Positions 1 to 64,000 of a stretch of 64,000 bases of DNA are shown in pieces. A model generated the notes under the pieces. That model was not told the origin of the DNA, searched no databases, and worked only from the letters and a program-made list of their open reading frames with translations. Each line of letters begins with the position of its first letter. Position 1 is the first letter of the stretch. Both the position numbers and the translations under genes were made by a program. This DNA comes from Steroidobacter agaridevorans (GTDB taxonomy: Bacteria; Pseudomonadota; Gammaproteobacteria; Steroidobacterales; Steroidobacteraceae), in NCBI RefSeq assembly GCF_009932555.1, contig NZ_BLJO01000004.1, forward strand, positions 591,179 through 655,178, written 5' to 3'.

Positions 1-1239
1 ACCGACTACAGCTTCGACGCTGACTGGGGGAATGCGGAGAGCTGGGCGCCGTACACCTATGATTATTTCGATCGCCAGCAACGCGACCGTCGCGGCCGCA
101 GTTTCGAGGCTCGTATCACTTCCGAAGAAGCAGCGTCGCCGCACGGGGTGACGTGGGTCGCGGGCGTTTATGGATTGGATGTGGATGAGCAGCTCTACTA
201 CACGTCGCAAGGCGTCTACATCGATCCATTCTTCCCTGACTACTCCGGATCCACCGACAAGACACTGCGCAGCGATTACGACGCGCAGAATCTCGCGATG
301 TATGCGCAGGTCGAAGCGCCGTTCAGCGAGCGCTGGGGCTGGTCGTTTGGATTGCGCGGCGAGCAGCGCGATGCCGATTACACCGATCGCCGCACCGGCG
401 AAGATTTGACCGGCATCGATGCGTCCGCGAAGGACACCATGTGGGGCGGGCAGGCGACGATCTATTTCGATCCGCGCGATCACTTGCGTTGGTTCGCCAC
501 GCTGTCGCGTGGCTACAAAGCCGGTGGGTTCAATCTCGGTGAAGCGGCGCAGGTGCAAGCGGACTTCCAGCCCGAGAGTCTGATCGGTCTCGACGTGGGC
601 ATGAAAGGTCAGTGGCTCGAGGGCCGCCTGTATGCGGATGTCACGGCCTTTTATATGAAGCGCACCGATATGCAGGTGGCGATCAGCACGCAGCTCGATC
701 CGGGCGATCCGAGCAGCTATCTGCTCTACACCGACAACGCCTCCGGCGGCCGCAACATGGGCGTCGAGAGCAGCGTGCGCTGGCGTGCGACCGATACGTT
801 GGAGTTAGGCGGAGCGCTCGGACTCCTGCGCACCCGTTACTCCGGCTTCCGTCCCGACGGTGTCACCGACTTGAGCGATCGCGATCAGGCGTATGCGCCC
901 GAGTACCAGGCATCGGTGAATGCAACGTGGCGTCACCCGCTGGGCTGGATGGCGCGCGTCGATGTGGCCGCGACCGACAATTATTACTTCGACGTGCCCG
1001 ACCTCGACGTCGACAAGAACAACTATCGATCCAACACCTACACGCTTGCACACCTGAAAGCCGGCTACGAAGCCGAAACCTGGGCCGTGTACGCCTGGGG
1101 CCGCAACGTGTTCGACGAGGATTACTATACGCGCGGCTTCTTCTTCGGCAACGAGCCGCCCGATTTTGCAAACAAGCGCTACACGCAGCTCGGCGAGCCG
1201 CGGCAGTTCGGTGTCACCTTCCGTTGGGAGTTCAAATAA
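1..1239 (+). CDS. TonB-dependent outer-membrane receptor, C-terminal part (5' end outside window)
   Basis: The frame is open from base 1, so this is the C-terminal 412 residues of a TonB-dependent receptor barrel. It shows the alternating aromatic/polar strands of these barrels, the typical stretch ATLSRGYKAGGFN, a DENYYTRG-like turn near the end (NVFDEDYYTRGFF) and the terminal signature GEPRQFGVTFRWEF ending in an aromatic residue. Such receptors import scarce ligands across the outer membrane using TonB. The stop codon overlaps the next start (TAATG), tying it to the YkoF-like, PnuC-like and kinase genes downstream, so thiamine or a precursor is the likely ligand. The plug domain and any TPP riboswitch lie outside the window. 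Confidence 0.93.
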   Translation, partial: TDYSFDADWGNAESWAPYTYDYFDRQQRDRRGRSFEARITSEEAASPHGVTWVAGVYGLDVDEQLYYTSQGVYIDPFFPDYSGSTDKTLRSDYDAQNLAMYAQVEAPFSERWGWSFGLRGEQRDADYTDRRTGEDLTGIDASAKDTMWGGQATIYFDPRDHLRWFATLSRGYKAGGFNLGEAAQVQADFQPESLIGLDVGMKGQWLEGRLYADVTAFYMKRTDMQVAISTQLDPGDPSSYLLYTDNASGGRNMGVESSVRWRATDTLELGGALGLLRTRYSGFRPDGVTDLSDRDQAYAPEYQASVNATWRHPLGWMARVDVAATDNYYFDVPDLDVDKNNYRSNTYTLAHLKAGYEAETWAVYAWGRNVFDEDYYTRGFFFGNEPPDFANKRYTQLGEPRQFGVTFRWEFK

Positions 1240-1490
1240 TGCGTACCGCCATCGAGATCAGTCTCTATCCGCTCGACGCTGACTACATTCCGCCGATCAA
1301 GGATTTCATCGATCGGCTGAACACGTATCCCGAGCTGCAGGTCACGACCAACGCCATGAGCACGCAGATCGCCGGCGAGCATGCGCGCTTGTTCGAGATT
1401 CTCGGCAAGGAGACTGCAATCAGCTTCGCCGGGCACGGTCGCAAAGTGTTCGTGATGAAGGTGCTCGGCGGCACCGTGCCGGACGCCTGA
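1239..1490 (+). CDS. Small thiamine-binding-like protein (YkoF/MTH1187 family)
   Basis: This 83-residue protein starts with the ATG that shares one base with the receptor stop codon. The pattern MRTAIEISLYPLDADYIPPIKDFI..L near the N-terminus, then a predicted beta-alpha-beta ferredoxin-like layout with VTTNAMSTQIAGE in the middle, matches the YkoF/MTH1187 thiamine or hydroxymethylpyrimidine-binding fold (PF01910-like) as I know it. No signal peptide is visible, so it is probably cytoplasmic. It sits between a TonB receptor and a PnuC-like transporter, supporting a role in binding thiamine or its pyrimidine part. The family call rests on pattern recognition and needs a profile search. Confidence 0.7.
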   Translation: MRTAIEISLYPLDADYIPPIKDFIDRLNTYPELQVTTNAMSTQIAGEHARLFEILGKETAISFAGHGRKVFVMKVLGGTVPDA

Positions 1491-1497
1491 GCCGTCC

Positions 1498-2154
1498 ATG
1501 GAAGAAGCCATCCTCAAGGCATCGCTGGCTCCGGCGCCGATGACGCAAATCATCGTCGAGCAATTCCTGGCAACCTCGCCGTGGGAAGCCGCGGCGTCGC
1601 TGATCGGTCTGGCCTACCTGCTGCTTGCAGTACGCCGCAACCTGCTGTGCTGGTTGTGCGCCTTCGTGAGCACCAGCATTTATCTGGTGCTGTTCGCGAA
1701 GGCGTCGCTGTACATGCAGTCGCTCTTGCAGGTGTTTTACCTGGTGATGGCGGTGTATGGCTTCATCGACTGGAAGCGCGGACGGACCGAGTCGGGCGAG
1801 GTGCGGATCGAGTCGTGGACTGTGAACCAACATGTGATGGTGGCCGCGCTTGTCATAATCGCGACCGCGCTGAACGGCTGGGCACTGTCGCGATGGACCG
1901 ACTCGCCCGCGCCCTATCTCGATTCTTTCGTCACTTGGGGCAGCATTGTTACCACTTGGATGGTCGCGCGACGCATAATCGAGAACTGGTTGTACTGGAT
2001 CGTGGTCGACGCCGTCGCTGCCTGGCTGTACTTCAGCCAGGGCCTGCTGGCCACCACGGTATTGTTCATCATCTATCTCGGGATCGTGGTGCGTGGATAT
2101 TTTGTGTGGCGAAGGGAACAAGCTTTTCAGAGTGCCGCTGCGCCATCGACGTGA
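1498..2154 (+). CDS. pnuT: PnuC/PnuT-type vitamin transporter
   Basis: A 218-residue inner-membrane protein with about seven hydrophobic segments. It carries PnuC-family features: the block SLLQVFYLVMAVYGFIDWKRG (positions about 72-92) and a C-terminal ENWLYWIVVDAVAAWLYF segment. PnuC proteins facilitate uptake of nicotinamide riboside, riboflavin or thiamine, with trapping by a kinase. The usual PnuC W-x-x-W-x-x-x-N pattern reads W-x-x-W-x-x-x-D here, compatible with a substrate other than nicotinamide riboside. Neighbours (receptor, YkoF-like protein and an APH-type kinase 6 bp downstream) suggest thiamine, hence PnuT. An internal Met at residue 15 is an alternative start; neither has a strong ribosome-binding site. 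Confidence 0.82.
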   Translation: MEEAILKASLAPAPMTQIIVEQFLATSPWEAAASLIGLAYLLLAVRRNLLCWLCAFVSTSIYLVLFAKASLYMQSLLQVFYLVMAVYGFIDWKRGRTESGEVRIESWTVNQHVMVAALVIIATALNGWALSRWTDSPAPYLDSFVTWGSIVTTWMVARRIIENWLYWIVVDAVAAWLYFSQGLLATTVLFIIYLGIVVRGYFVWRREQAFQSAAAPST

Positions 2155-2160
2155 GCTGAC

Positions 2161-2973
2161 ATGACGTCCGCTGGCACAGCCGCCGGCGCGCTCGATATCG
2201 CCGCGCGGGTTCTGGGCATCGCCGTCGAGGCGGTTCTGTCCTGCGAGCCCATCAAGCATGGGCTCACCAATGACAGCTGGCTGGTGCGCACCAAGCAGGA
2301 CGACGTCGTCGTTCGCATCAGCAATGCCGCCGAGCAGGCGTTGCAGATCGATCGGCAGAGCGAGGCCGCCGTGCTCGCGGTGGTGAGCGAGGCAGGCATC
2401 GGGCCGGAAGTGCTCCTGTGCGATCCTGCGCAGCGAGTGCTGGTGACGCGCTATCTCGGCGATACCTGGGCCGAGGCCGATGCCGTACGGGAAGACAACA
2501 TCCAGCGGCTCGGCCAATTGTTTCGTCGTCTGCATCGCTTGTCGCCGCCGCTCGGCGTCCGTCGCGTGGAGCTGAACGACACGCTCGAAGGCTACTTCCG
2601 CACGCTTCAGGAACGCGGTATTCAACCGGCGCTGACGACCAAGTCACTGCGCGAGCGCGCGCTGCAAGTAGCATTGAAGTTGCGCGAGAACTCCGCCGCC
2701 ACCCTGTGTCATAACGACGTGCATCACCTGAACGTCACCGATGACGGCCAACTGCGGTTGATCGATTGGGAATACGCGGGCGTCGGGCAGCGGCTGTTCG
2801 ATCTCGCGTCAGTGTGCGTTTATCACAACTACGACAAGCTGCAGCGCGAGCAGCTGCTGAGTGCGTACACCTCGCTCACCGAATTGACGACCTGGCATCG
2901 CCTGGAGCTGGCGTGCTGGTTGTTCGACTATGTGCGCGATCTCTGGATGGCGGTCCGAGAAAGCGGCGGCTGA
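2161..2973 (+). CDS. APH/choline-kinase-fold phosphotransferase, probable thiamine kinase
   Basis: 270 residues with the aminoglycoside/choline kinase fold. A glycine-turn region (GLTNDSW, residues 34-40), the Brenner motif HNDVHHLN (184-191) with catalytic Asp, and the metal-binding DWEYAG (202-207) are all intact. ThiK-type thiamine kinases and choline kinases share this architecture. Its position as last gene of a receptor-YkoF-PnuC cassette suggests it phosphorylates the vitamin imported through the PnuC-like channel, trapping it in the cytoplasm. Thiamine as substrate is inferred from context only. It ends one base before the stop codon of the convergent HDOD gene. Confidence 0.85.
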   Translation: MTSAGTAAGALDIAARVLGIAVEAVLSCEPIKHGLTNDSWLVRTKQDDVVVRISNAAEQALQIDRQSEAAVLAVVSEAGIGPEVLLCDPAQRVLVTRYLGDTWAEADAVREDNIQRLGQLFRRLHRLSPPLGVRRVELNDTLEGYFRTLQERGIQPALTTKSLRERALQVALKLRENSAATLCHNDVHHLNVTDDGQLRLIDWEYAGVGQRLFDLASVCVYHNYDKLQREQLLSAYTSLTELTTWHRLELACWLFDYVRDLWMAVRESGG

Positions 2974-2974
2974 T

Positions 2975-4561
2975 TCAACCGCGCCCTGGTGCGCAATGCT
3001 TGAACGCCAGCGTCACCTGACCTCGCAGCGTTCGTAACAATCCAAGTTGTTCGGCATCGATCTTGATGCCGTCGGGCTTGTCCGAGTCCGCGTACAACAG
3101 GCCGATCGCCTGTTCCTTCAGCATCACCGGCAGCAGGATGAAACTCTTGGCCCGAATCGCTTTGCGGTGCCAATCCGGAATGCGTTGAGCGATGTTCTCC
3201 GCCTGCGCATTTTCGATGACGATGTCGGCGCCTTTCTCGATCGACACATGAAACGCGTCGGGCGCGAACGCCAACGGAAACGAGCACTGAGGAATGACAC
3301 GCTCGATGTCCGCGCCGAAGCCGAAGCGCGCACGCATCGTGCTCATGCGCCCGTCGCGAATGAAGATCATGGTGCGTGTGAAGCCCATGCCGCGATACAT
3401 GGTTTCCAGCACCATGTGCAGCAGGTCGTTCAACGAGCAGTCCGAGGCGAGCGCTTCGGTCACGTCGCGAATGCCGGCGGACAGCGCCTGCTGTGGAGTT
3501 TCGGCCGCCGCCACTTCCTTTTCTTCCTGCGCGTCGATGGCGTCGACGTGCTGTGTCAGCGGGTCAGGTGCCTTTGCGGTTTCGGTATCCGATGTCTCGC
3601 CACCGTCCGGCGCGCTGCCGCTCCAGGCGCGGATCGCTTGCCACGTCGCGTTCTTCTCCGCAGGCACTTCGAGTGCCGTGGTGCGTTCCGCCATCTCCTT
3701 GAGACTTTGATCGATGATGGCGGTCAGCTCTCTGGCGTCCAGCTTGATCGCGGGGCTGTAACGCCTGCTCAGTGCGAACAGCGCCGCGGATTTAGCGGAT
3801 GCAGGCGTGCGTAGCGCGGCGTTGTATAGATCGTTGGCATAGTTGGCGGCGATCTTCAGTCGATCGACATCGGTCGAGGGTGCGGAGATCTCCCGAGCAG
3901 AGAGCGTCTCCATGCCTTCGACCAACCGGCCGGGGAAATTCCACTCGCGGGCAACGCTCACGCCCAACTCGCGATAGGACACGCCAAGCACTCGCTCGGC
4001 CGCGGCCTCTTCGGGCAGTTCCTTTTCGACCAGCGCGCGAATTTTTTGAATGTCATCGTAGAGGAAGAAGGTCACCAGCAGCCGTCCCAAACTCTGGAAC
4101 ATGGCGCAGATCACCGCTTCCTCGCTATTCGGGATGCCGAGGCGCTGGCCCAGCTGCTTCGACACGACGCCTGCGAAGAACGCGCCGATGAGCTCGTTCT
4201 GCAGCGACTTCTCTTGCGGGCGCCCCTTGGCGAACTCCAGCATGGTCAAGGCCATCGCCGTGTTCCGCACTTCGTCGCAGCCCAGGATCATCACCGCTTT
4301 GGAGACGGTGCGGATGCGGCCGTGATACTGGCCATAGAGCGCGGAATTGACCACCTGCAGCAGCTTGGTGGTGAGCGAAGCGTCGCGCAGAATGACCTGT
4401 GTCAATTGCCTGGTGCTGTGCGACTCGTTGGCGACGACGCTGTTGATGTCGACGATGGTGGTCGACAGCGTCGGAAAGCCAGAGCTGCTGCGCAAACGGC
4501 GCAGGATCGCATCCAGTCCAGGCGGTCGATGATCGGCGGGGCGCGTCGGCGTGCTCTTCAT
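2975..4561 (-). CDS. HDOD domain protein with C-terminal GAF domain
   Basis: 528 residues, cytoplasmic. The N-terminal half (about 15-290) is an HDOD domain: FPTLSTTIVDINSVV, then LTQVILRDASLTTKLLQVVNSALYG and ISKAVMILG-type sequence (VSKAVMILGCDEVRN). HDOD lacks the catalytic HD residues of phosphohydrolases and works in signalling scaffolds. After an acidic linker (about 320-365) a GAF-like domain follows (370-520: LNDLLHMVLETMYRGMGFTRTMIFIRDG...AIGLLYADS). Such proteins occur in second-messenger and motility networks. It is monocistronic, transcribed away from the 49-residue gene region and convergent with the thiamine cassette. Confidence 0.9.
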   Translation of the reverse strand: MKSTPTRPADHRPPGLDAILRRLRSSSGFPTLSTTIVDINSVVANESHSTRQLTQVILRDASLTTKLLQVVNSALYGQYHGRIRTVSKAVMILGCDEVRNTAMALTMLEFAKGRPQEKSLQNELIGAFFAGVVSKQLGQRLGIPNSEEAVICAMFQSLGRLLVTFFLYDDIQKIRALVEKELPEEAAAERVLGVSYRELGVSVAREWNFPGRLVEGMETLSAREISAPSTDVDRLKIAANYANDLYNAALRTPASAKSAALFALSRRYSPAIKLDARELTAIIDQSLKEMAERTTALEVPAEKNATWQAIRAWSGSAPDGGETSDTETAKAPDPLTQHVDAIDAQEEKEVAAAETPQQALSAGIRDVTEALASDCSLNDLLHMVLETMYRGMGFTRTMIFIRDGRMSTMRARFGFGADIERVIPQCSFPLAFAPDAFHVSIEKGADIVIENAQAENIAQRIPDWHRKAIRAKSFILLPVMLKEQAIGLLYADSDKPDGIKIDAEQLGLLRTLRGQVTLAFKHCAPGRG

Positions 4562-4768
4562 GTGTCTCTAATATATCGCGACCGGTGAGCATGCTCGGCC
4601 CGCGTTTTCGATTCCGCTGCTGGCTGGTGTGTCTGAAGTGCATCGACCCTGTGAGGGTTTCCTTGAGTGGGGAAGATACGTGCGGCGGGTGTGCGATTGA
4701 GACGCACGTCGCACCGCGCCGCCCTTCAGAGCGGCGCATGTCGGCCGATTACCTGCTGCACGCCGTCG

Positions 4769-4918
4769 TCAATGACGCTTGAAGTACTGCACTTCGCGTT
4801 CGTGCTTCTCGGCAGCAGAACGAGTTCTGAACGTGCCGAGATTGCGGCGTTTGCCGGTGCGTGGGTCGGTTTTCCTCGAGTACAGGCGATATTCGCCCGA
4901 GGCGAGCTTGCGAATCAT
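4769..4918 (-). CDS. Conserved basic 49-residue microprotein
   Basis: A 49-residue frame begins MIRKLASGEYRLYSRKTD, continues PRTGKRRNLGTF and ends EKHEREVQYFKRH. I recognise this as a small hypothetical protein conserved among proteobacteria; its function is unknown to me. It is very rich in Lys/Arg (about 14 of 49) with a short predicted beta region followed by an amphipathic helix (TRSAAEKHEREVQYF). Basic charge suggests nucleic-acid or ribosome contact, but that is inference. The start ATG (complement of 4916-4918) has a weak GAGAG-type ribosome-binding site upstream. It lies alone between the HDOD gene and the DUF3025 gene, divergent from the latter. Confidence 0.8.
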   Translation of the reverse strand: MIRKLASGEYRLYSRKTDPRTGKRRNLGTFRTRSAAEKHEREVQYFKRH

Positions 4919-5021
4919 GGCGGCTCTCAGCGATCAGGAGACCTGCCACTGAAATCGTCCGCCGTCGTCATGGGTTCCGACCCTAGAATAGGGCGCTGGC
5001 TCCCGCACTCATCCATCGCTT

Positions 5022-5753
5022 ATGACGTCTGCACTGGCCTCCTTGGCCGCGGCTTTGAATACACCGGCTCCGTGGCTCTTGCCCTATGCGCGTGTCGCAC
5101 GAAACGTGCTGGCGGCAGCGAAGTCGGATTCGGTGGCCGACGCGTTGAACGCAGCGGGTGAGGGCGCTGTGCGCTTCGTCGAGCAGGCCGCGTTGCCGGA
5201 CGGCGAGCCCTACGAATCTTTCATCGCCCGCACGGCCTGTGTTCCCACGCGGGACAACTTGCACGACTTATTCAACGGGCTGATATGGCTCAGTTACCCC
5301 ACGACCAAGCGGCGCTTGAACGCGATCCACGCCCAGGAGATTGCCGCACGAGGCGGTGCGGTCGGTGCTCGTGGTCCCTTACGCGATGCTCTGACACTGT
5401 TCGATGAGAACGCTGCGATACTGCAAGCGCCGCCGACGCTGGTCGAGTCATTGCGCTCGCGTGATTGGAAGGCGCTCTTCATCGATCATCGCGCTGAGTG
5501 GCAGTCGGCGCGCCTCGCACTGTTCGGTCATGCGCTGCTCGAAAAGCTGATGCAACCGCGCAAGGCCATCACGGCTCATGTCTGGCTGATCGAGGACTTG
5601 ACTGACGACGCGATCGCCTCGAGCCTTGCGCGCGCGCGCCTGGCTGCTAAAGACTTCCTGCCCATGCCGGTGCTCGGCGTGCCCGGCTGGTGGTCCGACA
5701 ATGAAAATCCTGCCTTCTATGACGACGCCGATGTTTTCCGAGTCCCGCGTTGA
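5022..5753 (+). CDS. DUF3025 family protein
   Basis: 243 residues with the hallmark block of DUF3025 (PF11227): RDNLHDLFNGLIWL.YP.TK followed by LNAIHAQEI and RGPLRDALTLFDENA (about residues 76-140). The C-terminal part carries LIDHRAEW-like sequence, FGHALLEKL and the ending PVLGVPGWWSDNENPAFYDDADVFR, also typical. The biochemical role of the family is unknown. No signal peptide or membrane span is visible. It starts with an ATG 100 bp downstream of the divergent microprotein gene and is followed 32 bp later by an oxygenase on the same strand. Confidence 0.85.
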   Translation: MTSALASLAAALNTPAPWLLPYARVARNVLAAAKSDSVADALNAAGEGAVRFVEQAALPDGEPYESFIARTACVPTRDNLHDLFNGLIWLSYPTTKRRLNAIHAQEIAARGGAVGARGPLRDALTLFDENAAILQAPPTLVESLRSRDWKALFIDHRAEWQSARLALFGHALLEKLMQPRKAITAHVWLIEDLTDDAIASSLARARLAAKDFLPMPVLGVPGWWSDNENPAFYDDADVFRVPR

Positions 5754-5785
5754 TGTGAGCGGCGTATCTCGCTAGCCTTTTGGTC

Positions 5786-6508
5786 ATGAACTTGCGCGAT
5801 GGTGTACTGGTGCGGCGAAACGCCGTGGGATCGGCCGATCTCGCGGAGCTCACTCGTTTTCTACGCCGTGCCGGCATGACGGATTCGCCGGTCTCGAATT
5901 TCGAGGAGGAGGCGCAGGCCGGCGAAGTGGAGTGGGTGATCAACAAACAGATCCGCGACACGCAGCAGGTGAAGCTCACCAGGGCCATCGAGAAGAAACT
6001 CGCGGCCATCGACGATGCCTGTATCGCGTCGATCATCAATCCGTTCTACAAGATCGAAGTGCGCGACTGCGAGCCATCGCAGATTCTCCACTACGGGGTC
6101 GGCGGCCACTACATTCCGCACGTCGATGCCGAAACGCTCTACAAGGACGACAACGGCCTCGAGCTGTGGGAAAAGACGCTGGACCGGGACCTGTCGGTCG
6201 TCTACTTCATCAACGACGACTTCTCCGGCGGCGAACTGTTCTTTCCCGCCCTCGATCTGGTCATCGAGCCCGAAGCCGGCACGCTGGTCTGCTTCCCATC
6301 CGATCACAATTACATCCACGGCGTCCGCCCGGTCACCGCCGGGCATCGCTACACCATCGTCACCTGGATGCGCGTCTCCGGCATGCCGGCGCCGGCCGAG
6401 ATCAACCAGATGTGGATGGACGAATACCACCGCCACTTTCCCAAGCAGATCGAACAGCCGCCGCGGCTGGGGAAAGGGCGGGGCGTGACCGCTGGAATCA
6501 CGCGCTAG
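5786..6508 (+). CDS. 2-oxoglutarate/Fe(II)-dependent dioxygenase (prolyl 4-hydroxylase-like)
   Basis: 240 residues. The double-stranded beta-helix iron site is visible: HxD in GGHYIPHVDAE, the distal His in SDHNYIHGVRPV and the 2-oxoglutarate-binding Arg in GHRYTIVTWM. FSGGELFFPALDLVIEPEAG is the usual strand between them. These enzymes hydroxylate peptide or small-molecule substrates with Fe(II), O2 and 2-oxoglutarate; prolyl 4-hydroxylase-like proteins are the nearest relatives by pattern. The substrate is unknown. ATG at 5786 is preferred over an in-frame TTG six bases upstream. Its last 11 bases overlap the 3' end of the convergent acetyltransferase gene. Confidence 0.87.
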   Translation: MNLRDGVLVRRNAVGSADLAELTRFLRRAGMTDSPVSNFEEEAQAGEVEWVINKQIRDTQQVKLTRAIEKKLAAIDDACIASIINPFYKIEVRDCEPSQILHYGVGGHYIPHVDAETLYKDDNGLELWEKTLDRDLSVVYFINDDFSGGELFFPALDLVIEPEAGTLVCFPSDHNYIHGVRPVTAGHRYTIVTWMRVSGMPAPAEINQMWMDEYHRHFPKQIEQPPRLGKGRGVTAGITR

Positions 6509-6995
6509 GAAGATCGGCCAACAGCTTGGCCATGAAGATCTCGTCCGTGTAGTGAGCGTCGCTGGAGCGTTTGTAGGCGGCGCGCATGATGCCCTCCTGC
6601 TCGAAGCCGAGTTTGCTATAGAAAGCAAACGCACGCGGGTTGTCGACTTCCAGCATGAGCTCCACCCTGAGCACGCCTTGCGTTTTCAGCAGCGTAAAAA
6701 TTTGCTCCAGCAGTTGCCGGGCGATTCCCGTGCCGCGCCAGCGAGGCGCGACGGCCAGGGTCCCCAGTGTGGCCACGTGGGAGGCGCGCCCGGGCTGACG
6801 CGTGGTTCTGCAGAATGCAGCGATGCTCCCTTCCTGCTCCAGCACATAGAACGAGCGACAATCGACCAGTTCCTGGAAGACCGCACGAAACTCCGCCGCA
6901 GACATGGGGTCATAGCCAAGGTACGGGATGACGTCAGGATGCATGTAGATGGAGTACACCGTGTCCTGATCATCCGGCGATGCCAGTCGGAGCAT
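6498..6995 (-). CDS. GNAT family N-acetyltransferase
   Basis: 165 residues from the ATG at 6995 (MLRLASPDDQDTVYSIYMHPDV). The acetyl-CoA-binding motif A is clear: LGTLAVAPRWRGTGIARQLLEQI, with the R-x-x-G-x-G/A loop, followed by LRVELMLEVDNPRAFAFYSKLGFEQEGIMRAAYKR, typical of motif B in RimI-like members. The enzyme transfers acetyl from acetyl-CoA to an amine; the substrate is unknown. The frame extends upstream to 7220 but that part overlaps the divergent glycosidase signal peptide and lacks family similarity, so the internal Met is chosen. Confidence 0.88.
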   Translation of the reverse strand: MLRLASPDDQDTVYSIYMHPDVIPYLGYDPMSAAEFRAVFQELVDCRSFYVLEQEGSIAAFCRTTRQPGRASHVATLGTLAVAPRWRGTGIARQLLEQIFTLLKTQGVLRVELMLEVDNPRAFAFYSKLGFEQEGIMRAAYKRSSDAHYTDEIFMAKLLADLPSA

Positions 6996-7062
6996 GTTGC
7001 GCCTCGCTCTTGTATCGAGGCAATGATACGTCTGCCCGGCATCTTGGCACAGCGAGATAGCT

Positions 7063-7968
7063 ATGCGGCTCATTGGTTGCATTCCATGGTTGGCAGCATT
7101 TGCGCTGATGCAAGCGCATCGAGCGGAGTCGGCTAATCCGCTCGGTATTGCTTTCAAGGACACGACGAACGTGTCGCTGTACGCGCAGCCGACGGGAATG
7201 ATCATCGCCGGACGTTGCAATCGGAATGAGCCGGCGTTCCGGCAGGCTCGAAGTCGCGGGGCGGAGGTTCTTCTCTATATCAGCGCTACAGCTCGTCCGG
7301 ATCATCGCGTGTGTGCGCTCGATAACGAGTTGTACATGAATGATCCGACACGCGTGCCGTTGTGGCCGTATCCGCGCGAAGGCGAGCGAGTCAGCTATCC
7401 GAAGACTCACATGACCGACATGCGGCCGGGCTCGCGCTGGATCCTTCACGTCGTCGACTATGTGGAGCAGTTGATGCGCGATGGCCAGGTCGATGGAGTG
7501 TTTCTCGATTCGTTGGGTGCGCGGCCGTGGAACAAGCTGGCTGATTGGGAGAGTTGGCCGCAGCAGGAGAAGGATGCATGGACCGATGGCACCATCGACC
7601 TGGTGCGACGACTCGATGAGAAGCGGCGCGCGATCAACCCGGGTTTCATCATCGTTTCAAACGGCGCTTGGGATCGCGGCGATGCGCACGGCCTGAGCGG
7701 CGAGCGCTACGTGGACGGCATCATGCTCGAGCATCCGAAGCTGGGATCGAAGTGGCACGAGAAGCAAGCGGGCAAGCCCTTCGGCGATCTGGGGCATCGC
7801 CGCGTGCTGGTCGTTGCCCACGGTCCCGACGAGGCGCGGGCATGGGCCAAGGTCAACGGCGTTACCCATGTTTGCTCGCAATTCGGTGCGCAAGAATACG
7901 AACATCCGACCGAGCCGCCCGTGCCGTTCGAGCCGCTGCGCGACCGGAAGGCGTCGTCTTCTAAGTAG
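7063..7968 (+). CDS. Secreted putative TIM-barrel glycoside hydrolase
   Basis: 301 residues with a signal peptide at about 1-23 (MRLIGCIPWLAAFALMQAHR). The mature part looks like the endo-polygalactosaminidase/GHL-type TIM barrels: GAEVLLYISATARP, RWILHVVDYVEQLM.DGQVDGVFLDSLGARPW, with an Asp in DGVFLDS at a typical catalytic position, then INPGFIIVSNGAW and VDGIMLEHP. A role in cleaving a surface or environmental polysaccharide is inferred; the substrate is unknown. Its stop overlaps the convergent cyclase gene by 8 bp. Confidence 0.62.
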   Translation: MRLIGCIPWLAAFALMQAHRAESANPLGIAFKDTTNVSLYAQPTGMIIAGRCNRNEPAFRQARSRGAEVLLYISATARPDHRVCALDNELYMNDPTRVPLWPYPREGERVSYPKTHMTDMRPGSRWILHVVDYVEQLMRDGQVDGVFLDSLGARPWNKLADWESWPQQEKDAWTDGTIDLVRRLDEKRRAINPGFIIVSNGAWDRGDAHGLSGERYVDGIMLEHPKLGSKWHEKQAGKPFGDLGHRRVLVVAHGPDEARAWAKVNGVTHVCSQFGAQEYEHPTEPPVPFEPLRDRKASSSK

Positions 7969-8890
7969 CGCGCTGACCGGGGATTGTCGCGAACGCGCGC
8001 ACCGGAAATGTTCCCATTCCTTTCACCTTCGGTGGGACAGCCGTAAAGGTTGCGCCCGTCGCCGGCACCAACTCCAACCCCCGCATGTGTTCGACGATGG
8101 GAATGCCCGCGCCCAGCAGCGTGGTATGAACGGGCCGATGGCCGTCGCTGGTGTCATCGATATTGAGAGAATCGATGCCGACGAGCTTCGCGCCTTCCTT
8201 CTTCAAATACTCGGCAGCCGCCGCCGTCAGGAATGGGTGGCCTTCGAAGTATTGATCGGTGCGCCAATGACGCGACCATCCCGTGTGAATCAGCACGGCT
8301 TTGCTGCGAACATCGACAGCACCGAATGCCTCTGCCGGAATCTTGCGGCCCGACATGCCATCGGCGTGCACGACCACGGCGCTCAATCCAACGAGCGTAT
8401 CCAACGTTAAACCGGCGATGTCCGTCCCCTCGGGGAAGCGGTGAAACGGGCTATCGATGTAGGTGCCTGTGTTGGAGCACATCGTGATCTTGCCGATCTG
8501 GAACTCCGTACCGGGAGAGTACAGAGCTCTGGATTGTGCGCGGCTGAGATGATCGCAGATGATCGGCGCCGGCAGACCCTTGTAGGTGATCATGCCGTCT
8601 TCGATGGTGTGGCTGAGATCGATCAGCGTCGCGTGGCTCGCGTTGTCCTCGCCCGGCGTCGACGCGCGCGAGCGTTTGTGAGGTTCGACGATGATGGTCT
8701 TGTTCAAGATCGTCACGCGCCCGACCATCAGCAGCCGCAGATCTTGAACGATGTACTGTGCCAGCGCGCTGTCGTCGATGTCGTCGCCTTCGATGTCCAG
8801 CCGGAATTCCTGCCCCTGGATGCCGCCGCCATTCAGAAACTCGACTTCGAAATCGAACTGCACACGCTTTTGCCGACCCAGGCCACTCAT
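7961..8890 (-). CDS. Cyclase/kynurenine-formamidase-like hydrolase with extra N-terminal domain
   Basis: 309 residues. Residues about 88-305 match the cyclase family (PF04199; kynurenine formamidase, isatin hydrolase): LIDLSHTIEDGMITYKGLPAP, then TGTYIDSPFHRFPEG (141-155), VVVHADG, VLIHTGWSRHW and GIDSLNIDD. The family's metal motif H-x-G-T-H-x-D-x-P-x-H reads N140-T-G-T-Y144-I-D146-S-P-F-H150, so two metal-ligand His positions are changed. Residues 1-75 (QFDFEVEFLNGGGIQGQEFR...MVGRVTILNKTIIVEPHKR) form a separate small beta-rich region not in the classical enzymes. It probably hydrolyses an amide or cyclic substrate, or uses altered metal chemistry. No tryptophan-catabolism gene is nearby. 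Confidence 0.8.
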   Translation of the reverse strand: MSGLGRQKRVQFDFEVEFLNGGGIQGQEFRLDIEGDDIDDSALAQYIVQDLRLLMVGRVTILNKTIIVEPHKRSRASTPGEDNASHATLIDLSHTIEDGMITYKGLPAPIICDHLSRAQSRALYSPGTEFQIGKITMCSNTGTYIDSPFHRFPEGTDIAGLTLDTLVGLSAVVVHADGMSGRKIPAEAFGAVDVRSKAVLIHTGWSRHWRTDQYFEGHPFLTAAAAEYLKKEGAKLVGIDSLNIDDTSDGHRPVHTTLLGAGIPIVEHMRGLELVPATGATFTAVPPKVKGMGTFPVRAFATIPGQRAT

Positions 8891-9012
8891 CGAACAACCT
8901 CAACACGATGGACGATGCAGTATCCACGACCGCAGGACGGCGCACCATCGAAAAGAATTGAAGGACATTTAAGTTAGACTACGCGACGGAACTGAAGGAG
9001 AGCGGCACGCCG

Positions 9013-9663
9013 ATGGCACAGGTGATTCCCGATCCGAAAAAGATCAAAAGCTTCCGCTCGGCCGCCGAGTTCGAGAAGTGGCTGAGCAAGCAGCACGACC
9101 GCGAGGACGAGCTGTGGCTGCGAGTTTTCAAGAAGGACTCCGGCCAGCCGACCGTGACCTGCGCCGAGGCGCTGGATGTAGTGCTGTGCTGGGGCTGGAT
9201 CGATGGTCTTCGCAAGTCCTACGACGAAATCTCCTTTCTGCAACGCTATTCGCCCCGCAAGCCGAAAAGCATCTGGAGCGACATCAACCGCAAGAATGTC
9301 GCGCGTCTGACTGCGGCCGGTCGTATGACGCCGCATGGTCAAAAGCATATCGATGCCGCGAAGGCCGACGGCCGTTGGGATGCCGCCTACGCGCCGATTC
9401 GCAGCGCCTCCGCGGACACCATTCCCAAGGATCTCCGTGCCGCCATCGACGCAAACGCTCGCGCGCGCAAGACCTTCGAATCGCTCAACCGCCAGAACTT
9501 GTTCTCGCTGATCTTCCGGACCAACAACATGAAGACGCCGGCGGGCCGGGCGAAGAAAATCGAGACGTTGGTGGCGATGCTGGCGAGAGGCGAGACCATT
9601 GTCCCGCAGCGGCTCGAGAAGAAGCCGGTCGCGAAGCGGGCGAAGGCGAAGAAGAGAAGCTGA
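9013..9663 (+). CDS. YdeI/OmpD-associated family protein
   Basis: 216 residues with the YdeI pattern: FRSAAEFEKWLSKQHDREDELWLRVFKKDSG, then TCAEALDVVLCWGWIDGLRKSYDEISFLQRYSPRKPKSIWS.IN, then the C-terminal LR.AIDANARARKTFESL segment. The family has been linked to bacteriocin protection and cell-surface stress, but its biochemical activity is not known. The last 20 residues are a Lys/Ala/Arg-rich tail that may contact nucleic acid or membrane. A good AAGGAG ribosome-binding site precedes the ATG. The stop lies 6 bp from the stop of the convergent outer-membrane protein gene. Confidence 0.87.
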   Translation: MAQVIPDPKKIKSFRSAAEFEKWLSKQHDREDELWLRVFKKDSGQPTVTCAEALDVVLCWGWIDGLRKSYDEISFLQRYSPRKPKSIWSDINRKNVARLTAAGRMTPHGQKHIDAAKADGRWDAAYAPIRSASADTIPKDLRAAIDANARARKTFESLNRQNLFSLIFRTNNMKTPAGRAKKIETLVAMLARGETIVPQRLEKKPVAKRAKAKKRS

Positions 9664-9669
9664 GATCGA

Positions 9670-10740
9670 TCAGAACACCATGTTGATCGCCGCGACCGGA
9701 GTAATCGTTGCACTCGTATTGCGCCCGGCGACGAACCATCGCGCGCCGGCGATGACGCCGACGCGACTGGTGACGTTATATTCGATGGCGGGTGCAACGC
9801 CGAAGCGCCACGCCGAACCGAAGTCTTCGTCGATGCGCTGTATGTTGCCGGTGGCCGGGTCGGTCTGGAGGCCATCCACTCGCGTGCTCGCGTCGTGTTG
9901 GTAGATGAGGTCGATGGCGAACACCCACTCGCGAGTGATGCTGTATTCCCAGGCGGAGTTGATGGTGAGCACATCGCCTGGACTCGCAGTTCCGCGGAAG
10001 CCGGCGTTCGTGCCATAGACGCTGACATCCTCGATGTCCACGTCGTCCGATAGCGCATACGATACGTTGAAGCGACTGCGGAGGATGCGGCCGTTCGGCA
10101 TCCAGACGTAGTACTGCGAGTAGAGCGCCAGCGTCGTGGTGTTCGCGCCGGCACCGAGTCCGTCATTCACATTCTCGCCCAGGCGATCGTACTTGCCCGT
10201 CGGCAGCGTCTGCTGAACGACCAAAGAAACGGTCGGAATGGGGCTGCCCTGTTGAAATTGCGTCAGGCGATATTGTCCTTGCACCGAGACATCGCCGAGC
10301 TGAATGCCCGAGCTGTCCCGGCCGCCGCTCACATTGTTGTAGCCGAACGTCGGGATCAGGCCCGCCGTAAATCGATCGGTCACCCCGTAGAGAATGTAGG
10401 TCAAGGATCCGTATGAGTGCGTGCGTGCCGCGCTTCGCTCATCGCCATCGTTATCGTAGCGGCCGTAGCGAATCACATCGTAGATGTAAGGTTCGACCAA
10501 GGCATGGCCTTGTGGGAGCGTGCCTGCGCCGGCCGCGATGATCGGGCCGGTCCACCAGGCGTCGTCGAGCGATTGTTGCGACACTGCCTCGGTCGATTGG
10601 CCTTCTTCCGCCGCGACTGCATGGCTTGGGAGCAAGCCGACGATCGCGACGATCGATGTATACAGCCGGGAAATGTTCAAGTTGAGTGTCCGTTGGCCAG
10701 GATAGGCGATGATTCTCACGAAGCGGCTGCGCTGGCACAC
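9670..10740 (-). CDS. Outer-membrane beta-barrel (MetA-pathway phenol-degradation/transporter-like family)
   Basis: Up to 356 residues. A hydrophobic export signal (LYTSIVAIVGLLPSHAVAA) is followed by a barrel pattern: GTLPQGHALVEPYIYDVIRYGRYDND, LTYILYGVTDRFTAGLIPTFGYN, LGDVSVQGQYRLTQ, VSLVVQQTLPTGKYDRL and a C-terminal PVAAINMVF ending in Phe. This resembles the PF13557-type outer-membrane transporter family. The start is uncertain: the longest frame starts with GTG at 10740, and GTG at 10719 or TTG at 10680 give a more normal signal peptide. It probably acts as an outer-membrane channel or lipid-soluble-compound transporter; the ligand is unknown. Confidence 0.75.
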   Translation of the reverse strand: MCQRSRFVRIIAYPGQRTLNLNISRLYTSIVAIVGLLPSHAVAAEEGQSTEAVSQQSLDDAWWTGPIIAAGAGTLPQGHALVEPYIYDVIRYGRYDNDGDERSAARTHSYGSLTYILYGVTDRFTAGLIPTFGYNNVSGGRDSSGIQLGDVSVQGQYRLTQFQQGSPIPTVSLVVQQTLPTGKYDRLGENVNDGLGAGANTTTLALYSQYYVWMPNGRILRSRFNVSYALSDDVDIEDVSVYGTNAGFRGTASPGDVLTINSAWEYSITREWVFAIDLIYQHDASTRVDGLQTDPATGNIQRIDEDFGSAWRFGVAPAIEYNVTSRVGVIAGARWFVAGRNTSATITPVAAINMVF

Positions 10741-10826
10741 TCCGGTTCTTGTCCGGACGCTAGCAGCTAATGCTGACTGCGGATGTCTATTTTCCTTCGG
10801 CAGTTATTGAAGAGGGTGAAGCAATC

Positions 10827-11279
10827 ATGCCCAAGGTCGACATTTCCAAAGTGACCGTGCGGAAGGGTTGCCCCTATCCACCGCCCTTCGATGCGCCCTG
10901 CGCCGAACGCACTCGTCGTCGCTTGGGCGACGCGGGTGGCCTGCGCGACTTTGGCGTGAATCTCATGACGCTGCCACCCGGCAACTGGTCGAGCCAGCGT
11001 CACTGGCACAGTCACGAAGATGAATTCGTTTATGTCCTCGAAGGCGAGCTGACGCTCGTCGAAGACGGCGGCGAGACCGTACTACGCAAAGGCGACTGCG
11101 CGGCGTTTCCGAAAGGCACCGGCAACGGTCATCATCTGATCAACAAATCCGCCACGGTCGCCGTCTATCTGGAGATGGGCTCGCGCCACCTGGAGGACGT
11201 CATCAACTACTCCGAGATCGACATGATGAGCGCCAACACCGACGGGCGCTTCGTGCACAAGGACGGCACGCCGTACTAA
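10827..11279 (+). CDS. Single-domain cupin protein
   Basis: 150 residues from the ATG at 10827, which has an AGAGGG ribosome-binding site; the frame is open upstream to 10770 but without support. Cupin motif 1 is [16 protein letters not shown] (two His and Glu metal ligands) and motif 2 is [25 protein letters not shown] and an acidic C-terminal tail follow. Small bicupin-like or AraC-type-lacking cupins of this kind are isomerases, dioxygenases or sugar-binding proteins; no specific substrate can be assigned. It lies in a divergent position relative to the outer-membrane barrel gene and overlaps the SMR gene by 4 bp at the stop codon. Confidence 0.85.
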
Positions 11280-11593
11280 GGCGTTGCCAGCTTGAGCCCG
11301 ACGATGCCCGCGATGATGAGCGTCAGGCTGGCAATCCGTCCGGCATTGGCGGGCTCGCCAAGCACCAGAATGCCCATGATCGCCGTCCCGACCGCTCCGA
11401 TCCCCACCCACACCGCATAGGACGTCCCGACCGGCAGCGATTTCATCGCGATTCCCAGCAGGACGATGCTGACGAGCATGGCGGTGAGCGTAACGGCGGT
11501 CGGCCAGAAGCGCGTGAAACCCTCCGTGTGCTTGAGCCCGATCGCCCAGACGATCTCGCACAAGCCCGCAATGATGAGCATCAACCAGGCCAT
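11276..11593 (-). CDS. gdx: SMR-family exporter of SugE/Gdx type (probable guanidinium exporter)
   Basis: 105 residues with four hydrophobic helices. The N-terminus [30 protein letters not shown] contains the essential Glu of the SMR family (E13) and the W-A-x-x-L-K...GFTR..P signature of the SugE/Gdx branch, which exports guanidinium rather than bulky quaternary amines. [16 protein letters not shown] and GILVLGE are standard. It works in the inner membrane as an antiparallel dimer coupled to protons. A long inverted repeat (11598-11664) containing its ribosome-binding site precedes the gene. Confidence 0.88.
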
Positions 11594-11597
11594 GTAA

Positions 11598-11664
11598 CCC
11601 CCTTTGGTTCGATCGAAGCAGCGTCACTATGAGATGTAGGCAGCTTCAAGACGAACCAAGGGGG
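11598..11664 (-). promoter_or_regulatory. Long inverted repeat in the gdx leader, overlapping the ribosome-binding site
   Basis: The arms CCCCCTTTGGTTCG (11598-11611) and CGAACCAAGGGGG (11652-11664) are complementary apart from one extra T. Forty bases separate them, including a shorter GAAGC/GCTTC pairing (11615-11619 with 11643-11647). On the minus strand the gene-proximal arm reads AAAGGGGG, ends four bases before the gdx ATG and is its likely Shine-Dalgarno sequence, so the stem would hide it. I do not see the ACGR loops of the guanidine-II riboswitch. An operator is the alternative reading. Confidence 0.55.
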
Positions 11665-11684
11665 CGAATTGTGACAGAGCGGCC

Positions 11685-14240
11685 TCAAGGGCTGACTGCT
11701 GTCGGCTCGTGCTCCCGATACAACTTATCCACCGCGAGCGCGAGGAACATGTAGTTCGTCTCGCCGCCGCCCATCACATATTCGGTCTGCTGCCAGAAAT
11801 ACGGCCACACTTTCAGCTCGGGCAGATCGGGACGGACCAGGTTCGTTCCCGAGACCACCCCGCCCGGGATGTACGACCAGTCGGCGCGATTGGTGCCATA
11901 GGCGGTCGTGACCGAGTGCGCGCCGACGCCGGAGACGAACGACGCAGTGTTCGAGCCCGGGTGGACGCCCAGCACGAAGTTGAGTGCGTTGACGTATGAG
12001 TCGACGCTCGTGAGCTTGGGCCAGCCCTTCTGGAAGAAGTACTGTTGCACGCCGCGCTTCTGAATGTCCCAGCCCGCGCCCCAGATGTTCGGTTCATAGG
12101 GCACACCGTAGGGCGAGTCGGTGCGTGCGCGAGCGCTGACGCCTTGTTGATATTCAGCGACCGCCTTGGTGACGCGTGCAACGAAACGTTTCGGCAAGCG
12201 ATCCAGGATCGACGCCAGCATCCAGGCGCTGTCCTTGGGTTGCGCGACGATGAACGGTTCCATCGCAACCAGTTCCTGCACGTAGCGCGCGTCATTGGTC
12301 GATTGAATCAATTCCGCAAGAGCGAACACACGCGCCGCTCCCTTGTTTCTATCTGACGCCCGGGCGACGAGCTCCTTCGCGACCGACGTTGCCTCGTCGG
12401 CGAGCTGCGAGTTGTAGCCCTGCAGGACACGGCCGGCGGCAAGCAAGCCGGCGGCGACGTGCAACTCGCGCTCCGGATTGTCTTCGGTGAACACCCAGCG
12501 ATCGTCCGCGACGATGGGCTGACCGTTATTGTCGACGCCGAGTCCGGCGACCGGTTTGCTCACGGCGTTGTCCGTTTGAACAGCCGCATCTCCAAGCAGA
12601 ACATAGGCCCGCAGGTCCGGCTCGATGATGCCGCGATACAGTCGCCCCAGCGCTCGATAGCCGCCCAGCACGCTCAGCAATCCATGTTCGATCTGCTGGA
12701 GCGCATCGTTCTTGCCGTCGGCGTCCCGGATCTCTACCTGCTGGCGCGACTGATCGATCGTGGTGGCGTCGTAGTCGAGACCGAATTCCTCGATCATCTT
12801 CGCCAACAGCCAGACCGTGCCGATTTGCGACTCGACCCGCAGATCAAAGTCGCCGGCGTCGTGCCAGCCGCCTGCCGCGAGGCCAGGCACGGACTCTCCG
12901 GGCCGAAACCGGGACAGCGTGCTCGGCCCCTGCACGTAGCCATCGAAATGATTGAGATTGACGGGCGCCATCAACGCGTCGTCCTGGTGATCCAAGCCGT
13001 GCCACACACGATACTTTTCGCTCACGCGCATATGGCACATCTGCGCAGGCAGGAAATATTCCAGCGTCGGTTGCCAGACGTGCCGTGCATATACATCGTC
13101 ACCGATGCGGAATGGATGTGAAGTTTTGGCGCCGTAGCTGAGCACATACATGCCGGGATCGCGGACCGCGCTGAAGTCGACGGCGGCGTAGCGATAGCGC
13201 AGAAAGTTTCCCCAGGCGGTCGGCGTGAGCGAGAGCACTTCCTGTGAGCCGTTCTCGGTGAGACGGAGCAGGCGCGCCGGGTGTAATGTCATCTCCCGCG
13301 CGTCCAGCTCGATGATCGCTCGTTTGGGCTGAGCCGGCGCATAACCCACTTGAGAGACCTGGATCACCGGCTCGTAGCGCCAGTTCGCAACTGTGTGTGG
13401 CGTGACGACCCACTCCAGAGCGCGTGTCGCCGCTCCAGCCTCGAGCGCACCGCGAACAATGAACCATCCATTGTTGTGATTACTGCGACCGTCGATGAGC
13501 TCCAACGAGCCCGTGACGCTTTCGATCGACAGTCGCTGCAGATCGGACTCGGCGGCGACAACCAGACGCTTGCCGATCGCGAGCGGCGCGGTCAATCCGC
13601 TGTCCGGGGTGGCCGTAGGTGAATTGGCTTGCCGCGGGATCGAAGCAGCGGCGTCGGAAATGGAGCTCGAAACGAGCGGGCCGCCAGGCTGGCGTGGGAA
13701 GATGCCGCCGACGGCGTCCATCAGCCAGGATTTCCCGAACAGATCGGTAGGAAACAATTCCAGATTGAAGCCGACTCGTCCCACCCACTCCTGCGGCAAT
13801 GGCTTCTCTAGATCCACGCGAATGCGAAAGGCTCCGTTGCGCTCGGGCGTGACGCGCACCCAGTAGCCGAGCTGCAGATCCGGATAAAAGATCGGATTGA
13901 AACCTCGCCGATTCTTCTCCGGGTCGGGATAGGAGAGGTACTGACGGATCGTCGCGCTGTCCTCGTCGACGGTGCGTTCGCCCCCTTTAGGCATCGGCGA
14001 CCATTGCCCCGGCGATTTCTCGAGCCGCACGTCACCGTTCGCGGCCACCCTCGTGCCATGTTGAATGATCGTGACACCGGTTTGATGGCCGTCCGGGTAG
14101 ATGTCGGAGAAGACGAACACGTCCAGGCCCGGGCGCGTGAGGTAGCCGCGCTCGTGCAAGCGCAGGGAGGAGTTGTCTTGCGCTGGAGTGACGCACGGGG
14201 CGAAGGCCAGGCAGAGGCCCAGGAATAGTTGTAGCTTCAT
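11685..14240 (-). CDS. Secreted GH9 family glycoside hydrolase (endoglucanase-like)
   Basis: 851 residues from ATG 14240; an upstream GTG at 14273 is less likely because MKLQLFLGLCLAFAPCVTPAQ is a complete signal peptide. Residues about 20-300 form a non-catalytic beta-rich region I cannot assign. An N-terminal cellulase Ig-like domain follows (VIQVSQVGYAPAQPKRAII, about 315-405). The GH9 barrel has GGWHDAGDFD near 457 (catalytic-base Asp pair), LGVHPGSNTASFVSGVG and the acid Glu in GGGETNYMF near 824. It hydrolyses beta-glucan-type polysaccharide outside the cytoplasm. The gene is monocistronic. Confidence 0.87.
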   Translation of the reverse strand: MKLQLFLGLCLAFAPCVTPAQDNSSLRLHERGYLTRPGLDVFVFSDIYPDGHQTGVTIIQHGTRVAANGDVRLEKSPGQWSPMPKGGERTVDEDSATIRQYLSYPDPEKNRRGFNPIFYPDLQLGYWVRVTPERNGAFRIRVDLEKPLPQEWVGRVGFNLELFPTDLFGKSWLMDAVGGIFPRQPGGPLVSSSISDAAASIPRQANSPTATPDSGLTAPLAIGKRLVVAAESDLQRLSIESVTGSLELIDGRSNHNNGWFIVRGALEAGAATRALEWVVTPHTVANWRYEPVIQVSQVGYAPAQPKRAIIELDAREMTLHPARLLRLTENGSQEVLSLTPTAWGNFLRYRYAAVDFSAVRDPGMYVLSYGAKTSHPFRIGDDVYARHVWQPTLEYFLPAQMCHMRVSEKYRVWHGLDHQDDALMAPVNLNHFDGYVQGPSTLSRFRPGESVPGLAAGGWHDAGDFDLRVESQIGTVWLLAKMIEEFGLDYDATTIDQSRQQVEIRDADGKNDALQQIEHGLLSVLGGYRALGRLYRGIIEPDLRAYVLLGDAAVQTDNAVSKPVAGLGVDNNGQPIVADDRWVFTEDNPERELHVAAGLLAAGRVLQGYNSQLADEATSVAKELVARASDRNKGAARVFALAELIQSTNDARYVQELVAMEPFIVAQPKDSAWMLASILDRLPKRFVARVTKAVAEYQQGVSARARTDSPYGVPYEPNIWGAGWDIQKRGVQQYFFQKGWPKLTSVDSYVNALNFVLGVHPGSNTASFVSGVGAHSVTTAYGTNRADWSYIPGGVVSGTNLVRPDLPELKVWPYFWQQTEYVMGGGETNYMFLALAVDKLYREHEPTAVSP

Positions 14241-14339
14241 TCGACCGATATCCCCAAATGGTACCGCTAGCACTACAACGTAACGCGTGGGGCGGGTTGA
14301 CGCCAGGGGCTTCGTGAGTTGCAGTCTGGGGAGGCGCGG

Positions 14340-14588
14340 ATGAACAAGATGGCAGTTACATTGGAGCAGGCGAGAGAGCTCGTCAGGCGGAAGTTGGATG
14401 CGATGCCTGGCGGGAGCCGGTTTCGCATACTCGATGAGAGCGTCTCAGAGCTCCAGGAAGGCTGGATATTTGGCTACCAGAGTGCCGACTTCCTGGAAAC
14501 AGGCGATATTTCCAAGGCCCTGGCCGGGAACGTCCCCATGTTTGTAACGGTGCCTCGACGGCGAGCGATGCGTCCTGAGGGCTCCTGA
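14340..14588 (+). CDS. Orphan Imm35/YrhB-like immunity-type protein
   Basis: 82 residues from ATG 14340 (GGGGAGG ribosome-binding site). The pattern ARELVRRKLDAMPG, RILDESVSELQEGWIFGYQSADFLETGDISKALAGNVPMFV resembles the Imm35/YrhB immunity family, in which W-x-F-x-Y and ETGD...L.GN.P are hallmarks. Such proteins neutralise partner toxins of polymorphic systems or contact-dependent killing. No toxin is encoded beside it. The C-terminus (PRRRAMRPEGS) does not match the family, while another frame stays open to 14694; a frameshift cannot be excluded. It is a cytoplasmic protein without signal sequence. Confidence 0.6.
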   Translation: MNKMAVTLEQARELVRRKLDAMPGGSRFRILDESVSELQEGWIFGYQSADFLETGDISKALAGNVPMFVTVPRRRAMRPEGS

Positions 14589-14763
14589 CATCGAACAAGC
14601 AAAATTGATGGTTACGACGCTTGAGTCCGCGGGCTTCGTGTCATGTGTCCGCTTTGCCCGCGCGCTGAATCAGCGATTAGTGCATAACTCGTGAAGCCTT
14701 GATTCGAGCGCGCCTGCAACCTCCTCTTGCGCGCCGCCTATCCGTGGGTACATACTGAACCTC

Positions 14764-15129
14764 ATGGTTCAGTATACGAATGCCTCCCTCGATGCCTCCT
14801 TCGCTGCGCTCTCGGACGTCACCCGACGTGGTGTTCTGGAGCAACTCGGCAGTGCGGAAGCATCAATCACGGATCTCGCCGCGAAGTTCAACATGAGCCT
14901 CACCGGCATGAAGAAGCATGTCGGCGTCCTGGAGCACGCCGGCCTCGTCACCACGGAGAAGATCGGGCGCGTGCGGACCTGCAAGATCGGCCCGCGGCGA
15001 CTGGAGGAGGAGATGGCGTGGATCGATAAGTACCGCCAACTTTGGGCCGCGCGCTTCGACGAGTTGGACAAGGTTGTCGAGGAAATGAAACGGAAGGAGA
15101 AGGTCAATGGGCGGAAGAAGAGAAAGTGA
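14764..15129 (+). CDS. ArsR/SmtB-type HTH regulator
   Basis: 121 residues: LDASFAALSDVTRRGVLEQLGSAEASITDLAAKFNMSLTGMKKHVGVLEHAGLVTTEKIGRVRTCKIGPRRL, which is the winged-helix layout of ArsR proteins without the metal-binding ELCVCDL motif. The recognition helix is MSLTGMKKHVGVLE. A Lys-rich tail ends the protein. It is followed 10 bp later by an AHSA1/SRPBCC gene; this regulator plus SRPBCC pairing is very common in bacteria and the two are probably autoregulated together. Confidence 0.92.
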   Translation: MVQYTNASLDASFAALSDVTRRGVLEQLGSAEASITDLAAKFNMSLTGMKKHVGVLEHAGLVTTEKIGRVRTCKIGPRRLEEEMAWIDKYRQLWAARFDELDKVVEEMKRKEKVNGRKKRK

Positions 15130-15139
15130 GCACGCAACC

Positions 15140-15616
15140 ATGAAGAACATCACGACTGTCGAAAAGAAATCCGACCGTGAGATTCTCGTCACGCGAACGT
15201 TCAACGCACCGGCGCGTCTCGTATTCGAGGCGTGGACCAGGCCCGAGCTGATGAAGCTATGGTGGGTGCCGAAATCGATGGGCATGTCCCTGCTCTCCTG
15301 CGAGATGGATGTTCGCGTCGGGGGCAAGTACCGCCTCGTGTTCGGCCAGGGTATGGAGTTTTTCGGTCGGTACCTCGAAGTAACGCCGCATTCGCGCATC
15401 GTCTGGACCAATGAAGAAGGTGGTGAGGATGGTTCCGTCACGACGGTGACCCTGGAGGAGAAAGGCGGCAAGACGCTGCTGGTCATGAGTGAGCTATATC
15501 CGTCGAAGGAAGCGCTCGACGCTGCCGGCACCGGGGCGGCGGATGCCACGCATGAAACGTTCACGCAGCTCGACGAGCTACTCGTCGAGTTGGCCGCGAG
15601 CGCGGAACGGTCGTAA
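15140..15616 (+). CDS. SRPBCC/AHSA1 family protein
   Basis: 158 residues from ATG 15140. DREILVTRTFNAPARLVFEAWTRPELMKLWWVP is the classical START-like activator of Hsp90 homologue 1 pattern, followed by DVRVGGKYRLVF, FGRYLEVTPHSRIVWTNE and a long C-terminal helix. These helix-grip proteins bind hydrophobic ligands; a specific role is not known. The gene is co-transcribed with the preceding ArsR-type regulator. The frame runs upstream to 15107 but overlaps that gene, so the later ATG is preferred. Confidence 0.92.
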   Translation: MKNITTVEKKSDREILVTRTFNAPARLVFEAWTRPELMKLWWVPKSMGMSLLSCEMDVRVGGKYRLVFGQGMEFFGRYLEVTPHSRIVWTNEEGGEDGSVTTVTLEEKGGKTLLVMSELYPSKEALDAAGTGAADATHETFTQLDELLVELAASAERS

Positions 15617-15696
15617 AAGCCCGCCTTCCGACGAAACTCGGACTGTTGGTTTGATCGCATGCGGAACGGCGCATCGCCTGAGGCCGTTCCACTTGA

Positions 15697-16782
15697 ATGA
15701 ATGACTCTTCGCCCGTAAAGCCTCCGGTCGAGCCCATGCTCGCGAAGCTCGCTGACGAGCTGCCGGCAGGGGACTACCTATATGAACCGAAATGGGATGG
15801 CTTCCGGGCGATCGTGTTCCGTAGCAAAGACAGCGTCTATCTGCAGAGCCGGGACTCCAGGCCGCTGGATCGTTATTTCCCGGAACTGCACGACGTGCTG
15901 CTCGATCGCTTGCCAAAAAACTGCGTGGTGGACGGCGAGATCGTGATCGCTACGACCGGCGGGCTCGATTTCGATGCGCTTCAGCTGCGGCTGCATCCGG
16001 CGGCATCGCGTGTGGCGAAGCTTGCGAAAGAAACACCGTCCGCTTTTGTCGCGTTCGATGTACTGGCGGCGGCAGGGCGTAATCTCATGGGCGAACCGCA
16101 AGCGACACGGCGTGCTGCTCTGGAAAAGTTGCTCGGGGATGTTGCGCCTCCCGTCTATCTGACGCCGGTCACACGCGACCGGGCGATCGCACTCGACTGG
16201 CTGACGCGCTTCGAAGGCGCTGGCCTGGATGGCGTGATTGCGAAGCCGGAGTCGGGTGTGTATCAGCCGGCCAAGCGCGCGATGATCAAGGTGAAACACG
16301 CGCGCACGGCGGATTGCGTGGTGGCGGGATTCCGCTATCACAAGAGCGGCAAGGATGCGGTGGGCTCGTTACTGCTCGGTCTCTACGATGACGATGGAGT
16401 GCTCCAGCACGTTGGAGTCACGTCATCGTTCACGATGGCAGTGCGCCGGCAGCTCGTAAAAGAGCTTGCGCCGCTGCGCAAGAATGCAATGGTCGACCAC
16501 CCGTGGCGCGAATGGGCAGGCGCGGCCGCGGAATCGAGTCGCATGCCCGGCGGTCAGAGTCGCTGGAGTGCGGGCAAGGACTTGTCATGGGAGCCGCTGA
16601 GGATCGAGCGCGTCTGCGAGGTGAAGTACGATCACATGCAGGGCGATCGGTTCCGGCACGCGGCAATTTTTCTGCGCTGGCGACCTGACAAGCCGCCACA
16701 TGACTGCCGTTACGATCAGCTCGAAGTGACCAAACCTTACGAGCTCGAGCGCATCTTCTCATCCGGATCGAGCGGTTCCTGA
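15697..16782 (+). CDS. ligC: ATP-dependent DNA ligase, LigC type
   Basis: 361 residues, lacking a DNA-binding or polymerase extension. Motif I is EPKWDGFRA with the adenylated Lys32, motif III VVDGEIV, motif IV GLDGVIAKP and motif V MIKVKH. An OB-fold with CEVKYDHMQGDRFRHAAIFLRWRPDK (motif VI area) ends the protein. LigC ligases seal nicks and gaps in short-patch repair or non-homologous end joining, using ATP rather than the NAD of LigA. It converges on and overlaps by 46 bp a LigD-polymerase-domain gene, its likely partner. Confidence 0.92.
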   Translation: MNDSSPVKPPVEPMLAKLADELPAGDYLYEPKWDGFRAIVFRSKDSVYLQSRDSRPLDRYFPELHDVLLDRLPKNCVVDGEIVIATTGGLDFDALQLRLHPAASRVAKLAKETPSAFVAFDVLAAAGRNLMGEPQATRRAALEKLLGDVAPPVYLTPVTRDRAIALDWLTRFEGAGLDGVIAKPESGVYQPAKRAMIKVKHARTADCVVAGFRYHKSGKDAVGSLLLGLYDDDGVLQHVGVTSSFTMAVRRQLVKELAPLRKNAMVDHPWREWAGAAAESSRMPGGQSRWSAGKDLSWEPLRIERVCEVKYDHMQGDRFRHAAIFLRWRPDKPPHDCRYDQLEVTKPYELERIFSSGSSGS

Positions 16783-17981
16783 GGCGGCCGCAGCGCTTCG
16801 GGGACGTGCTGCAGATTGATGCGAGTCCGCGTCCACGTCGTGTATCGCCCGCGCATCGCATCGACGAGTATGTCAGCGGGTTGCAAATGAGCTGCTGCTT
16901 CCGGGTGTCGCGCCTTCCAGCGTTCAACGCCCGCTACAGCATCTTCTTTACGGCGTGCGCGCCCAATCTCGATCAGGGGCAGTTTGGATTTGCGCTTGGA
17001 GGGTTGAACGCGAGGAGGCTCCGAGTCCTGCCGGCGATAGTGTGGCGGCCAGGGCGCGTCGCCCAAGCCCTGGCGCTCGAAGAGCTCGAGCAGGCCTTCG
17101 ATGGAGCCGGCGTGCTCATCGATGCGTGCATGCAGGTCGCCTGACTTCTTGAAGCGTGCCGGCATCGTGGCGAGGGTGAAGTCCGCAGGATCGCAAATCT
17201 CGACCTCATCCCACGAGAGCGGCGCCGAGACCCGCGCGTCAGGCCTGGGCCGTACTGAATATGCGCCGGCGACGGTGCGGTCCTTGGCGTTTTGGTTGTA
17301 ATCGACGAAGACCCCCTGGCGCTCTTCCTTCCACCACTTGCTCGTCGCGAGTTTCGGCGCGCGGCGCTCCACTTCGCGCGCCAGCGCAAGAGCTGCGAGG
17401 CGGACTTCATCGAAGGTCCAGCGCGGCTCGATACGTACGCATACGTGCATGCCGCGCGAGCCCGACGTCTTCGGCCAGCCAACAAGTTTGAAATCATCGA
17501 GTACAGCTCGAGCGATGGCTGTAACTTCCTGGACCTGCTGCCACGTCACGCCGGGTACGGGATCCAGATCGATGCGCAGTTCGTCGGGATGATCGAGATC
17601 CTCGGCTCGCACAGGATGAGGATGCAGTTCGAGGCATGCGAGATTCGCGAGCCACGCCAGCGCGGCAGCGTCACGAGGCACCACTTCATCCGCAGCCCGG
17701 CCCGAAGGGAAATGCAATTCGACCACTTCGATCCACGGCGGGCGGCTGGCAGGCGCGCGCTTCTGATAAAAGTGATCGCCTTCGATCCCGTTCGGGTAGC
17801 GCACCAGCATATTCGGTCGCCCGCCAGCGCCTCGCAGCGCTCCTTCGCTCACCGCAATGTAGTAACGAACCAGATCGAGCTTCGTGTGCTTCGGCTCCGG
17901 GAACAGCACTTTCTGCGGATTCGAGATCGCGATCTCACGCCCCGCGACGGTAAGGCTTTCAGCTGCGCTCTGCTTGGCCAT
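16737..17981 (-). CDS. Stand-alone LigD-type primase-polymerase
   Basis: 414 residues from ATG 17981. NPQKVLFPEPKHTKLDLVRYY is the start of the LigD PolDom; catalytic acidic residues are in LRIDLDP (D138, D140), and KTSGSRGMHVCV, VFVDYNQNAKDRTVAGAYSVRPRPDA and APLSWDEV are the further hallmarks. PolDom proteins of the archaeo-eukaryotic primase family add ribonucleotides and fill gaps at DNA ends. Here there is no fused ligase or nuclease, so it would act in trans with the adjacent LigC. The last 100 residues are a linker plus a DUF-like tail (ATTWTRTRINL region). No ku gene is in the window. Confidence 0.9.
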   Translation of the reverse strand: MAKQSAAESLTVAGREIAISNPQKVLFPEPKHTKLDLVRYYIAVSEGALRGAGGRPNMLVRYPNGIEGDHFYQKRAPASRPPWIEVVELHFPSGRAADEVVPRDAAALAWLANLACLELHPHPVRAEDLDHPDELRIDLDPVPGVTWQQVQEVTAIARAVLDDFKLVGWPKTSGSRGMHVCVRIEPRWTFDEVRLAALALAREVERRAPKLATSKWWKEERQGVFVDYNQNAKDRTVAGAYSVRPRPDARVSAPLSWDEVEICDPADFTLATMPARFKKSGDLHARIDEHAGSIEGLLELFERQGLGDAPWPPHYRRQDSEPPRVQPSKRKSKLPLIEIGRARRKEDAVAGVERWKARHPEAAAHLQPADILVDAMRGRYTTWTRTRINLQHVPEALRPPQEPLDPDEKMRSSS

Positions 17982-18040
17982 ACCGATGGAACGATGGCGG
18001 CGCCGGAGGGTTCCCTCTCCGATCGAAGGGCAGGCGACGG

Positions 18041-18796
18041 CTATTTCATGAGGTTGACCATTTCCTGAGCAACGGCCGCGGACGACGGCAAGAACATCGC
18101 TGTAACGATTCTGCTGTCGATGACCACATCGTGTTTGTCGGGCAGCTCCTCCTTGCTCACGAACAGCGCACCCCGGGCGCGCAGCCGGTCTTCGACCCGA
18201 AATGGCAGCAGCGTTCCGCCCTTGGTCCATTTGCTTCTTTGCTCGGTCGAATTGGGAAAGCCTGTGACTCGCTTGCCGGCCACCAGATAGCGGCCATCGG
18301 AGAGCTTCACGTTGCCCAAACTGGCCGGCCCGTGCCCGCCGCCGCCAACGATTCCGCCCTTCTCGTAAACTCGCGCGATGATGGACATCAAGCGGTGGTC
18401 CTCGGCCACGTCGAACAGGGTGCCGGTGCCGCCGCCGATGAACACGGCCCTGTAGCCATGCGCGTCGATCGATTCTGGCTTGAGCGTCCGGTCGGCTTTC
18501 TGCCGGAAGCCTTCATACTTGATCGTGTAATGGACCATGCCGGGCGGATCGGTCTCGTCGGCATCCAGGGAAAACGACACCGGGCCGCCGTGGGGCGAGA
18601 CGAAGTCCACGCTCAGGCCGTGCATCACAAATATATGATGCGGCTCGGCGTACTCCCACAAGTTATTCTTGGCCTTGAACTCGCCGGCGGATGCGCCGTT
18701 CGAGAGAATCATCAGGACCTTGCCGCTGACCTCCGTGGCCGAAACGATCGGACTCGCCAGCATGCCGAGAAGCAGTAGAGCGCGCACCACCTTCAT
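18041..18796 (-). CDS. Secreted DJ-1/PfpI-type protein without the nucleophilic cysteine
   Basis: 251 residues with signal peptide MKVVRALLLLGMLASPIVSA. It shows the DJ-1/PfpI superfamily (type 1 glutamine amidotransferase-like, Hsp31-like branch): VLMILSN, VDFVSPHGGPVSFSLDADE, YRAVFIGGGTGTLFD, and YLVAGKRVTGFPNSTE. The nucleophile elbow, normally A-x-C-H-G-P-A, reads G-G-G-G154-H155-G-P-A-S-L. The Cys is therefore Gly, and thiol chemistry is impossible as written. It may be a binding protein or a non-cysteine enzyme. Upstream it is divergent from a hydrolase gene, sharing a 40-bp promoter region. Confidence 0.85.
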   Translation of the reverse strand: MKVVRALLLLGMLASPIVSATEVSGKVLMILSNGASAGEFKAKNNLWEYAEPHHIFVMHGLSVDFVSPHGGPVSFSLDADETDPPGMVHYTIKYEGFRQKADRTLKPESIDAHGYRAVFIGGGTGTLFDVAEDHRLMSIIARVYEKGGIVGGGGHGPASLGNVKLSDGRYLVAGKRVTGFPNSTEQRSKWTKGGTLLPFRVEDRLRARGALFVSKEELPDKHDVVIDSRIVTAMFLPSSAAVAQEMVNLMK

Positions 18797-18835
18797 TCGG
18801 TTCTCCTTCGAGCATCCCGGCGCGCCAGCAATCCC

Positions 18836-19642
18836 ATGCAAGCGAAACGGGTTTTCTTTACAGGCATGATTATTATCGTTGCATTGTTTGTCGCACTGGT
18901 AGCGGCGCCACTGGCGAGCTTCGCCAATGACAATGCGATCCTCGATGGGTTCGTTGCACGCGAGTATCAGAGCGCGGCGGGAGTGAAGCTGCCGTACCGC
19001 CTCTACCTTCCAGGCGCCGCTAAACGCGATCAGGCGCTGCCCTTGATCTTGTTTTTGCATGGGAGCGGCGGCGCCGGCACGGACAACCGCAAGCAGGTTT
19101 CGGGTGGCAATACGGACGGCACCCATATCTGGATCGAACCGGCGATGCAGGAACGACATCCCGCGTTCGTGCTCGCGCCACAGATTCCTGAGACATCGAG
19201 ATGGCATTCGTCGAGCGATGAACCTTTGCCTCATGTCGCGGCACTTTTGGAACTGCTGGGCGAGCTGAGTTCGGAGCTGCGTATCGACACGGGTCGGGTC
19301 TATGTCATCGGGCAGTCAAGGGGTGGTTTTGGCGCCTGGGATCTGATTGCGAGATATCCCGACATCTTCGCCGCTGCGATCCCTTTGTGCGGCGGCGGAG
19401 ATACAAAACGAATTCTGTCGGCGCGCGATGTAGCAGTATGGGCATTTCATGGCGCGGAAGACACCACGGTCCCCGCATCACACTCGCGCGAAATGGTCGC
19501 AGCGCTGCGAACCGTTAATTCGTCGGTCAGGTATACGGAGTACCCGGGCGTGGGCCACGACGTGTGGACCCGCGCGTTCCGGGAGCGGGACTTGCTGGAG
19601 TGGCTGTTCGCGCAGCGACGGCCTGATCCGAAGTCGCTATGA
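18836..19642 (+). CDS. Secreted alpha/beta hydrolase (PHB-depolymerase/predicted peptidase-like)
   Basis: 268 residues with N-terminal hydrophobic signal (about 8-30). LPLILFLHGSGGAG provides the oxyanion region, GQSRGGFGAW the nucleophile elbow (S161), AFHGAEDTTVP the acid and GVGHDVW the His. These features match the predicted peptidase/poly-hydroxybutyrate depolymerase-like family (COG4099-like) rather than lipases. It probably hydrolyses an ester in the periplasm. It is followed 9 bp later by a secreted protein of unknown function. Confidence 0.86.
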   Translation: MQAKRVFFTGMIIIVALFVALVAAPLASFANDNAILDGFVAREYQSAAGVKLPYRLYLPGAAKRDQALPLILFLHGSGGAGTDNRKQVSGGNTDGTHIWIEPAMQERHPAFVLAPQIPETSRWHSSSDEPLPHVAALLELLGELSSELRIDTGRVYVIGQSRGGFGAWDLIARYPDIFAAAIPLCGGGDTKRILSARDVAVWAFHGAEDTTVPASHSREMVAALRTVNSSVRYTEYPGVGHDVWTRAFRERDLLEWLFAQRRPDPKSL

Positions 19643-19651
19643 TGCCGGCTC

Positions 19652-20446
19652 ATGAACGTAGCACGTGTTCTCCTGCTGGCAATCGCGATGGTGTCGGTGA
19701 ACCCTGTGTTTGCCGATCGGGCGCGGTATGGCGACAAAAAGGATCTCACAGCGCACAGCCCGACCCTGACGGTCCGCCATCGGCACGATTGGTCGCTGGT
19801 GCTGGAGCAGCTGAGGTTCTCGCTCGACAATCCGTTTGGCGTGGAGCCGAATGTGTCGAGTCTCGAATTTTTCGAACGCGACAAGTCGATTGCGCGAGTG
19901 CCGAGTCCGGCCCTGACGTATCTGCATATAACGCCGGATTCGCGGTACGTCGTGGGGCTGTCGAGAATCAAAGCCATGAACGACGTGCAGCTCGTGGTGT
20001 TCGATCGCAACGCGAAGCTGCTCCTGCACCGACACATTTCCGCCGAGGTCTTTGCAGTATCGGCAGAGGCTTATCTAAAGCTTCGGGTAACCCACGCCAA
20101 AACTTTTGCCGAGTTCGATGAGCTCTATCGATTTACGCAAACCCCATATGCCTGGCGCGAAGGGAACACCGTTTATCTGGACCTTTGGTATGGAACAACG
20201 GAGCCGGGTTGGTCCCGACTCATCGAGGACGTGATGCCCGGCAGGCGTGCATCGCCGTATTCCCCGAACTTCTATGGCTCGGTAACCAACGCCATCTACT
20301 GGTACCACCAAGCCGATCCTGCACCCAGAATCGTCGAGCGCGACGGCCGGCCCGAACTGATCAAGCTGCGCGATCCGGAGGGCATCGAGATGTCGATTCC
20401 GTTCCGACTCACGCCGGCACACCAGGCTGACGCTGCGAAGCGCTGA
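19652..20446 (+). CDS. Secreted protein of unknown function
   Basis: 264 residues with a signal peptide ([21 protein letters not shown]). The rest is a soluble, mixed alpha/beta protein with [10 protein letters not shown] and [13 protein letters not shown] resembling single beta-propeller blades and [10 protein letters not shown] do not recognise a family. It lies between a secreted hydrolase and a DUF2200 gene, all on the same strand with short spacing, which may form one transcript. Confidence 0.75.
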
Positions 20447-20460
20447 TTCGGAGAGCGACC

Positions 20461-20811
20461 ATGACCAACGATCGATTGTTTGCGTTGACGTTCGCGAAGG
20501 TCTACCCGCTGTACGTGCAAAAGGCGGAACGTAAGAATCGCACCAAGGCGGAAGTGGACCGGATCATCTGCTGGCTGACCGGCTACAGCCAGGCGCAGCT
20601 GGAGCGGCAGATCGAGCAGGAGAGCGATCTCAAAACGTTCTTTGCCCGGGCGCCCGCCTTTCACCCGAACAGCTCGCTGATCAAAGGCGTGATCTGCGGG
20701 GTTCGGGTGGAAGAAATCGAGGATCCGCTGATGCAGAAGATTCGCTACCTGGACAAGCTCATCGATGAGCTCGCCAAGGGCAAAGCGATGGAGAAGATTC
20801 TGCGGGAGTAA
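20461..20811 (+). CDS. DUF2200 family protein
   Basis: 116 residues beginning [43 protein letters not shown], which is the recognisable pattern of DUF2200 (PF09966), including the closing block [36 protein letters not shown]. Its function is unknown. The protein is small, charged and cytoplasmic. A GGAGAG ribosome-binding site is placed correctly. It ends 7 bp from the stop of the convergent GST gene. Confidence 0.9.
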
Positions 20812-20818
20812 CTCGTCT

Positions 20819-21472
20819 TCAGCCTTTCGTTTGCGTGGCGGTGAAAACCGCCAGTTGATCGGCGAAAGCGCGCTGGTATGCCGGACGCGCTTCGCCGCGT
20901 GCGATATAGGCGCCAACATTCGGATAGTTCTCCAGTCCACCCCCTCCACGCAACCGGCGCAGCACCGTCACCATCAGCAGGTCACCGGCGCTGAACTCAC
21001 CGTCGAGCCATTCGGCATCGCCCAGGTGATTGGAAAGTTCGCCCAGCCGTGCGCGCACGCGGTCGTCGAGCATGGTCTGGCGCTCGGCATACCAGCTCTT
21101 GTCGCGCTCCAGGATTATCGCCATCGAGCGCTCGACGATGGGCGGCTCAACGGTATTGAGCGCGGCAAACATCCATGCGATCGCGCGTGCGCGGGCATTT
21201 GCATCCTCCGGCAGCAGGCCGCCATGGCGCTCGGCGATGTGGAGCACGATCGCCCCAGATTCGAACAGGGTGAGGTCGCCAGCCTCGTAGGTCGGAATCT
21301 GACCGAATGGATGAAGCCTGCGATGCGCACGCTCCTTCATCCCGGCGAACGAGACCAGGCGGACGTCGTAAGGCTGGCCCACTTCTTCCAGCGCCCATCG
21401 AACGCGCATATCGCGCGCCAGCCCCTGGCCGCGGTCGGGAGATTGTTCAAAAGCGGTGATGGTGGGGTTCAT
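20819..21472 (-). CDS. Glutathione S-transferase
   Basis: 217 residues. The N-terminal thioredoxin-like domain has GQIPTYEAGDLTLFESGAIVLHIAERHG, with the cis-Pro and the ES motif that hold glutathione. The C-terminal helical domain has the N-capping sequence SAGDLLMVTVLRRLRG. Substrate class cannot be decided from the sequence; the zeta-class signature SSCSWRVR is absent, so it is not an obvious maleylacetoacetate isomerase for the tyrosine pathway encoded 35 kb away. Confidence 0.9.
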   Translation of the reverse strand: MNPTITAFEQSPDRGQGLARDMRVRWALEEVGQPYDVRLVSFAGMKERAHRRLHPFGQIPTYEAGDLTLFESGAIVLHIAERHGGLLPEDANARARAIAWMFAALNTVEPPIVERSMAIILERDKSWYAERQTMLDDRVRARLGELSNHLGDAEWLDGEFSAGDLLMVTVLRRLRGGGGLENYPNVGAYIARGEARPAYQRAFADQLAVFTATQTKG

Positions 21473-21601
21473 TGGGGCGCTCCAGGGGATCCGCGATGTC
21501 TCAAGGACGAACGAGCCGGGCTGAAGCCGACAGCCGGTTGACGCATGTTCAACGTTGCTCGGATGTTAGAATGGCCGAGCCTGACGGACTAGGGGATGTC
21601 C

Positions 21602-22561
21602 ATGCGAGCTGCTCTTCTCGTCGTGTTCCTTGCGGCCGTCATTGCGTCGCAGAGTGTCAGGGCGCAGCCTCAGGGGCAAGCACATGAGACCCGCGTGCCG
21701 GTTGGCGATGTCTCACTGTATGCGCGCGCCATCGGACAAGGCCGGCCGGCCATCGTGCTCCATGGCGGGCCTGATTTCGATCATGCTTATCTATTGCCGG
21801 ACCTGGATCGGTTGATGGACATCTTTCAGCTCATCTATTACGACCAGAGAGGGCGCGGGCGATCCGCGGAGAATGTTCAGCCGCAGAACGTCACCCTCGC
21901 TTCCGATATCCAAGACATCGACAGCGTGCGCCGTCACTTCGCGCTGAACGCTCCCGTTCTCTTCGGACACTCATGGGGCACAGTGTTGGCAGTGGAGTAC
22001 GCGCTTCGCCATCCGACACATGTGTCCCATCTGGTGCTGATGAATCCGGCACCGGTCTCGGCGCGAGATTTCGCCCTGCTGCGCGAGGCGTATCTTCGCA
22101 AGATTGGCGCATCCATGGACCGACAGCGCGAGATCCTCGCCAGCGCTGAATATAAGAATGGCGATCCGGAGGCCGTTGCCGCCCGCTATCGGATTCACTT
22201 CACGCCAGCACTGCGACGGCCCGAGGATTTCGAGAGGCTGATGACGATCATGAAGGCGCAGTTCGTCAATCAGGGAAGCGCAGGAATCATCAAGGCGCGG
22301 GCAGTCGAAGATCAACTCATGCGGGATACCTGGCAAAACCCCAACTATGACTTGCTTCCCAAGCTGCGCGCGCTGCCGATCCCGACGCTCGTGGTCACCG
22401 GCGACCACGACTTCATCCCTGTCGACATTTCCGAGCACATCGCGCGTGCGGTCCCGAACGCCAAGCTCGTTACGATCAAGGACTGCGGGCACTTTGCGTA
22501 TCTCGAGTGCCGCGACGCCGTTCGGCATGCACTCGAGGAATTCTTTCGATCTGCGAAGTGA
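21602..22561 (+). CDS. Secreted alpha/beta hydrolase, proline iminopeptidase-like
   Basis: 319 residues from ATG 21602 (AGGGG ribosome-binding site seven bases away; an ATG six bases earlier is badly spaced). A signal peptide covers about 1-22. The oxyanion motif is IVLHGGPDFDH, then YYDQRGRGRS as in prolyl iminopeptidases, nucleophile GHSWGT (S124), Asp in VVTGDHDFIPV and His in DCGHFAYLE. These enzymes cleave N-terminal proline or small amides/esters. Its 3' end overlaps the following minus-strand gene by 86 bp. Confidence 0.9.
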   Translation: MRAALLVVFLAAVIASQSVRAQPQGQAHETRVPVGDVSLYARAIGQGRPAIVLHGGPDFDHAYLLPDLDRLMDIFQLIYYDQRGRGRSAENVQPQNVTLASDIQDIDSVRRHFALNAPVLFGHSWGTVLAVEYALRHPTHVSHLVLMNPAPVSARDFALLREAYLRKIGASMDRQREILASAEYKNGDPEAVAARYRIHFTPALRRPEDFERLMTIMKAQFVNQGSAGIIKARAVEDQLMRDTWQNPNYDLLPKLRALPIPTLVVTGDHDFIPVDISEHIARAVPNAKLVTIKDCGHFAYLECRDAVRHALEEFFRSAK

Positions 22562-23510
22562 GCGCTGCGCGCCTGTTTCGACAGTCAACACCTGCCGCCC
22601 CCAGATCGTCACCCTCATAGCAGGGCGGCCCGAGCATCGAGCTCAATGCCGGCCGAAGCATCATCAGATGGCTTTCTCCAAAGACGACCAGCACGTTGTC
22701 GCGCGCATTCAAGTGGCGCGCGATGATCTCGAGCAGGAATTCGTCGCGTACGCGTCCGATTGCCTCGGAGATCTTGTTGGTGGCATAGCGCCCGTCGGCC
22801 AGCGGTCCACCTTCCTCTAGCGTGAACGACGCGTCGAAGGGTTTGCCGTTGGTTCGTTCATACCATTGCGCCCAACTCGCGTAGCTCGATAGAGGGTCGG
22901 CGGGCGCCTGGAGCCGCGAGCGGCTGCGCTCCAGCTCTGCTTCGATGAGCTGTTTCGTTCGGCTGTCGTCCGGGCCGGTGATTTTTTGCTCGCGCACCCA
23001 TTGAGGCACGGACCGCAACGTGTAAAAGCCGACGAGATCTTGCAATGTGAAGCCTCGAGCCAGGACGCGATCACGGACCTCGGTGTCATCCGGCTCGCCG
23101 CCCCAAACGACCGCTCCGTGATCGCGCGCGCCGCGGACCGTTGGAACGATCTCGCCACTTTCGACGAATCCGTCGATCTCTCTTTGGTTCTCGACCCAGC
23201 GGAACAAGCGCTCGGCATTGGCCCCGTGCGAATAGGGCGGGCCTTCCGCGATCACGGTGTCGACGTGGAACGAAGCATAGGCCTGCTGGATCAGCCGGAA
23301 GGTCAGGCTGTCGGTGCGGGTCGCATGCTTGGCTCCGACGAAGATCAGGCTCTGCCCTCGCCACGAATACACTGCCGCGAACGCATCGTCAGGCTGAGCA
23401 GCCCTTAGCTGGGTCGTCCACGGCGTAATCTTTTCAGGAGCTGGCTTGACCACGGCCTGGCAGGCCGGGAGGAACAGGGCTGAGGCGAGGATGACCAGAC
23501 TGTTCCGCAC
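22476..23510 (-). CDS. Lipoprotein of the ChaN/TraB-like haem-binding/uptake class
   Basis: 344 residues from a GTG at 23510 with a GGAGG ribosome-binding site; an ATG at 23522 is in frame. The N-terminus SLVILASALFLPAC is a lipoprotein signal with lipobox LPAC. The body includes LIFVGAKHATRTDSLT near the start and VLVVFGESHLMMLRPAL near the end, resembling TraB/ChaN-type proteins whose G-E-x-H motifs contact metal or haem. The function is uncertain. The final 30 residues overlap the convergent hydrolase gene and look like readthrough past a shorter family end. Confidence 0.65.
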   Translation of the reverse strand: MRNSLVILASALFLPACQAVVKPAPEKITPWTTQLRAAQPDDAFAAVYSWRGQSLIFVGAKHATRTDSLTFRLIQQAYASFHVDTVIAEGPPYSHGANAERLFRWVENQREIDGFVESGEIVPTVRGARDHGAVVWGGEPDDTEVRDRVLARGFTLQDLVGFYTLRSVPQWVREQKITGPDDSRTKQLIEAELERSRSRLQAPADPLSSYASWAQWYERTNGKPFDASFTLEEGGPLADGRYATNKISEAIGRVRDEFLLEIIARHLNARDNVLVVFGESHLMMLRPALSSMLGPPCYEGDDLGAAGVDCRNRRAALTSQIERIPRVHAERRRGTRDTQSARSP

Positions 23511-23545
23511 GCAGCCCTCCATGGTTCGGCCCGATCAACCTCAGC

Positions 23546-24142
23546 TCACTTCGGTTCGGAGCTCGCGTTCGCCGTAGCTCCGTCACGCCTGAAGTAGAAC
23601 CGTACAAACATTACCCGCCGATCGTCCAGCTTCGCGGGCGTGAATGTCCATTTCTTTGCTGCCTCGAGGGAGAGCCGCTCGAAGTACCGGCTCGGGCCGG
23701 GATCATCCGCGGCAGCGGCGATAACCCTCCCTTGCTTATCGAGGGTCACGCGAACGATCACCCTGATCGTGCCGCGGATCGTATCCAACGCACTTTGCGG
23801 AACGTCCGGGACTACTTCGTTGAGGACTGACGGCGGAGCATCGGGCTGTTGCGGCACTTCGGGCTCGACCGGCTTCGCAGGTGTTGGCGCTGGCTCGGCG
23901 GCGACTGGCGACTTCGCGATGGTTGCGGGCGGAGGAGGCGGATCGGATTCGAGGCTGCCGATGCCAAACCAGCCCACCAATACGGCGACAACGAGCCCGG
24001 CAACTACCAACTGCGCGCCTCTGCCGAATCGTCGCGCCGGAGCCGGAGGCGGAGCAGGCTCTTGCGAAACCAGCTTGATGCGGATCACCAGCCGGTCGGT
24101 CGACGGCGTATCTGAGGGGGTTTCGATTGCCGGCTCAGCCAT
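23546..24142 (-). CDS. TonB-like energy-transducer protein
   Basis: 198 residues from ATG 24142. A cytoplasmic N-terminus is followed by one transmembrane helix (about 43-62, AQLVVAGLVVAVLVGWFGIG), a Pro-rich periplasmic linker (PPPPPATIAKSPVAAEPAPTPAKPVEPEVPQQPDAPP) and a TonB C-terminal domain (IRVIVRVTLDKQGRVIAAAADDPGPSRYFERLSLEAAKKWTFTPAK). It may energise outer-membrane receptors or serve a mechanical role. No exbB/exbD is adjacent. The stretch upstream of the chosen ATG lacks a clear ribosome-binding site and contains a small hairpin. Confidence 0.85.
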   Translation of the reverse strand: MAEPAIETPSDTPSTDRLVIRIKLVSQEPAPPPAPARRFGRGAQLVVAGLVVAVLVGWFGIGSLESDPPPPPATIAKSPVAAEPAPTPAKPVEPEVPQQPDAPPSVLNEVVPDVPQSALDTIRGTIRVIVRVTLDKQGRVIAAAADDPGPSRYFERLSLEAAKKWTFTPAKLDDRRVMFVRFYFRRDGATANASSEPK

Positions 24143-24152
24143 TGCCGAGATG

Positions 24153-24170
24153 GCCCGTTGCCGAACGGGC
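24153..24170 (-). promoter_or_regulatory. Small hairpin in the tonB-like leader
   Basis: GCCCGTT and AACGGGC form a perfect 7-bp stem with a four-base loop, 11-28 bases upstream of the ATG at 24142, preceded on the minus strand by seven T. It occupies the place where a ribosome-binding site is expected, and none is seen elsewhere. It could modulate translation; it is not a normal terminator because the T run precedes the stem. Confidence 0.35.
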
Positions 24171-24314
24171 AAAAAAAGCAGAGTCTGTGGAATTCGCGGC
24201 CAGCATTTCGAGTCTATCGGTGGCAAGCAAACAAGGCGCCTTTATCCTAGATCCAGGCGTCGCGCGCAATCGGATAGTCACTGACCTGCGCTCGCAAAGT
24301 GAGATTACGCACCG

Positions 24315-25064
24315 ATGAATCATGTCGATGAGATGACCGAACGCATGCTCGATGACGCAGGCATCGGACCGGGGATGCGAGTGCTCGATATCGGCTGCGG
24401 CCCGGGTGCGGTTTCCTTGATGATCGCACGCCGCGTTGGCGGCACGGGCCATGTCTTTGGCGTCGATCAAAACCCCCAGATGCTCGAGCTGGCCCGACGC
24501 GCGGCACGCGACGCCGGGCTGTCGAACCTCACCTTCATCGAAGGCGGCTTCGATGTCGCATTTACAGAGCGTGGCACGCTCGATGCGGTGGTGGGCCGCC
24601 GCGTGCTCATGTATCAGCCCGATGCGTCGCTAGCCGTGGCGCAACTCGTGGATGCGATCCGCCCGGGAGGCGTCATTGCGTTCCATGAGCACGACATGGT
24701 CGCGATCAGCGATAGCTCGACGGCGCTGCCGCTGCACGACCGGGTTCGCTCATGGCTCCGGGAAATGCTTCGCCTGGAAGGGGCCAATCTGCACATGGGC
24801 TTCGGGCTTCATTCGGCGCTCTCCGTTGGCGGCCTAGCGGTTCAACGTGTGCGCGCCGAGGCGAATGTGCTGACGCCGACATCCACCTATCCGGTGGGTG
24901 CGATCATCCGCTCGGTGCTCCCACGTCTGCAGCACCTTGGCATCACAACCGAGGCCGAAGTCGATGTGGCCACCCTCGACGCTCGGCTGGCTGCCGAGCG
25001 CAGGGAGCGGAATGCAACCTGCCTGTGGGAGATGGTGTTTTGCGCCTGGGCGCGCAAGCAGTAG
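24315..25064 (+). CDS. SAM-dependent class I methyltransferase
   Basis: 249 residues: MTERMLDDAGIGPGMRVLDIGCGPGAVSLMIARRVGGTGHVFGVDQNPQMLELAR contains motif I (VLDIGCGPG) and the acidic motif II residue. FIEGGFDVAF and LDAVVGRRVLMYQPD are motifs for the UbiE/ArsM-like small-molecule branch; RPGGVIAFHEHDM is motif III. The C-terminal cap differs from UbiE and the acceptor is unknown. A short TACCC...GGGTA palindrome just after its stop marks the start of the two-component region. Confidence 0.9.
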   Translation: MNHVDEMTERMLDDAGIGPGMRVLDIGCGPGAVSLMIARRVGGTGHVFGVDQNPQMLELARRAARDAGLSNLTFIEGGFDVAFTERGTLDAVVGRRVLMYQPDASLAVAQLVDAIRPGGVIAFHEHDMVAISDSSTALPLHDRVRSWLREMLRLEGANLHMGFGLHSALSVGGLAVQRVRAEANVLTPTSTYPVGAIIRSVLPRLQHLGITTEAEVDVATLDARLAAERRERNATCLWEMVFCAWARKQ

Positions 25065-25066
25065 AG

Positions 25067-25082
25067 CTACCCGAAAGGGTAG
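25067..25082. promoter_or_regulatory. Palindrome CTACCC-gaaa-GGGTAG upstream of the two-component operon
   Basis: A perfect 6-bp inverted repeat with a GAAA loop lies 3 bp after the methyltransferase stop and about 138 bp before the histidine-kinase start. It could be a small terminator, but no T run follows. Its half site TACCC/GGGTA reappears in a larger palindrome after the response-regulator gene (28934-28957), so it is also a candidate binding site for that NarL-type regulator. Confidence 0.4.
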
Positions 25083-25219
25083 AACCAAGTTTACCTCCCC
25101 GTGTAGTGCACCGATTGCTCTGGGGATCGTAAGCTGAAAGGAGGCGGCCAGCATGCTGGAGACCAGCCATCCACTGAATGTGACCAATGCTCGGGCATGG
25201 CTCGGGTAGCCGGGTTTCA

Positions 25220-28200
25220 ATGTCGAGTCGCGCACCTCACATTTTGATTGCAGCAGTCTGCTGGCTGTTCCTGGGCGCGGCCGCAGCCGCTGCGCCTCGC
25301 AGCGCCGATCAGTTCTATCACACGCAATGGACGACGCAGGACGGAGCGCCGCCGGGCATTCAGACCCTGGTGCAGACAGCGGATGGTTACTTGTGGATGT
25401 CGAACGGCGCCGGCCTGTTTCGTTTCGACGGCGTACATTTCGAGCGCATTTCGCGCGTGGGCGGACAGGAGCTGCTATCGGCCAACATCAGCACGCTGTG
25501 GGCCGCCGAGCGTGGCATGTGGATCGGCTATCGCTTTGGTGGCGCAACTTATATGGAGGGAGACCGCCTCACTCATTACCCTGCCGGCGAGGGATTGCCA
25601 GTCGGCACGACGCTTCGTTTCGCGCCGGATGGCTCGGGATCGCTGTTGGCCGCGACGACGACCGGCTTGTTTCGGCTGGTCGACGGCAAATGGAGTCCGC
25701 TGGGCAACGAATGGAACATTCCGGCCAGCAGATTCTACGAAATAGCCAGCGACAAAGCGGGAACGATATGGGCCAGCAGTATCGAGAATGTCTGCAGGTT
25801 TCTCCGCAGGGGAGCGCAACGGTTTGAAGATTGCACTGTCCCCGATAAGCAGGCACTCAGTTTCCTTTTGCCCAGAGATGGCGCGGTCTGGATGATATCC
25901 AGGACGCAGCGTGACGCGCTGATACTGCAAGCCACGACCGATGGCGCCAGGCTCGTCATCGAGGGAATTGGTAACGAGGACCACACGTATTCCTTCGCGC
26001 AAGCTCGGTTCGACCGGCAGGGTCAACTCTGGCTGGCCGGCGAACAAGGGGCCCGGCGGCTCGATGTGTCGGTTGCTGCAGCGACGGCGCCCGGTCAGTC
26101 GGGGAAGGCTGCTCGCGAGCTGCATGCCAGGGAGCTGAACGGCGATCGGATCGTGCCTCTCACAGGCCGGTATGTGTCGGCCATCCTCGAAGACCGGGAG
26201 GGCAGCATCTGGTTCGCAACCAGCGGCGGACTCGACCAGCTGCGCGCTCCGGCTCTGTCGCGGGCCGACCTGCCTTCCGGCTCGATGACTTACGCAATTG
26301 CGCCGAGCCACGACGGCGCGGTGTGGATCGGCACCAGCTCGGAACAATTGTTTCGGATTTCGAGTGACTTGCGCCAGACGCCGGTCCCCGCACCGGCAGG
26401 CGAGTACGGTTGCTTCTACCTCGACCCGAAGGGCGACCTGTGGATCGGCTTGCGGAATGAGATCTGGCAGTTGCATGCGGGCCGATGGCAGGCGTCCAGA
26501 CTCCCGATCGCACAGCGCTCGCGAACGGCGCCCGGTGAAATTCAGTCCATGGCCATGGATACGACCGGGGCCATGTGGGTATCGGTGGTCCGGGTCGGCG
26601 TCTTCAAAGTCGTTGGCGATGAGTGGACTCTCTGGGGCGGTCGTACCGATCTGCCGCCGGAGGCCGCAACCATCGTCGCCGCGGACGAGCGCGGGCGCGT
26701 GTGGTTTGGTTATGTGGATGGCAAGGTCGCCGTGCTCGACGGCGATCGGGTGACGACCTTCACGTCGAAGGATGGATTGGCGGCGGGTACTGTGTTCGCG
26801 ATCGTGCCGCGCGGCGCCAACGTCTGGATCGGCGGCGAGCGCGGCATGTTTCATTTCGATGGACAGACTTTTCGTCCGATCCGGCGTGCCGAGGGGGCCT
26901 TCGCAGCGATCTCGGGCATCGTCGAGCTAGATACTGGCGACCTGTGGCTCAACACCGGCGATGGCGCCGTGCGCATCGAAGCGTCCGAAGCCCGCAATGC
27001 GTTGAGCGATCCATCGCATGTTGTGAGTTACAAGCTGCTCAACTATCTCGACGGCATGCCGGGTGTGCCGTTCGTCATCCGGCCGCTGCCCACCGTCGTG
27101 GTCGACAAGCAGCAGCGCGTGTGGTTCGCCACCAGTGATGGTGTGGCATGGACTGACGCACAGCCGCGCGTGCGTAACGAAGTCATTCCTACCGTGCTCG
27201 TGAAATCGGTTCGCGCGGATGGCGGCACCTATCAATGGACAGCGTCGCAGCCGTTGCAACTGCCGGTGCGAACCCGCAATCTGGAGATCGCTTATACCGC
27301 GCTCAGCCTCGCCATTCCCGAACGAGTGCGGTTCAAGTATCGGCTCGAAGGCAACGACTCCGGATGGCAGGACGTCGGCACCCGCCGCGAAGCGTTTTTC
27401 AACGATCTGCCGCCGGGAAAATATCGCTTCCAGGTGATTGCTTCGAACAACGATGGCTTATGGAACGAAACCGGCGCCGCGCTGGAGTTCGTCATTCCGC
27501 CCACGTTCGTGCAAACGCCCTGGTTCACTGCGCTGCTGGTGGGGTCGGTGCTGGGAATCGTCTGGCTGGCGTTCGCGATCCGCTTTCGCCACGCCAAGGC
27601 TCAACTGCGCTGGCGGCTCGAAGAACGCCTGGTGGAGCGCGAGCGAATTGCGCGCGAGCTGCACGATACATTTCTGCAGGGCGTGCAGGGATTGATGCTG
27701 CGGTTTCAGTCCGCGACCGAGCGCATTCCGAAGCACGAACCGGCGCGGGCTTTGATGGAAGAAGCACTGGATCGCGCCGACCTGGTGCTGGCGGACGGCC
27801 GCGACAAGGTGACGAGCCTGCGCTCGTCTTCGCAGACATCCACGAGCCTGCCCCAGGCGCTGAGTGTGCTGGGATCCGAGCTTGCGCAGGACTACACGGC
27901 GACCTTCGAACTTTCCGTCGAGGGCGAGGAATGCGACCTGCACCCGGTCATTCGGGAAGAAGCGTTCCGCATAGGCGCCGAAGCGCTGGCAAATGCGTTC
28001 CGGCATGCTCAGGCAACCCGCATCCAAGTGCGTATTTCATACACGCGTCGGGCCCTGGTACTGCTGGTGCGCGACGATGGACGAGGCTTCAATACCGATC
28101 GCTCGCAGATTCCAGCGGGCCATTGGGGATTGAAAGGCATGGAAGAGCGCGCGGCTCGCATTCGAGCCCAACTCACTTTATCGAGCAGCGCCAGCCAAGG

Positions 28201-28279
28201 GACGAGTGTCGAACTGAAGGTCCCCGCCAGGATGGCGTTCAAGTCAGGGCGCAGCGTGCGCAGGATCAGTGAAACGTGA
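25220..28279 (+). CDS. Two-component sensor histidine kinase with beta-propeller and Y_Y_Y sensor
   Basis: 1019 residues from ATG 25220. A signal/anchor (about 8-30) leads to a long periplasmic region of Reg_prop-type beta-propeller repeats (QTADGYLWMSNGAGLFRFDG, DREGSIWFATSGGLDQL, DRVTTFTSKDGL and others, about 35-660). A Y_Y_Y domain (FKYRLEGNDSGWQDVGTRREAFFNDLPPG) and one transmembrane helix (about 767-790) follow. The cytoplasmic part has HisKA_3 with the phospho-accepting His815 (RELHDTF), and a HATPase_c domain (EALANAFRHA, DDGRGF, GHWGLKGM). It senses an extracellular, perhaps polysaccharide, cue. Its stop overlaps the regulator start (GTGA). Confidence 0.93.
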   Translation: MSSRAPHILIAAVCWLFLGAAAAAAPRSADQFYHTQWTTQDGAPPGIQTLVQTADGYLWMSNGAGLFRFDGVHFERISRVGGQELLSANISTLWAAERGMWIGYRFGGATYMEGDRLTHYPAGEGLPVGTTLRFAPDGSGSLLAATTTGLFRLVDGKWSPLGNEWNIPASRFYEIASDKAGTIWASSIENVCRFLRRGAQRFEDCTVPDKQALSFLLPRDGAVWMISRTQRDALILQATTDGARLVIEGIGNEDHTYSFAQARFDRQGQLWLAGEQGARRLDVSVAAATAPGQSGKAARELHARELNGDRIVPLTGRYVSAILEDREGSIWFATSGGLDQLRAPALSRADLPSGSMTYAIAPSHDGAVWIGTSSEQLFRISSDLRQTPVPAPAGEYGCFYLDPKGDLWIGLRNEIWQLHAGRWQASRLPIAQRSRTAPGEIQSMAMDTTGAMWVSVVRVGVFKVVGDEWTLWGGRTDLPPEAATIVAADERGRVWFGYVDGKVAVLDGDRVTTFTSKDGLAAGTVFAIVPRGANVWIGGERGMFHFDGQTFRPIRRAEGAFAAISGIVELDTGDLWLNTGDGAVRIEASEARNALSDPSHVVSYKLLNYLDGMPGVPFVIRPLPTVVVDKQQRVWFATSDGVAWTDAQPRVRNEVIPTVLVKSVRADGGTYQWTASQPLQLPVRTRNLEIAYTALSLAIPERVRFKYRLEGNDSGWQDVGTRREAFFNDLPPGKYRFQVIASNNDGLWNETGAALEFVIPPTFVQTPWFTALLVGSVLGIVWLAFAIRFRHAKAQLRWRLEERLVERERIARELHDTFLQGVQGLMLRFQSATERIPKHEPARALMEEALDRADLVLADGRDKVTSLRSSSQTSTSLPQALSVLGSELAQDYTATFELSVEGEECDLHPVIREEAFRIGAEALANAFRHAQATRIQVRISYTRRALVLLVRDDGRGFNTDRSQIPAGHWGLKGMEERAARIRAQLTLSSSASQGTSVELKVPARMAFKSGRSVRRISET

Positions 28280-28917
28280 CCACCGAACACGACGACCCAC
28301 GGCCGATCACAGTATTGGCGGTGGATGACCACCCGCTATTGCGAGACGGGATCGCATCGGCGCTTTCCAACGAGCCCGATATGAAACTGGTGGCGGAGGC
28401 CGCCGACGGGCGCGCGGGCATCGAGGCGTATCGAAAGTTTCATCCCGATGTAACGCTCATGGATCTGCAGATGCCCGGCATGGGCGGCCTCGAAGCGCTG
28501 CACATCATCCGGCAGGAAGATCCGAACGCCCGCATCGTGGTGCTGACGACGTACAAGGGCGACGCGCAGGTGTTGAGTGCGTTGAAGAGCGGAGCTTGCG
28601 GCTTCCTGCTGAAAGGAACATTGCGCAAGGAGCTGCGCGAGACGATTCGCGCGGTGCATGCCGGGCAGCGCGTGATTCCTCCGGAGGTCGCCATGGAGCT
28701 GGCCGAGTTCGCCGGCGAGAGTACGTTGTCCACGCGCGAAGTGCAGGTGCTCAAAGGCGTCGCGCGGGGCAACTCCAATCGTGAGATCGCAGATCAGCTC
28801 AGCATCACCGAAGACACCGTCAAGGCGCACATGAAGAGCATTCTGCTCAAGCTCGGCGCGAAGGATCGCACTCATGCAGTCATGGTCGCGCTGAAGCGGG
28901 GCATTCTCGAAGTCTAG
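28276..28917 (+). CDS. NarL/FixJ-type response regulator
   Basis: 213 residues starting at GTG 28276, overlapping the kinase stop by 4 bp. The receiver has VDDHPLLRDG, the phosphorylated Asp63 in TLMDLQMPG and the Lys in FLLKGT; the C-terminal LuxR-type HTH is LSTREVQVLKGVARGNSNREIADQLSITEDTVKAHMKSILLKL. It is the cognate regulator of the upstream kinase. NarL-type proteins bind pairs of TACC-type heptamers, which fits the palindromes at both ends of this operon. Confidence 0.95.
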   Translation: MTTEHDDPRPITVLAVDDHPLLRDGIASALSNEPDMKLVAEAADGRAGIEAYRKFHPDVTLMDLQMPGMGGLEALHIIRQEDPNARIVVLTTYKGDAQVLSALKSGACGFLLKGTLRKELRETIRAVHAGQRVIPPEVAMELAEFAGESTLSTREVQVLKGVARGNSNREIADQLSITEDTVKAHMKSILLKLGAKDRTHAVMVALKRGILEV

Positions 28918-28933
28918 AGTAATTGCGCGCTTA

Positions 28934-28957
28934 CCATTTCGGGTGACCCCGAAATGG
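28934..28957. promoter_or_regulatory. Palindrome CCATTTCGGG/CCCGAAATGG after the response regulator
   Basis: Two perfect 10-bp arms (28934-28943 and 28948-28957) surround a TGAC spacer, flanked by T-A and G-T-A to give TACC...GGGTA ends. It sits 17 bp downstream of the regulator stop and 83 bp upstream of the winged-helix gene. As no T run follows, an operator for the NarL-type regulator or the winged-helix protein is as likely as a terminator. Confidence 0.5.
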
Positions 28958-29039
28958 GTACTACAAAGTGGCGATGCGACGCGATGCTCCGATATGTCAT
29001 CGTGCTCCTGCTTTCGACGCAACGCATGGGCAATCAGTC

Positions 29040-29459
29040 ATGACTCAGTTACTCGCCACCGCCAGCCGCTCGACCTATCTGCCTCGTCATGAGCCCGGCG
29101 AGTGCATCGGCTTCGATGCTTTCGAGTTGTTTCCCACCGCCCGCGTCCTGAAGAGATATGGAATGCCGCTGCCGCTGGGAAGTCGCGCTCTCGATATCCT
29201 CGTCGTGCTCGTCGGTAGAGCGGGGCAGGTCGTCTCGCATCGTGAGCTGATCTCCAAAGCTTGGCGGGGCCTCGTGGTCGACCAGGGCAATCTGCGCGTG
29301 CAGATCAACGGGCTGCGCAAAGTGCTGGGAGAGGGCGCGGCCGGCGCGCGCTATATTGCCAACGTTCCCGGCCAGGGGTATTGCTTCGTCGCTGCCGTCG
29401 AGCGATTCGGTGCGAGCGGGCCGACAGTTTTGCCGCCGCTGGACTATGCGCTACGATGA
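29040..29459 (+). CDS. Stand-alone winged-helix DNA-binding protein (OmpR/CadC type)
   Basis: 139 residues from ATG 29040. FDAFELFPTARVLKRYGMPLPLGSRALDILVVLVGRAGQVVSHRELISKAWRGLVVDQGNLRVQINGLRKVLGEG...RYIANVPGQGYCFVAAVERF is a complete Trans_reg_C winged helix. It lacks both a receiver domain and the ATPase/TPR part that follows this wHTH in many larger regulators, so it is a truncated or minimal form. It probably regulates genes nearby, such as the secreted protein 28 bp downstream. Confidence 0.85.
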   Translation: MTQLLATASRSTYLPRHEPGECIGFDAFELFPTARVLKRYGMPLPLGSRALDILVVLVGRAGQVVSHRELISKAWRGLVVDQGNLRVQINGLRKVLGEGAAGARYIANVPGQGYCFVAAVERFGASGPTVLPPLDYALR

Positions 29460-29487
29460 GGCGCGCACCTCATTGACCGGAGGCAAA

Positions 29488-30003
29488 ATGCTCAAACGCA
29501 CATTTTGCATTGTTCTCATGGGCTGCATCGCCGCGCTCGGAGCGGGAGCGGACGAGGTGTCCGGCCTGTCGGGGACCTATAAATCGGTGTCCGAACGCAG
29601 CAACGATATTGCGCAGGCGATCGACAAGGCCGTCGAGAAGATGAACTTCATCAAGCGGCCGATCGCGCGCGGGCGACTGAGCCGGACCAACTTTGCTTAC
29701 AAGGAGATCCGTATCGAGTTCGGCGCCAGCGAGGCCGTGATCACGTACGACACGCAGGCTGCGATCCGCATGCCGCTCAGTGGCGAATCGATCAAGTGGA
29801 AGCGCGCCGACGGCGAGGTTTTCGATGTTTCCGCGAGGCTCGAGGGCGGCAAGCTGATCCAGACCTACAAGGCCGAGGACGGCACGCGCGTGAACTCGTT
29901 CTCGAAAGACGCGAATGGCACGCTGCTTCTCAACGTCGAAGTGTCGAGCGAGCAGCTGCCGCAGCCAGTGAAGTACATGCTCGAATATCGGCCGGCATCG
30001 TAA
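29488..30003 (+). CDS. Small secreted protein of unknown function
   Basis: 171 residues from ATG 29488 with a GGAGG ribosome-binding site and signal peptide MLKRTFCIVLMGCIAALGAGA. The mature part is a lipocalin-like beta-rich protein (GLSGTYKSVSERSNDIAQAIDKAVEKMNFIKRPIARGRLSRTN..., FDVSARLEGGKLIQTYKAEDGTRVNSFSKD). I do not recognise a named family. It follows a winged-helix gene closely and ends at a strong bidirectional hairpin facing the EPS locus. Confidence 0.75.
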   Translation: MLKRTFCIVLMGCIAALGAGADEVSGLSGTYKSVSERSNDIAQAIDKAVEKMNFIKRPIARGRLSRTNFAYKEIRIEFGASEAVITYDTQAAIRMPLSGESIKWKRADGEVFDVSARLEGGKLIQTYKAEDGTRVNSFSKDANGTLLLNVEVSSEQLPQPVKYMLEYRPAS

Positions 30004-30022
30004 CCTGCTTACGACGCCGGCC
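29990..30022. terminator. Bidirectional hairpin between convergent genes
   Basis: GGCCGGC-a-TCGTAA (29990-30003) pairs with TTACGA-c-GCCGGCC (30009-30022) around a five-base loop, with a single A/C mismatch. It includes the stop codon of the plus-strand gene and ends 6 bp before the stop of the minus-strand barrel gene, an ideal place for shared termination. The downstream T content is low in both directions. Confidence 0.55.
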
Positions 30023-30027
30023 TTACA

Positions 30028-31293
30028 TCAGAACACGCTCCAGCGGAGCGCGATGCCGGCGACCTGCGCGTCGTAACGACGGTTGACGCGATTACTGTCG
30101 CGGTCGCTGCCGCGATAGCTCAGCTCGATGGCGAGCTGGTCGCGCGGCTTGTAGGTGAACGTGAACAAGCCGGTCAGCACATCGTCATTGCGCTGGCCGC
30201 CGACCAGGTCGAGGTCGCGGGTGTTCAGATATTCCTGATCTTCGTACGAAGCCGTCAGCGAGAAGTTCAGCTTCTCGGTCGGGCTCCAGCTCGGGGCGAG
30301 GCTGTAGCCGTCGGAGATGAAGTAATCCGATTCGACGTCGGTATAGGCCTTCAGCTCGCTCCAGGCGGAGAACAACATCTGGAATTTCTCGCGCGGCTTC
30401 CAGTCGATCTCGGCGCGCCAAGTGTCGCCCGAGTAGCGGCCTTCCGGGTCGACGGGCCGTTCGCGCTCGACGTAACCGGCGCTCACACGAAACTGCGTGC
30501 GAACGGTGGCGGTGTAGGTGAAGCGGGCAAGGGCCGCGTTCTCCTCGTAGTCGCTGGTCGACGCGTCGAAGCCAGGAGCGACGATGGCGTTCGGAAACTT
30601 CGCGTCGATGTAGCGGTACTCGACGCCGAAGGAATGAAACGACGGCGTCGCGTAATCGATGCTGACGCGGCCCACGTCGGCTTCCAGATTTTCGTTTTCG
30701 CGAATGTTCAGTCCGTGCTCAGTCTCGATGCGCCCGCCGCTCGCACTGATCGACCAGCGCGGGCCGAGTGCCCAGCGCACCAGCGCCGAGTAGTTGGTGC
30801 TCTCGATGATGTCGCGTTGTGTGCCCAGCGTGTTGGCGAAGTCGGCCAGCGTGCGGTTGTATGAGCCCGACAAACGACCCGACAACGCAGTGAGCGCGCG
30901 GAAATCCCACGCGGCCGACGCGTCTCCACCGGTGTAGTCGAGATAATCGTTGTCCTGATAGCGCGCATCGTAGACCCGACCCTTGAGGCGCAACGTTTGC
31001 TGGCCCAGGTGGAAGTCGTTGCCTACGCCCACGGTGATGCGATTCACGTAGTCCTCGCGCGATACTTCGCGCGGAGTCGCGTTCGGATCGGTCGGATCGC
31101 CCGGGATCACGTCGGTGTCGTTGGTCTCGGCATCGCGGAACAGATTGTCGTCGTAGAGAAACTGTTCGGAGAGATAGAGGTGCTCCTCTTTCTTCTCCTG
31201 GTCAGGCTGCGCCGCCAGGGCGGCATTGCAAAGCACGGTGCTAACCGCGGCCAGGCACAAAGTGTTGCGACGAAGTGTTCCCTTCGAAGTCAT
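30028..31293 (-). CDS. epsL: EpsL-like outer-membrane beta-barrel of the exopolysaccharide locus
   Basis: 421 residues with signal peptide (to about AALA). The mature protein has repeated amphipathic strands with aromatic girdles (YLSEQFLYDDNLFRD, LRLKGRVYDARYQDND, LFTFTYKPRDQLAIELSYRGSDRD) and ends RWSVF, an outer-membrane C-terminal signature. This matches the BBP2/EpsL-type proteins at the end of EpsE/F/G clusters. It is expected to help polysaccharide reach the surface. It is the last gene of the minus-strand block. Confidence 0.8.
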   Translation of the reverse strand: MTSKGTLRRNTLCLAAVSTVLCNAALAAQPDQEKKEEHLYLSEQFLYDDNLFRDAETNDTDVIPGDPTDPNATPREVSREDYVNRITVGVGNDFHLGQQTLRLKGRVYDARYQDNDYLDYTGGDASAAWDFRALTALSGRLSGSYNRTLADFANTLGTQRDIIESTNYSALVRWALGPRWSISASGGRIETEHGLNIRENENLEADVGRVSIDYATPSFHSFGVEYRYIDAKFPNAIVAPGFDASTSDYEENAALARFTYTATVRTQFRVSAGYVERERPVDPEGRYSGDTWRAEIDWKPREKFQMLFSAWSELKAYTDVESDYFISDGYSLAPSWSPTEKLNFSLTASYEDQEYLNTRDLDLVGGQRNDDVLTGLFTFTYKPRDQLAIELSYRGSDRDSNRVNRRYDAQVAGIALRWSVF

Positions 31294-31304
31294 TTGTTCC
31301 CCTC

Positions 31305-32735
31305 CTAAGCTTTCTTCATGAACAAACGGAGCACGTCACGGTCGGACGGCATCAGATGGATGCGCGTGAGTGCCAGGAATATGAGGCCGCCGCCGGCGCT
31401 CAGCGTCAGCAGACGGACCAGCGGCGGAAACTCCACGGCCCGCAGCTCGACATCGGCGAAATAGAGCAACGTCGCCATGATCAACGCCTTCGCGATCGAA
31501 GGCAGGATCGCGCCGAGCAGCCGCGGCACGGTCTGTTGCAACAGATGCAGCAGTACGCCAAGCGAGATCGCCGCGTTGATCAGTGTGACGACGAAATAGG
31601 CAGCCGCGAGACCAAGCAGCCCCCACTGCACGCCGGTGATGAAAGCCGTGACGTGCAGAATGCTGCTGATCACTCCGAGGCGCAGCAGCAGGTCGGTGCG
31701 GCCCACCGCCTGGAATACGACGCCGCCGGCGCTCACCAGCGACTGAATGAACCCGATCGGCGCGAGCCACATGATCAGCGCTGCGACCATGCCCCACGAA
31801 TCGCCGAGCGCCACGTCAACGAACGGTTCACGCAGCACGAACAGCCCCGCCATCATCGGCGCGGTAAAGAACGAAATCACCGACAGCAGGCGCAGGTGCA
31901 TGGTGCCCAGCTCCTGCGGAGAATGCTGGTGACGGCTCATCATCGGAAACAAGGCGCGCGTCGCGACGAACGTGAGGTTCTGCAACGGGAACAGCATCAC
32001 GCGATACGCGAGCGAGTAGGGTCCCAGAGCCGCGGGCCCGAGCATGCGGCCGATGATCATCGTATCGGCATTGCGTGAGAAGTAGTTCACCAGGTTGAAA
32101 CCAAACAAGCTGCCGCTGTAGCTCCACAAGTCCTTGGCATGGTCGGAGCTCCAGCCCCATTTCATCTTCGCGTCCGACGCAATCCAAAACTGGATCGCCG
32201 AGAGCACCGCGACCGTCAATGTCTGCAGCACCAGAGCGTAGGGCCCGGCGCCGAGATACGCGGACACCACGGCGACGGTGAATCCCGTCAGCAGCGCGAC
32301 TATTTCGATGCGAGCAACGGTTGCGAACTGCGACGCGCGCTCCAGCAATGCCTGATGCACCGTCGTGGCGCTGAGAAACGGAAACGACAGCGCACTCAGC
32401 TGCACCAACGGTGCGAGCCCCGTTGCTTGGAAAACGTGTTCGGCAACGAACGAAAAGCCGAACAGGCACACCGCGAGCCCCAGGCCGATGAAACAATTGG
32501 TCCAGTGCGCCGTCAGCACGGTCGCCTCATCCAGCGTCTCCCGCTGGATGATCGCGGACGCCATGCCCATGTCCCGCAGCAGCAATGCGAAATTCGTGAT
32601 CGCGAACACGATGGCGACCAGGCCGAAGTCGGCCGGCGTCAGCAATCGGGACAGGACCAGCAGGCCCAGCAGCTGCACGCTGATTCGCGTGACCTGGATC
32701 ATGCCGACCCAGCGCACATTACGAACGGCGGACAT
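31305..32735 (-). CDS. wzx: Wzx-type lipid-linked oligosaccharide flippase
   Basis: 476 residues with about 12-14 transmembrane helices and the polysaccharide-transporter (MOP superfamily, WzxC-like) pattern: VLSRLLTPADFGLVAIVFAITNFALLLRDMGMASAIIQRE near the N-terminus and NYFSRNADTMIIGRMLGPAALGPYSLAYR in the middle. It flips undecaprenyl-linked repeat units from the cytoplasmic to the periplasmic leaflet for Wzy polymerisation. The ATG overlaps the stop of the upstream acyltransferase by one base (TGATG). Confidence 0.92.
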   Translation of the reverse strand: MSAVRNVRWVGMIQVTRISVQLLGLLVLSRLLTPADFGLVAIVFAITNFALLLRDMGMASAIIQRETLDEATVLTAHWTNCFIGLGLAVCLFGFSFVAEHVFQATGLAPLVQLSALSFPFLSATTVHQALLERASQFATVARIEIVALLTGFTVAVVSAYLGAGPYALVLQTLTVAVLSAIQFWIASDAKMKWGWSSDHAKDLWSYSGSLFGFNLVNYFSRNADTMIIGRMLGPAALGPYSLAYRVMLFPLQNLTFVATRALFPMMSRHQHSPQELGTMHLRLLSVISFFTAPMMAGLFVLREPFVDVALGDSWGMVAALIMWLAPIGFIQSLVSAGGVVFQAVGRTDLLLRLGVISSILHVTAFITGVQWGLLGLAAAYFVVTLINAAISLGVLLHLLQQTVPRLLGAILPSIAKALIMATLLYFADVELRAVEFPPLVRLLTLSAGGGLIFLALTRIHLMPSDRDVLRLFMKKA

Positions 32736-33904
32736 CAGCGCTCCTGCTGGCTGGCCGCGGTTGCGCTGCCGGCAACCAGATCGGCCGCGACTGGAACGGT
32801 CGATTCGCTGGCTCGCGGCGCCAGGGCGCGCTCGAAGTTCGGACGCAGCCAGCGGCCCACGACTCGATAGTGACGTTCGAATGCCAGATACAACAGATAG
32901 GCGCAGCCATGGGCTGCGACCACGGCGATGGCCACATTCACCCAGGTGCTCTCGGTCTTTACATGTTCCAGGACCAGGATTAGGACGGTGTTATGGATCA
33001 AATACAAACTGTAGCTATATGACGCCAGGAATTTCACCGACCCACGCAGCAGGGACGGCGCGCGCTGTACGCTGATCAGCAGTGCCAGCACCCCGAACAT
33101 AATCATGGCCATCAACAGCGCCGTTTGCAGATCGAACGGCTGAAAGCCAACCTTGCCGGCGCGCCCGACCAGCGCGATGACGCTGAATGCCGTCACGGCC
33201 GTGGCGACGCTGCGAATGTTTGCGTAGCCATTGGCTCGCCACAGGTGAAACAGATAACCGGTGATCGCGCCCAGCAGCCAGATCAAGCTCAGCGATTTGC
33301 CGCCGCCCGCCGCTGCATTCCAGATCAGCACGGGCACTGCGACTGCCACCAGCGCCAGGCCCAGCCATCGATCGATGCGCTCGCGCTTGAGCAGACAGAA
33401 AAAGAACAGGCCCATGGACACGTAGATCCACATCTCGATCGCCACCGTCCAGAACGGCTCCGCGGAGTTGTATGAGCGGATGCGCCACGGGAAATCGATG
33501 CCTGCGAACTCGAGGCCCTGAAACACGGCGTGATCCTGCAGCAGCAGCAGATTGCCCAGGAAAGTGAGCACGCCGGTGTTCGTGCCGCCCTGGCTGTGAT
33601 TGGTGTGGATGAGCGTCAGGTTGAGGATCGCGATCAGGATCAATGCCGGCAGGTACGGCGTCATGATGCGAGCGACCCGATCGGCGAGGAAGCCGGGCAG
33701 ACGCGGCTCCGGCTTGTTCAGCCAGTTCAGCATCGACTGCATGATCAGAAAGCCGGACAACAAAAAGAAGATCGCGACGCCCAGGTTGCCGAGGCTGTAG
33801 GGATCGCGAATGCCCAAATACAGCGCCATGACATGCGCGGCGATGACCAGATTGGCGCCGGCTGCGCGCAAGGCGTCGAGGTAGGTCGACGCCATTTCGC
33901 TCAT
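32735..33904 (-). CDS. Acyltransferase 3 family protein (sugar O-acyltransferase)
   Basis: 389 residues from ATG 33904 with about ten hydrophobic helices. LDALRAAGANLVIAAHVMALYLG carries the motif with the essential His, and GNLGVAIFFLLSGFLI is the second acyltransferase-3 signature. SYSLYLIHNTVLIL near the C-terminus is also conserved. Such membrane proteins transfer acetyl or succinyl groups to polysaccharide subunits. The reading frame remains open far upstream but that part is antisense-like and lacks family features. It is coupled to wzx by a one-base overlap. Confidence 0.88.
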   Translation of the reverse strand: MSEMASTYLDALRAAGANLVIAAHVMALYLGIRDPYSLGNLGVAIFFLLSGFLIMQSMLNWLNKPEPRLPGFLADRVARIMTPYLPALILIAILNLTLIHTNHSQGGTNTGVLTFLGNLLLLQDHAVFQGLEFAGIDFPWRIRSYNSAEPFWTVAIEMWIYVSMGLFFFCLLKRERIDRWLGLALVAVAVPVLIWNAAAGGGKSLSLIWLLGAITGYLFHLWRANGYANIRSVATAVTAFSVIALVGRAGKVGFQPFDLQTALLMAMIMFGVLALLISVQRAPSLLRGSVKFLASYSYSLYLIHNTVLILVLEHVKTESTWVNVAIAVVAAHGCAYLLYLAFERHYRVVGRWLRPNFERALAPRASESTVPVAADLVAGSATAASQQER

Positions 33905-33924
33905 GGCATGGCCGTCAGCGGGCT

Positions 33925-34836
33925 TCACGACCTGGCTCCGAGGCGTGCGCGCAGCGCGCCGTAATTGCGCATGCCGAGGCTGTGTTTCAGCAGCAGGCTT
34001 ACCGCATTCGGCGGCGGCAATGCGCCGGAGAACACAGACAACGCCAGTCGCCATGACCAGCGCAAGGTACCGGCCGCGCCGGGTGTCGGTCCGACACTGC
34101 GAATCTCCAGCCCCAGCTTTTGCGCACGCGTGAGCCGCGGATGGGCGTTTAGAAACGTCTGCATGACCGTTGGGTCCGGGTTCGAGCTGACGCGTTTCGG
34201 GTTGCCGACGTTGCGCCACTCGACCAGCGGCTGCGGACAGAACGTCGCGGCGATGCCGGCTTCGTCCAACGTGAGCACGAAGTCGAGGTCCTGAAAGCGG
34301 CGCAGCCGTTCGTTGAAGCGACACTTCGTCAGCAGATGCCGGGGCACCATGAGGGTGCTGGTCTGCATGATGTTGCCGGCCTTGAGCATGTAGTCCGCCA
34401 GGCTCTCGCCGATGAACGGCTCGCGCTTCGGCAGGATGTGCTTCTCGTCGTACTCGTTGACCTGCTCGACGGCGCTGAAACAAAACGAATCGCGCGTCTG
34501 CGTGCGTAACAGCATCATTTGATTTGCGAGCTTGTTCGGCGCCCACAGATCGTCGGCGTCGAGAAATGCGACGACGTCGCCGGTCGAATGGTCGATGCCA
34601 CGATTACGCGCAGCGCCGCCGCCGCCGTTTTTCGGGCTGCGCACGATCAGCAAGTCGGGGCCCGCGACCGCTTCGGCTCGTTGAATCGTGTCGTCCTTGG
34701 AGACGTCGTCGACGACGACGATCTGCGTCGGACGCAACGTCTGCGCGCGCGCCGTGGCGATGGCCTGTTGAATCGTGTTCCTCGCGTTGTAGGCGGGAAT
34801 CACGACCGACACGGTTTTGAGTGAGTTGTAGTTCAT
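33925..34836 (-). CDS. Family 2 glycosyltransferase
   Basis: 303 residues. VSVVIPAYNARNTIQQAIATARAQT, IVVVDDVSKDDT, NGGGGAARNRGIDHSTGDVVAFLDADDLW are the GT-A nucleotide-sugar and DxD signatures of GT2. No transmembrane segment is present, so it acts at the inner face of the membrane. It adds a sugar of the repeat unit; donor and linkage are unknown. The two glycosyltransferase genes here are 2 bp apart. Confidence 0.93.
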   Translation of the reverse strand: MNYNSLKTVSVVIPAYNARNTIQQAIATARAQTLRPTQIVVVDDVSKDDTIQRAEAVAGPDLLIVRSPKNGGGGAARNRGIDHSTGDVVAFLDADDLWAPNKLANQMMLLRTQTRDSFCFSAVEQVNEYDEKHILPKREPFIGESLADYMLKAGNIMQTSTLMVPRHLLTKCRFNERLRRFQDLDFVLTLDEAGIAATFCPQPLVEWRNVGNPKRVSSNPDPTVMQTFLNAHPRLTRAQKLGLEIRSVGPTPGAAGTLRWSWRLALSVFSGALPPPNAVSLLLKHSLGMRNYGALRARLGARS

Positions 34837-34838
34837 AT

Positions 34839-35708
34839 TCAGGTTGCCAGGTGCTGTTGCATCGCTGGGTAGGTCAGCGAGGTCGCGAACGAGCCGCCGC
34901 TCAGATGCGCCACTTCGTAAGGCCGATCTTTACGAGGACCCGCAAGGTGAATGACGGAAAGCGGACGATGCGGCGCCGTCGGCTCGCAGAGCAGCTTCTG
35001 TTCGGCGTTCCAGACCGGACAGCTCAGATGCGGCAACCAGTTGAAGCGCGCGGGCAGGAGCGCCGTCGACAGATTTTCGAGATGAATCGCCGCGAACAGC
35101 GCGTGCTGATCCATGTTCACCTTGCCGGTACGCTCCAGCGCTTTCGTGTAGTAGCGCTGCCACTGTTGCCAATGTGGCGCCGTGTCTTTGAGACACAGCA
35201 CGCCGATGTTGATACTGGTCGCGAACGAGCAGCGCAGGCCGTCGAGCACGCCGAACGAGGCGACCATGTTTCCCGCCCACCACTTCCAGTCCGTGAATGT
35301 TTTGCGATATCCCGGACCGTTCTCCGTCACGACGGCCGCGCCGCGGGCACGCGCGCCTTCGGCATAAGCGGTAACGAACTCGGGCGTTTGCATCCACGCG
35401 TCGGCGTCGAACCACAAATAAATCTCGTAGCCGGGGAAGTAGTCGCGCAGCGCTGTGCGAGCCACGAGGCCGATGTTTCGCAACGTGCGCGCTTCTTGCG
35501 GCACGGGCAGTGTCCACTGCGGTTCGACTATCTTGCAGCCGAACGCGCTCAGTTGTGCGCGTTGAGCCTCGGTCAGTCCTTGATCGATGATGCCCATGTC
35601 CAGCGCACGAGTTTCCGCGTGCGCGCGCAAAGAGCTGATCGCCGCAATGATCCAGGGAAAGAAATGAGCGTCGCCGCCCGTGATGATGATTTCCCTGCTC
35701 AAGCGCAT
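34839..35708 (-). CDS. GT-A-fold glycosyltransferase of the EPS locus
   Basis: 289 residues. The N-terminal EIIITGGDAHFFPWIIAAISSLRAHAETRALDMGIIDQGLT is a GT8-like start, IYLWFDADAWMQTPEF supplies the DxD metal site, and NMDQHALFAAIH plus SVIHLAG resemble the closing motifs of GT8-type retaining enzymes. No transmembrane helix is seen. It is the first gene of the minus-strand block beside the GH16 gene, from which it diverges across 62 bp. Donor sugar unknown. Confidence 0.78.
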   Translation of the reverse strand: MRLSREIIITGGDAHFFPWIIAAISSLRAHAETRALDMGIIDQGLTEAQRAQLSAFGCKIVEPQWTLPVPQEARTLRNIGLVARTALRDYFPGYEIYLWFDADAWMQTPEFVTAYAEGARARGAAVVTENGPGYRKTFTDWKWWAGNMVASFGVLDGLRCSFATSINIGVLCLKDTAPHWQQWQRYYTKALERTGKVNMDQHALFAAIHLENLSTALLPARFNWLPHLSCPVWNAEQKLLCEPTAPHRPLSVIHLAGPRKDRPYEVAHLSGGSFATSLTYPAMQQHLAT

Positions 35709-35770
35709 GCTCCTATTGCCAGTCGGCGGCCAGATCGTGAAGATGGCCGGGAAGAATTCGAGAGGTGACG

Positions 35771-36682
35771 ATGAGCATCATCGCTCTTGCAGCGGCGGCG
35801 GCCACGGCTTGTACTGCATTGTTGGGACCGCCCATCGATCCGGCGCGGCCTTACAAACAAACCGGCGAGTTCGAGCTGGTCAAGGATTACACCTTCGGTC
35901 GCAGTCGCAAGGATGCGACCATCGATACGCGCGCCAAGCTCGATCAGGAATTTTTCTACCGTTACATCTATGAGAACGGCAAGCTCGACGGGCTGAAGAC
36001 GTACTGGTCGTACCATCGTGACTATCCCGACGGCGACCCGCGCTCGCTGCATGTGTTCGATGACTGCACGCTCACATTGAAAGGGCGCATTCCGCCGGGC
36101 GGCGGCTTGAAGCCGCGCGGCCTGGAGTCGGGCATGTTGCGTGGCAAGCTGCCGGTCACCGACGGCATGTATATCGAGATGCGAGCGAAGCTGCCGACGG
36201 GCGTTGGCGCATGGCCGGCGTTCTGGTTGAATCCCGGCGTGCAGTATCCAGATGGCAAATTCTCCGAGCTGCCGTGGCCGCCGGAAATCGACATCTTCGA
36301 GTTCTTCAACTGGCAGGGCCGGCCGGAAACGCGCGTGATGACCGGCTACGTGCAGACCCATAAGAATCCCGAGCGCTACGGCCCGCCGAAGGATCTGTGG
36401 ACCAAATTCAAGAAGAACGAGTACATCCCCGGCTTCGATTTCTCCGCCGACTTCCACGTGTTCTCGCTCGACTGGGTCAAGGACCAGCCGATCTGGTTGC
36501 TCGACGGCGAGCCGATCAAGCAGACGTACTACGTCTGGAGCAAGCCGGTGCCCGCGCACATCCTCGTGACCAATCAGCTCGGAATGATCCTGAAGGGTGT
36601 CGACGTTTCTTCGATGAAAGCCGACGAGTCGCAGTGGAACTATGCGATCGATTACATCCGTGTGTGGCGACGGAAGCAGTGA
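35771..36682 (+). CDS. GH16 family glycoside hydrolase within the EPS locus
   Basis: 303 residues from ATG 35771. The catalytic motif E-x-D-x-x-E is present as PEIDIFEF (E172 nucleophile, D174, E177 acid/base); MYIEMRAKLPTGVGAWPAFWL and FHVFSLDWVKDQPIWLLDGEPIKQ are typical GH16 strands. An N-terminal hydrophobic stretch (MSIIALAAAAATACTALLG) ends in a possible lipobox Cys, though it lacks the usual basic residues. It probably trims or cleaves the polymer made by the surrounding genes. It is the only plus-strand gene inside the cluster. Confidence 0.9.
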   Translation: MSIIALAAAAATACTALLGPPIDPARPYKQTGEFELVKDYTFGRSRKDATIDTRAKLDQEFFYRYIYENGKLDGLKTYWSYHRDYPDGDPRSLHVFDDCTLTLKGRIPPGGGLKPRGLESGMLRGKLPVTDGMYIEMRAKLPTGVGAWPAFWLNPGVQYPDGKFSELPWPPEIDIFEFFNWQGRPETRVMTGYVQTHKNPERYGPPKDLWTKFKKNEYIPGFDFSADFHVFSLDWVKDQPIWLLDGEPIKQTYYVWSKPVPAHILVTNQLGMILKGVDVSSMKADESQWNYAIDYIRVWRRKQ

Positions 36683-36707
36683 GGAGTTGAGCGGCGGCAC
36701 GTTGCAC

Positions 36708-37688
36708 TCACGCCCCGCGAACGGGAGTTCTGGAGGATCGCAGCTGCTGTCGAACCCAGCCCTTCGCGCGCCCTAGCGGGGCGCGCAGCCGCCAGAGCGC
36801 AACCTTGGCCGTCGCCGTGAGGTGAGATGCGCCCGGCATCACCATGGTCATTGCGTCGATGCAGAGCACGGGCTTGCCCGCGCCGGTGGCGATCTCGTGC
36901 GCCTGGCCGATCTCGCTCTCATAGAACATCGTCGCGCCCGTTTCGCGATACACGCGAATCTTGTGCGAGCAGTGCGCGCCTTGTCGGATGCGCTCGGCGC
37001 GGCTCGGCAGGTCGACGAGGTGCAGCTGGCCGTAAGCAATGTTGTTTGCCGCCAGCCAGTCCTCGGTGAGGCTGCGATATTTCTCGAGACGGGCAGTCAC
37101 GATGTGGCCGATCTTCAAGGTCGGGCGGAACAGCGGGCGCGCGGTGGCGAGGAATTTCTCGTAACGCGGACCGTCGTCGTTCTCGTACGCTGTCGGGTCG
37201 ACGCACAGCACGCCGTCCATGTCGAAGCAGGCGGTCTCCACGCAGGCGTGATGAAACGCGTTCCACTCGAATAGCCGGGGCAGCGGCATCGTGATGAAAG
37301 AAACATCCACGCTGCTCTTGTGCGACGGCGCGACCACCGCGGCGCACGTCGAGACGCGGCCCGAGTAGCCTGACTCCTGAATGCGTGCGACCGCCTTCTG
37401 CATCGAACCACCGGTCGCAATGCTGTCGTCGACCAGCAGGATGTGCTGCGCCTGGCGCAGCGAATTCAGTGCGATGCCGAGTTTGCGCGTGTGACCGTGG
37501 CTGATGTTGCCGTCGGCGATGAAGGTATCGATGTCGCAGACCAGGCGATTCAGGAACAGCCCGATCTGATACGCGGGCACCATGCCACTGCGCGGGATGC
37601 CGACGATCAAATCCACATCCGCCGGAATCGCATAAAGTTGCGACCGGATGGCGTTGGACAGCTGGGCAAATGAAACGTAACCGAACAT
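36708..37688 (-). CDS. Phosphoribosyltransferase-HAD phosphatase fusion in the EPS operon
   Basis: 326 residues. Residues about 1-145 form a type I phosphoribosyltransferase with the PRPP loop ILLVDDSIATGGSM (83-96) and IVGIPRSGMVPA (28-39). Residues about 150-290 are HAD-like: DMDG at 156-159 (nucleophile D156, acid D158), HIVTARLEKY for motif II and FYESEIGQA in the acidic position. The fusion suggests a two-step reaction: transfer of a 5-phosphoribosyl group from PRPP, then removal of its 5-phosphate. Dual-domain enzymes of that logic build ribofuranose into Klebsiella O-antigens. Other options are nucleotide salvage or regulation. It lies 14 bp after the GT1 gene as last gene of the operon's upstream half. 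Confidence 0.82.
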   Translation of the reverse strand: MFGYVSFAQLSNAIRSQLYAIPADVDLIVGIPRSGMVPAYQIGLFLNRLVCDIDTFIADGNISHGHTRKLGIALNSLRQAQHILLVDDSIATGGSMQKAVARIQESGYSGRVSTCAAVVAPSHKSSVDVSFITMPLPRLFEWNAFHHACVETACFDMDGVLCVDPTAYENDDGPRYEKFLATARPLFRPTLKIGHIVTARLEKYRSLTEDWLAANNIAYGQLHLVDLPSRAERIRQGAHCSHKIRVYRETGATMFYESEIGQAHEIATGAGKPVLCIDAMTMVMPGASHLTATAKVALWRLRAPLGRAKGWVRQQLRSSRTPVRGA

Positions 37689-37701
37689 TCAGCGCTCCTG
37701 C

Positions 37702-38943
37702 TCAGGCGCTCGCGGCGGCGGCGGTGGCCGACGAGCGTGCGGGGGAGTTCGCACGCGCCTTCTGCAACTCCGCGATGCGCTGCTGTAACTGCAGCCCGCG
37801 GTCCTCCCATCGATACAAGGTTTTCGCCTGCTCGAACGCGGCCGTCTGCAAGCGATTCAAATGCTCCAGACGGTCGATGTGCTCGACGATGGCGGACGTC
37901 AGACCGGCAAAATCGGTGCTGGTGATCAAATCCTCGCGCAGCTTCGGGGGCAGGCCCGCAGCGGCGGCGTCGACAGTCGCCACCGGGACGCGGCCGAAAA
38001 TGTAATCCAGGAACTTCAGCTTGAAGCCGCCGCCGATCAGCTCGGGAACGATGGCGATGCGCGCCTGCGCCAGGAACGGCGCGAGGTCTTTGACAAAGCC
38101 TTCGAAACGCGTCGCACGGCTGGTGGCGAGCAGTGTTTGTTTCAGGTCATCGGGCACATCGCCGGCGACGACCAGCTCGATGCCGTGCGCGGCGAACTGG
38201 GCGTCGGCGTGCTCGACGAAGCGGGCGAGGTTTTCGCGCTTCACGACCCACTGGAACGAACCGACGATAACCGCGCGGCGCGGAACCGAAGCATCGATGA
38301 CTCGCTCGGGCGCAACGGCGCCCTCATAGCCAGGCGTCAGCGTGAGCGTGTTGTTATCGCTGCGATGAGCCCGCAGTGCCTGCTCGTCTTCGATGGTAAT
38401 GGCCGACACCAGGTCGACCTCGCGCAACAGCTGACGTTCCAGGCCGCGAACCTTGTAGTAGTTCTGCCAGAGCGCCAGTCGCTTCGGCAAGCCGGCTTCG
38501 GCTTGCCTGGCCATGGAATGCCACAACACTTCTTCGTGATTGTGAGAAACATGGACCAGGATGGCTTTCGCGCCCAGTTTCGTCGCGCGATAGGCTTTGC
38601 AACGATCCAGCGCCCAACCGGCGCCGTAGCTGTCGAAGACGATCGCATCCCACGGCTCACGCAGTTGCTCTTCGAGCAGCGCACGATATGCGCTCGTCGA
38701 ATCGACGGCCGCGGTCAGCGGAAAACGATTCAACAAGGCGACGGCGGTGTTCCGACGATCGCCCGGGACAGAAACCCATTCCATGCGGGCACGGTTCTTC
38801 GGCGTGGCTTCAGTGCTGCCAAAGCCGAGCACGCGCACGAACGCACCGGCCTGGGCCAGCGCTTCGGAAAGTTTTGCCGAGTACACCTTCAACCCCTCGT
38901 TCATGGGGTAGGGCACGTGCCGGCTGATCCACAAACATCTCAT
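37702..38943 (-). CDS. GT-B (group 1-like) glycosyltransferase
   Basis: 413 residues from ATG 38943, overlapping the stop of the upstream GT2 gene by 4 bp. MRCLWISRHVPYPMNEGLKVYSAKLSEALAQAG is the N-terminal Rossmann start with acceptor-binding loop, and AVIVGSFQWVVKRENLARF plus ARIAIVPELIGGGFKLKFLDYIFGRVPVA is the C-terminal donor domain. This is the GT4/GT1 fold in EPS gene sets. The C-terminal 30 residues form a helical Ala-rich tail. Donor and acceptor are unknown. Confidence 0.9.
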   Translation of the reverse strand: MRCLWISRHVPYPMNEGLKVYSAKLSEALAQAGAFVRVLGFGSTEATPKNRARMEWVSVPGDRRNTAVALLNRFPLTAAVDSTSAYRALLEEQLREPWDAIVFDSYGAGWALDRCKAYRATKLGAKAILVHVSHNHEEVLWHSMARQAEAGLPKRLALWQNYYKVRGLERQLLREVDLVSAITIEDEQALRAHRSDNNTLTLTPGYEGAVAPERVIDASVPRRAVIVGSFQWVVKRENLARFVEHADAQFAAHGIELVVAGDVPDDLKQTLLATSRATRFEGFVKDLAPFLAQARIAIVPELIGGGFKLKFLDYIFGRVPVATVDAAAAGLPPKLREDLITSTDFAGLTSAIVEHIDRLEHLNRLQTAAFEQAKTLYRWEDRGLQLQQRIAELQKARANSPARSSATAAAASA

Positions 38944-40109
38944 TCGGCGACCTTGCGTAACGAGGCGACCGGCGTCCAGGTCTGGAACCGTTCGCCACGC
39001 ACCGATTTCCAGACACCCAATCCCGCGCCCGCCATGCTGGTGACGATGTCGACGATCTGCGAGAACGGCTTGATCGCGTAACGGGCGCCGAGAATGAAAC
39101 CAATAGAGCAGGCAGCAACCAGCACCACCGCGGCCCATGAGTAGCCTGCAACCGCCAGCGCAGCGACCGTGAAGACGCCGCTGAGCGCGAGGAAATAAAT
39201 GCACAGCCAGCGCAACAGCTTGTGCGACACGTATTTGTAGACGGTCACGACGTTGAGCTTTCGGATGTGCGGCCAGATCAGCCGATGCACATTGAACGCC
39301 TGGCAAGCGATGCGGGCCTTGCGGCCGAATTCGTCGGACGCGTTGCTCGCCGACTCTTCGAAGGCGCGCGCGTCTTTCGATTGCACGATGCGATAGCCCT
39401 GGATCAGCACCCAGAACGATACGAACATGTCGTCGATGATGTGATCGGGCGGCGCCTTGTGCAGCGAGCGGCGGATCGCAAACAAAGATCCATCGGCGCC
39501 CATCACCGAGCCTGTCTCCTGCTCGAGCCGCTTGATGCCTTCTTCCAGGCGCCAATAAAGCGAGCCGGTCGACGCGGTCACCGAAGCGCCGCCGTTCGTA
39601 TAGATGAGATTGCCACAGACGCAGCCGATCTCCGGATCCTCGAAGGAGGCGCGCAGCTTGTCGAGCACTTCCATGTCCAGCATGACGTTGGCGTCCGTAA
39701 ACAGGATCACATCGCCCGTGGCGCGGCTCGCCAGCAGGTTCATGCCATAGGTCTTGCCATGCCGTGCAGGCGAGACATGGAAGTTGATATGCGGCGCGTA
39801 GGCGCGCAGGCGCTTGGCGGTCTGATCGCTGGCCGCGTCCACATAGATAAGAATCTCCAGGCCCGGTTCGCGCTGCTTGAGCGCCAGCAGGTTCTGCAGC
39901 TTCTCGCGGATCACGCCTTCCTCGTTGTACGCGCACATGCAGATCGTGAAATCGATGTGCCGTTTGCGGGCCGGCAGCGGCGGAGCGCGATGCGGCCACA
40001 GCTTCTTCATCAGATTCAGCGACAAGGGATAGGTGACGAACGGGTGCTGAGCCAAGCCCAGGCAGATCAACGCCAGCACCAGCAGGACGAGTTCGAGTGA
40101 CATGGTCAT
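38940..40109 (-). CDS. Membrane-associated GT2 glycosyltransferase
   Basis: 389 residues from ATG 40109, which overlaps the stop of the Wzy-like gene (ATGA). An N-terminal membrane helix, then FTICMCAYNEEGVIREKLQNLLALKQREPGLEILIYVDAASDQT and ILFTDANVMLDMEVL (DxN/D site), GSLYWRLEEGIKRLEQETGSVMGADGSLFAIRR and two to three C-terminal helices give a processive-type GT2 layout as in EPS cluster enzymes. It transfers a sugar during repeat-unit assembly. Confidence 0.9.
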   Translation of the reverse strand: MTMSLELVLLVLALICLGLAQHPFVTYPLSLNLMKKLWPHRAPPLPARKRHIDFTICMCAYNEEGVIREKLQNLLALKQREPGLEILIYVDAASDQTAKRLRAYAPHINFHVSPARHGKTYGMNLLASRATGDVILFTDANVMLDMEVLDKLRASFEDPEIGCVCGNLIYTNGGASVTASTGSLYWRLEEGIKRLEQETGSVMGADGSLFAIRRSLHKAPPDHIIDDMFVSFWVLIQGYRIVQSKDARAFEESASNASDEFGRKARIACQAFNVHRLIWPHIRKLNVVTVYKYVSHKLLRWLCIYFLALSGVFTVAALAVAGYSWAAVVLVAACSIGFILGARYAIKPFSQIVDIVTSMAGAGLGVWKSVRGERFQTWTPVASLRKVAE

Positions 40110-41374
40110 ATCCGTTTTCTCGCTGGCACATTCGACGTGACCAGCTGCACCTTGCGCGTGGAAGTCAGCACCAGCAGGCCAAGCGCCAGGCCATGCGAGA
40201 ACGGCACATACATGCCGTTGAGCAGGAAAGTGAGTGCGATAGCCACGCTCACCATGCGCGGCAGGGGCGAAGCGAACAGGCTGCTGAAAATGAACGCGAA
40301 GTAGGTGAACGCGCCGACCAGCCCGAATTCGAAGATCATCTTGGTGACCGGCATGTCGGCCACCTCGATGGTGAAGAGGTGCGCGTAATCCATGAACGCG
40401 CCAGCGCCGTAGCCGAATAAGGCGCGCGGCAGGTTCGGCCACAGCATCTCTTCGAACATATAAAAGCCGCCGACGAAGCGCGCGAAGCCGCTCGAGTTCG
40501 GATCGCTGAACTCGTTGGCGCGGTTGGCGATGAAGTTCAGGCCCAGCATCTCGCCGAACACCAGCACCGCCGCGGCGGCAAGCACGCCGAGCAGTGCCAG
40601 ATCCCAACGGCGATGGAGGAGCACGACGAACGGCATGCAGATCAGCAGGATCGCGATGCCGGTGCCGGCATGCGCCACCAGGATGCCGGCCACGTACAGG
40701 CCCAGGGGCCACAGGCGCCGTGTCGTGACCGATTCGGCGACGATGGCCACCGCCAGGAATTGAGTCAGGAACGACGGCTCCAGCATGAACATGCCGGTGG
40801 CGCGGACCTGGGTCGAGTAATAGCTGACGGTGCCCTGGGCGTTGAAGCCTTGCACGATGAAATCCGGCGGCAGCAGGTTGTCGATCGGATACAGCAAGGC
40901 GTTGTCGACGATGCCTTGCAGGAAGTACTGCGCGACCGCCAGACAGGCGAGCAGCCGGGCGATATATAAGAAGAACGTGAGCGCCTTCGGGACGAGCTCG
41001 TCGCCGCGGACCACGACCAGCACATAAGGAATGTGCAGCACCGCCAGCATCATCAGCGAGTCGAGCGAGAACATGCCGGCCTGCAACAGCTGCGGCAGAA
41101 TCAGCACGGCGAGCGTAATGCAATAGAACCCGAGGCGGCGCGGCTCGATGCGCACGCAATTGTTGAGCATGCCGAACGCGAGCACCAGCATCATCAACGG
41201 AATGGCGATGCCGATGCCTAAGCTGGCGTAGCCCGGGATGCCGAACTTCGACAACAGGCTGGCGCACGCGATCGGCGTGCACAGCAGGAGCAGGGGCACG
41301 AAATCGCTGTGCTGATGTGCTCGCGGCGCGACGTGAACGCCGCCAATGTTGCCGATTGCCGTCGTTTCAGCCAC
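40106..41374 (-). CDS. O-antigen-ligase/Wzy-like polymerase
   Basis: 422 residues with about ten transmembrane helices and a long periplasmic loop (DNLLPPDFIVQGFNAQGTVSYYSTQVRATGMFMLEPSF...), in which the M-L-E-P-S-F-L-T region and GYGAGAFMDY are typical of Wzy/O-antigen-ligase-domain proteins. It would polymerise the lipid-linked repeat units on the periplasmic face. It starts with GTG at 41374, overlapping the end of epsG by 8 bp; this extensive overlap shows one translationally coupled operon. Confidence 0.82.
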   Translation of the reverse strand: MAETTAIGNIGGVHVAPRAHQHSDFVPLLLLCTPIACASLLSKFGIPGYASLGIGIAIPLMMLVLAFGMLNNCVRIEPRRLGFYCITLAVLILPQLLQAGMFSLDSLMMLAVLHIPYVLVVVRGDELVPKALTFFLYIARLLACLAVAQYFLQGIVDNALLYPIDNLLPPDFIVQGFNAQGTVSYYSTQVRATGMFMLEPSFLTQFLAVAIVAESVTTRRLWPLGLYVAGILVAHAGTGIAILLICMPFVVLLHRRWDLALLGVLAAAAVLVFGEMLGLNFIANRANEFSDPNSSGFARFVGGFYMFEEMLWPNLPRALFGYGAGAFMDYAHLFTIEVADMPVTKMIFEFGLVGAFTYFAFIFSSLFASPLPRMVSVAIALTFLLNGMYVPFSHGLALGLLVLTSTRKVQLVTSNVPARKRI

Positions 41375-42260
41375 TGATCACAGTGCCCAGCACGTGGGTC
41401 AGGTTGGGATCGAGCTGCGCCTTCATGCGGGCGATGTCGATCAGGCGCGTGCTGTCCCTGCGCGTGCCGAGCACGCAGCCGCGGGCGCGGGTCGCGATGA
41501 TCTGGCCATCGGCGAACTCGAGCAGCGGCGGCGTGTCGATGATGATCACGTCGTAATAGCCGGACATCTCATCCAGCAAGTGGGCGAACGGCAGACGGCT
41601 CAACAGCTCCTGCGGATTGGGCGGCGGCGTGCCGGCCGTCAGCACATTCAAACTTTCGAACTGGGCAATCTTGCGCAGCGCCTTTTCGGTGCGCGTCGCG
41701 CCTTTGATCAGGTCGGTGAGGCCGTCGCATTCGCCGAGGCCGAACAGATGATGTTGGACCGGGTCGCGCAGGTTCGCGTCGATCAGCAGTGTGCGTTCGC
41801 CGAGCTGGGCAAATACGATCGCGAGATTCGCGGCCAGCACGCTGCAGCCTTCGCCGCTGCGGGCGGAGCAAACAGCGAGCGTGCAGTCATGCTCGCCCAT
41901 CCAGCGCATCAGCAGCTGGCTGCGCAGCGTGCGCAAACCTTCGGCGTACTGACCGAACGGCTCGTAAGCTGCCGCGAGCAACGGCGACAGCGCCGACTCG
42001 CCGATGCGAGCGATCGGATAAGTGAACTGCTGTGCCAGAGCCGAGCGCAGCTCGCCTTCGGTGATCAGCTTCATGGACACAGCGACCTTGCCGAACGGCT
42101 CGCCGCGATCCACGTGTGCGGCCAGCACCTTTTGCAGATCGGCTTCCGAGAGCGCACCCATGTTCAACAGGATCTCGCCGATGCGAATGCGCGGGCGGCT
42201 GACCCGAGGCAGGCGGCGGGATCTGGGTTCGACAGCGGCGTCCATTACGGGCGTCCTCAA
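41367..42260 (-). CDS. epsG: EpsG-like P-loop protein with MshEN-like N-terminus
   Basis: 297 residues. Residues about 25-85 (RIGEILLNMGALSEADLQKVLAAHVDRGEPFGKVAVSMKLITEGELRSALAQQF) look like the GspE/MshE N-terminal cyclic-di-GMP-type domain. A CpsD/BY-kinase-like P-loop domain follows, ending TLLIDANL (Walker A' region, D161) and YDVIIIDTPPLLEFADG (Walker B). The Walker A sequence SARSGEGCS (132-140) has Cys139 where Lys is expected, so ATP chemistry may be altered or lost. It is the usual partner of EpsF in chain-length control. Confidence 0.85.
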   Translation of the reverse strand: MRTPVMDAAVEPRSRRLPRVSRPRIRIGEILLNMGALSEADLQKVLAAHVDRGEPFGKVAVSMKLITEGELRSALAQQFTYPIARIGESALSPLLAAAYEPFGQYAEGLRTLRSQLLMRWMGEHDCTLAVCSARSGEGCSVLAANLAIVFAQLGERTLLIDANLRDPVQHHLFGLGECDGLTDLIKGATRTEKALRKIAQFESLNVLTAGTPPPNPQELLSRLPFAHLLDEMSGYYDVIIIDTPPLLEFADGQIIATRARGCVLGTRRDSTRLIDIARMKAQLDPNLTHVLGTVISG

Positions 42261-42281
42261 TGGCTCGATCTCGGTTGTTAC

Positions 42282-43712
42282 TCAGTTCGCTGGCGCAACG
42301 CCAGGCTGCAGTTTCAGCTGGCGACGCACTTCGCGTTTGCGATGACGGCGCGCGCCTGCCGGGAGTGCCGGCAATTCCGCAAGCACGGGCAAATCGGTGA
42401 ACTCGACCAGGTCCTGCGCCGAGCGCAACCGCCGGTTGCAAACTTCCAGCGTGAAGATCAGGCCGATCGCGAGCGCGATGCCGGCGAACAGGCCGACCGC
42501 GAGATTGAGCAGGATGCGTGGCGACGCCGGCAGCAGCGGTGGCGTCGCTGCATTGAGCACGGCGACGTTGGTGCGATCGACGCGGCTTTCCAGCTTGGTC
42601 TTGTTCGCCTGCTGCAGAGCTGCGTCGTAAGCGGTGCGGGCGCTCTCGATGTCGCGCGTCAGCACCGACAGCTCGTCCTGCGAGCGCTTGAGCGCGATGA
42701 TGCGGTCCTTTTGTTCTTCCAGCGCCTTCTGCACGGCGCCGACTTGACGACGGGCCACTTCGGCGCTTTGCACCAACGAGCCGCGAGTCACGCCGATTTC
42801 GACGTTGAGCTTGGATTTGAGGGCGGACACTTCAGCGGCCGAAGCGATGTACTGCGGATGATTCACGCCATAACGCTCGCTGACCTCGGCGAGCTTGGAT
42901 TCGGCGCGCGCCAGCTCCTGCTTCAGATTCTGAATCGTCGGGTTCTTCATCAAATCCGGCAGCGAATCGAGCTGATCGCTGTTCGTGATCTGCTGGCTGC
43001 GCGCGTTGGCATCGAACATCTGCGCCTGCACGGCGACCAATTGATTGGAGATTTCCTGCAGACGGGCGTTTTCGACGTCCATGCGAGCCGCGTCGACGCC
43101 GAGCACGCCGTGATCGGCCTGATATTTGGACAGCCGGGTCTGCGCGGCCACCAGCTCATCGCGCAGCTGCGCAACCTGCTGTTCGTACCAGGTGACCTGG
43201 CGGCGAGCCGGATCGACCTTCAGCTCCAGGCTGGTCTGGATGTAAGCGTCGGCGAAGGCATTGGTCATGGCCGCCGACTGCACCGGGTCCGGGCTGCTAT
43301 AGGAAATGCGGATGATGTTGCTGCTGCGGGCGGTCTTCGCGTCCACGTTGCGCAACAGGTTGTCGACCAGCCAGGAATTCAGATCGGTCGTCGAGCCGCT
43401 GTCGCGAAAGCTCGCCACCACCTCGGGATTGGTGGCCAGGCCCATCTTCTCGATCACCTTGTGCGCGACATTGCGGCTTTTGATGATCTCGGTCTGGGTG
43501 GACAGATGCGTCGGCACCAGCATCGGCGCCAGCGCCTGTTCCTTCATCGGGTCGCTGCCTTGCAGGTCGACCACCAGCGCCAGCTCCGCCACATATTTCT
43601 TCGGCGACAGCAGGCTGATGACGGCCACGCCGGTCACCACCGCCAGCACGACGATCGTGAACAGAAACGCGCGTCCGCGCAGAACTCTCAACATTTGAGC
43701 GAGGCCCATCAT
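42282..43712 (-). CDS. epsF: EpsF-type Wzc-like chain-length determinant
   Basis: 476 residues: N-terminal helix after MMGLAQMLRVLRGRAFLFTIVVLAVVTGVAVISLL, Wzz domain (YVAELALVVDLQGSDPMKE), a long periplasmic coiled coil (EQQVAQLRDELVAAQTRLSKYQADHG through LEEQKDRIIALKRSQDELSVLTRDIE) and a C-terminal membrane helix (LNLAVGLFAGIALAIGLIF). This matches the EpsF chain-length family, with no fused kinase; EpsG takes that role. It sets polysaccharide length with Wzy. It overlaps nothing and has 21 bp to epsG. Confidence 0.92.
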   Translation of the reverse strand: MMGLAQMLRVLRGRAFLFTIVVLAVVTGVAVISLLSPKKYVAELALVVDLQGSDPMKEQALAPMLVPTHLSTQTEIIKSRNVAHKVIEKMGLATNPEVVASFRDSGSTTDLNSWLVDNLLRNVDAKTARSSNIIRISYSSPDPVQSAAMTNAFADAYIQTSLELKVDPARRQVTWYEQQVAQLRDELVAAQTRLSKYQADHGVLGVDAARMDVENARLQEISNQLVAVQAQMFDANARSQQITNSDQLDSLPDLMKNPTIQNLKQELARAESKLAEVSERYGVNHPQYIASAAEVSALKSKLNVEIGVTRGSLVQSAEVARRQVGAVQKALEEQKDRIIALKRSQDELSVLTRDIESARTAYDAALQQANKTKLESRVDRTNVAVLNAATPPLLPASPRILLNLAVGLFAGIALAIGLIFTLEVCNRRLRSAQDLVEFTDLPVLAELPALPAGARRHRKREVRRQLKLQPGVAPAN

Positions 43713-43747
43713 AGTGCTTCGTTCCTGGTTACTTCGCGAGCGTCCAT

Positions 43748-44560
43748 TCAGAACAAACCTTCCTTGACCATCAACACGTCGTCGGCTTGCAGCAGGTCGG
43801 AGCCCTTCGCCGAGTAGTGTTCTTCCTTACCTTCCTTGTCCTTGCGCTTGATCACCACGCGCCGCTCCGAGCCGCGCGTCGTCAGACCGCCGCCTTTCGA
43901 GATCGCGCGTGACACCGTCATGCCGCGCTCGAGCTTGTACATGCCGGGCTTCTGCACCTCGCCATACACATAGAACTGCGGCGCGCGCGGCACATATAAA
44001 GTGTCGCCGCCGGCCACCTCCTGGTTCTGGGACGGGTCGCCCGCGAACAACTTGGTCAGGTCGATCGGCACCTTGCTGCCGTCCTTGCGCATCAGCGAAA
44101 CAACGTCGGCCGCTTCCTCGCTGATGGGGCCGCCGGCCGCGGCGAGCACGTCCAGCACGCGGCTGCTCGACTGCAGCGAATATTGGCCGGGCTTCGTGAC
44201 ATGACCCATCACCGACACCTTCTGGCTGCGGTACTCCAGCACCAGCACCGACACCTGCGGCTGTTTCAAATAGCCGCCTTCGACGAATGCGCTGACCAGC
44301 TGCGCTTCGACCTGCGCCGGCGATTTGCCGGACACCTGCACCTGCCCGATCAGCGGATAGGTGATGTTGCCGGACTCGCTCACCCGCACCTCGCCGGACA
44401 ACTCCGGCGAGCCGAAGACGTTGACTCGCAACATATCGCCCGGTCCCAGGCGATAGTCCGCATCGGCCGCGAAGCTCGACCTGCCCAGCATCGAGCAGAT
44501 CATCAGCAGCACCAGGCTCAACGTTGAGACAGTTCGGCGCGCCATCGGACTAATAAGCAT
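43748..44560 (-). CDS. epsE: EpsE-type polysaccharide export outer-membrane protein (Wza-like)
   Basis: 270 residues with a signal peptide (to about SFA). ADYRLGPGDMLRVNVFGSPELSGEVRVSESGNITYPLIGQVQVSGKSPAQVEAQL is the polysaccharide-export domain, then two SLBB-type repeats (KVSVMGHVTKPGQYSL and FYVYGEVQKPGMYKLERG). The protein lacks a visible lipobox. It should form the periplasmic/outer-membrane export channel with EpsF. It overlaps the phosphoglycosyltransferase gene by 11 bp. Confidence 0.94.
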   Translation of the reverse strand: MLISPMARRTVSTLSLVLLMICSMLGRSSFAADADYRLGPGDMLRVNVFGSPELSGEVRVSESGNITYPLIGQVQVSGKSPAQVEAQLVSAFVEGGYLKQPQVSVLVLEYRSQKVSVMGHVTKPGQYSLQSSSRVLDVLAAAGGPISEEAADVVSLMRKDGSKVPIDLTKLFAGDPSQNQEVAGGDTLYVPRAPQFYVYGEVQKPGMYKLERGMTVSRAISKGGGLTTRGSERRVVIKRKDKEGKEEHYSAKGSDLLQADDVLMVKEGLF

Positions 44561-45983
44561 GTCTGTCGTTCCAAACCACCATTGCTGTTTTGAGGATGAT
44601 CATCAGGTCGAGCGTGAGCGACCAATGCTGGAGATATTCCAGGTCGTGTTCGATGCGCGAGCGCATCGAGCCGATGTCATCGCCGCCGCGGAAGCCGTTG
44701 ACCTGCGCCCAACCGGTGATGCCTGGCTTCACCTTGTGGCGAAGCATGTAGCCGGGGATCAGCCGCCGGTACTGTTCGTTGACGGCCACCGCATGCGGCC
44801 GCGGGCCAACGATGCTCATGGTTCCTTCCAGGACATTCAGCAGCTGAGGCAGTTCGTCCAGCGACGTGGCGCGGATGAACGATCCAACCGGCGTGACGCG
44901 CGAGTCGTTGCGCGTGACCTGCGTATAACTCTTATTGCCATCTTCCGTGACAGTCATCGAGCGGAACTTGTAGACCACGATCTCCTTGCCGTCCAAGCCA
45001 TAGCGCTTCTGACGGAAGATGACGGGGCCCGGCGACGTCAGGCGAATCGCCGCGGCGACCGCCAGCATCACGGGTGACAACAGCGCGATGGCGAAGGCCG
45101 AGATCGCGATGTCGCTGACACGCTTGGCGATGCCGCGTCCGCCGTAGAACGGCGATTCGCAGACCGCCACCACCGGCACGCCGTTCACCAGGTCGAAGCG
45201 GGGCTGCACCAGGTCGCACATGGTCAGGTCTGGTACGAAATACACAGAGGCGGTCGAATCTTTCAAAGATTGCAACAGCTCCGTGATGCGCGGGTGCCGC
45301 GTCATCGGCAGCGTGATGTAGACCACGTCGATCGAGTTGCGAGCGATGTAGTCACGCATCCAGCCGAGCTTGCCCAGCACGCGACGCGCACACTCTTCGG
45401 GCATGCGCCCGGAATCGCGGTCGTCGAAGAAGCCGAGCACTTCCATGTTCAGCCAGGGCGACTCCTCGAGCTTGCCCGCGAGCTTCGCGCCGAGCCGGTT
45501 GGCGCCGGCGATCACGACCTTGCGAGGCGCGCCGCTGTTGCTGGCTCGAACGAACAAATGCGGCGCGTACAGCCGGCCGACCCACAGCACCAACGGCGTG
45601 GAGATGGCCCAGCTGACCAGCACTTCCCAGCGCAGCTGCCTGGCAATGCCCGCGATCTCCAGCAGCGCCCAGATGAATGCGATCACCAGGCACCAGCGGA
45701 AGATGATGTCGAGCAGCGACGCGATCGCCATCGAGCGATGGCGCGGCGGCGCCATCGGCAAGGCATCGAGCACATCGGCCGCGCCGAAGAAGGCCAGTAC
45801 TGCCATCAGGAAGTACGGCCCCTGCAGCAGGCTCTCGCGCCACACCAGCATGCACAGGCCCAAGGTGAGCACCGGCATCACTGGATAAAGCAGCGATTTC
45901 AGGACGAACAACGATGTCGGCTCGGACGCGCTGACACCGGTCGAACGATCGTAAGACCTTAAGGGCTGACGTTGATTGATCAT
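44550..45983 (-). CDS. Undecaprenyl-phosphate hexose-1-phosphate transferase (WcaJ-like)
   Basis: 477 residues: four N-terminal membrane helices, a CoA-binding-like domain (KVVIAGANRLGAKLAGKLEESPW), a further helix, then the bacterial sugar transferase domain (RVSDIAISAFAIALLSPVMLAVAAAIRLTSPGPVIFRQKRYGLDGKEIVVYKFRSM...TSLDELPQLLNVLEGTMSIVGPRPHAV..). It moves a sugar-1-phosphate, commonly glucose, from a UDP-sugar onto undecaprenyl phosphate, starting the repeat unit. It is the second gene of the operon, 37 bp after the small secreted protein. Confidence 0.94.
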   Translation of the reverse strand: MINQRQPLRSYDRSTGVSASEPTSLFVLKSLLYPVMPVLTLGLCMLVWRESLLQGPYFLMAVLAFFGAADVLDALPMAPPRHRSMAIASLLDIIFRWCLVIAFIWALLEIAGIARQLRWEVLVSWAISTPLVLWVGRLYAPHLFVRASNSGAPRKVVIAGANRLGAKLAGKLEESPWLNMEVLGFFDDRDSGRMPEECARRVLGKLGWMRDYIARNSIDVVYITLPMTRHPRITELLQSLKDSTASVYFVPDLTMCDLVQPRFDLVNGVPVVAVCESPFYGGRGIAKRVSDIAISAFAIALLSPVMLAVAAAIRLTSPGPVIFRQKRYGLDGKEIVVYKFRSMTVTEDGNKSYTQVTRNDSRVTPVGSFIRATSLDELPQLLNVLEGTMSIVGPRPHAVAVNEQYRRLIPGYMLRHKVKPGITGWAQVNGFRGGDDIGSMRSRIEHDLEYLQHWSLTLDLMIILKTAMVVWNDRHAY

Positions 45984-46020
45984 CGCACCTCCCGCATGTG
46001 CGGAAGCAGTGTTCGGCGAA

Positions 46021-46371
46021 TCAAAGATCGCTGAAGCGCTGCGGACGCAGGAAACGATGCTTACGGCGCAGCTGATGACCGATCAGCAACACCGCGACCA
46101 GGGCCATGAGCCAGCCGCGCGAGTCGTCTGTGCCTGCGGCAGAGGTATTGGAAATTGTGCGTGCATCCTTGCCGCTCAAGTTGCTGGCCAGATCGCCGGT
46201 GAGTCCGGCGCGGTCGAGGCGCACCTGCGCCTGGCTGGCGACCATTTGAGTGCTGGCCGCCGCAGGGCCGGCGATAGAGCCACTCACGTTGCTGTGGATT
46301 GCCGGGTTCGCACTCACAGCCCAACTAACGCTCAGGGCCACGAGAGCCCCTGCGAGTCTGATCAGACGCAT
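46021..46371 (-). CDS. Small secreted protein with C-terminal anchor, first gene of the EPS operon
   Basis: 116 residues. Signal peptide about 1-21 (LIRLAGALVALSVSWAVSA), then a Ser/Ala/Asn-rich low-complexity linker. A C-terminal hydrophobic helix (about 85-101, RGWLMALVAVLLIGHQL) is followed directly by the basic tail RRKHRFLRPQR. This three-part end resembles surface-sorting signals such as PEP-CTERM, but the PEP motif is absent. I do not recognise a family. Leading the operon, it may be an anchor, an attachment protein for the polymer or an export co-factor. No exosortase lies in this window. Confidence 0.7.
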   Translation of the reverse strand: MRLIRLAGALVALSVSWAVSANPAIHSNVSGSIAGPAAASTQMVASQAQVRLDRAGLTGDLASNLSGKDARTISNTSAAGTDDSRGWLMALVAVLLIGHQLRRKHRFLRPQRFSDL

Positions 46372-46501
46372 GCATCACTCCTCATCAATGACGCACACGC
46401 GGACAGGCACAGTTGCATATCGTTGTGTGCGTTTGCGCCCCCGTCCCCACGGCTCGCAAAAAACATCTTGCAAGACTCATCAGCTGTCTTGCCCCATCGT
46501 C

Positions 46502-46522
46502 ACTTGCTTTTACAAAGCAAGT
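46502..46522. promoter_or_regulatory. Perfect 9-bp palindrome upstream of the EPS operon
   Basis: Arms ACTTGCTTT (46502-46510) and AAAGCAAGT (46514-46522) are exactly complementary around a TAC spacer, followed on the plus strand by TTTTA. It lies 131 bp upstream of the first EPS gene. As no plus-strand gene ends here, an operator of the EPS operon is more likely than a terminator. Confidence 0.5.
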
Positions 46523-46763
46523 TTTATTCCAGTGTAATTTTTGCCGTCGCTGATCGGCGAAACATCACAACGCGCACCGAAATGCATCAAACAAAGCCTG
46601 TGCAGGCTAATTAGACGAATCTCGAGTGCTGCGCAAGTACAACATCCAAACACGACGAGCAGATGACATGCGTCACACCGAAACAGTTCCGATGCAGCTG
46701 TGCATCAATATGGAACGTTGATTTCCAGTGTTAAATCGTCACCGTCTTGCGACGGCGCCGACT

Positions 46764-46795
46764 GAAGCAACGGCGATACAAACATCTGTTGCTTC
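46764..46795. repeat. 8-bp inverted repeat with 16-bp spacer downstream of gpmA
   Basis: GAAGCAAC (46764-46771) is the reverse complement of GTTGCTTC (46788-46795). It lies 85-116 bp beyond the gpmA stop codon on the minus strand. It may be part of a terminator or a regulatory site; nothing decides between these. Confidence 0.35.
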
Positions 46796-46879
46796 GCTCG
46801 CACGAGTCAAAAGCTGCCCGCTGCGCTGTTCGCGAATGGCGACAGCGCAGTCTGAAATCAAAAATCCGGACTCGAATCG

Positions 46880-47635
46880 TTAACCGCTTTTCTTTTCGGT
46901 CTGTCGCGCGACGGCTTCAGCTGCGGCTTTGATGGCCTCGGGATCGCCCAGGAAGCGACGCGAGGTCGGCTTGAGCGCCTGATCCAACTGGTAGTGAATG
47001 GGCACCCCGGTTGGAATGTTGAACTCGACGATGTCCGAATCGGACATGCCATCGAGCATCTTCACGAGGGCACGCAAACTATTGCCGTGTGCGACTACTA
47101 ATACATTTCGTCCGGCAATTAACTCCGGAGCGAGGCGGTTGTTCCAGTAAGGCAGCACTCGATCGAGCGTGGTCTTCAAAGATTCGGTGGTCGGCAGCTC
47201 CGCGGGCTGCAAAGAGCCATAGCGCAGGTCGAAGCGCGGATGGCGTTCATCGTCCAGCGTCAGCGCCGGCGGCGGAATGTCGTAGCTACGGCGCCAGATC
47301 TTCACCTGGTCGGCGCCGTACTTTTCGACGGTCTCGGATTTGTTCAGGCCCTGCAGGGCGCCGTAGTGGCGCTCGTTCAGGCGCCAGCTGCGCTCCACCG
47401 GCAGCCACATGCGGTCCATTTCATCGAGCGCGATCCACATCGTGCGGATGGCGCGCTTGAGCACCGACGTGAACACCTGCTGGAATTCGAAGCCTTCTTC
47501 CCTGAGCAGCTTGCCGGCGGCGCGCGCTTCGTTGCGGCCTTGCTCGGTCAGGTCCACGTCCACCCAGCCGGTGAACAGGTTTTCCAGATTCCAGGTGCTT
47601 TGTCCGTGACGCAGGAGTACGAGTTGGCCGGCCAT
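46880..47635 (-). CDS. gpmA: 2,3-bisphosphoglycerate-dependent phosphoglycerate mutase
   Basis: 251 residues: [30 protein letters not shown] with the phosphorylated His10, [16 protein letters not shown], and [16 protein letters not shown] near the C-terminus are the dPGM signature. It interconverts 3- and 2-phosphoglycerate in glycolysis and gluconeogenesis. The length fits the family. It is followed downstream by the EPS promoter region and preceded by the glutamate dehydrogenase terminator. Confidence 0.96.
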
Positions 47636-47777
47636 AACTAAAGTGAGGCTGAACGAGGGCCGACTTTATAGCAGACATCGCCCCCAAGCCGCAGGTGTCG
47701 CCGCGTCCATTCATTTTGTCCCGGCAAGCAGCAATCATCTGTCGCCAGGTACCGTCACTTTCGGCAGAAACAGGGTT

Positions 47778-47800
47778 CGGGAGCGCCTGAGGCGCTCCCG
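47778..47800 (-). terminator. Hairpin downstream of the glutamate dehydrogenase gene
   Basis: CGGGAGCGCC and GGCGCTCCCG form a perfect 10-bp stem with a three-base loop, 10 bp after the stop at 47810 on the minus strand. It is followed by AACCCTGTTT, a poor T tract. It is the likely end of the gdh transcript and separates it from gpmA. Confidence 0.6.
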
Positions 47801-47809
47801 ACAGGCCCC

Positions 47810-50800
47810 TTATTCCGTCATTCGGCGCACAGCCTGCAGGGCGACCGACAGCGTTGCGAAATCCATCGCCGGCAGCGCGCGCATGTCGCTCACCGTCTGT
47901 CGCAGATAATCGACAGCGGCCCGATGGCGATTGCTCCAGCCTTCGAGCAGCTCGGCCGGCGAGGCTTTGCCGTCCTTGATGGAGCGCTTCGACTCTCCGA
48001 TGACTTGCAGGCACAGCGCCCGCTGCAGGTTGTAAACATTGTCACGCAAGGTCGTGCGCGCCACTGCCTGCCAGTGGCCTTCCACGCCGAGCACTTCCAC
48101 CTGCTCGCGAATCCAGTCCAGCGACAGCGCCGTGCCGACACCGAAATAAAGCGCGGCGACTCGATCGAGCGACAGATCGCTCGCTTCGGAGATCTCGATC
48201 AGATCCGGGCCGGAGCGCAGCGCCATCAGGCTGGCCATGCGCCGGGCGAGTTTGTCCGGCACGTTCGCGCCGACGTAGCGGCTGTGACGACTGTTGTAGA
48301 CCGACAGGTCATCGCCGCTGAGCGCCTTCGGCAGCAGGCCGTCGAGATCCTTCATACCCTTGCGGAAGCGCGACACCTGACGCTCGATATCGAGCTGGCC
48401 GCTGAGCCGATGAATCAGCCAGTAGGTGCAGAAGCGCAGCAGGCGAGTGGTCTCGAACATCATCTCGTACTGAACGGCCGCCGCGATCTTGGTATCGAGC
48501 GCTTCGATGTCGGCCCACGTGTCGCGCATCGCGACGAACTCGCGAGCGATGGCATAGGCGCGGGCGACGGTGCCGGCGTTGGCGCCGGTGTCTTCCTGAA
48601 CCCGGCGAGCGAATGTCGGGCCCATGCGATTGACGATGCTGTTGGTGGTCGCCGTGGCAATGATCTCCCGGCGCAGACGGTGCTCCGGTAGATACTTATT
48701 GAAACGTTTCTGCATCAGTGCAGGGAAGTAACGTTCCAGCTCGTGGCCCAGGTACGAATCCTCGGGCACATCCGAATCGATGAGCTTCGAATACAACGCC
48801 ATCTTGGCGTAGGCCAGCAGAATGGCGAGCTCGGGCCGCGTCAGGCCCTTGCCGGCCTGGTGCCGCTCGGTGATTTCCTCGCTCGCCGGCAGGAACTCGA
48901 GCCCGCGATCCAACAGCCCCGACACTTCGAGGCGACGGATCGAATGCGCGTGTTCGAGCAGATCCTTGCTCGCGCGGGCCTCCAGCATCGACAGCGCCTG
49001 GCTCTGCAGATAGTTGTCACGCAGCACCAGGGCGGCGACCTCATCGGTCATATCGACCAGCAGCTCGTTGCGTTTCTCGAGCGTCAGGCCGGCGCGCTTC
49101 GGCAGGTTGTTGAGCAGGATCTTGATGTTGACTTCGTGGTCCGAGCAATCGACGCCGCCGGAGTTGTCGACGAAGTCGGTGTTGAGGCGGCCACCGGCGA
49201 GCGCGTACTCGACACGGCCGCGTTGTGACATGCCGAGGTTGCCGCCTTCGCCGACGACCTTGCAGCGCAGATCGCGACCGTTGACGCGCAAGGCGTCGTT
49301 GGCGCGGTCGCCGACCTCGATGTGAGATTCGTCTGTAGCTTTTACATACGTGCCGATGCCGCCGTTCCACAGCAGATCGACCGGCATGCACAGAATCGCG
49401 CGAATCAGCTCGATCGGAGTGAACGTGTCGCGCTTGATGCCGAGCATCGCCTGCACTTGGGGCGACACTTTGATCGACTTGACGTTACGCGCGTAGACGC
49501 CGCCGCCCTTGGAGATCAACTTGCGGTTGTAGTCCTCCCAGGTGGAGCGCGGCAGGTTGAACAGGCGCTGTCTCTCTTTATAAGAAGAGGCCGCATCCGG
49601 TTCCGGGTCCAGGAAGATGTGCTGATGGTTGAAGGCCGCCAGCAGGCGGGTGTGCGGCGACTGGAGCATGCCATTGCCGAACACGTCGCCGGCCATGTCG
49701 CCGATGCCGATGGCGGTGAAGTCCTGCGACTGGGTGTCGATGCCCATCTCGCGGAAGTGACGCTTCACGCACTCCCAGCCGCCGCGCGCGGTGATGCCCA
49801 TCTTCTTATGGTCGTAGCCGGCCGAGCCGCCCGAGGCGAACGCGTCGCCCAGCCAGAAGTTGTAGTCGGCGGCCAGGCGGTTGGCGATATCGGAGAAGGT
49901 CGCCGTGCCTTTGTCGGCCGCGACCACCAGGTAGGGATCGTCGCCATCGCGACGGACCACCTGCGCCGGCGGCAGGATCTTGCCTTCGACGATGTTGTCG
50001 GTGATGTCGAGCAACGCCGAGATGAAGGTGCGATAGCACTCGACGCCTTCTCTCTGCACGTCTTCGCGGCTCGCGCCGGCCGGCATGCGCTTGGGAACGA
50101 AGCCGCCTTTCGCGCCGACCGGGACGATCAGCGTGTTCTTCACGTTCTGCGCCTTCATCAGGCCCAGCACTTCGGTGCGGAAGTCTTCGCGACGGTCCGA
50201 CCAGCGAATGCCGCCGCGGGCGACCTGACCCATGCGCAGGTGGACGCCTTCGACGCGCGGCGAGTAAACGAAGATCTCGAACGCCGGTCGCGGCTGTGGC
50301 ACTTCAGGAATGCTGCGCGAGTCGAGCTTGAACGAGACCCACTGCTTGGGCGCGCCGTTCGTGTCCATCTGGAAGTAATTCGTGCGCAGCGTTGCCTGAA
50401 TGGCATGCGCGAAGCGGCGGAGGATGCGGTCCTCGTCGAGGCTGCGCACGGAGTCGAGCAGATCGGACAGCTCCTGTTTCAAGCGATCCACTTCGCCGCT
50501 GCGCCTGGCCGGCTTCACCGCCGGATCGAACTGCGCTTCGAACAGCTGCGACAAAGTGGTCGCGATCTTGGCGTTCGACGTCAGCACTTGCTCCATGTAC
50601 GCCTGGCTGAAGCTCGCGCCGGTTTGAATTGCGTAACGACAGTACGCACGCAGCACACTGGACTGACGCCAGGTGAGATCGGTGACGACGATGAGCTGAT
50701 TGAAGCCGTCGTTCTCGGCGCGGCCGGTCCACACGGCCGAGAAGGTGTCGGTGAAGCGTTGGCCCAAGGTCGCGGGGTTGATCGTACCGCCGTCGCGACG

Positions 50801-52642
50801 TTGCATCTCGAAGTCCTGCAGCCAGATCGGCCGACCGCTGGACACAGCGATGCGATACGGGCGCTCGCTGACAATCACGAAACCCATGTTCTCGAGAATG
50901 GGCAGCGCTTGTGACAAGACGATCGGCGCCGCGGCTCGGAACAGCCGCAGGTGAACCGTTTTGCCTTCGCCGCTCGCGAGACGCATGGCGATCTTGTCGG
51001 TGTCGGCGACGACTTCGTTGAGCTGACCGATGTCGTCGAGCGCGACTTCCGCAGTCGTGTCTTCCTGGTACGCAGCGGGGAAGGCGTCGCGATATTTTTC
51101 GGCGATCAGACGGCCGTCGAGCTCGCCGTGCTTGTCGATCGATGCGTCGCGGAGTTTGTCGTTCCAGGTGAGCACCGTCTCGGCGATCAGTTGCTCCAGC
51201 TCTTCCGCATCCATGCGCGGGCCGCCATCGGCCGGCAGGCGAATGATCATGTGCACGCGAGCGAGCGCGGACTGAGAAATCTGGACCTGCGATTCGATCG
51301 CAGTGGCTTTGAGCTTCTCGTTGATGACCGCTTCCATCTTCTCGCGCACCTGCGTGTTGTAGCGGTCACGCGGCACGAAGATCAGTGCGGAATAGAAACG
51401 ACCGAATGTATCCCGGCGCAGGAACACACGCACACGTTGGCGCTCGTACAGATTGACGATGCCGCGGACGTTGCGGATCAAGTCGGTGATGCTGGCCTGG
51501 AAGAGCTCGTCGCGCGGATACGTTTCCAATACGTGCACGACTGCTTTGCCGTCGTGACTCGCCGGGTCGAGGCCGAAGTGCCCGACTACGCGCTCGATCT
51601 TGTGACGGAGCATCGGAATCTCACGCGGGCTGCGGTTGTAGACAGCGGACGTGAACAGACCGAGAAAACGTTTCTCTCCGGTGACGCGGCCTTGCGAGTC
51701 GACGGTCTTCACGCCGACATAGTCGAGATAGGTTGCGCGATGAACGGTGGAAACGGAGTTCGCCTTGGTGATCTGCATCAGCTCGGGTTGCCGAGCGTGC
51801 TCGCGCAGCTCGCCGGTGAGCACGGTCGGCTCGGCCCGATAACCTTTGCGGGCGCGCAGAATGCCTAGGCCGGTTTCCGGCATGGGCACGAGCAGGTCTT
51901 CGCTGCGGCCTCGTTTCAATTCGTACTGGCGATAGCCGAGGAACGTGAAATGATTCGCGGCCATCCAGTCGAGCAGCGCTTTGGCTTCGCGCGCTTCGCT
52001 GGGCTGCACGCCGGGATTGTCACGCTCGATCTCGTTGGCCAACTCGCTCGCGCGCTGGCGCATCTCGCTCCAATCGCCGACGGCAAGGCGCACGTCCTCG
52101 AGGGTGCGTAACAACTTTTGCTCGATCTCTTGCAGCCGCTCGGGCGCGCCGATGCGGTCGATCTCGATGTGCTGCCACGACTCGTGCGTGAACTTCTTCC
52201 CGTTGCCGACCTCGCCCAACTCCTCGAGCTTGCCAGCGCGATCGCGGCGGATCGGCAGCACCGGGTGGACCATCATATGAATAGTGAGGCCCGCCTGCGT
52301 CAGCACCATGCCGAGCGAGTCGACCAGGAACGGCATGTCCTCGGTGGTGACCTCCACGATGGTGTGCGTAGTGCTCCAGCCATCGCGCGCTTCATCCGTA
52401 TTGAATACACGCACCAGCGGACGGCTCGGCTTGCGCACGCTCGCGCTGCGAAGATGCGCCAGCGCCAGCGCCGCCAATGTGTCCGGGCGGTATTCAGCGA
52501 GATCTTCTTCGCCAACGCCGCGGTAGTACTGGCGGACGAACTCCTGAACATCCAGCGGATCGCCGCGTCGCTTCAACGCGCGGGCGGACTGCGCAATGCG
52601 CTCGATCAGTTTTTGACGTGCAGCGGGAATAGTCGTTGTCAT
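47810..52642 (-). CDS. gdhB: NAD-specific glutamate dehydrogenase, large L-GDH type
   Basis: 1610 residues from ATG 52642. Segments typical of the 180-kDa class are present: the ACT-like N-terminal half ([36 protein letters not shown]), [50 protein letters not shown] at the catalytic core and [50 protein letters not shown]. The enzyme deaminates glutamate to 2-oxoglutarate with NAD+, a catabolic role, and is allosterically controlled by amino acids. It is monocistronic, 177 bp downstream of the E2 gene. Confidence 0.96.
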   Translation of the reverse strand: [1610 protein letters not shown]

Positions 52643-52819
52643 GATGCCAACGTTGTTGGTTTGAAGGGGGCAGAGTGAGCCCCTGAAGCTCACCCATGTT
52701 CAATCAGTAAGGGGCGCAAGTCTTGAACGATGAACTATGACGGTGCATAGGGTAATAGACCGCCGTGGCGCCGGCTGCACCAAAAAGGAATAACGACGAG
52801 CGCTGGAGCTTCTCGCCAG

Positions 52820-54001
52820 TTAGTTCGGCGACTGCAGATCGTTTATGACAGCGGCGAGGAAACGCAGGGCTTCGCCACCGGTGACGCAGCGGTGGTCGAA
52901 CGTCAATGACAGCGGCAGACGAACGTGTATCTCCGGGGCTTTTGCGCCGGCAACGACGTCTCTTTGCAGTTTGCCCGCTGCCAGGATTGCCACCGTCGGC
53001 GGGACCACCAGCGGAGTTGCATACCGTCCGGCGACCGTACCGAAGTTAGAAAGTGTGAACGTGTAATCACGCATTTCTTCCGGCGTGATGGTACGGGCGC
53101 GCGTCCGCTGCTTGATATCGTCCAGTTGAGCACGCAATTGCGGCGCCGATTGCGAAGTGACATCGCGCAGAACCGGGACGATCAGGCCGTCGTTTGTATC
53201 CACTGCAATCGCCAGATGCACCTGCTCCATCAATTTGCGCGACGGGCCGGCGGGATCGAACCATGCGTTAAGTGCCGGCTCCGCCTTGATGCCGGCGGCG
53301 ATTGCTCGGACAAGTCGGATGCTGATGTCGCCGCGGTTCTGCCAGGCGTCGATGTCGGCGTCATCGAAGATTGTGCACATCGCGATCTCATCGCGAGACA
53401 GCGACATGCTTTGCGCCATCGCCTTTCGCGGACCGCGCAGTTTGTCGGCATCGGTGAGGCCGGGGACGGCGGGAGCGCGCTGCTGCGATTTGCTCAGGTT
53501 CGCCCGAGCAAGCACGTCGTCGACGCTCACCAGGCCGTGGCGACCGGTTGCCGAGCATGCCGATAGTTCTACGCCCAATCGCTTGGCCAGCATGCGAACA
53601 GCGGGTGCCGCGCGGACGCGACCACGGTCTCTGTATGCACGACGGCCGCGACCGACGATAGCGTGATCGACGAGCTCTTCGTTACGGGTGGCCATGTGGC
53701 CGACGACCATGCCCTGATTGGCCTGCGCCGGCGCGCTGGTATCCGACGCTTTCGCGGCTTGCGACGGCAGATCGAAATCGACGAGCGGCCGGCCGGTCTG
53801 AACCGTGTCGCCGGCTTTTGCATGCAATCGAACGATGTTGCCCGAATACGGGCTCGGCACATCGACAACGGCTTTGGCCGTTTCAACCGACAACAACGGT
53901 TGATCGACTTCGACGCGCTGGCCCTCCTTGACATGCCACGAGACGATTTCCGCTTCGGGCAGGCCTTCGCCGAGGTCCGGGAGGTTGAAGGTCACGCTCA
54001 T
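52820..54001 (-). CDS. 2-oxoacid dehydrogenase E2 (dihydrolipoamide acyltransferase)
   Basis: 393 residues from ATG 54001. The lipoyl domain carries VETAKAVVDVPSPYSGNI (lipoylated Lys43). A peripheral-subunit-binding domain (AAPAVRMLAKRLGVELSACSATGRHGLVSVDDVLA) follows. The catalytic domain has FDHRCVTGGEALRFL; the usual D-G of H-R-x-x-D-G reads T-G, as is common in branched-chain-type E2 proteins. With E1alpha and E1beta it forms a 2-oxoacid dehydrogenase. No E3 (dihydrolipoyl dehydrogenase) gene is in the window, so E3 must come from elsewhere. Confidence 0.9.
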   Translation of the reverse strand: MSVTFNLPDLGEGLPEAEIVSWHVKEGQRVEVDQPLLSVETAKAVVDVPSPYSGNIVRLHAKAGDTVQTGRPLVDFDLPSQAAKASDTSAPAQANQGMVVGHMATRNEELVDHAIVGRGRRAYRDRGRVRAAPAVRMLAKRLGVELSACSATGRHGLVSVDDVLARANLSKSQQRAPAVPGLTDADKLRGPRKAMAQSMSLSRDEIAMCTIFDDADIDAWQNRGDISIRLVRAIAAGIKAEPALNAWFDPAGPSRKLMEQVHLAIAVDTNDGLIVPVLRDVTSQSAPQLRAQLDDIKQRTRARTITPEEMRDYTFTLSNFGTVAGRYATPLVVPPTVAILAAGKLQRDVVAGAKAPEIHVRLPLSLTFDHRCVTGGEALRFLAAVINDLQSPN

Positions 54002-54011
54002 AGTCTTCTTC

Positions 54012-54989
54012 CTAACCGGCCAGCGTCGCTTTCGCCGCATCGACGATGCGGGTCACGCTGGGAATGTAGTCGTTCTCGAGTCGATACAGCGGCACGACGG
54101 TGTCGAAACCGGTGACGCGTTGAATCGGCGCCAGCAAATCATAAAGCCCGTGCTCGGCGACGATCGCGGCGATCTCAGCGCCGACACCGCAGTTGCGCGC
54201 GGCTTCGTGAACGATGACGAGGCGGCCGGTCTTCGCAACGGAATCGAGGATGGTCTCTGAATCGATCGGACTCACCGTGGCCAGGTCGATCACCTCCGCG
54301 CTGATGCCTTGCGCCGCGAGTTGCTCGGCCGCCTGCAGCACATCGGTCGTAATCGCGCCCCAGGTCACGATGGTCACGTCCTCGCCTTCGCGCAGGATGT
54401 AACAAACATCGAGCGGCGCGGCGACGCCGTCGTCCGGCACTTCCTGCTTCGCCAGTCGGTAGATGCGCGTCGGCTCGAGGAACAGCACCGGATCCGGGTC
54501 GCGTATCGACGCCAGCAACAAGCCATATGCGCGGGCCGGCGAAGAAGGGCAGACCACGCGAATGCCGGGCACGTGCGCGATCATCGACTCGACCGATTCG
54601 GAATGATGTTCCGGCGCATGAATGCCGCCACCATGCGGCGTCCTGATCACTACTGGGCACGACAAACGTCCGCGAGTGCGATGACGCAGCCGGCTCATGT
54701 GATTCACGATCTGATCGATCGCCGGATACAGGAACCCCATGAACTGGATCTCGGCGACCGGCCGCATGCCCTGCGCCGCCATGCCGACGCACATGCCGGC
54801 AATCATGTTCTCCGCCAGCGGCGTGTCTTGAACGCGATCGGCGCCAAATCGTTCGAACAAGCCCGACGTGGCGCGGAATACGCCACCGCTCTTGCCGACG
54901 TCTTCGCCGAGCACGACCACGCTCGGGTCGTGCGCCAACTCCCACGCCTGCGCCATCGCGATGGCTTCGACCATTGTGACTTTGGGCAT
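54012..54989 (-). CDS. 2-oxoacid dehydrogenase E1 beta subunit
   Basis: 325 residues: MVEAIAMAQAWELAHDPSVVVLGEDVGKSGGVFRATSGLFERFGADRVQDTPLAENMIAGMCVGMAAQGMRPVAEIQFMGFLYPAIDQIVN is the E1beta pyrimidine-binding domain; VVIRTPHGGGIHAPEHHSES and the C-terminal transketolase domain (VTIVTWGAITTDVLQAAEQL) follow. It pairs with the E1alpha encoded 9 bp upstream. This is a branched-chain or pyruvate type; the substrate is not fixed by sequence alone. Confidence 0.95.
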   Translation of the reverse strand: MPKVTMVEAIAMAQAWELAHDPSVVVLGEDVGKSGGVFRATSGLFERFGADRVQDTPLAENMIAGMCVGMAAQGMRPVAEIQFMGFLYPAIDQIVNHMSRLRHRTRGRLSCPVVIRTPHGGGIHAPEHHSESVESMIAHVPGIRVVCPSSPARAYGLLLASIRDPDPVLFLEPTRIYRLAKQEVPDDGVAAPLDVCYILREGEDVTIVTWGAITTDVLQAAEQLAAQGISAEVIDLATVSPIDSETILDSVAKTGRLVIVHEAARNCGVGAEIAAIVAEHGLYDLLAPIQRVTGFDTVVPLYRLENDYIPSVTRIVDAAKATLAG

Positions 54990-54998
54990 GCGAGGACT

Positions 54999-56120
54999 TC
55001 AGTGAGAAGGCCGGCCGGTGCCGGCATAACGGCGCGCGAGCTCTTTCTGCGCTTCCACGTACGGCGGCGGATTGGCGTAAAGATGATCGAACATCGCGTC
55101 CGTGGCCTGGCGCGGCGTGCTCAGGTATTCCTGAACGGCTGCGTCGACCTCACGGGTGAACTCTGCCTTCATGGCCTGTTCGCGAGCTTCATCGAGCACG
55201 CCGCGAGACTCGAGCAGCTTGCGCAGCCGGATCATCGGCTCGACCTTCCAGGCTTCGGCGACTTCGGCTTCGTTGCGATAACGGCTCGCGTCGTCGGCCG
55301 TGGTGTGATCGCTCAAGCGATAGCTGATCGCTTCGACCACGGTCGGGCCGCCGCCATTGCGCGCCTTTTCCAGCGCTCGCGACATGCAATCGCGTACGGC
55401 GATCACGTCGTTGCCGTCGACCTGAACGCCCGGGATGCCGGCGGCGATGCCTTTCTGCGCCAGGGTTTCGGCCGCGGTCTGCTCTTCGATGGGCACGGAG
55501 ATCGCCCACTTGTTGTTGACGACGACGAACACGATGGGCAGCTGGCGCGCGCCGGCCAGGTTCATCGCTTCGTAGAAAGTGCCTTCCGAAGTGCCGCCGT
55601 CGCCGATATACGCCACGGCGCAGCGAGGTTCTTTGCGGATCTTGAATGCCATGGCCGCGCCGGCGGCGTGCAGCGTCTGGGTCGCGATGGGCACGCACCA
55701 GGGGAAATCGTGGCGGGGCACGGCGAAGTCGTTGCCGCGTTCATCGCCGCCCCAGTAGAGCAGCACTTCGGTCATGCTGACACCGCGCCAGAACAGGGTG
55801 CCGATTTCGCGATAAACAATGGCCAGGCAGTCTTCGGGGCGCATCGCCGCGCCGACGCCGACATGCGCGGCCTCCTGGCCGAGGCAGGGCGCATAAGTGC
55901 CGAGCTTGCCGGTGCGTTGGAGATTGACGGCTTTGGCGTCGAACGTGCGAGCCCGCAGCATGGCCGCGAACATCTTCAGCAATTCTTCGTTGTCGGCGGC
56001 GAAAGCCGGCAACTCGTCGAGCGGACGACCCTGCGGGCTCAGCTGCCGCAGGTATTCGATCCGGAACTCCGCCACTGTTCTCACTCGTTGCCGCTCCTTC
56101 GATCGCGGAAGAGCGATCAT
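54999..56120 (-). CDS. 2-oxoacid dehydrogenase E1 alpha subunit
   Basis: 373 residues. The thiamine-diphosphate motif G-D-G...N-N is intact: AYIGDGGTSEGTFYEAMNLAGARQLPIVFVVVNNKWAISVP. SYRLSDHTTADDASRYR carries the phosphorylation-loop area of the branched-chain/acetoin-type E1alpha. The complex oxidatively decarboxylates a 2-oxoacid to an acyl-CoA. It follows marR by 30 bp in the same operon, opposite the tyrosine-catabolic operon, so it may act on a 2-oxoacid derived from aromatic or branched amino acids. Confidence 0.94.
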   Translation of the reverse strand: MIALPRSKERQRVRTVAEFRIEYLRQLSPQGRPLDELPAFAADNEELLKMFAAMLRARTFDAKAVNLQRTGKLGTYAPCLGQEAAHVGVGAAMRPEDCLAIVYREIGTLFWRGVSMTEVLLYWGGDERGNDFAVPRHDFPWCVPIATQTLHAAGAAMAFKIRKEPRCAVAYIGDGGTSEGTFYEAMNLAGARQLPIVFVVVNNKWAISVPIEEQTAAETLAQKGIAAGIPGVQVDGNDVIAVRDCMSRALEKARNGGGPTVVEAISYRLSDHTTADDASRYRNEAEVAEAWKVEPMIRLRKLLESRGVLDEAREQAMKAEFTREVDAAVQEYLSTPRQATDAMFDHLYANPPPYVEAQKELARRYAGTGRPSH

Positions 56121-56150
56121 GCAAGCGGCGCGGATTATAGCGAGTCCTTC

Positions 56151-56648
56151 CTAAACGTCGCGACTCGCTTGCATTGATTTGGCTTGCTCCATCAGCCGGG
56201 TCAGCAGGCGGTCGAGCGTGCGCTGGTCGCTTGGACTGAGTGCGCTCAGCAATTCGGCCTCATAGCGCAAGGCCATCGGCGCCACGCGCGTGTAGACGGC
56301 CTGTCCAGCGGCAGACAGGCGGAGGATGGAGCGACGGCGGTCGCCCTTGTCGAACGCGCGCAACACACGCTTCTCATCGAGCAAACCCTGGATCGCGCGG
56401 CTGACGGCGACTTTGTCCATGGCCGTGCGCTCGGCCACCTCGACCGCCGACAGGTCCGGGTAACGGGCCAGAACCGCCATCACGCGCCATTGCGGGATGG
56501 ACAGGCCGAACTCCCGCTCGTAGGCGCCGGCAATCACCATGCTGACCGTGTTCGTCAGCACCGACAGCCGGTAGGGAATGAAACGATCGAGCTGTAGCGC
56601 GGGCCCTGCGGGCGGCAGGTCGGCAACTTTTTCTTTAGGTCCAGTCAT
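56151..56648 (-). CDS. MarR family regulator of the tyrosine/2-oxoacid divergon
   Basis: 165 residues: FIPYRLSVLTNTVSMVIAGAYEREFGLSIPQWRVMAVLARYPDLSAVEVAERTAMDKVAVSRAIQGLLDEKRVLRAFDKGDRRRSILRLSAAGQAVY, a complete MarR winged helix with the DRR wing. It sits between the E1alpha/E1beta/E2 operon, with which it is co-oriented, and the divergent hppD-hmgA-fah operon. A pseudo-palindrome in the shared promoter region (56688-56701) is its likely operator. An aromatic intermediate such as homogentisate or 4-hydroxyphenylpyruvate is a plausible ligand by analogy, but not shown. Confidence 0.92.
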   Translation of the reverse strand: MTGPKEKVADLPPAGPALQLDRFIPYRLSVLTNTVSMVIAGAYEREFGLSIPQWRVMAVLARYPDLSAVEVAERTAMDKVAVSRAIQGLLDEKRVLRAFDKGDRRRSILRLSAAGQAVYTRVAPMALRYEAELLSALSPSDQRTLDRLLTRLMEQAKSMQASRDV

Positions 56649-56687
56649 GGCTTGCGCGCACTCCCCTTGACGGGCTCCGGGAATATA

Positions 56688-56701
56688 GTTTCAATTGTAA
56701 C
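56688..56701. promoter_or_regulatory. Candidate MarR operator between marR and hppD
   Basis: GTTTCAATTGTAAC is a 14-bp near-perfect palindrome (only one symmetry-related pair, positions 4 and 11, does not match) in the 80-bp gap between the divergent marR and hppD starts. Its size and AT-rich centre suit a MarR dimer. It lies about 28 bp before the hppD ATG, where it could block the hppD ribosome or promoter. Confidence 0.55.
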
Positions 56702-56728
56702 CATTGGTTTCGCGTTCAGGGGATGAGT

Positions 56729-57790
56729 ATGAGCAGCGCCGCCCAGGACAGTCACAACCCGCTCGGCACCGACGGGTTCGAGTTCGTCGAATACACCGCC
56801 GAAGATCCCGAATTGTTGCGGACCTTGTTCGAGCGGCTCGGCTTCCCGGCGACTGCCCGACATCGCAGCAAGAATGTCACGTTGCATCGGCAGGGCGATA
56901 TCAATTTCATCATCAACGCCGAGCCGGACAGCTTCGGCCAGCGTTTCGCGCGCGAGCACGGGCCGTCGGCCTGCGCGATGGCCTTCCGGGTGAAGGACGC
57001 GGCGTACGCGTTCAAGCGTTGTGTCGAGCTGGGCGCCAGGCCGGTCGAAACCCGCGTCGGCCCGATGGAGCTGAACATTCCCGCCATCGAAGGCATCGGC
57101 GGCAGCTTGATCTATCTGGTCGATCGTTACGGCGAGCACACGATCTATGACGTCGACTTCGTGCCGGTGACAGGCGCTGCGTTGAGCCGGACGGCGGGGC
57201 TGACTTACATCGATCATCTGACGCACAACGTGGCTCGCGGCAACATGGATAAGTGGGCGGGCTTCTACGAGAAGCTGTTCAACTTCCGCGAGATCCGTTA
57301 CTTCGACATCGAAGGCAAGAAGACCGGCCTATTCAGCCGCGCCATGACCAGCCCGTGCGGCAAGATCCGCATTCCCATCAACGAGTCTCAGGACGACAAG
57401 TCGCAAATCGAGGAATACCTGCGCGAGTACAAGGGCGAAGGCATTCAGCATATCGCACTGGGCACCGCCGACATCCAGCGCACCGTCGATGTGTTGCGTG
57501 AGCAGGGCGTGGCGTTCCAGGACACGCCGGACACGTATTACGAAGGCGTCGACGCGCGCGTCACCGGTCATCGCGAAAATCTGGACGAGCTGCGCAAGCG
57601 TCGCATCCTGCTCGACGGCAATCCGGCCAAGGGCGAAGGCCTGCTGCTGCAAATCTTTACGCAGAACGTCATCGGGCCGATCTTCTTCGAGATCATCCAG
57701 CGCAAAGGCAACGACGGCTTCGGCGAAGGCAACTTCAAGGCGCTGTTCGAATCGATCGAATTGGATCAGATGCGTCGTGGTGTGATTTAA
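56729..57790 (+). CDS. hppD: 4-hydroxyphenylpyruvate dioxygenase
   Basis: 353 residues from ATG 56729 (AGGGG ribosome-binding site; an ATG at 56723 is in frame). Two VOC-type halves; the iron ligands are the His of YIDHLTHNV, the His of GIQHIALGT and the Glu of GPIFFEIIQRKGN. FKALFESIELDQMRRGVI is the conserved C-terminus. It converts 4-hydroxyphenylpyruvate to homogentisate with O2, releasing CO2. It starts the three-gene tyrosine-catabolic operon. Confidence 0.97.
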   Translation: MSSAAQDSHNPLGTDGFEFVEYTAEDPELLRTLFERLGFPATARHRSKNVTLHRQGDINFIINAEPDSFGQRFAREHGPSACAMAFRVKDAAYAFKRCVELGARPVETRVGPMELNIPAIEGIGGSLIYLVDRYGEHTIYDVDFVPVTGAALSRTAGLTYIDHLTHNVARGNMDKWAGFYEKLFNFREIRYFDIEGKKTGLFSRAMTSPCGKIRIPINESQDDKSQIEEYLREYKGEGIQHIALGTADIQRTVDVLREQGVAFQDTPDTYYEGVDARVTGHRENLDELRKRRILLDGNPAKGEGLLLQIFTQNVIGPIFFEIIQRKGNDGFGEGNFKALFESIELDQMRRGVI

Positions 57791-57803
57791 CCCGAGGTGC
57801 GTC

Positions 57804-58931
57804 ATGAAACGACCCATCATTCCATCGCGGGTCGAGGGCACGGCATCGCGGCAGGCGCATGCCGACCTGCCGCAGGGCACGTTCGAGCGCGAGATCAGTA
57901 AGGAAGGCTTCTTCGGCCCGGCCGCGTTCTTTCATCATCGTCATCCGCCGACCGGTTGGGTGGAGTTCGAAGGGCCGCTGCGGCCGCATGCTTTCGATCT
58001 CACCAAGATCGATCAGGATCAAACATCGCCGTGGCAGGCGGCGGAGATTCTGCGCAATGCGAATGTTCGGGTGCGCGTGTGGAATGCTGCCAAGTCGATG
58101 GATCACCTGGCGCGCAATGCCGATGGCGATGACCTGTTGTTCGTGCATCGGGGCGCCGGTGAGTTTCATTGTGACTACGGACACCTGACGCTCGCGGCGG
58201 GCGACTACGTCGTGATCCCCCGCGGCACGATGTGGCGCATCGAGACGAAAGAGCCGTTGTTCGCGTTGCTGATCGAGGCGACGAACTCCAGCTACGCGCT
58301 GCCGGATAAGGGGCTACTGGGCGCGCACGCCATCTTCGATCCGGCGATGCTGGATGTGCCGCAGATGGATGCGGCATTCGTCGCTCAGCAGCGCGACGAT
58401 CGTCACTGGCAGGTGCGCGTCAAACGAAACAATGCGATTTCGAAAGTGACCTATCCGTTCAATCCGCTCGATGCGACCGGTTGGCACGGCGATCTTTCGG
58501 TCGTTCGCATCAATGTGAAGGACATTCGACCGGTGGCGAGCCATCGCTATCACTTGCCGCCGTCGGCGCATACCACGTTCGTCGGTAATCGCTTCGTGGT
58601 CTGCACGTTCGTGCCGCGGCCGTTCGAGACGGATCCGGGCGCGTTGAAGGTGCCGTTCTTCCATAACAACGACGACTACGACGAAGTGTTGTTCTATCAC
58701 GCCGGCGATTTCTTCTCGCGCGACAACATCAAGCCGGGAATGATGACGCTGCATCCCTGCGGCTTCACGCACGGACCGCATCCGAAGGCGCTGAAGAACA
58801 TGCTCGTGCAGTCCAAGCCGGCGACGGATGAGTACGCCGTTATGATCGATACGCGCGATGCGCTGGAGATCACGGAGTCGGCTGCGGGCGTCGAGTGGGC
58901 GGGCTACGTTGATAGTTGGAAACAGAAGTGA
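57804..58931 (+). CDS. hmgA: Homogentisate 1,2-dioxygenase, short form
   Basis: 375 residues, shorter than the about 430-residue enzymes of Pseudomonas and animals but like the short bacterial forms. A cupin-type N-terminal half (GDDLLFVHRGAGEFHCDYGHLTLAAGDYVVIPRGTMWRIE) is followed by the iron site region (YDEVLFYHAGDFFSRDN, TLHPCGFTHGPHPKA) with the His-Glu-His pattern. It cleaves homogentisate to maleylacetoacetate. It lies 13 bp after hppD. Confidence 0.95.
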   Translation: MKRPIIPSRVEGTASRQAHADLPQGTFEREISKEGFFGPAAFFHHRHPPTGWVEFEGPLRPHAFDLTKIDQDQTSPWQAAEILRNANVRVRVWNAAKSMDHLARNADGDDLLFVHRGAGEFHCDYGHLTLAAGDYVVIPRGTMWRIETKEPLFALLIEATNSSYALPDKGLLGAHAIFDPAMLDVPQMDAAFVAQQRDDRHWQVRVKRNNAISKVTYPFNPLDATGWHGDLSVVRINVKDIRPVASHRYHLPPSAHTTFVGNRFVVCTFVPRPFETDPGALKVPFFHNNDDYDEVLFYHAGDFFSRDNIKPGMMTLHPCGFTHGPHPKALKNMLVQSKPATDEYAVMIDTRDALEITESAAGVEWAGYVDSWKQK

Positions 58932-58979
58932 TTGCCGGCCAATGAGCGCCGCTTCGCTGGAACCTCGGTGGTCTTTGAA

Positions 58980-59963
58980 ATGAAGTTAGCTACGCTGAAA
59001 AGCGGCTCTCGCGATGGCCAGCTGGTCGTCGTCAGCCGCGATCTGAGCAGGGCGGTCGCGGTCCCGCAGATCGCTGCGACGTTACAGGCCGCGCTCGACG
59101 ATTGGTCAAGCGTCGCGCCGAAGCTTGCCGACGTGGCTGCCGCGCTGGAGCGTGGCGAGGCCAAAGATTCGTTCGCCTTCGACCCGAAGCGGGCCATGGC
59201 GCCGCTGCCGCGCGCGTATCACTGGGTGGACGGCTCGGCTTACGTCAATCACGTCGAACTCGTGCGCAAGGCGCGCGGCGCGCAGATGCCGGAGAGTTTC
59301 TGGACCGACCCGCTCGTATATCAAGGCGGCTCAGACGATTTCCTCGGCGCACGCGATGACGCGCCAGTGCCGAGCGAAGAGTACGGCATCGACTTGGAAG
59401 GCGAGATCGCCGTGATCACCGACGACGTGCCGATGGGTACGAAGCGCGACAGTGCATTCGATCACATCAAGCTCGTGATGCTGGTGAACGATTGGTCGCT
59501 GCGTCACCTGATTCCGGGTGAGCTGGCGAAGGGCTTTGGCTTCTATCAATCGAAACCGGCGACCGCGTTCTCACCGGTGGCTGTCACGCCGGACGAATTG
59601 GGCGCGGCGTGGCGGGACGCGAAGGTGCATCGGCCGCTGGTCGTGCATGTGAACGACCAGCCTTTCGGTCAGCCGAACGCCGGCGTCGATATGACGTTCG
59701 ATTTCGCCCGATTGATCGAGCACGTCACCCTCACTCGCAATGCCGAAGCGGGCACGGTGCTCGGCTCGGGGACGATTTCCAATTACGACCGTTCGCTAGG
59801 CTCGGCCTGCATCGCCGAGCGCCGCACGCTGGAACAGATCGAGCAGGGCAAGGCGGCGACGCCGTTCCTGAAGTTCGGCGACACGGTGCGCATCGAGATG
59901 TTCGATGAGCAGGGCCGCAGCATCTTCGGCGCGATCGATCAGAAGGTCGTGCGACTCGGCTAG
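58980..59963 (+). CDS. Fumarylacetoacetate hydrolase family protein
   Basis: 327 residues from ATG 58980. MPESFWTDPLVYQGGSDDFLGARDD, then YGIDLEGEIAVITDDVPMGTKRDSAFDHIKLVMLVNDWSLRHLIPGELAKGFGFYQSKPATAFSPVAVTPDEL matches the catalytic FAH fold with its acidic metal ligands. It cleaves fumarylacetoacetate into fumarate and acetoacetate, the last pathway step; it is the short FAH form. The maleylacetoacetate isomerase that should precede it is not encoded here. The stop overlaps that of mtgA (CTAG). Confidence 0.92.
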   Translation: MKLATLKSGSRDGQLVVVSRDLSRAVAVPQIAATLQAALDDWSSVAPKLADVAAALERGEAKDSFAFDPKRAMAPLPRAYHWVDGSAYVNHVELVRKARGAQMPESFWTDPLVYQGGSDDFLGARDDAPVPSEEYGIDLEGEIAVITDDVPMGTKRDSAFDHIKLVMLVNDWSLRHLIPGELAKGFGFYQSKPATAFSPVAVTPDELGAAWRDAKVHRPLVVHVNDQPFGQPNAGVDMTFDFARLIEHVTLTRNAEAGTVLGSGTISNYDRSLGSACIAERRTLEQIEQGKAATPFLKFGDTVRIEMFDEQGRSIFGAIDQKVVRLG

Positions 59964-60676
59964 CTTTTCTTCTTCGCCTGCTTGGGTGGCGGGGGCTCGA
60001 TTTCCCGCAACAGGCCGACGCCGCCCAGGCCGCGCATCTGTCCCAGAATCCATTGTTGACGTGACAGCACATAGCGCGACGGCGCTCTGACTTTCATCCG
60101 TTTCGGACTCGGCAGCACTGCCGCCAGCAACGCCGCTTCGGGCGCGTTGAGCCGTGCGGCCGGCTTCTTGAAAAAGATTTCCGAGGCCGCGCCGACACCG
60201 AACACGCCGCTGCCGAACTCGGCGATGTTGACGTACACCTCGAGAATGCGCCGCTTCGGCCACAGCGTCTCGATCAGCACGGTGAAGTACGCTTCCAGTC
60301 CTTTCCGGATCCAGCTCTGCCCGGGCCAAAGAAACAAATTCTTCGCGACCTGCTGACTCAGTGTGCTGGCGCCGCGGACGCGACGGCCGCGTTCGCGATC
60401 TTCCAGGGCGTCATTGATGGAATCGAGATCGAAGCCGTGGTGCTCGGGAAACTTCTGGTCCTCGGACGCAATCACGGCCACTTTGATATGCGGCGAGATC
60501 TGATTCCCATCTACCCATCGGTACTGCACCGATCGCGGCTTGCCGGGCTCGCCCGCGGAGAGCTGCTCACGGATGATAAAAGCAGTCGTGGGCGGATCCA
60601 TCCATCTGAGCAGAGCCACGGGGCCGATGCTCAAGAGAAGTAACAGGGTCAGCAGCCAGGCGAGCAAACGAAACAT
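59960..60676 (-). CDS. mtgA: Monofunctional peptidoglycan glycosyltransferase
   Basis: 238 residues with an N-terminal membrane helix (about 5-25). The GT51 signature is VAVIASEDQKFPEHHGFDLDSI with catalytic Glu72, then RGASTLSQQVAKNLFLWPGQSWIRKGLEAYFTVLIE. It polymerises lipid II into glycan strands and lacks a transpeptidase domain. The 3' end overlaps the convergent FAH gene by 4 bp; the 190-bp upstream region is shared with the divergent outer-membrane protein gene. Confidence 0.95.
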   Translation of the reverse strand: MFRLLAWLLTLLLLLSIGPVALLRWMDPPTTAFIIREQLSAGEPGKPRSVQYRWVDGNQISPHIKVAVIASEDQKFPEHHGFDLDSINDALEDRERGRRVRGASTLSQQVAKNLFLWPGQSWIRKGLEAYFTVLIETLWPKRRILEVYVNIAEFGSGVFGVGAASEIFFKKPAARLNAPEAALLAAVLPSPKRMKVRAPSRYVLSRQQWILGQMRGLGGVGLLREIEPPPPKQAKKKS

Positions 60677-60866
60677 GCGAAGTAGCGGCGATGGATGGCG
60701 TTATTGCGGAACTAGAACCGGGCACAGGTCACGAAAGCGCTGCAAGCGCCGGGCAAGTGTGAGCCAGTTGCTGTTTGATTGCACATAAACATCTAGCATC
60801 GCCGCCCAAATTCCGGGATGGACTCTTCCCGTAAATGATGTCACGGACCTACGGAGAGCTTGAGAC

Positions 60867-61637
60867 ATGACTAATAAAGCGCGCCTGCTGACGGGCCTGG
60901 CGCTGGGCTGTGTGCTGTCGACCCCGGCGCTTGCCGAGGAGTATCGAGGGTTCTATTTCGGACTCTGGGGCGGTAGCGGCATGACCGATATGCCTTCGAG
61001 CGCCGAAATCGACGATGCCTTCGACACCGCCTGGGTGCAGAGCATCCTCGACAGCATCGCGAACGACTATAACAGCGATCCCGAGACCGTCGGCACACTG
61101 ACCTTGACCGACGCCGGCCGCAGCCCTTCGACGCTCGATGACACCACCGATGTGTGGGGCGGAACGATCGGCTTCCGCTTCAATCGGTGGCTCGGCATGG
61201 AGGTCGGCTACGTGCATCTGGGCGAGGTGAAATACGACTTCAACGGGGTCGTCAACAGCACGTTCGACCCGGGTGCGATCAGCGAAGACTTCGATTACAC
61301 CATGGGCTACCGTTTCACCAGCGCCGGCCCGACCGGCGCGCTCGTGGGATTCGTGCCGCTGGGTCGGCGTTTCGAACTGAGTGGCAAGGCCGGCATCTTC
61401 CTCGCCGATACGCGGGAGACGATCCGGCTGTATGACGTCGAGTTCGCGGAGAACTTTGCTCACGGCCGCTCCGACGCGAGTCAGACGGAACTGTTCGCCG
61501 GCATCGGCGCGACCTGGAGCGCGACCGAGCGCCTGGCCATCCGCGTGGAGTATCAGAAGTTCTTCGATGTGGGCGACGACTCGAAGACCTACGAGCAGGA
61601 TATCGACGTGATCAACGTCGGCGTGTTGTTCAAATAA
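60867..61637 (+). CDS. Porin-family outer-membrane beta-barrel protein
   Basis: 256 residues with signal peptide MTNKARLLTGLALGCVLSTPALA. The mature part is an eight-strand type barrel: YRGFYFGLWGGSGMTDMP, WGGTIGFRFNRWLGMEVGYVHLGEV, FVPLGRRFELSGKAGIFLADT, TELFAGIGATWSATERLAIRVEYQKFFDVGDD and VINVGVLFK. It resembles OmpA-like/OprF-type transmembrane domains without a peptidoglycan-binding extension. The function is structural or ligand-binding. A strong terminator follows. Confidence 0.85.
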   Translation: MTNKARLLTGLALGCVLSTPALAEEYRGFYFGLWGGSGMTDMPSSAEIDDAFDTAWVQSILDSIANDYNSDPETVGTLTLTDAGRSPSTLDDTTDVWGGTIGFRFNRWLGMEVGYVHLGEVKYDFNGVVNSTFDPGAISEDFDYTMGYRFTSAGPTGALVGFVPLGRRFELSGKAGIFLADTRETIRLYDVEFAENFAHGRSDASQTELFAGIGATWSATERLAIRVEYQKFFDVGDDSKTYEQDIDVINVGVLFK

Positions 61638-61658
61638 CGCGCAGCACCGCTCGCTACG

Positions 61659-61684
61659 CAACGCCGGACTCGCGTCCGGCGTTG
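61659..61684. terminator. Bidirectional terminator between the barrel gene and ppiB
   Basis: An 11-bp perfect stem (CAACGCCGGAC / GTCCGGCGTTG) with a TCGC loop sits between the stop at 61637 and the ppiB stop at 61697. On the plus strand TCGTTTGG follows. It is the clearest terminator of the window and suits both convergent transcripts. Confidence 0.75.
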
Positions 61685-61696
61685 TCGTTTGGGAGA

Positions 61697-62194
61697 TCAG
61701 GCCTTCGGTTCGATGCGGCGGACCGACTCGATCGTGACCGTTTCCACCGGCACATCCTGGTAGCCGCTGCGGCTGCCGGTCTTCACGGCGACGATGGCGT
61801 CGACCACTTCCATGCCCGAATCGACGCGGCCGAACACGGCATAGCCGTAGTTGCTCGGGCCCTTGTGATCCAGGAAATCGTTGTCGACGACGTTGATGAA
61901 GAACTGCGACGTCGCGCTGTTGATGTCGTTGGTGCGCGCCATGGACAGCGTGCCGCGCTTGTTCTTCAAGCCATTGGTGGCTTCGTTCTGAATCGGCTCG
62001 TGACCCTTCTTGTTCTTCAGGTCCTCGGTCAGGCCGCCGCCCTGGACCATGAAGTTCGGGATCACGCGATGGAAGATCGTGCCGTCGAAAAAGCCTTCGT
62101 CGGCGTAACGATAAAAGTTCTCCACCGTGATCGGCGCCTGCTTGTCGAACAGCTGGACGGTGAAGGTGCCTTTGGTGGTCTTGAATTCGAGCAT
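61697..62194 (-). CDS. ppiB: Cyclophilin-type peptidyl-prolyl isomerase
   Basis: 165 residues: MLEFKTTKGTFTVQLFDKQAPITVENFYRYADEGFFDGTIFHRVIPNFMVQGGGLTEDLKNKKG, with F-x-x-x-x-P-x-F-M-V-Q-G-G and SQFFINVVDNDFLDHKG, the cyclophilin catalytic Arg and aromatic residues. No signal peptide is present, so it is the cytoplasmic PpiB type. It accelerates proline cis-trans isomerisation in folding. It lies 5 bp after prmC in the same direction. Confidence 0.96.
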   Translation of the reverse strand: MLEFKTTKGTFTVQLFDKQAPITVENFYRYADEGFFDGTIFHRVIPNFMVQGGGLTEDLKNKKGHEPIQNEATNGLKNKRGTLSMARTNDINSATSQFFINVVDNDFLDHKGPSNYGYAVFGRVDSGMEVVDAIVAVKTGSRSGYQDVPVETVTIESVRRIEPKA

Positions 62195-62199
62195 GGGGA

Positions 62200-63096
62200 T
62201 TATCCTCTAGGTGGCTCTGGCCACGGTCCTCGTTGGGTGCCGGGCCACTGGCCTTCGGTGACGCGTTCGTGGCCGGCCAGATCGGCGTGCGAGCGTACGT
62301 GAACGAAGCCTTGGCGCACAAGCCGCTGACGGACCCCCTCGGCCTGCTTCCAGCCGTGCTCCAGCACCAGCCAGCCGTCGGATTCCAGGTGTGTCGGCGC
62401 ATCGCGGAGGATGGCGTCGATGGCTTCGAACCCGGTGCGGCCCGAGATCAGGGCCATGACGGGCTCGAACTTCCGGACGTCGGGTGCGAGGTCGGGATCG
62501 TCCTGCGCGATGTAGGGTGGATTGGACGCGATCGCATGGAATTTCTGCCCTGCCACCGGCGCGAACCAGCTGCCGTGTAATAGCGAGACGTTGGTCAGCT
62601 GCAGTCGGCCGATATTGCGGCTGGCCAGCTCCAGCGCATCCTTGGACGCGTCGATGGCGGTGACTTGCGCTTGCCGTCGTTCGGAGGCGACGGCGAGCGC
62701 GATGGCGCCGCTGCCGGTGCCCAGGTCCGCAACTCTGACCGGGTCTTCTTTATTTATATGAGCCAGCACCCGCTCGACCACCAGTTCGGTCTCCGGGCGC
62801 GGAATCAGCACCGCCGGACTCACTTCCAGCAGCAGCGACCAGAACTCCTGCTGCTGGCGGATGTATGCAACCGGTTCGCCTTGCGCGCGACGCTTGACCA
62901 GTTGCTGGAACGACCAGCCGGCATTGGCAGGCAGCTCGCGCTCTGGGTTGGCGCGGAAATTCGTCCGTGACAGCCCGGTTACATACTCCAGCAGCAGCTC
63001 GGCATCGAGGCGCGCGGAGGGCGAGGACCGCGACAGCAACATGGTTGCGGTATGCAGGGCATCGGATACGGTTTGCGAGGATTTGACGGCAGGCAT
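62200..63096 (-). CDS. prmC: Peptide chain release factor glutamine methyltransferase
   Basis: 298 residues: N-terminal helical domain (LDAELLLEYVTGLSRTNFRANPERELP), the substrate-loop PAVLIPRPETELVVERVL, SAM motif VRVADLGTGSGAIALAVASE and the catalytic NPPYI in HAIASNPPYIAQDDPDL. It methylates the Gln of the release-factor GGQ motif. No prfA is adjacent here. It diverges from the cystathionine beta-synthase gene across 47 bp. Confidence 0.96.
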   Translation of the reverse strand: MPAVKSSQTVSDALHTATMLLSRSSPSARLDAELLLEYVTGLSRTNFRANPERELPANAGWSFQQLVKRRAQGEPVAYIRQQQEFWSLLLEVSPAVLIPRPETELVVERVLAHINKEDPVRVADLGTGSGAIALAVASERRQAQVTAIDASKDALELASRNIGRLQLTNVSLLHGSWFAPVAGQKFHAIASNPPYIAQDDPDLAPDVRKFEPVMALISGRTGFEAIDAILRDAPTHLESDGWLVLEHGWKQAEGVRQRLVRQGFVHVRSHADLAGHERVTEGQWPGTQRGPWPEPPRG

Positions 63097-63143
63097 GAAT
63101 GACGTTGGACTAACACACTGAATCGAGCTTCACGGAGTCTTCC

Positions 63144-64000
63144 ATGCACGTTTACCAGAACGCGATCGAGATGATTGGCCGCACTCCCATGTTGCGGCTG
63201 CATCGGCTCGATACCGGTCCTTGCGAGCTGTTCCTGAAGCTCGAGTACATGAACCCGGGCGGCTCCATCAAGGATCGCATCGGCCTGTCCATGATCGAGG
63301 AAGCCGAGCGCCGCGGCGATCTGAAGCCCGGCAGCGTCATCGTCGAGGCCACCGCCGGCAACACCGGCCTGGGCCTCGCGCTGGTCGCCGCGCAGAAGGG
63401 CTACCGGCTCATTTTGGTGTTACCGGACAAAATGAGCCAGGAAAAAATCTTCAACCTGCGCGCGCTCGGCGCCGAAGTGGTGTTGACGCGCTCGGATGTG
63501 GGCAAGGGGCACCCGGAGTATTACCAGGACCTGGGCGCGGCCATCGCCAAGCGCAATGGCGCTTACTTCATCAATCAGTTCGCCAATCCCGACAATCCCA
63601 AGGCGCACGAGCTCACCACCGCGCCGGAAATCTGGGAGCAGATGGAGCAGAAGGTGGACGCGGTGGTCATCGGCGTCGGCTCGAGCGGCACGATCGCCGG
63701 CCTCGCCGCGTTCTTCAAGAAGCACGCGCCTCATGTCGAGCTGGTGCTCGCCGATCCGGTCGGCTCGATTCTCGCGGAGTTCATCCAGACCGGCAAAATG
63801 ACTCAGAAGACCGGCTGGCTGGTGGAAGGCATCGGTGAGGATTTCATTCCCGAGATCGCCGACTTCTCCATGACGAAGCGTGCTTACAGCATTTCCGATG
63901 CCGAGTCGTTCTCGGTCGCGCGCGAGTTGTTACAGAAGGAAGGCGTTCTGGCGGGATCGTCCACCGGCACTTTGCTCGCATCGGCCTTGCGCTATTGCCG
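63144..64000 (+). CDS. cbs: Cystathionine beta-synthase / cysteine-synthase-fold enzyme (3' end outside window)
   Basis: An open frame from ATG 63144 to the window end (285 codons, no stop). MHVYQNAIEMIGRTPMLRLHRL is the fold-type II start; the PLP Lys43 is in GGSIKDRIGLSMIEEAERRGDLKPGS, then VEATAGNTGLGLALVAAQKGY, LPDKMSQEKIFNLRALGAEVVLTRSDVGKGHPEYYQDLG and GVGSSGTIAG. The KGHPEYYQDLG and FINQFANPDNP patterns fit the CBS-type branch with a C-terminal regulatory domain, rather than CysK. It condenses serine (or O-acetylserine) with homocysteine. A GGAG ribosome-binding site precedes the start. Confidence 0.93.
   Translation, partial: MHVYQNAIEMIGRTPMLRLHRLDTGPCELFLKLEYMNPGGSIKDRIGLSMIEEAERRGDLKPGSVIVEATAGNTGLGLALVAAQKGYRLILVLPDKMSQEKIFNLRALGAEVVLTRSDVGKGHPEYYQDLGAAIAKRNGAYFINQFANPDNPKAHELTTAPEIWEQMEQKVDAVVIGVGSSGTIAGLAAFFKKHAPHVELVLADPVGSILAEFIQTGKMTQKTGWLVEGIGEDFIPEIADFSMTKRAYSISDAESFSVARELLQKEGVLAGSSTGTLLASALRYC

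Follow-up and report, generated by a model that had tools for sequence, protein, structure and literature searches.

What does a phosphoribosyltransferase (PRT) fused to a HAD phosphatase do in a gene cluster for exopolysaccharide (EPS) production? The question is raised by a gene of Steroidobacter agaridevorans, here called PRT-HAD (Table 1), which is carried by a genome of 8.0 Mb and lies in the 64,000-nucleotide stretch of contig NZ_BLJO01000004.1 that was analysed as a whole (the window). The activated ribofuranose donor for capsules has long been debated, by the account in PMC10299916, and the descriptions consulted present both activities, transfer and dephosphorylation, as proven in other capsule enzymes (PMC10299916, PMC12096443). 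No description of the PRT-HAD fusion was found among the papers that literature searches listed. The first-pass annotation had read the protein as a possible ribofuranose-transfer enzyme. The intact PRTase, the conserved HAD residues, the mostly glycan-related loci and the reversed domain order agree with this reading, but the family is not always found in EPS loci.

The gene and its polysaccharide locus

The 326-residue frame is present and intact, as had been described, and forms the last gene of a leftward run. In transcription order this run comprises an initiating transferase, Wza, Wzc with its kinase, a Wzy-like protein, GT2, GT4 and PRT-HAD; the initiating transferase, Wza and Wzc are named from reading their translations only. 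Past the convergent GH16 gene follow GT8-like, GT2, acyltransferase and Wzx genes. The Wzx/Wzy-type locus recognised earlier is thus confirmed for the Wzx, GT4, GT2, acyltransferase and GH16 genes by Pfam, which places PRT-HAD in a surface-glycan cluster; the Wzy-like gene gave no match in the Pfam scan. The adjacent glycosyltransferase gene had been placed 14 bp away; the adjacency stands, but the upstream GT4 frame ends at 37702 and leaves a gap of 13 bases. Because the frame is open over its full length and its motifs are kept in relatives down to 39% identity in a 26-sequence alignment, PRT-HAD is judged not to be a chance reading frame.

The nearest named relatives found belong to Peristeroidobacter and Steroidobacter (87-96% identity); further ones share 69, 60 and 57%. 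The gene order around PRT-HAD is the same in five of the seven nearest relatives' loci (L009-L013, L013 being partial). Two separate lineages have a convergent glycanase gene immediately downstream of the fusion: Steroidobacter has GH16 (35765-36682), and another genus in its class has GH5 (L067:8249-9295).

Table 1. Features of the PRT-HAD gene and its surroundings (positions in the window; residues of the 326-residue protein).
Feature	Position	Strand	Basis or remark
Wzx-type flippase (Polysacc_synt_3)	31305..32735	-	Pfam
Acyltransferase 3	32735..33940	-	Pfam
GT2-type glycosyltransferase	33925..34836	-	Pfam
GT8-like glycosyltransferase	34839..35708	-	Pfam, 22.9 bits, just under the cut-off of 24.3
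GH16 glycanase	35765..36682	+	Pfam; convergent with PRT-HAD; same place in relatives' loci L009-L013
PRT-HAD fusion gene	36708..37688	-	326 aa; closes the leftward EPS run
Basic C-terminal tail, residues 286-326	36711..36833	-	Model (helix 288-319); tail comparison
HAD phosphatase module, residues 150-285	36834..37241	-	Motifs D156/D158/G159, T198, R200, K243, E257/S258; Pnkp1 profile match
HAD motif I DMDG, residues 156-159	37212..37223	-	Sequence; conservation
PRT domain, residues 1-147, purine/xanthine PRTase fold	37248..37688	-	Pfam, profile, Foldseek
PRPP loop, residues 83-96, DD at 87-88	37401..37442	-	Conservation in 91 relatives
PPi-binding loop GIPRSG, residues 30-35	37584..37601	-	Conservation in 91 relatives
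GT4-type glycosyltransferase	37702..38940	-	Pfam; 13 bases upstream of PRT-HAD
GT2-type glycosyltransferase	38940..40112	-	Pfam
Putative Wzy polymerase	40106..41374	-	Membrane protein; name inferred; same place in relatives
Wzc-type kinase part (AAA_31)	41367..42260	-	Pfam
Wzc N-part, Wza and polyprenyl glycosylphosphotransferase (putative chain-length, export and initiating functions)	42282..45983	-	Translations only; inference

Two catalytic modules and their nearest relatives

The N-terminal half is an ordinary PRTase, as the first-pass annotation had allowed when it spoke of a normal PRTase fold. Residues 21-146 match PF00156 with 38.6 bits against a cut-off of 26.3, the same Pfam family matches 26 of 26 family members at E up to 1, and the score over the cut-off together with intact PPi and PRPP loops assigns the domain to the type I PRTases. 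With the family profile, the PRT half matches GpT-1 (4trb, E 4.2e-14), and with Foldseek it matches 1vdm (E 6.2e-8); the best 50 of 1255 Foldseek matches are all purine/xanthine-type PRTases. An AlphaFold2 model built from 61 sequences (of 62 prepared) is confident, with a mean pLDDT of 92.2 and a pTM of 0.81, and was used in place of an earlier, poor model from 8 sequences (pLDDT 67.5). Its secondary structure fits two alpha/beta modules and a C-terminal helix of lower confidence.

Conservation was assessed in a non-redundant set of 91 full-length members, of which 31 are bacterial and 60 come from viral contigs; each scores at least 100 bits and covers the model from position 15 (or earlier) to position 270 (or later). 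Identical sequences were removed; partial, short or split members (e.g. L092, L114, L116, L125, L144, L145) fall outside the set, and close relatives inside it are not independent. The PPi loop is kept at R33 (90/91), S34 (87/91) and G35 (91/91). The PRPP loop, which reads ILLVDDSIATGGSM and is intact as first noted, is kept at D87 (87/91), D88 (91/91) and G93 (86/91); its Thr/Ser position is loose, being occupied by one of these two residues in 23 bacterial proteins (of 31) and 37 viral ones (of 60). These intact loops suggest that PRPP is the donor. They also bear on the idea that the protein is an accessory or regulatory PRPP sensor, whose PRT half would bind without transfer while the HAD half acts on another phospho-sugar of the polymer. 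Such a role has precedents in PRT-fold regulators, the pur operon repressor being among the profile matches, and one Rhodobacter copy pairs a degenerate PRT with an intact HAD motif I; nevertheless, PPi and PRPP loop residues that are near-invariant in 91 proteins fit catalysis better than sensing, and a sensor is regarded as highly improbable.

Fold and PRPP loops are shared with the purine/xanthine PRTases (GpT-1 4trb, 1vdm, XGPRT), from which PRT-HAD differs by its fused HAD module, its glycan-locus context and the absence of the Lys-Pro motif, whose lysine we take to be the base contact in purine PRTases. At this column the five purine PRTases printed in the alignment all have lysine, followed by proline in four, whereas lysine stands there in 3 of 61 PRT-HAD family members (the HMM consensus letter is nevertheless k). 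In the base-contact stretch the Lys-Pro pair occurs in 0/31 bacterial and 2/60 viral members, counts that refer to a loop in which the alignment varies between runs.

Since the fold is that of nucleobase PRTases, a small heterocycle is still a possible acceptor, and the fusion could make a free nucleoside-like compound, with PRPP joined to a base-like ring, the phosphate stripped by the HAD half, and the product serving as a signal or a polymer substituent. This would agree with the purine/xanthine PRTases being the nearest solved relatives and with W142-N143, which aligns with the conserved Trp region of purine PRTases and is kept as W in 90/91 and N in 82/91. Ter systems, as far as described in PMC7824862, likewise pair PRTases with HAD enzymes, and a nucleoside-like product has been proposed for them. 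A weak structural match (11% identity) was obtained to a PRTase of phage vB_AbaM_ME3, which is said to carry a Ter system (PMC7824862), and the matched protein may be the Ter PRTase of that phage. PRT-HAD has glycan neighbours instead, with glycan genes in most labelled loci, and no ter gene is named in 10 annotated PRT-HAD regions; together with the missing Lys-Pro pair, these observations speak against a nucleoside product, which is considered unlikely.

In the C-terminal half, the DxDG site noticed earlier is present as DMDG, and a loss of catalytic residues, which would have spoken against the first-pass reading, is not seen among the 91 relatives. D156 and D158 are each kept in 90/91, position 198 (T198) is Thr or Ser in 90/91, K243 and E257 are invariant (91/91 each) and S258 is kept in 90/91. 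T198, K243 and E257 presumably represent HAD motifs II-IV, following the general HAD pattern; with D156/D158 as motif I, the four motifs of the superfamily are all found, and D156 and T198 are 42 residues apart. No Pfam HAD family matches the PRT-HAD protein over its cut-off, and in the two sets of relatives scanned such matches are few and weak at most, the best being HAD_SAK_2 (3/21, E 0.014). The profile of the HAD half matches Pnkp1 (4xrp, E 2.9e-5, profile positions 4-88 of 136) as its sole match among solved sequences at E up to 10. The HAD assignment thus follows from the four motifs, kept in nearly all of the 91 relatives, and from the Pnkp1 match. Pnkp1 itself is an RNA-repair protein; a role in RNA repair was considered on account of this resemblance and set aside, no RNA-repair gene having been noticed in the neighbourhoods read. 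Judged by their residues, both active sites look active.

A PRT-like and a HAD module in one protein, encoded in surface-glycan loci, are also found in the glycan-PRT/PRP enzymes (Klebsiella O4/O7, Bcs3, Cj1432), and the two steps proposed for PRT-HAD would be the same as theirs. In the accounts available, HAD precedes PRT both in Hib Bcs3 (CriT-CrpP; PMC10299916) and in C. jejuni Cj1432 (PMC12096443). The order in PRT-HAD (PRT 1-147, then HAD 150-285) is the opposite, and the distinct order claimed earlier therefore holds with respect to these two enzymes, as they are described. The same account of Bcs3 gives CriT a split acidic pair (D680/E818) and helical bundles, and CrpP a DxD motif in which only the first Asp is kept and a large helical cap at residues 393-490 (PMC10299916). 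Unlike CriT as so described, PRT-HAD has the vicinal pair D87-D88 in a compact 147-residue domain, and helical bundles are not seen; unlike CrpP, it keeps both Asp residues of DxD, and no large cap is seen in the short span between motifs I and II. No solved glycan-PRT member appears among the best 60 of 121 profile matches or the best 50 of 1255 Foldseek matches, in databases that may lack such entries. Membership in the known glycan-PRT family was rejected: by domain order, acidic pair and DxD and cap features, as far as these are published, PRT-HAD is not one of its members, and the likeness claimed is one of similar work.

Genomic contexts in bacteria and on viral contigs

The distribution of the fusion is sporadic. 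With the source protein as query, a near-full-length match is obtained in 10 of the 398 genomes searched in the phylum, counting the source genome; 21 further genomes give weak, partial matches that mostly cover the PRT half. Scans with the family profile at E 1e-10 find the fusion in 1 of 147 genomes of the source order (the source genome itself), in 5 of 385 in the class of G274 and in 9 of 297 in the family of G274. For G023, matches come from 23 of 56 genomes at genus level and 39 of 398 at family level, where some genomes carry as many as four copies. The HAD half, used in a search, matches 8 of 60 relatives, all in the source genus. Matching plasmid records number 41 and are mostly from Rhizobium (26), Sinorhizobium (7) and Paracoccus (4).

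Five genomes of one genus (G984, G1102, G1105, G1108, G1110) hold three or four copies each, and no glycan gene is labelled near any of the three loci sampled from two of these genomes. In Rhodobacter sp. CZR27 a GT4 gene is flanked by two oppositely oriented copies (L049:11995-12969 and L049:14623-15573); in one of them the PRT is degenerate (GLPGGG, GDT) and HAD motif I is kept. The literature on ribose-bearing glycans, in the portions available, points to Ramlibacter tataouinensis and Liberibacter crescens. Ribofuranose does not need a PRT-HAD enzyme, since a Liberibacter LPS contains ribofuranose, as described in PMC8537588, and none of four genomes whose genus is inferred to be Liberibacter has a match.

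Gene contexts were labelled within about 10 kb in 44 bacterial loci, of which 15 regions were hand-picked among the matches and one (L199) overlaps another (L067). Some of the reference proteins for the labels come from the 44 loci themselves, and a simple script predicted the genes wherever annotation was lacking, which makes the neighbour counts approximate. At least one polysaccharide gene is labelled in 34 of the 44 loci, five of these (L015, L070, L149, L205, L212) with one or two labels only. Nucleotide salvage, the context that would have spoken against a glycan role, is thus not dominant, and an ordinary salvage function was set aside on the gene contexts and the missing Lys-Pro motif. 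Among 33 hand-picked flanking proteins, Pfam finds Wzx families in 10, PF13692 (GT4-type) in 8 and GT2 in 3.

The expectation that the fusion always lies in EPS loci failed on three counts: five of the 44 loci (L068, L206-L209) have no labelled glycan gene, two of them carrying an Orn/Lys/Arg decarboxylase gene; in five rhizobial loci the neighbours are instead caspase-family, glycosyltransferase and VgrG genes; and relatives occur on 74 viral contigs. In the rhizobial plasmid clade (L048, L052, L065, L146, L148) the fusion is flanked on one side by a caspase-family gene and on the other by a large glycosyltransferase gene, which adjoins VgrG in a type VI secretion locus; the members measured have a long, near-neutral tail (156 residues). 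In Rhizobium sophoriradicis (L148:1-2808) a set of UbiA, GtrA, FAD-oxidoreductase and SDR genes ends ~7 kb upstream of the fusion and resembles a lipid-linked pentofuranose donor pathway.

The viral branch, which together with the bacterial C-terminal tail is new beyond the first-pass annotation, emerged from a profile scan of IMG/VR, in which 74 viral loci encode relatives, some of them partial rather than full-length fusions. Five tblastn queries against 50,697 cultured phage records were without a hit at either cut-off, E 1e-3 or 1e-2. That at least some contigs are truly viral is shown by neighbours from terminase, head-tail and capsid families. Ten long viral forms were scanned, four with an N-terminal methyltransferase domain and one with an NTP-transferase domain; at L092:3056-4006 and L125:9995-10855, PRT and HAD halves are separate neighbouring frames, possibly through sequence error. 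In a midpoint-rooted quick tree the bacterial proteins are not monophyletic and fall into seven groups among the viral ones, with support of 0.62-0.95 for bacterial groups of two or more members.

Neighbours of the viral forms were drawn from 61 of the 74 loci after removal of near-duplicates. The adjacent set holds 118 of 119 proteins and the distant set, drawn from 368 on the same contigs, 108 of 119; the 12 proteins left out lie at or near locus ends. Counted per Pfam family, so that counts may overlap, Methyltransf_11, _23, _24 and _25 match seven adjacent proteins each, and GT2, CAP59, Nucleotid_trans and Exostosin three each. In the distant set GT2 matches 2, no methyltransferase family is among the best 25 of 47 families, and the other families match one protein each at most. 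The sets are small, and most adjacent proteins match none of these glycan families. In ten viral loci, some of them near-duplicates, a protein cluster with weak resemblance to a phage minor tail protein (25.7 bits against a cut-off of 33.2, one member scanned) is represented no more than six genes away.

Bacterial and viral proteins also differ in their C-terminal tails, measured as the residues after position 276. All 31 bacterial tails are 41 to 156 residues long, with a median net charge of +8 and 27 of them at +4 or more; all 60 viral tails are 7 to 26 residues long, with a median charge of 0 and two at +4 or more. The four bacterial tails of low charge belong to three proteins of the rhizobial VgrG clade and to L057. 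The simplest reading of the bacterial tail is that it may mediate association with the membrane, in which case the acceptor would be lipid-linked.

A lipid acceptor would also fit a different product, namely a lipid-linked or small phosphoribosyl donor, such as polyprenyl-phosphate ribose, made for use by separate glycosyltransferases. Citrobacter ORF15, by the description available, is a membrane UbiA-type polyprenyl phosphoribose synthase with the HAD module first (PMC11127046), and it resembles PRT-HAD in combining a PRPP donor step with a HAD module; the Wzx-type genes that are frequent neighbours could be taken in the same sense. However, Pfam finds no UbiA domain in PRT-HAD, whose core has the PF00156 fold instead, no UbiA or epimerase gene is recognised among the source-locus genes run through Pfam, and the viral forms lack the tail. 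The production of such a donor is therefore rated as quite unlikely.

A proposed two-step ribofuranosyl transfer

PRT-HAD is probably a two-step ribofuranosyl transferase that combines PRPP-dependent transfer with 5'-dephosphorylation and that evolved apart from the known enzymes; its route looks like the steps of the known pair, with a seemingly separate origin. The N-terminal PRT would bind PRPP and transfer ribose-5-phosphate to a sugar hydroxyl of the lipid-linked EPS repeat at the cytoplasmic side of the membrane, before the flip by Wzx. The C-terminal HAD module would then strip the 5'-phosphate to leave plain ribofuranose; for an inverting transfer, the linkage should be beta. In bacteria the basic tail would anchor the enzyme to the membrane, and the tail-less viral forms would act on a soluble acceptor, for example a virion-protein glycan. 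Counting against this ribofuranosyl reading are the five loci of 44 without a labelled glycan gene, the rhizobial VgrG clade and the loose Thr/Ser position, together with the nucleobase-type PRT fold, the variable alignment of the base-contact loop, the small viral neighbour sets and the lack of a match in the four presumed Liberibacter genomes.

A broader proposal is made more tentatively, as a possibility that falls somewhat short of being probable: that the nucleobase-PRTase fold was recruited independently for the transfer of ribose to glycans and fused to a HAD module, that environmental tailed phages use the enzyme to put ribose on their virion proteins or on the host surface, and that the bacterial form, with its basic tail, is membrane-bound. 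The phage part draws on the position of the viral gene beside glycosyltransferases, methyltransferases and, in some cases, tail genes.

The routes to ribofuranose known since the donor debate are the dual-domain transferases and a lipid-linked route. If the proposed activity is true, PRT-HAD would add another solution, one that uses a widespread fold of nucleotide salvage. Genes labelled "phosphoribosyltransferase family protein" in EPS loci may then predict ribose in the polymer, and the viral branch would suggest that phages make glycans with ribose.
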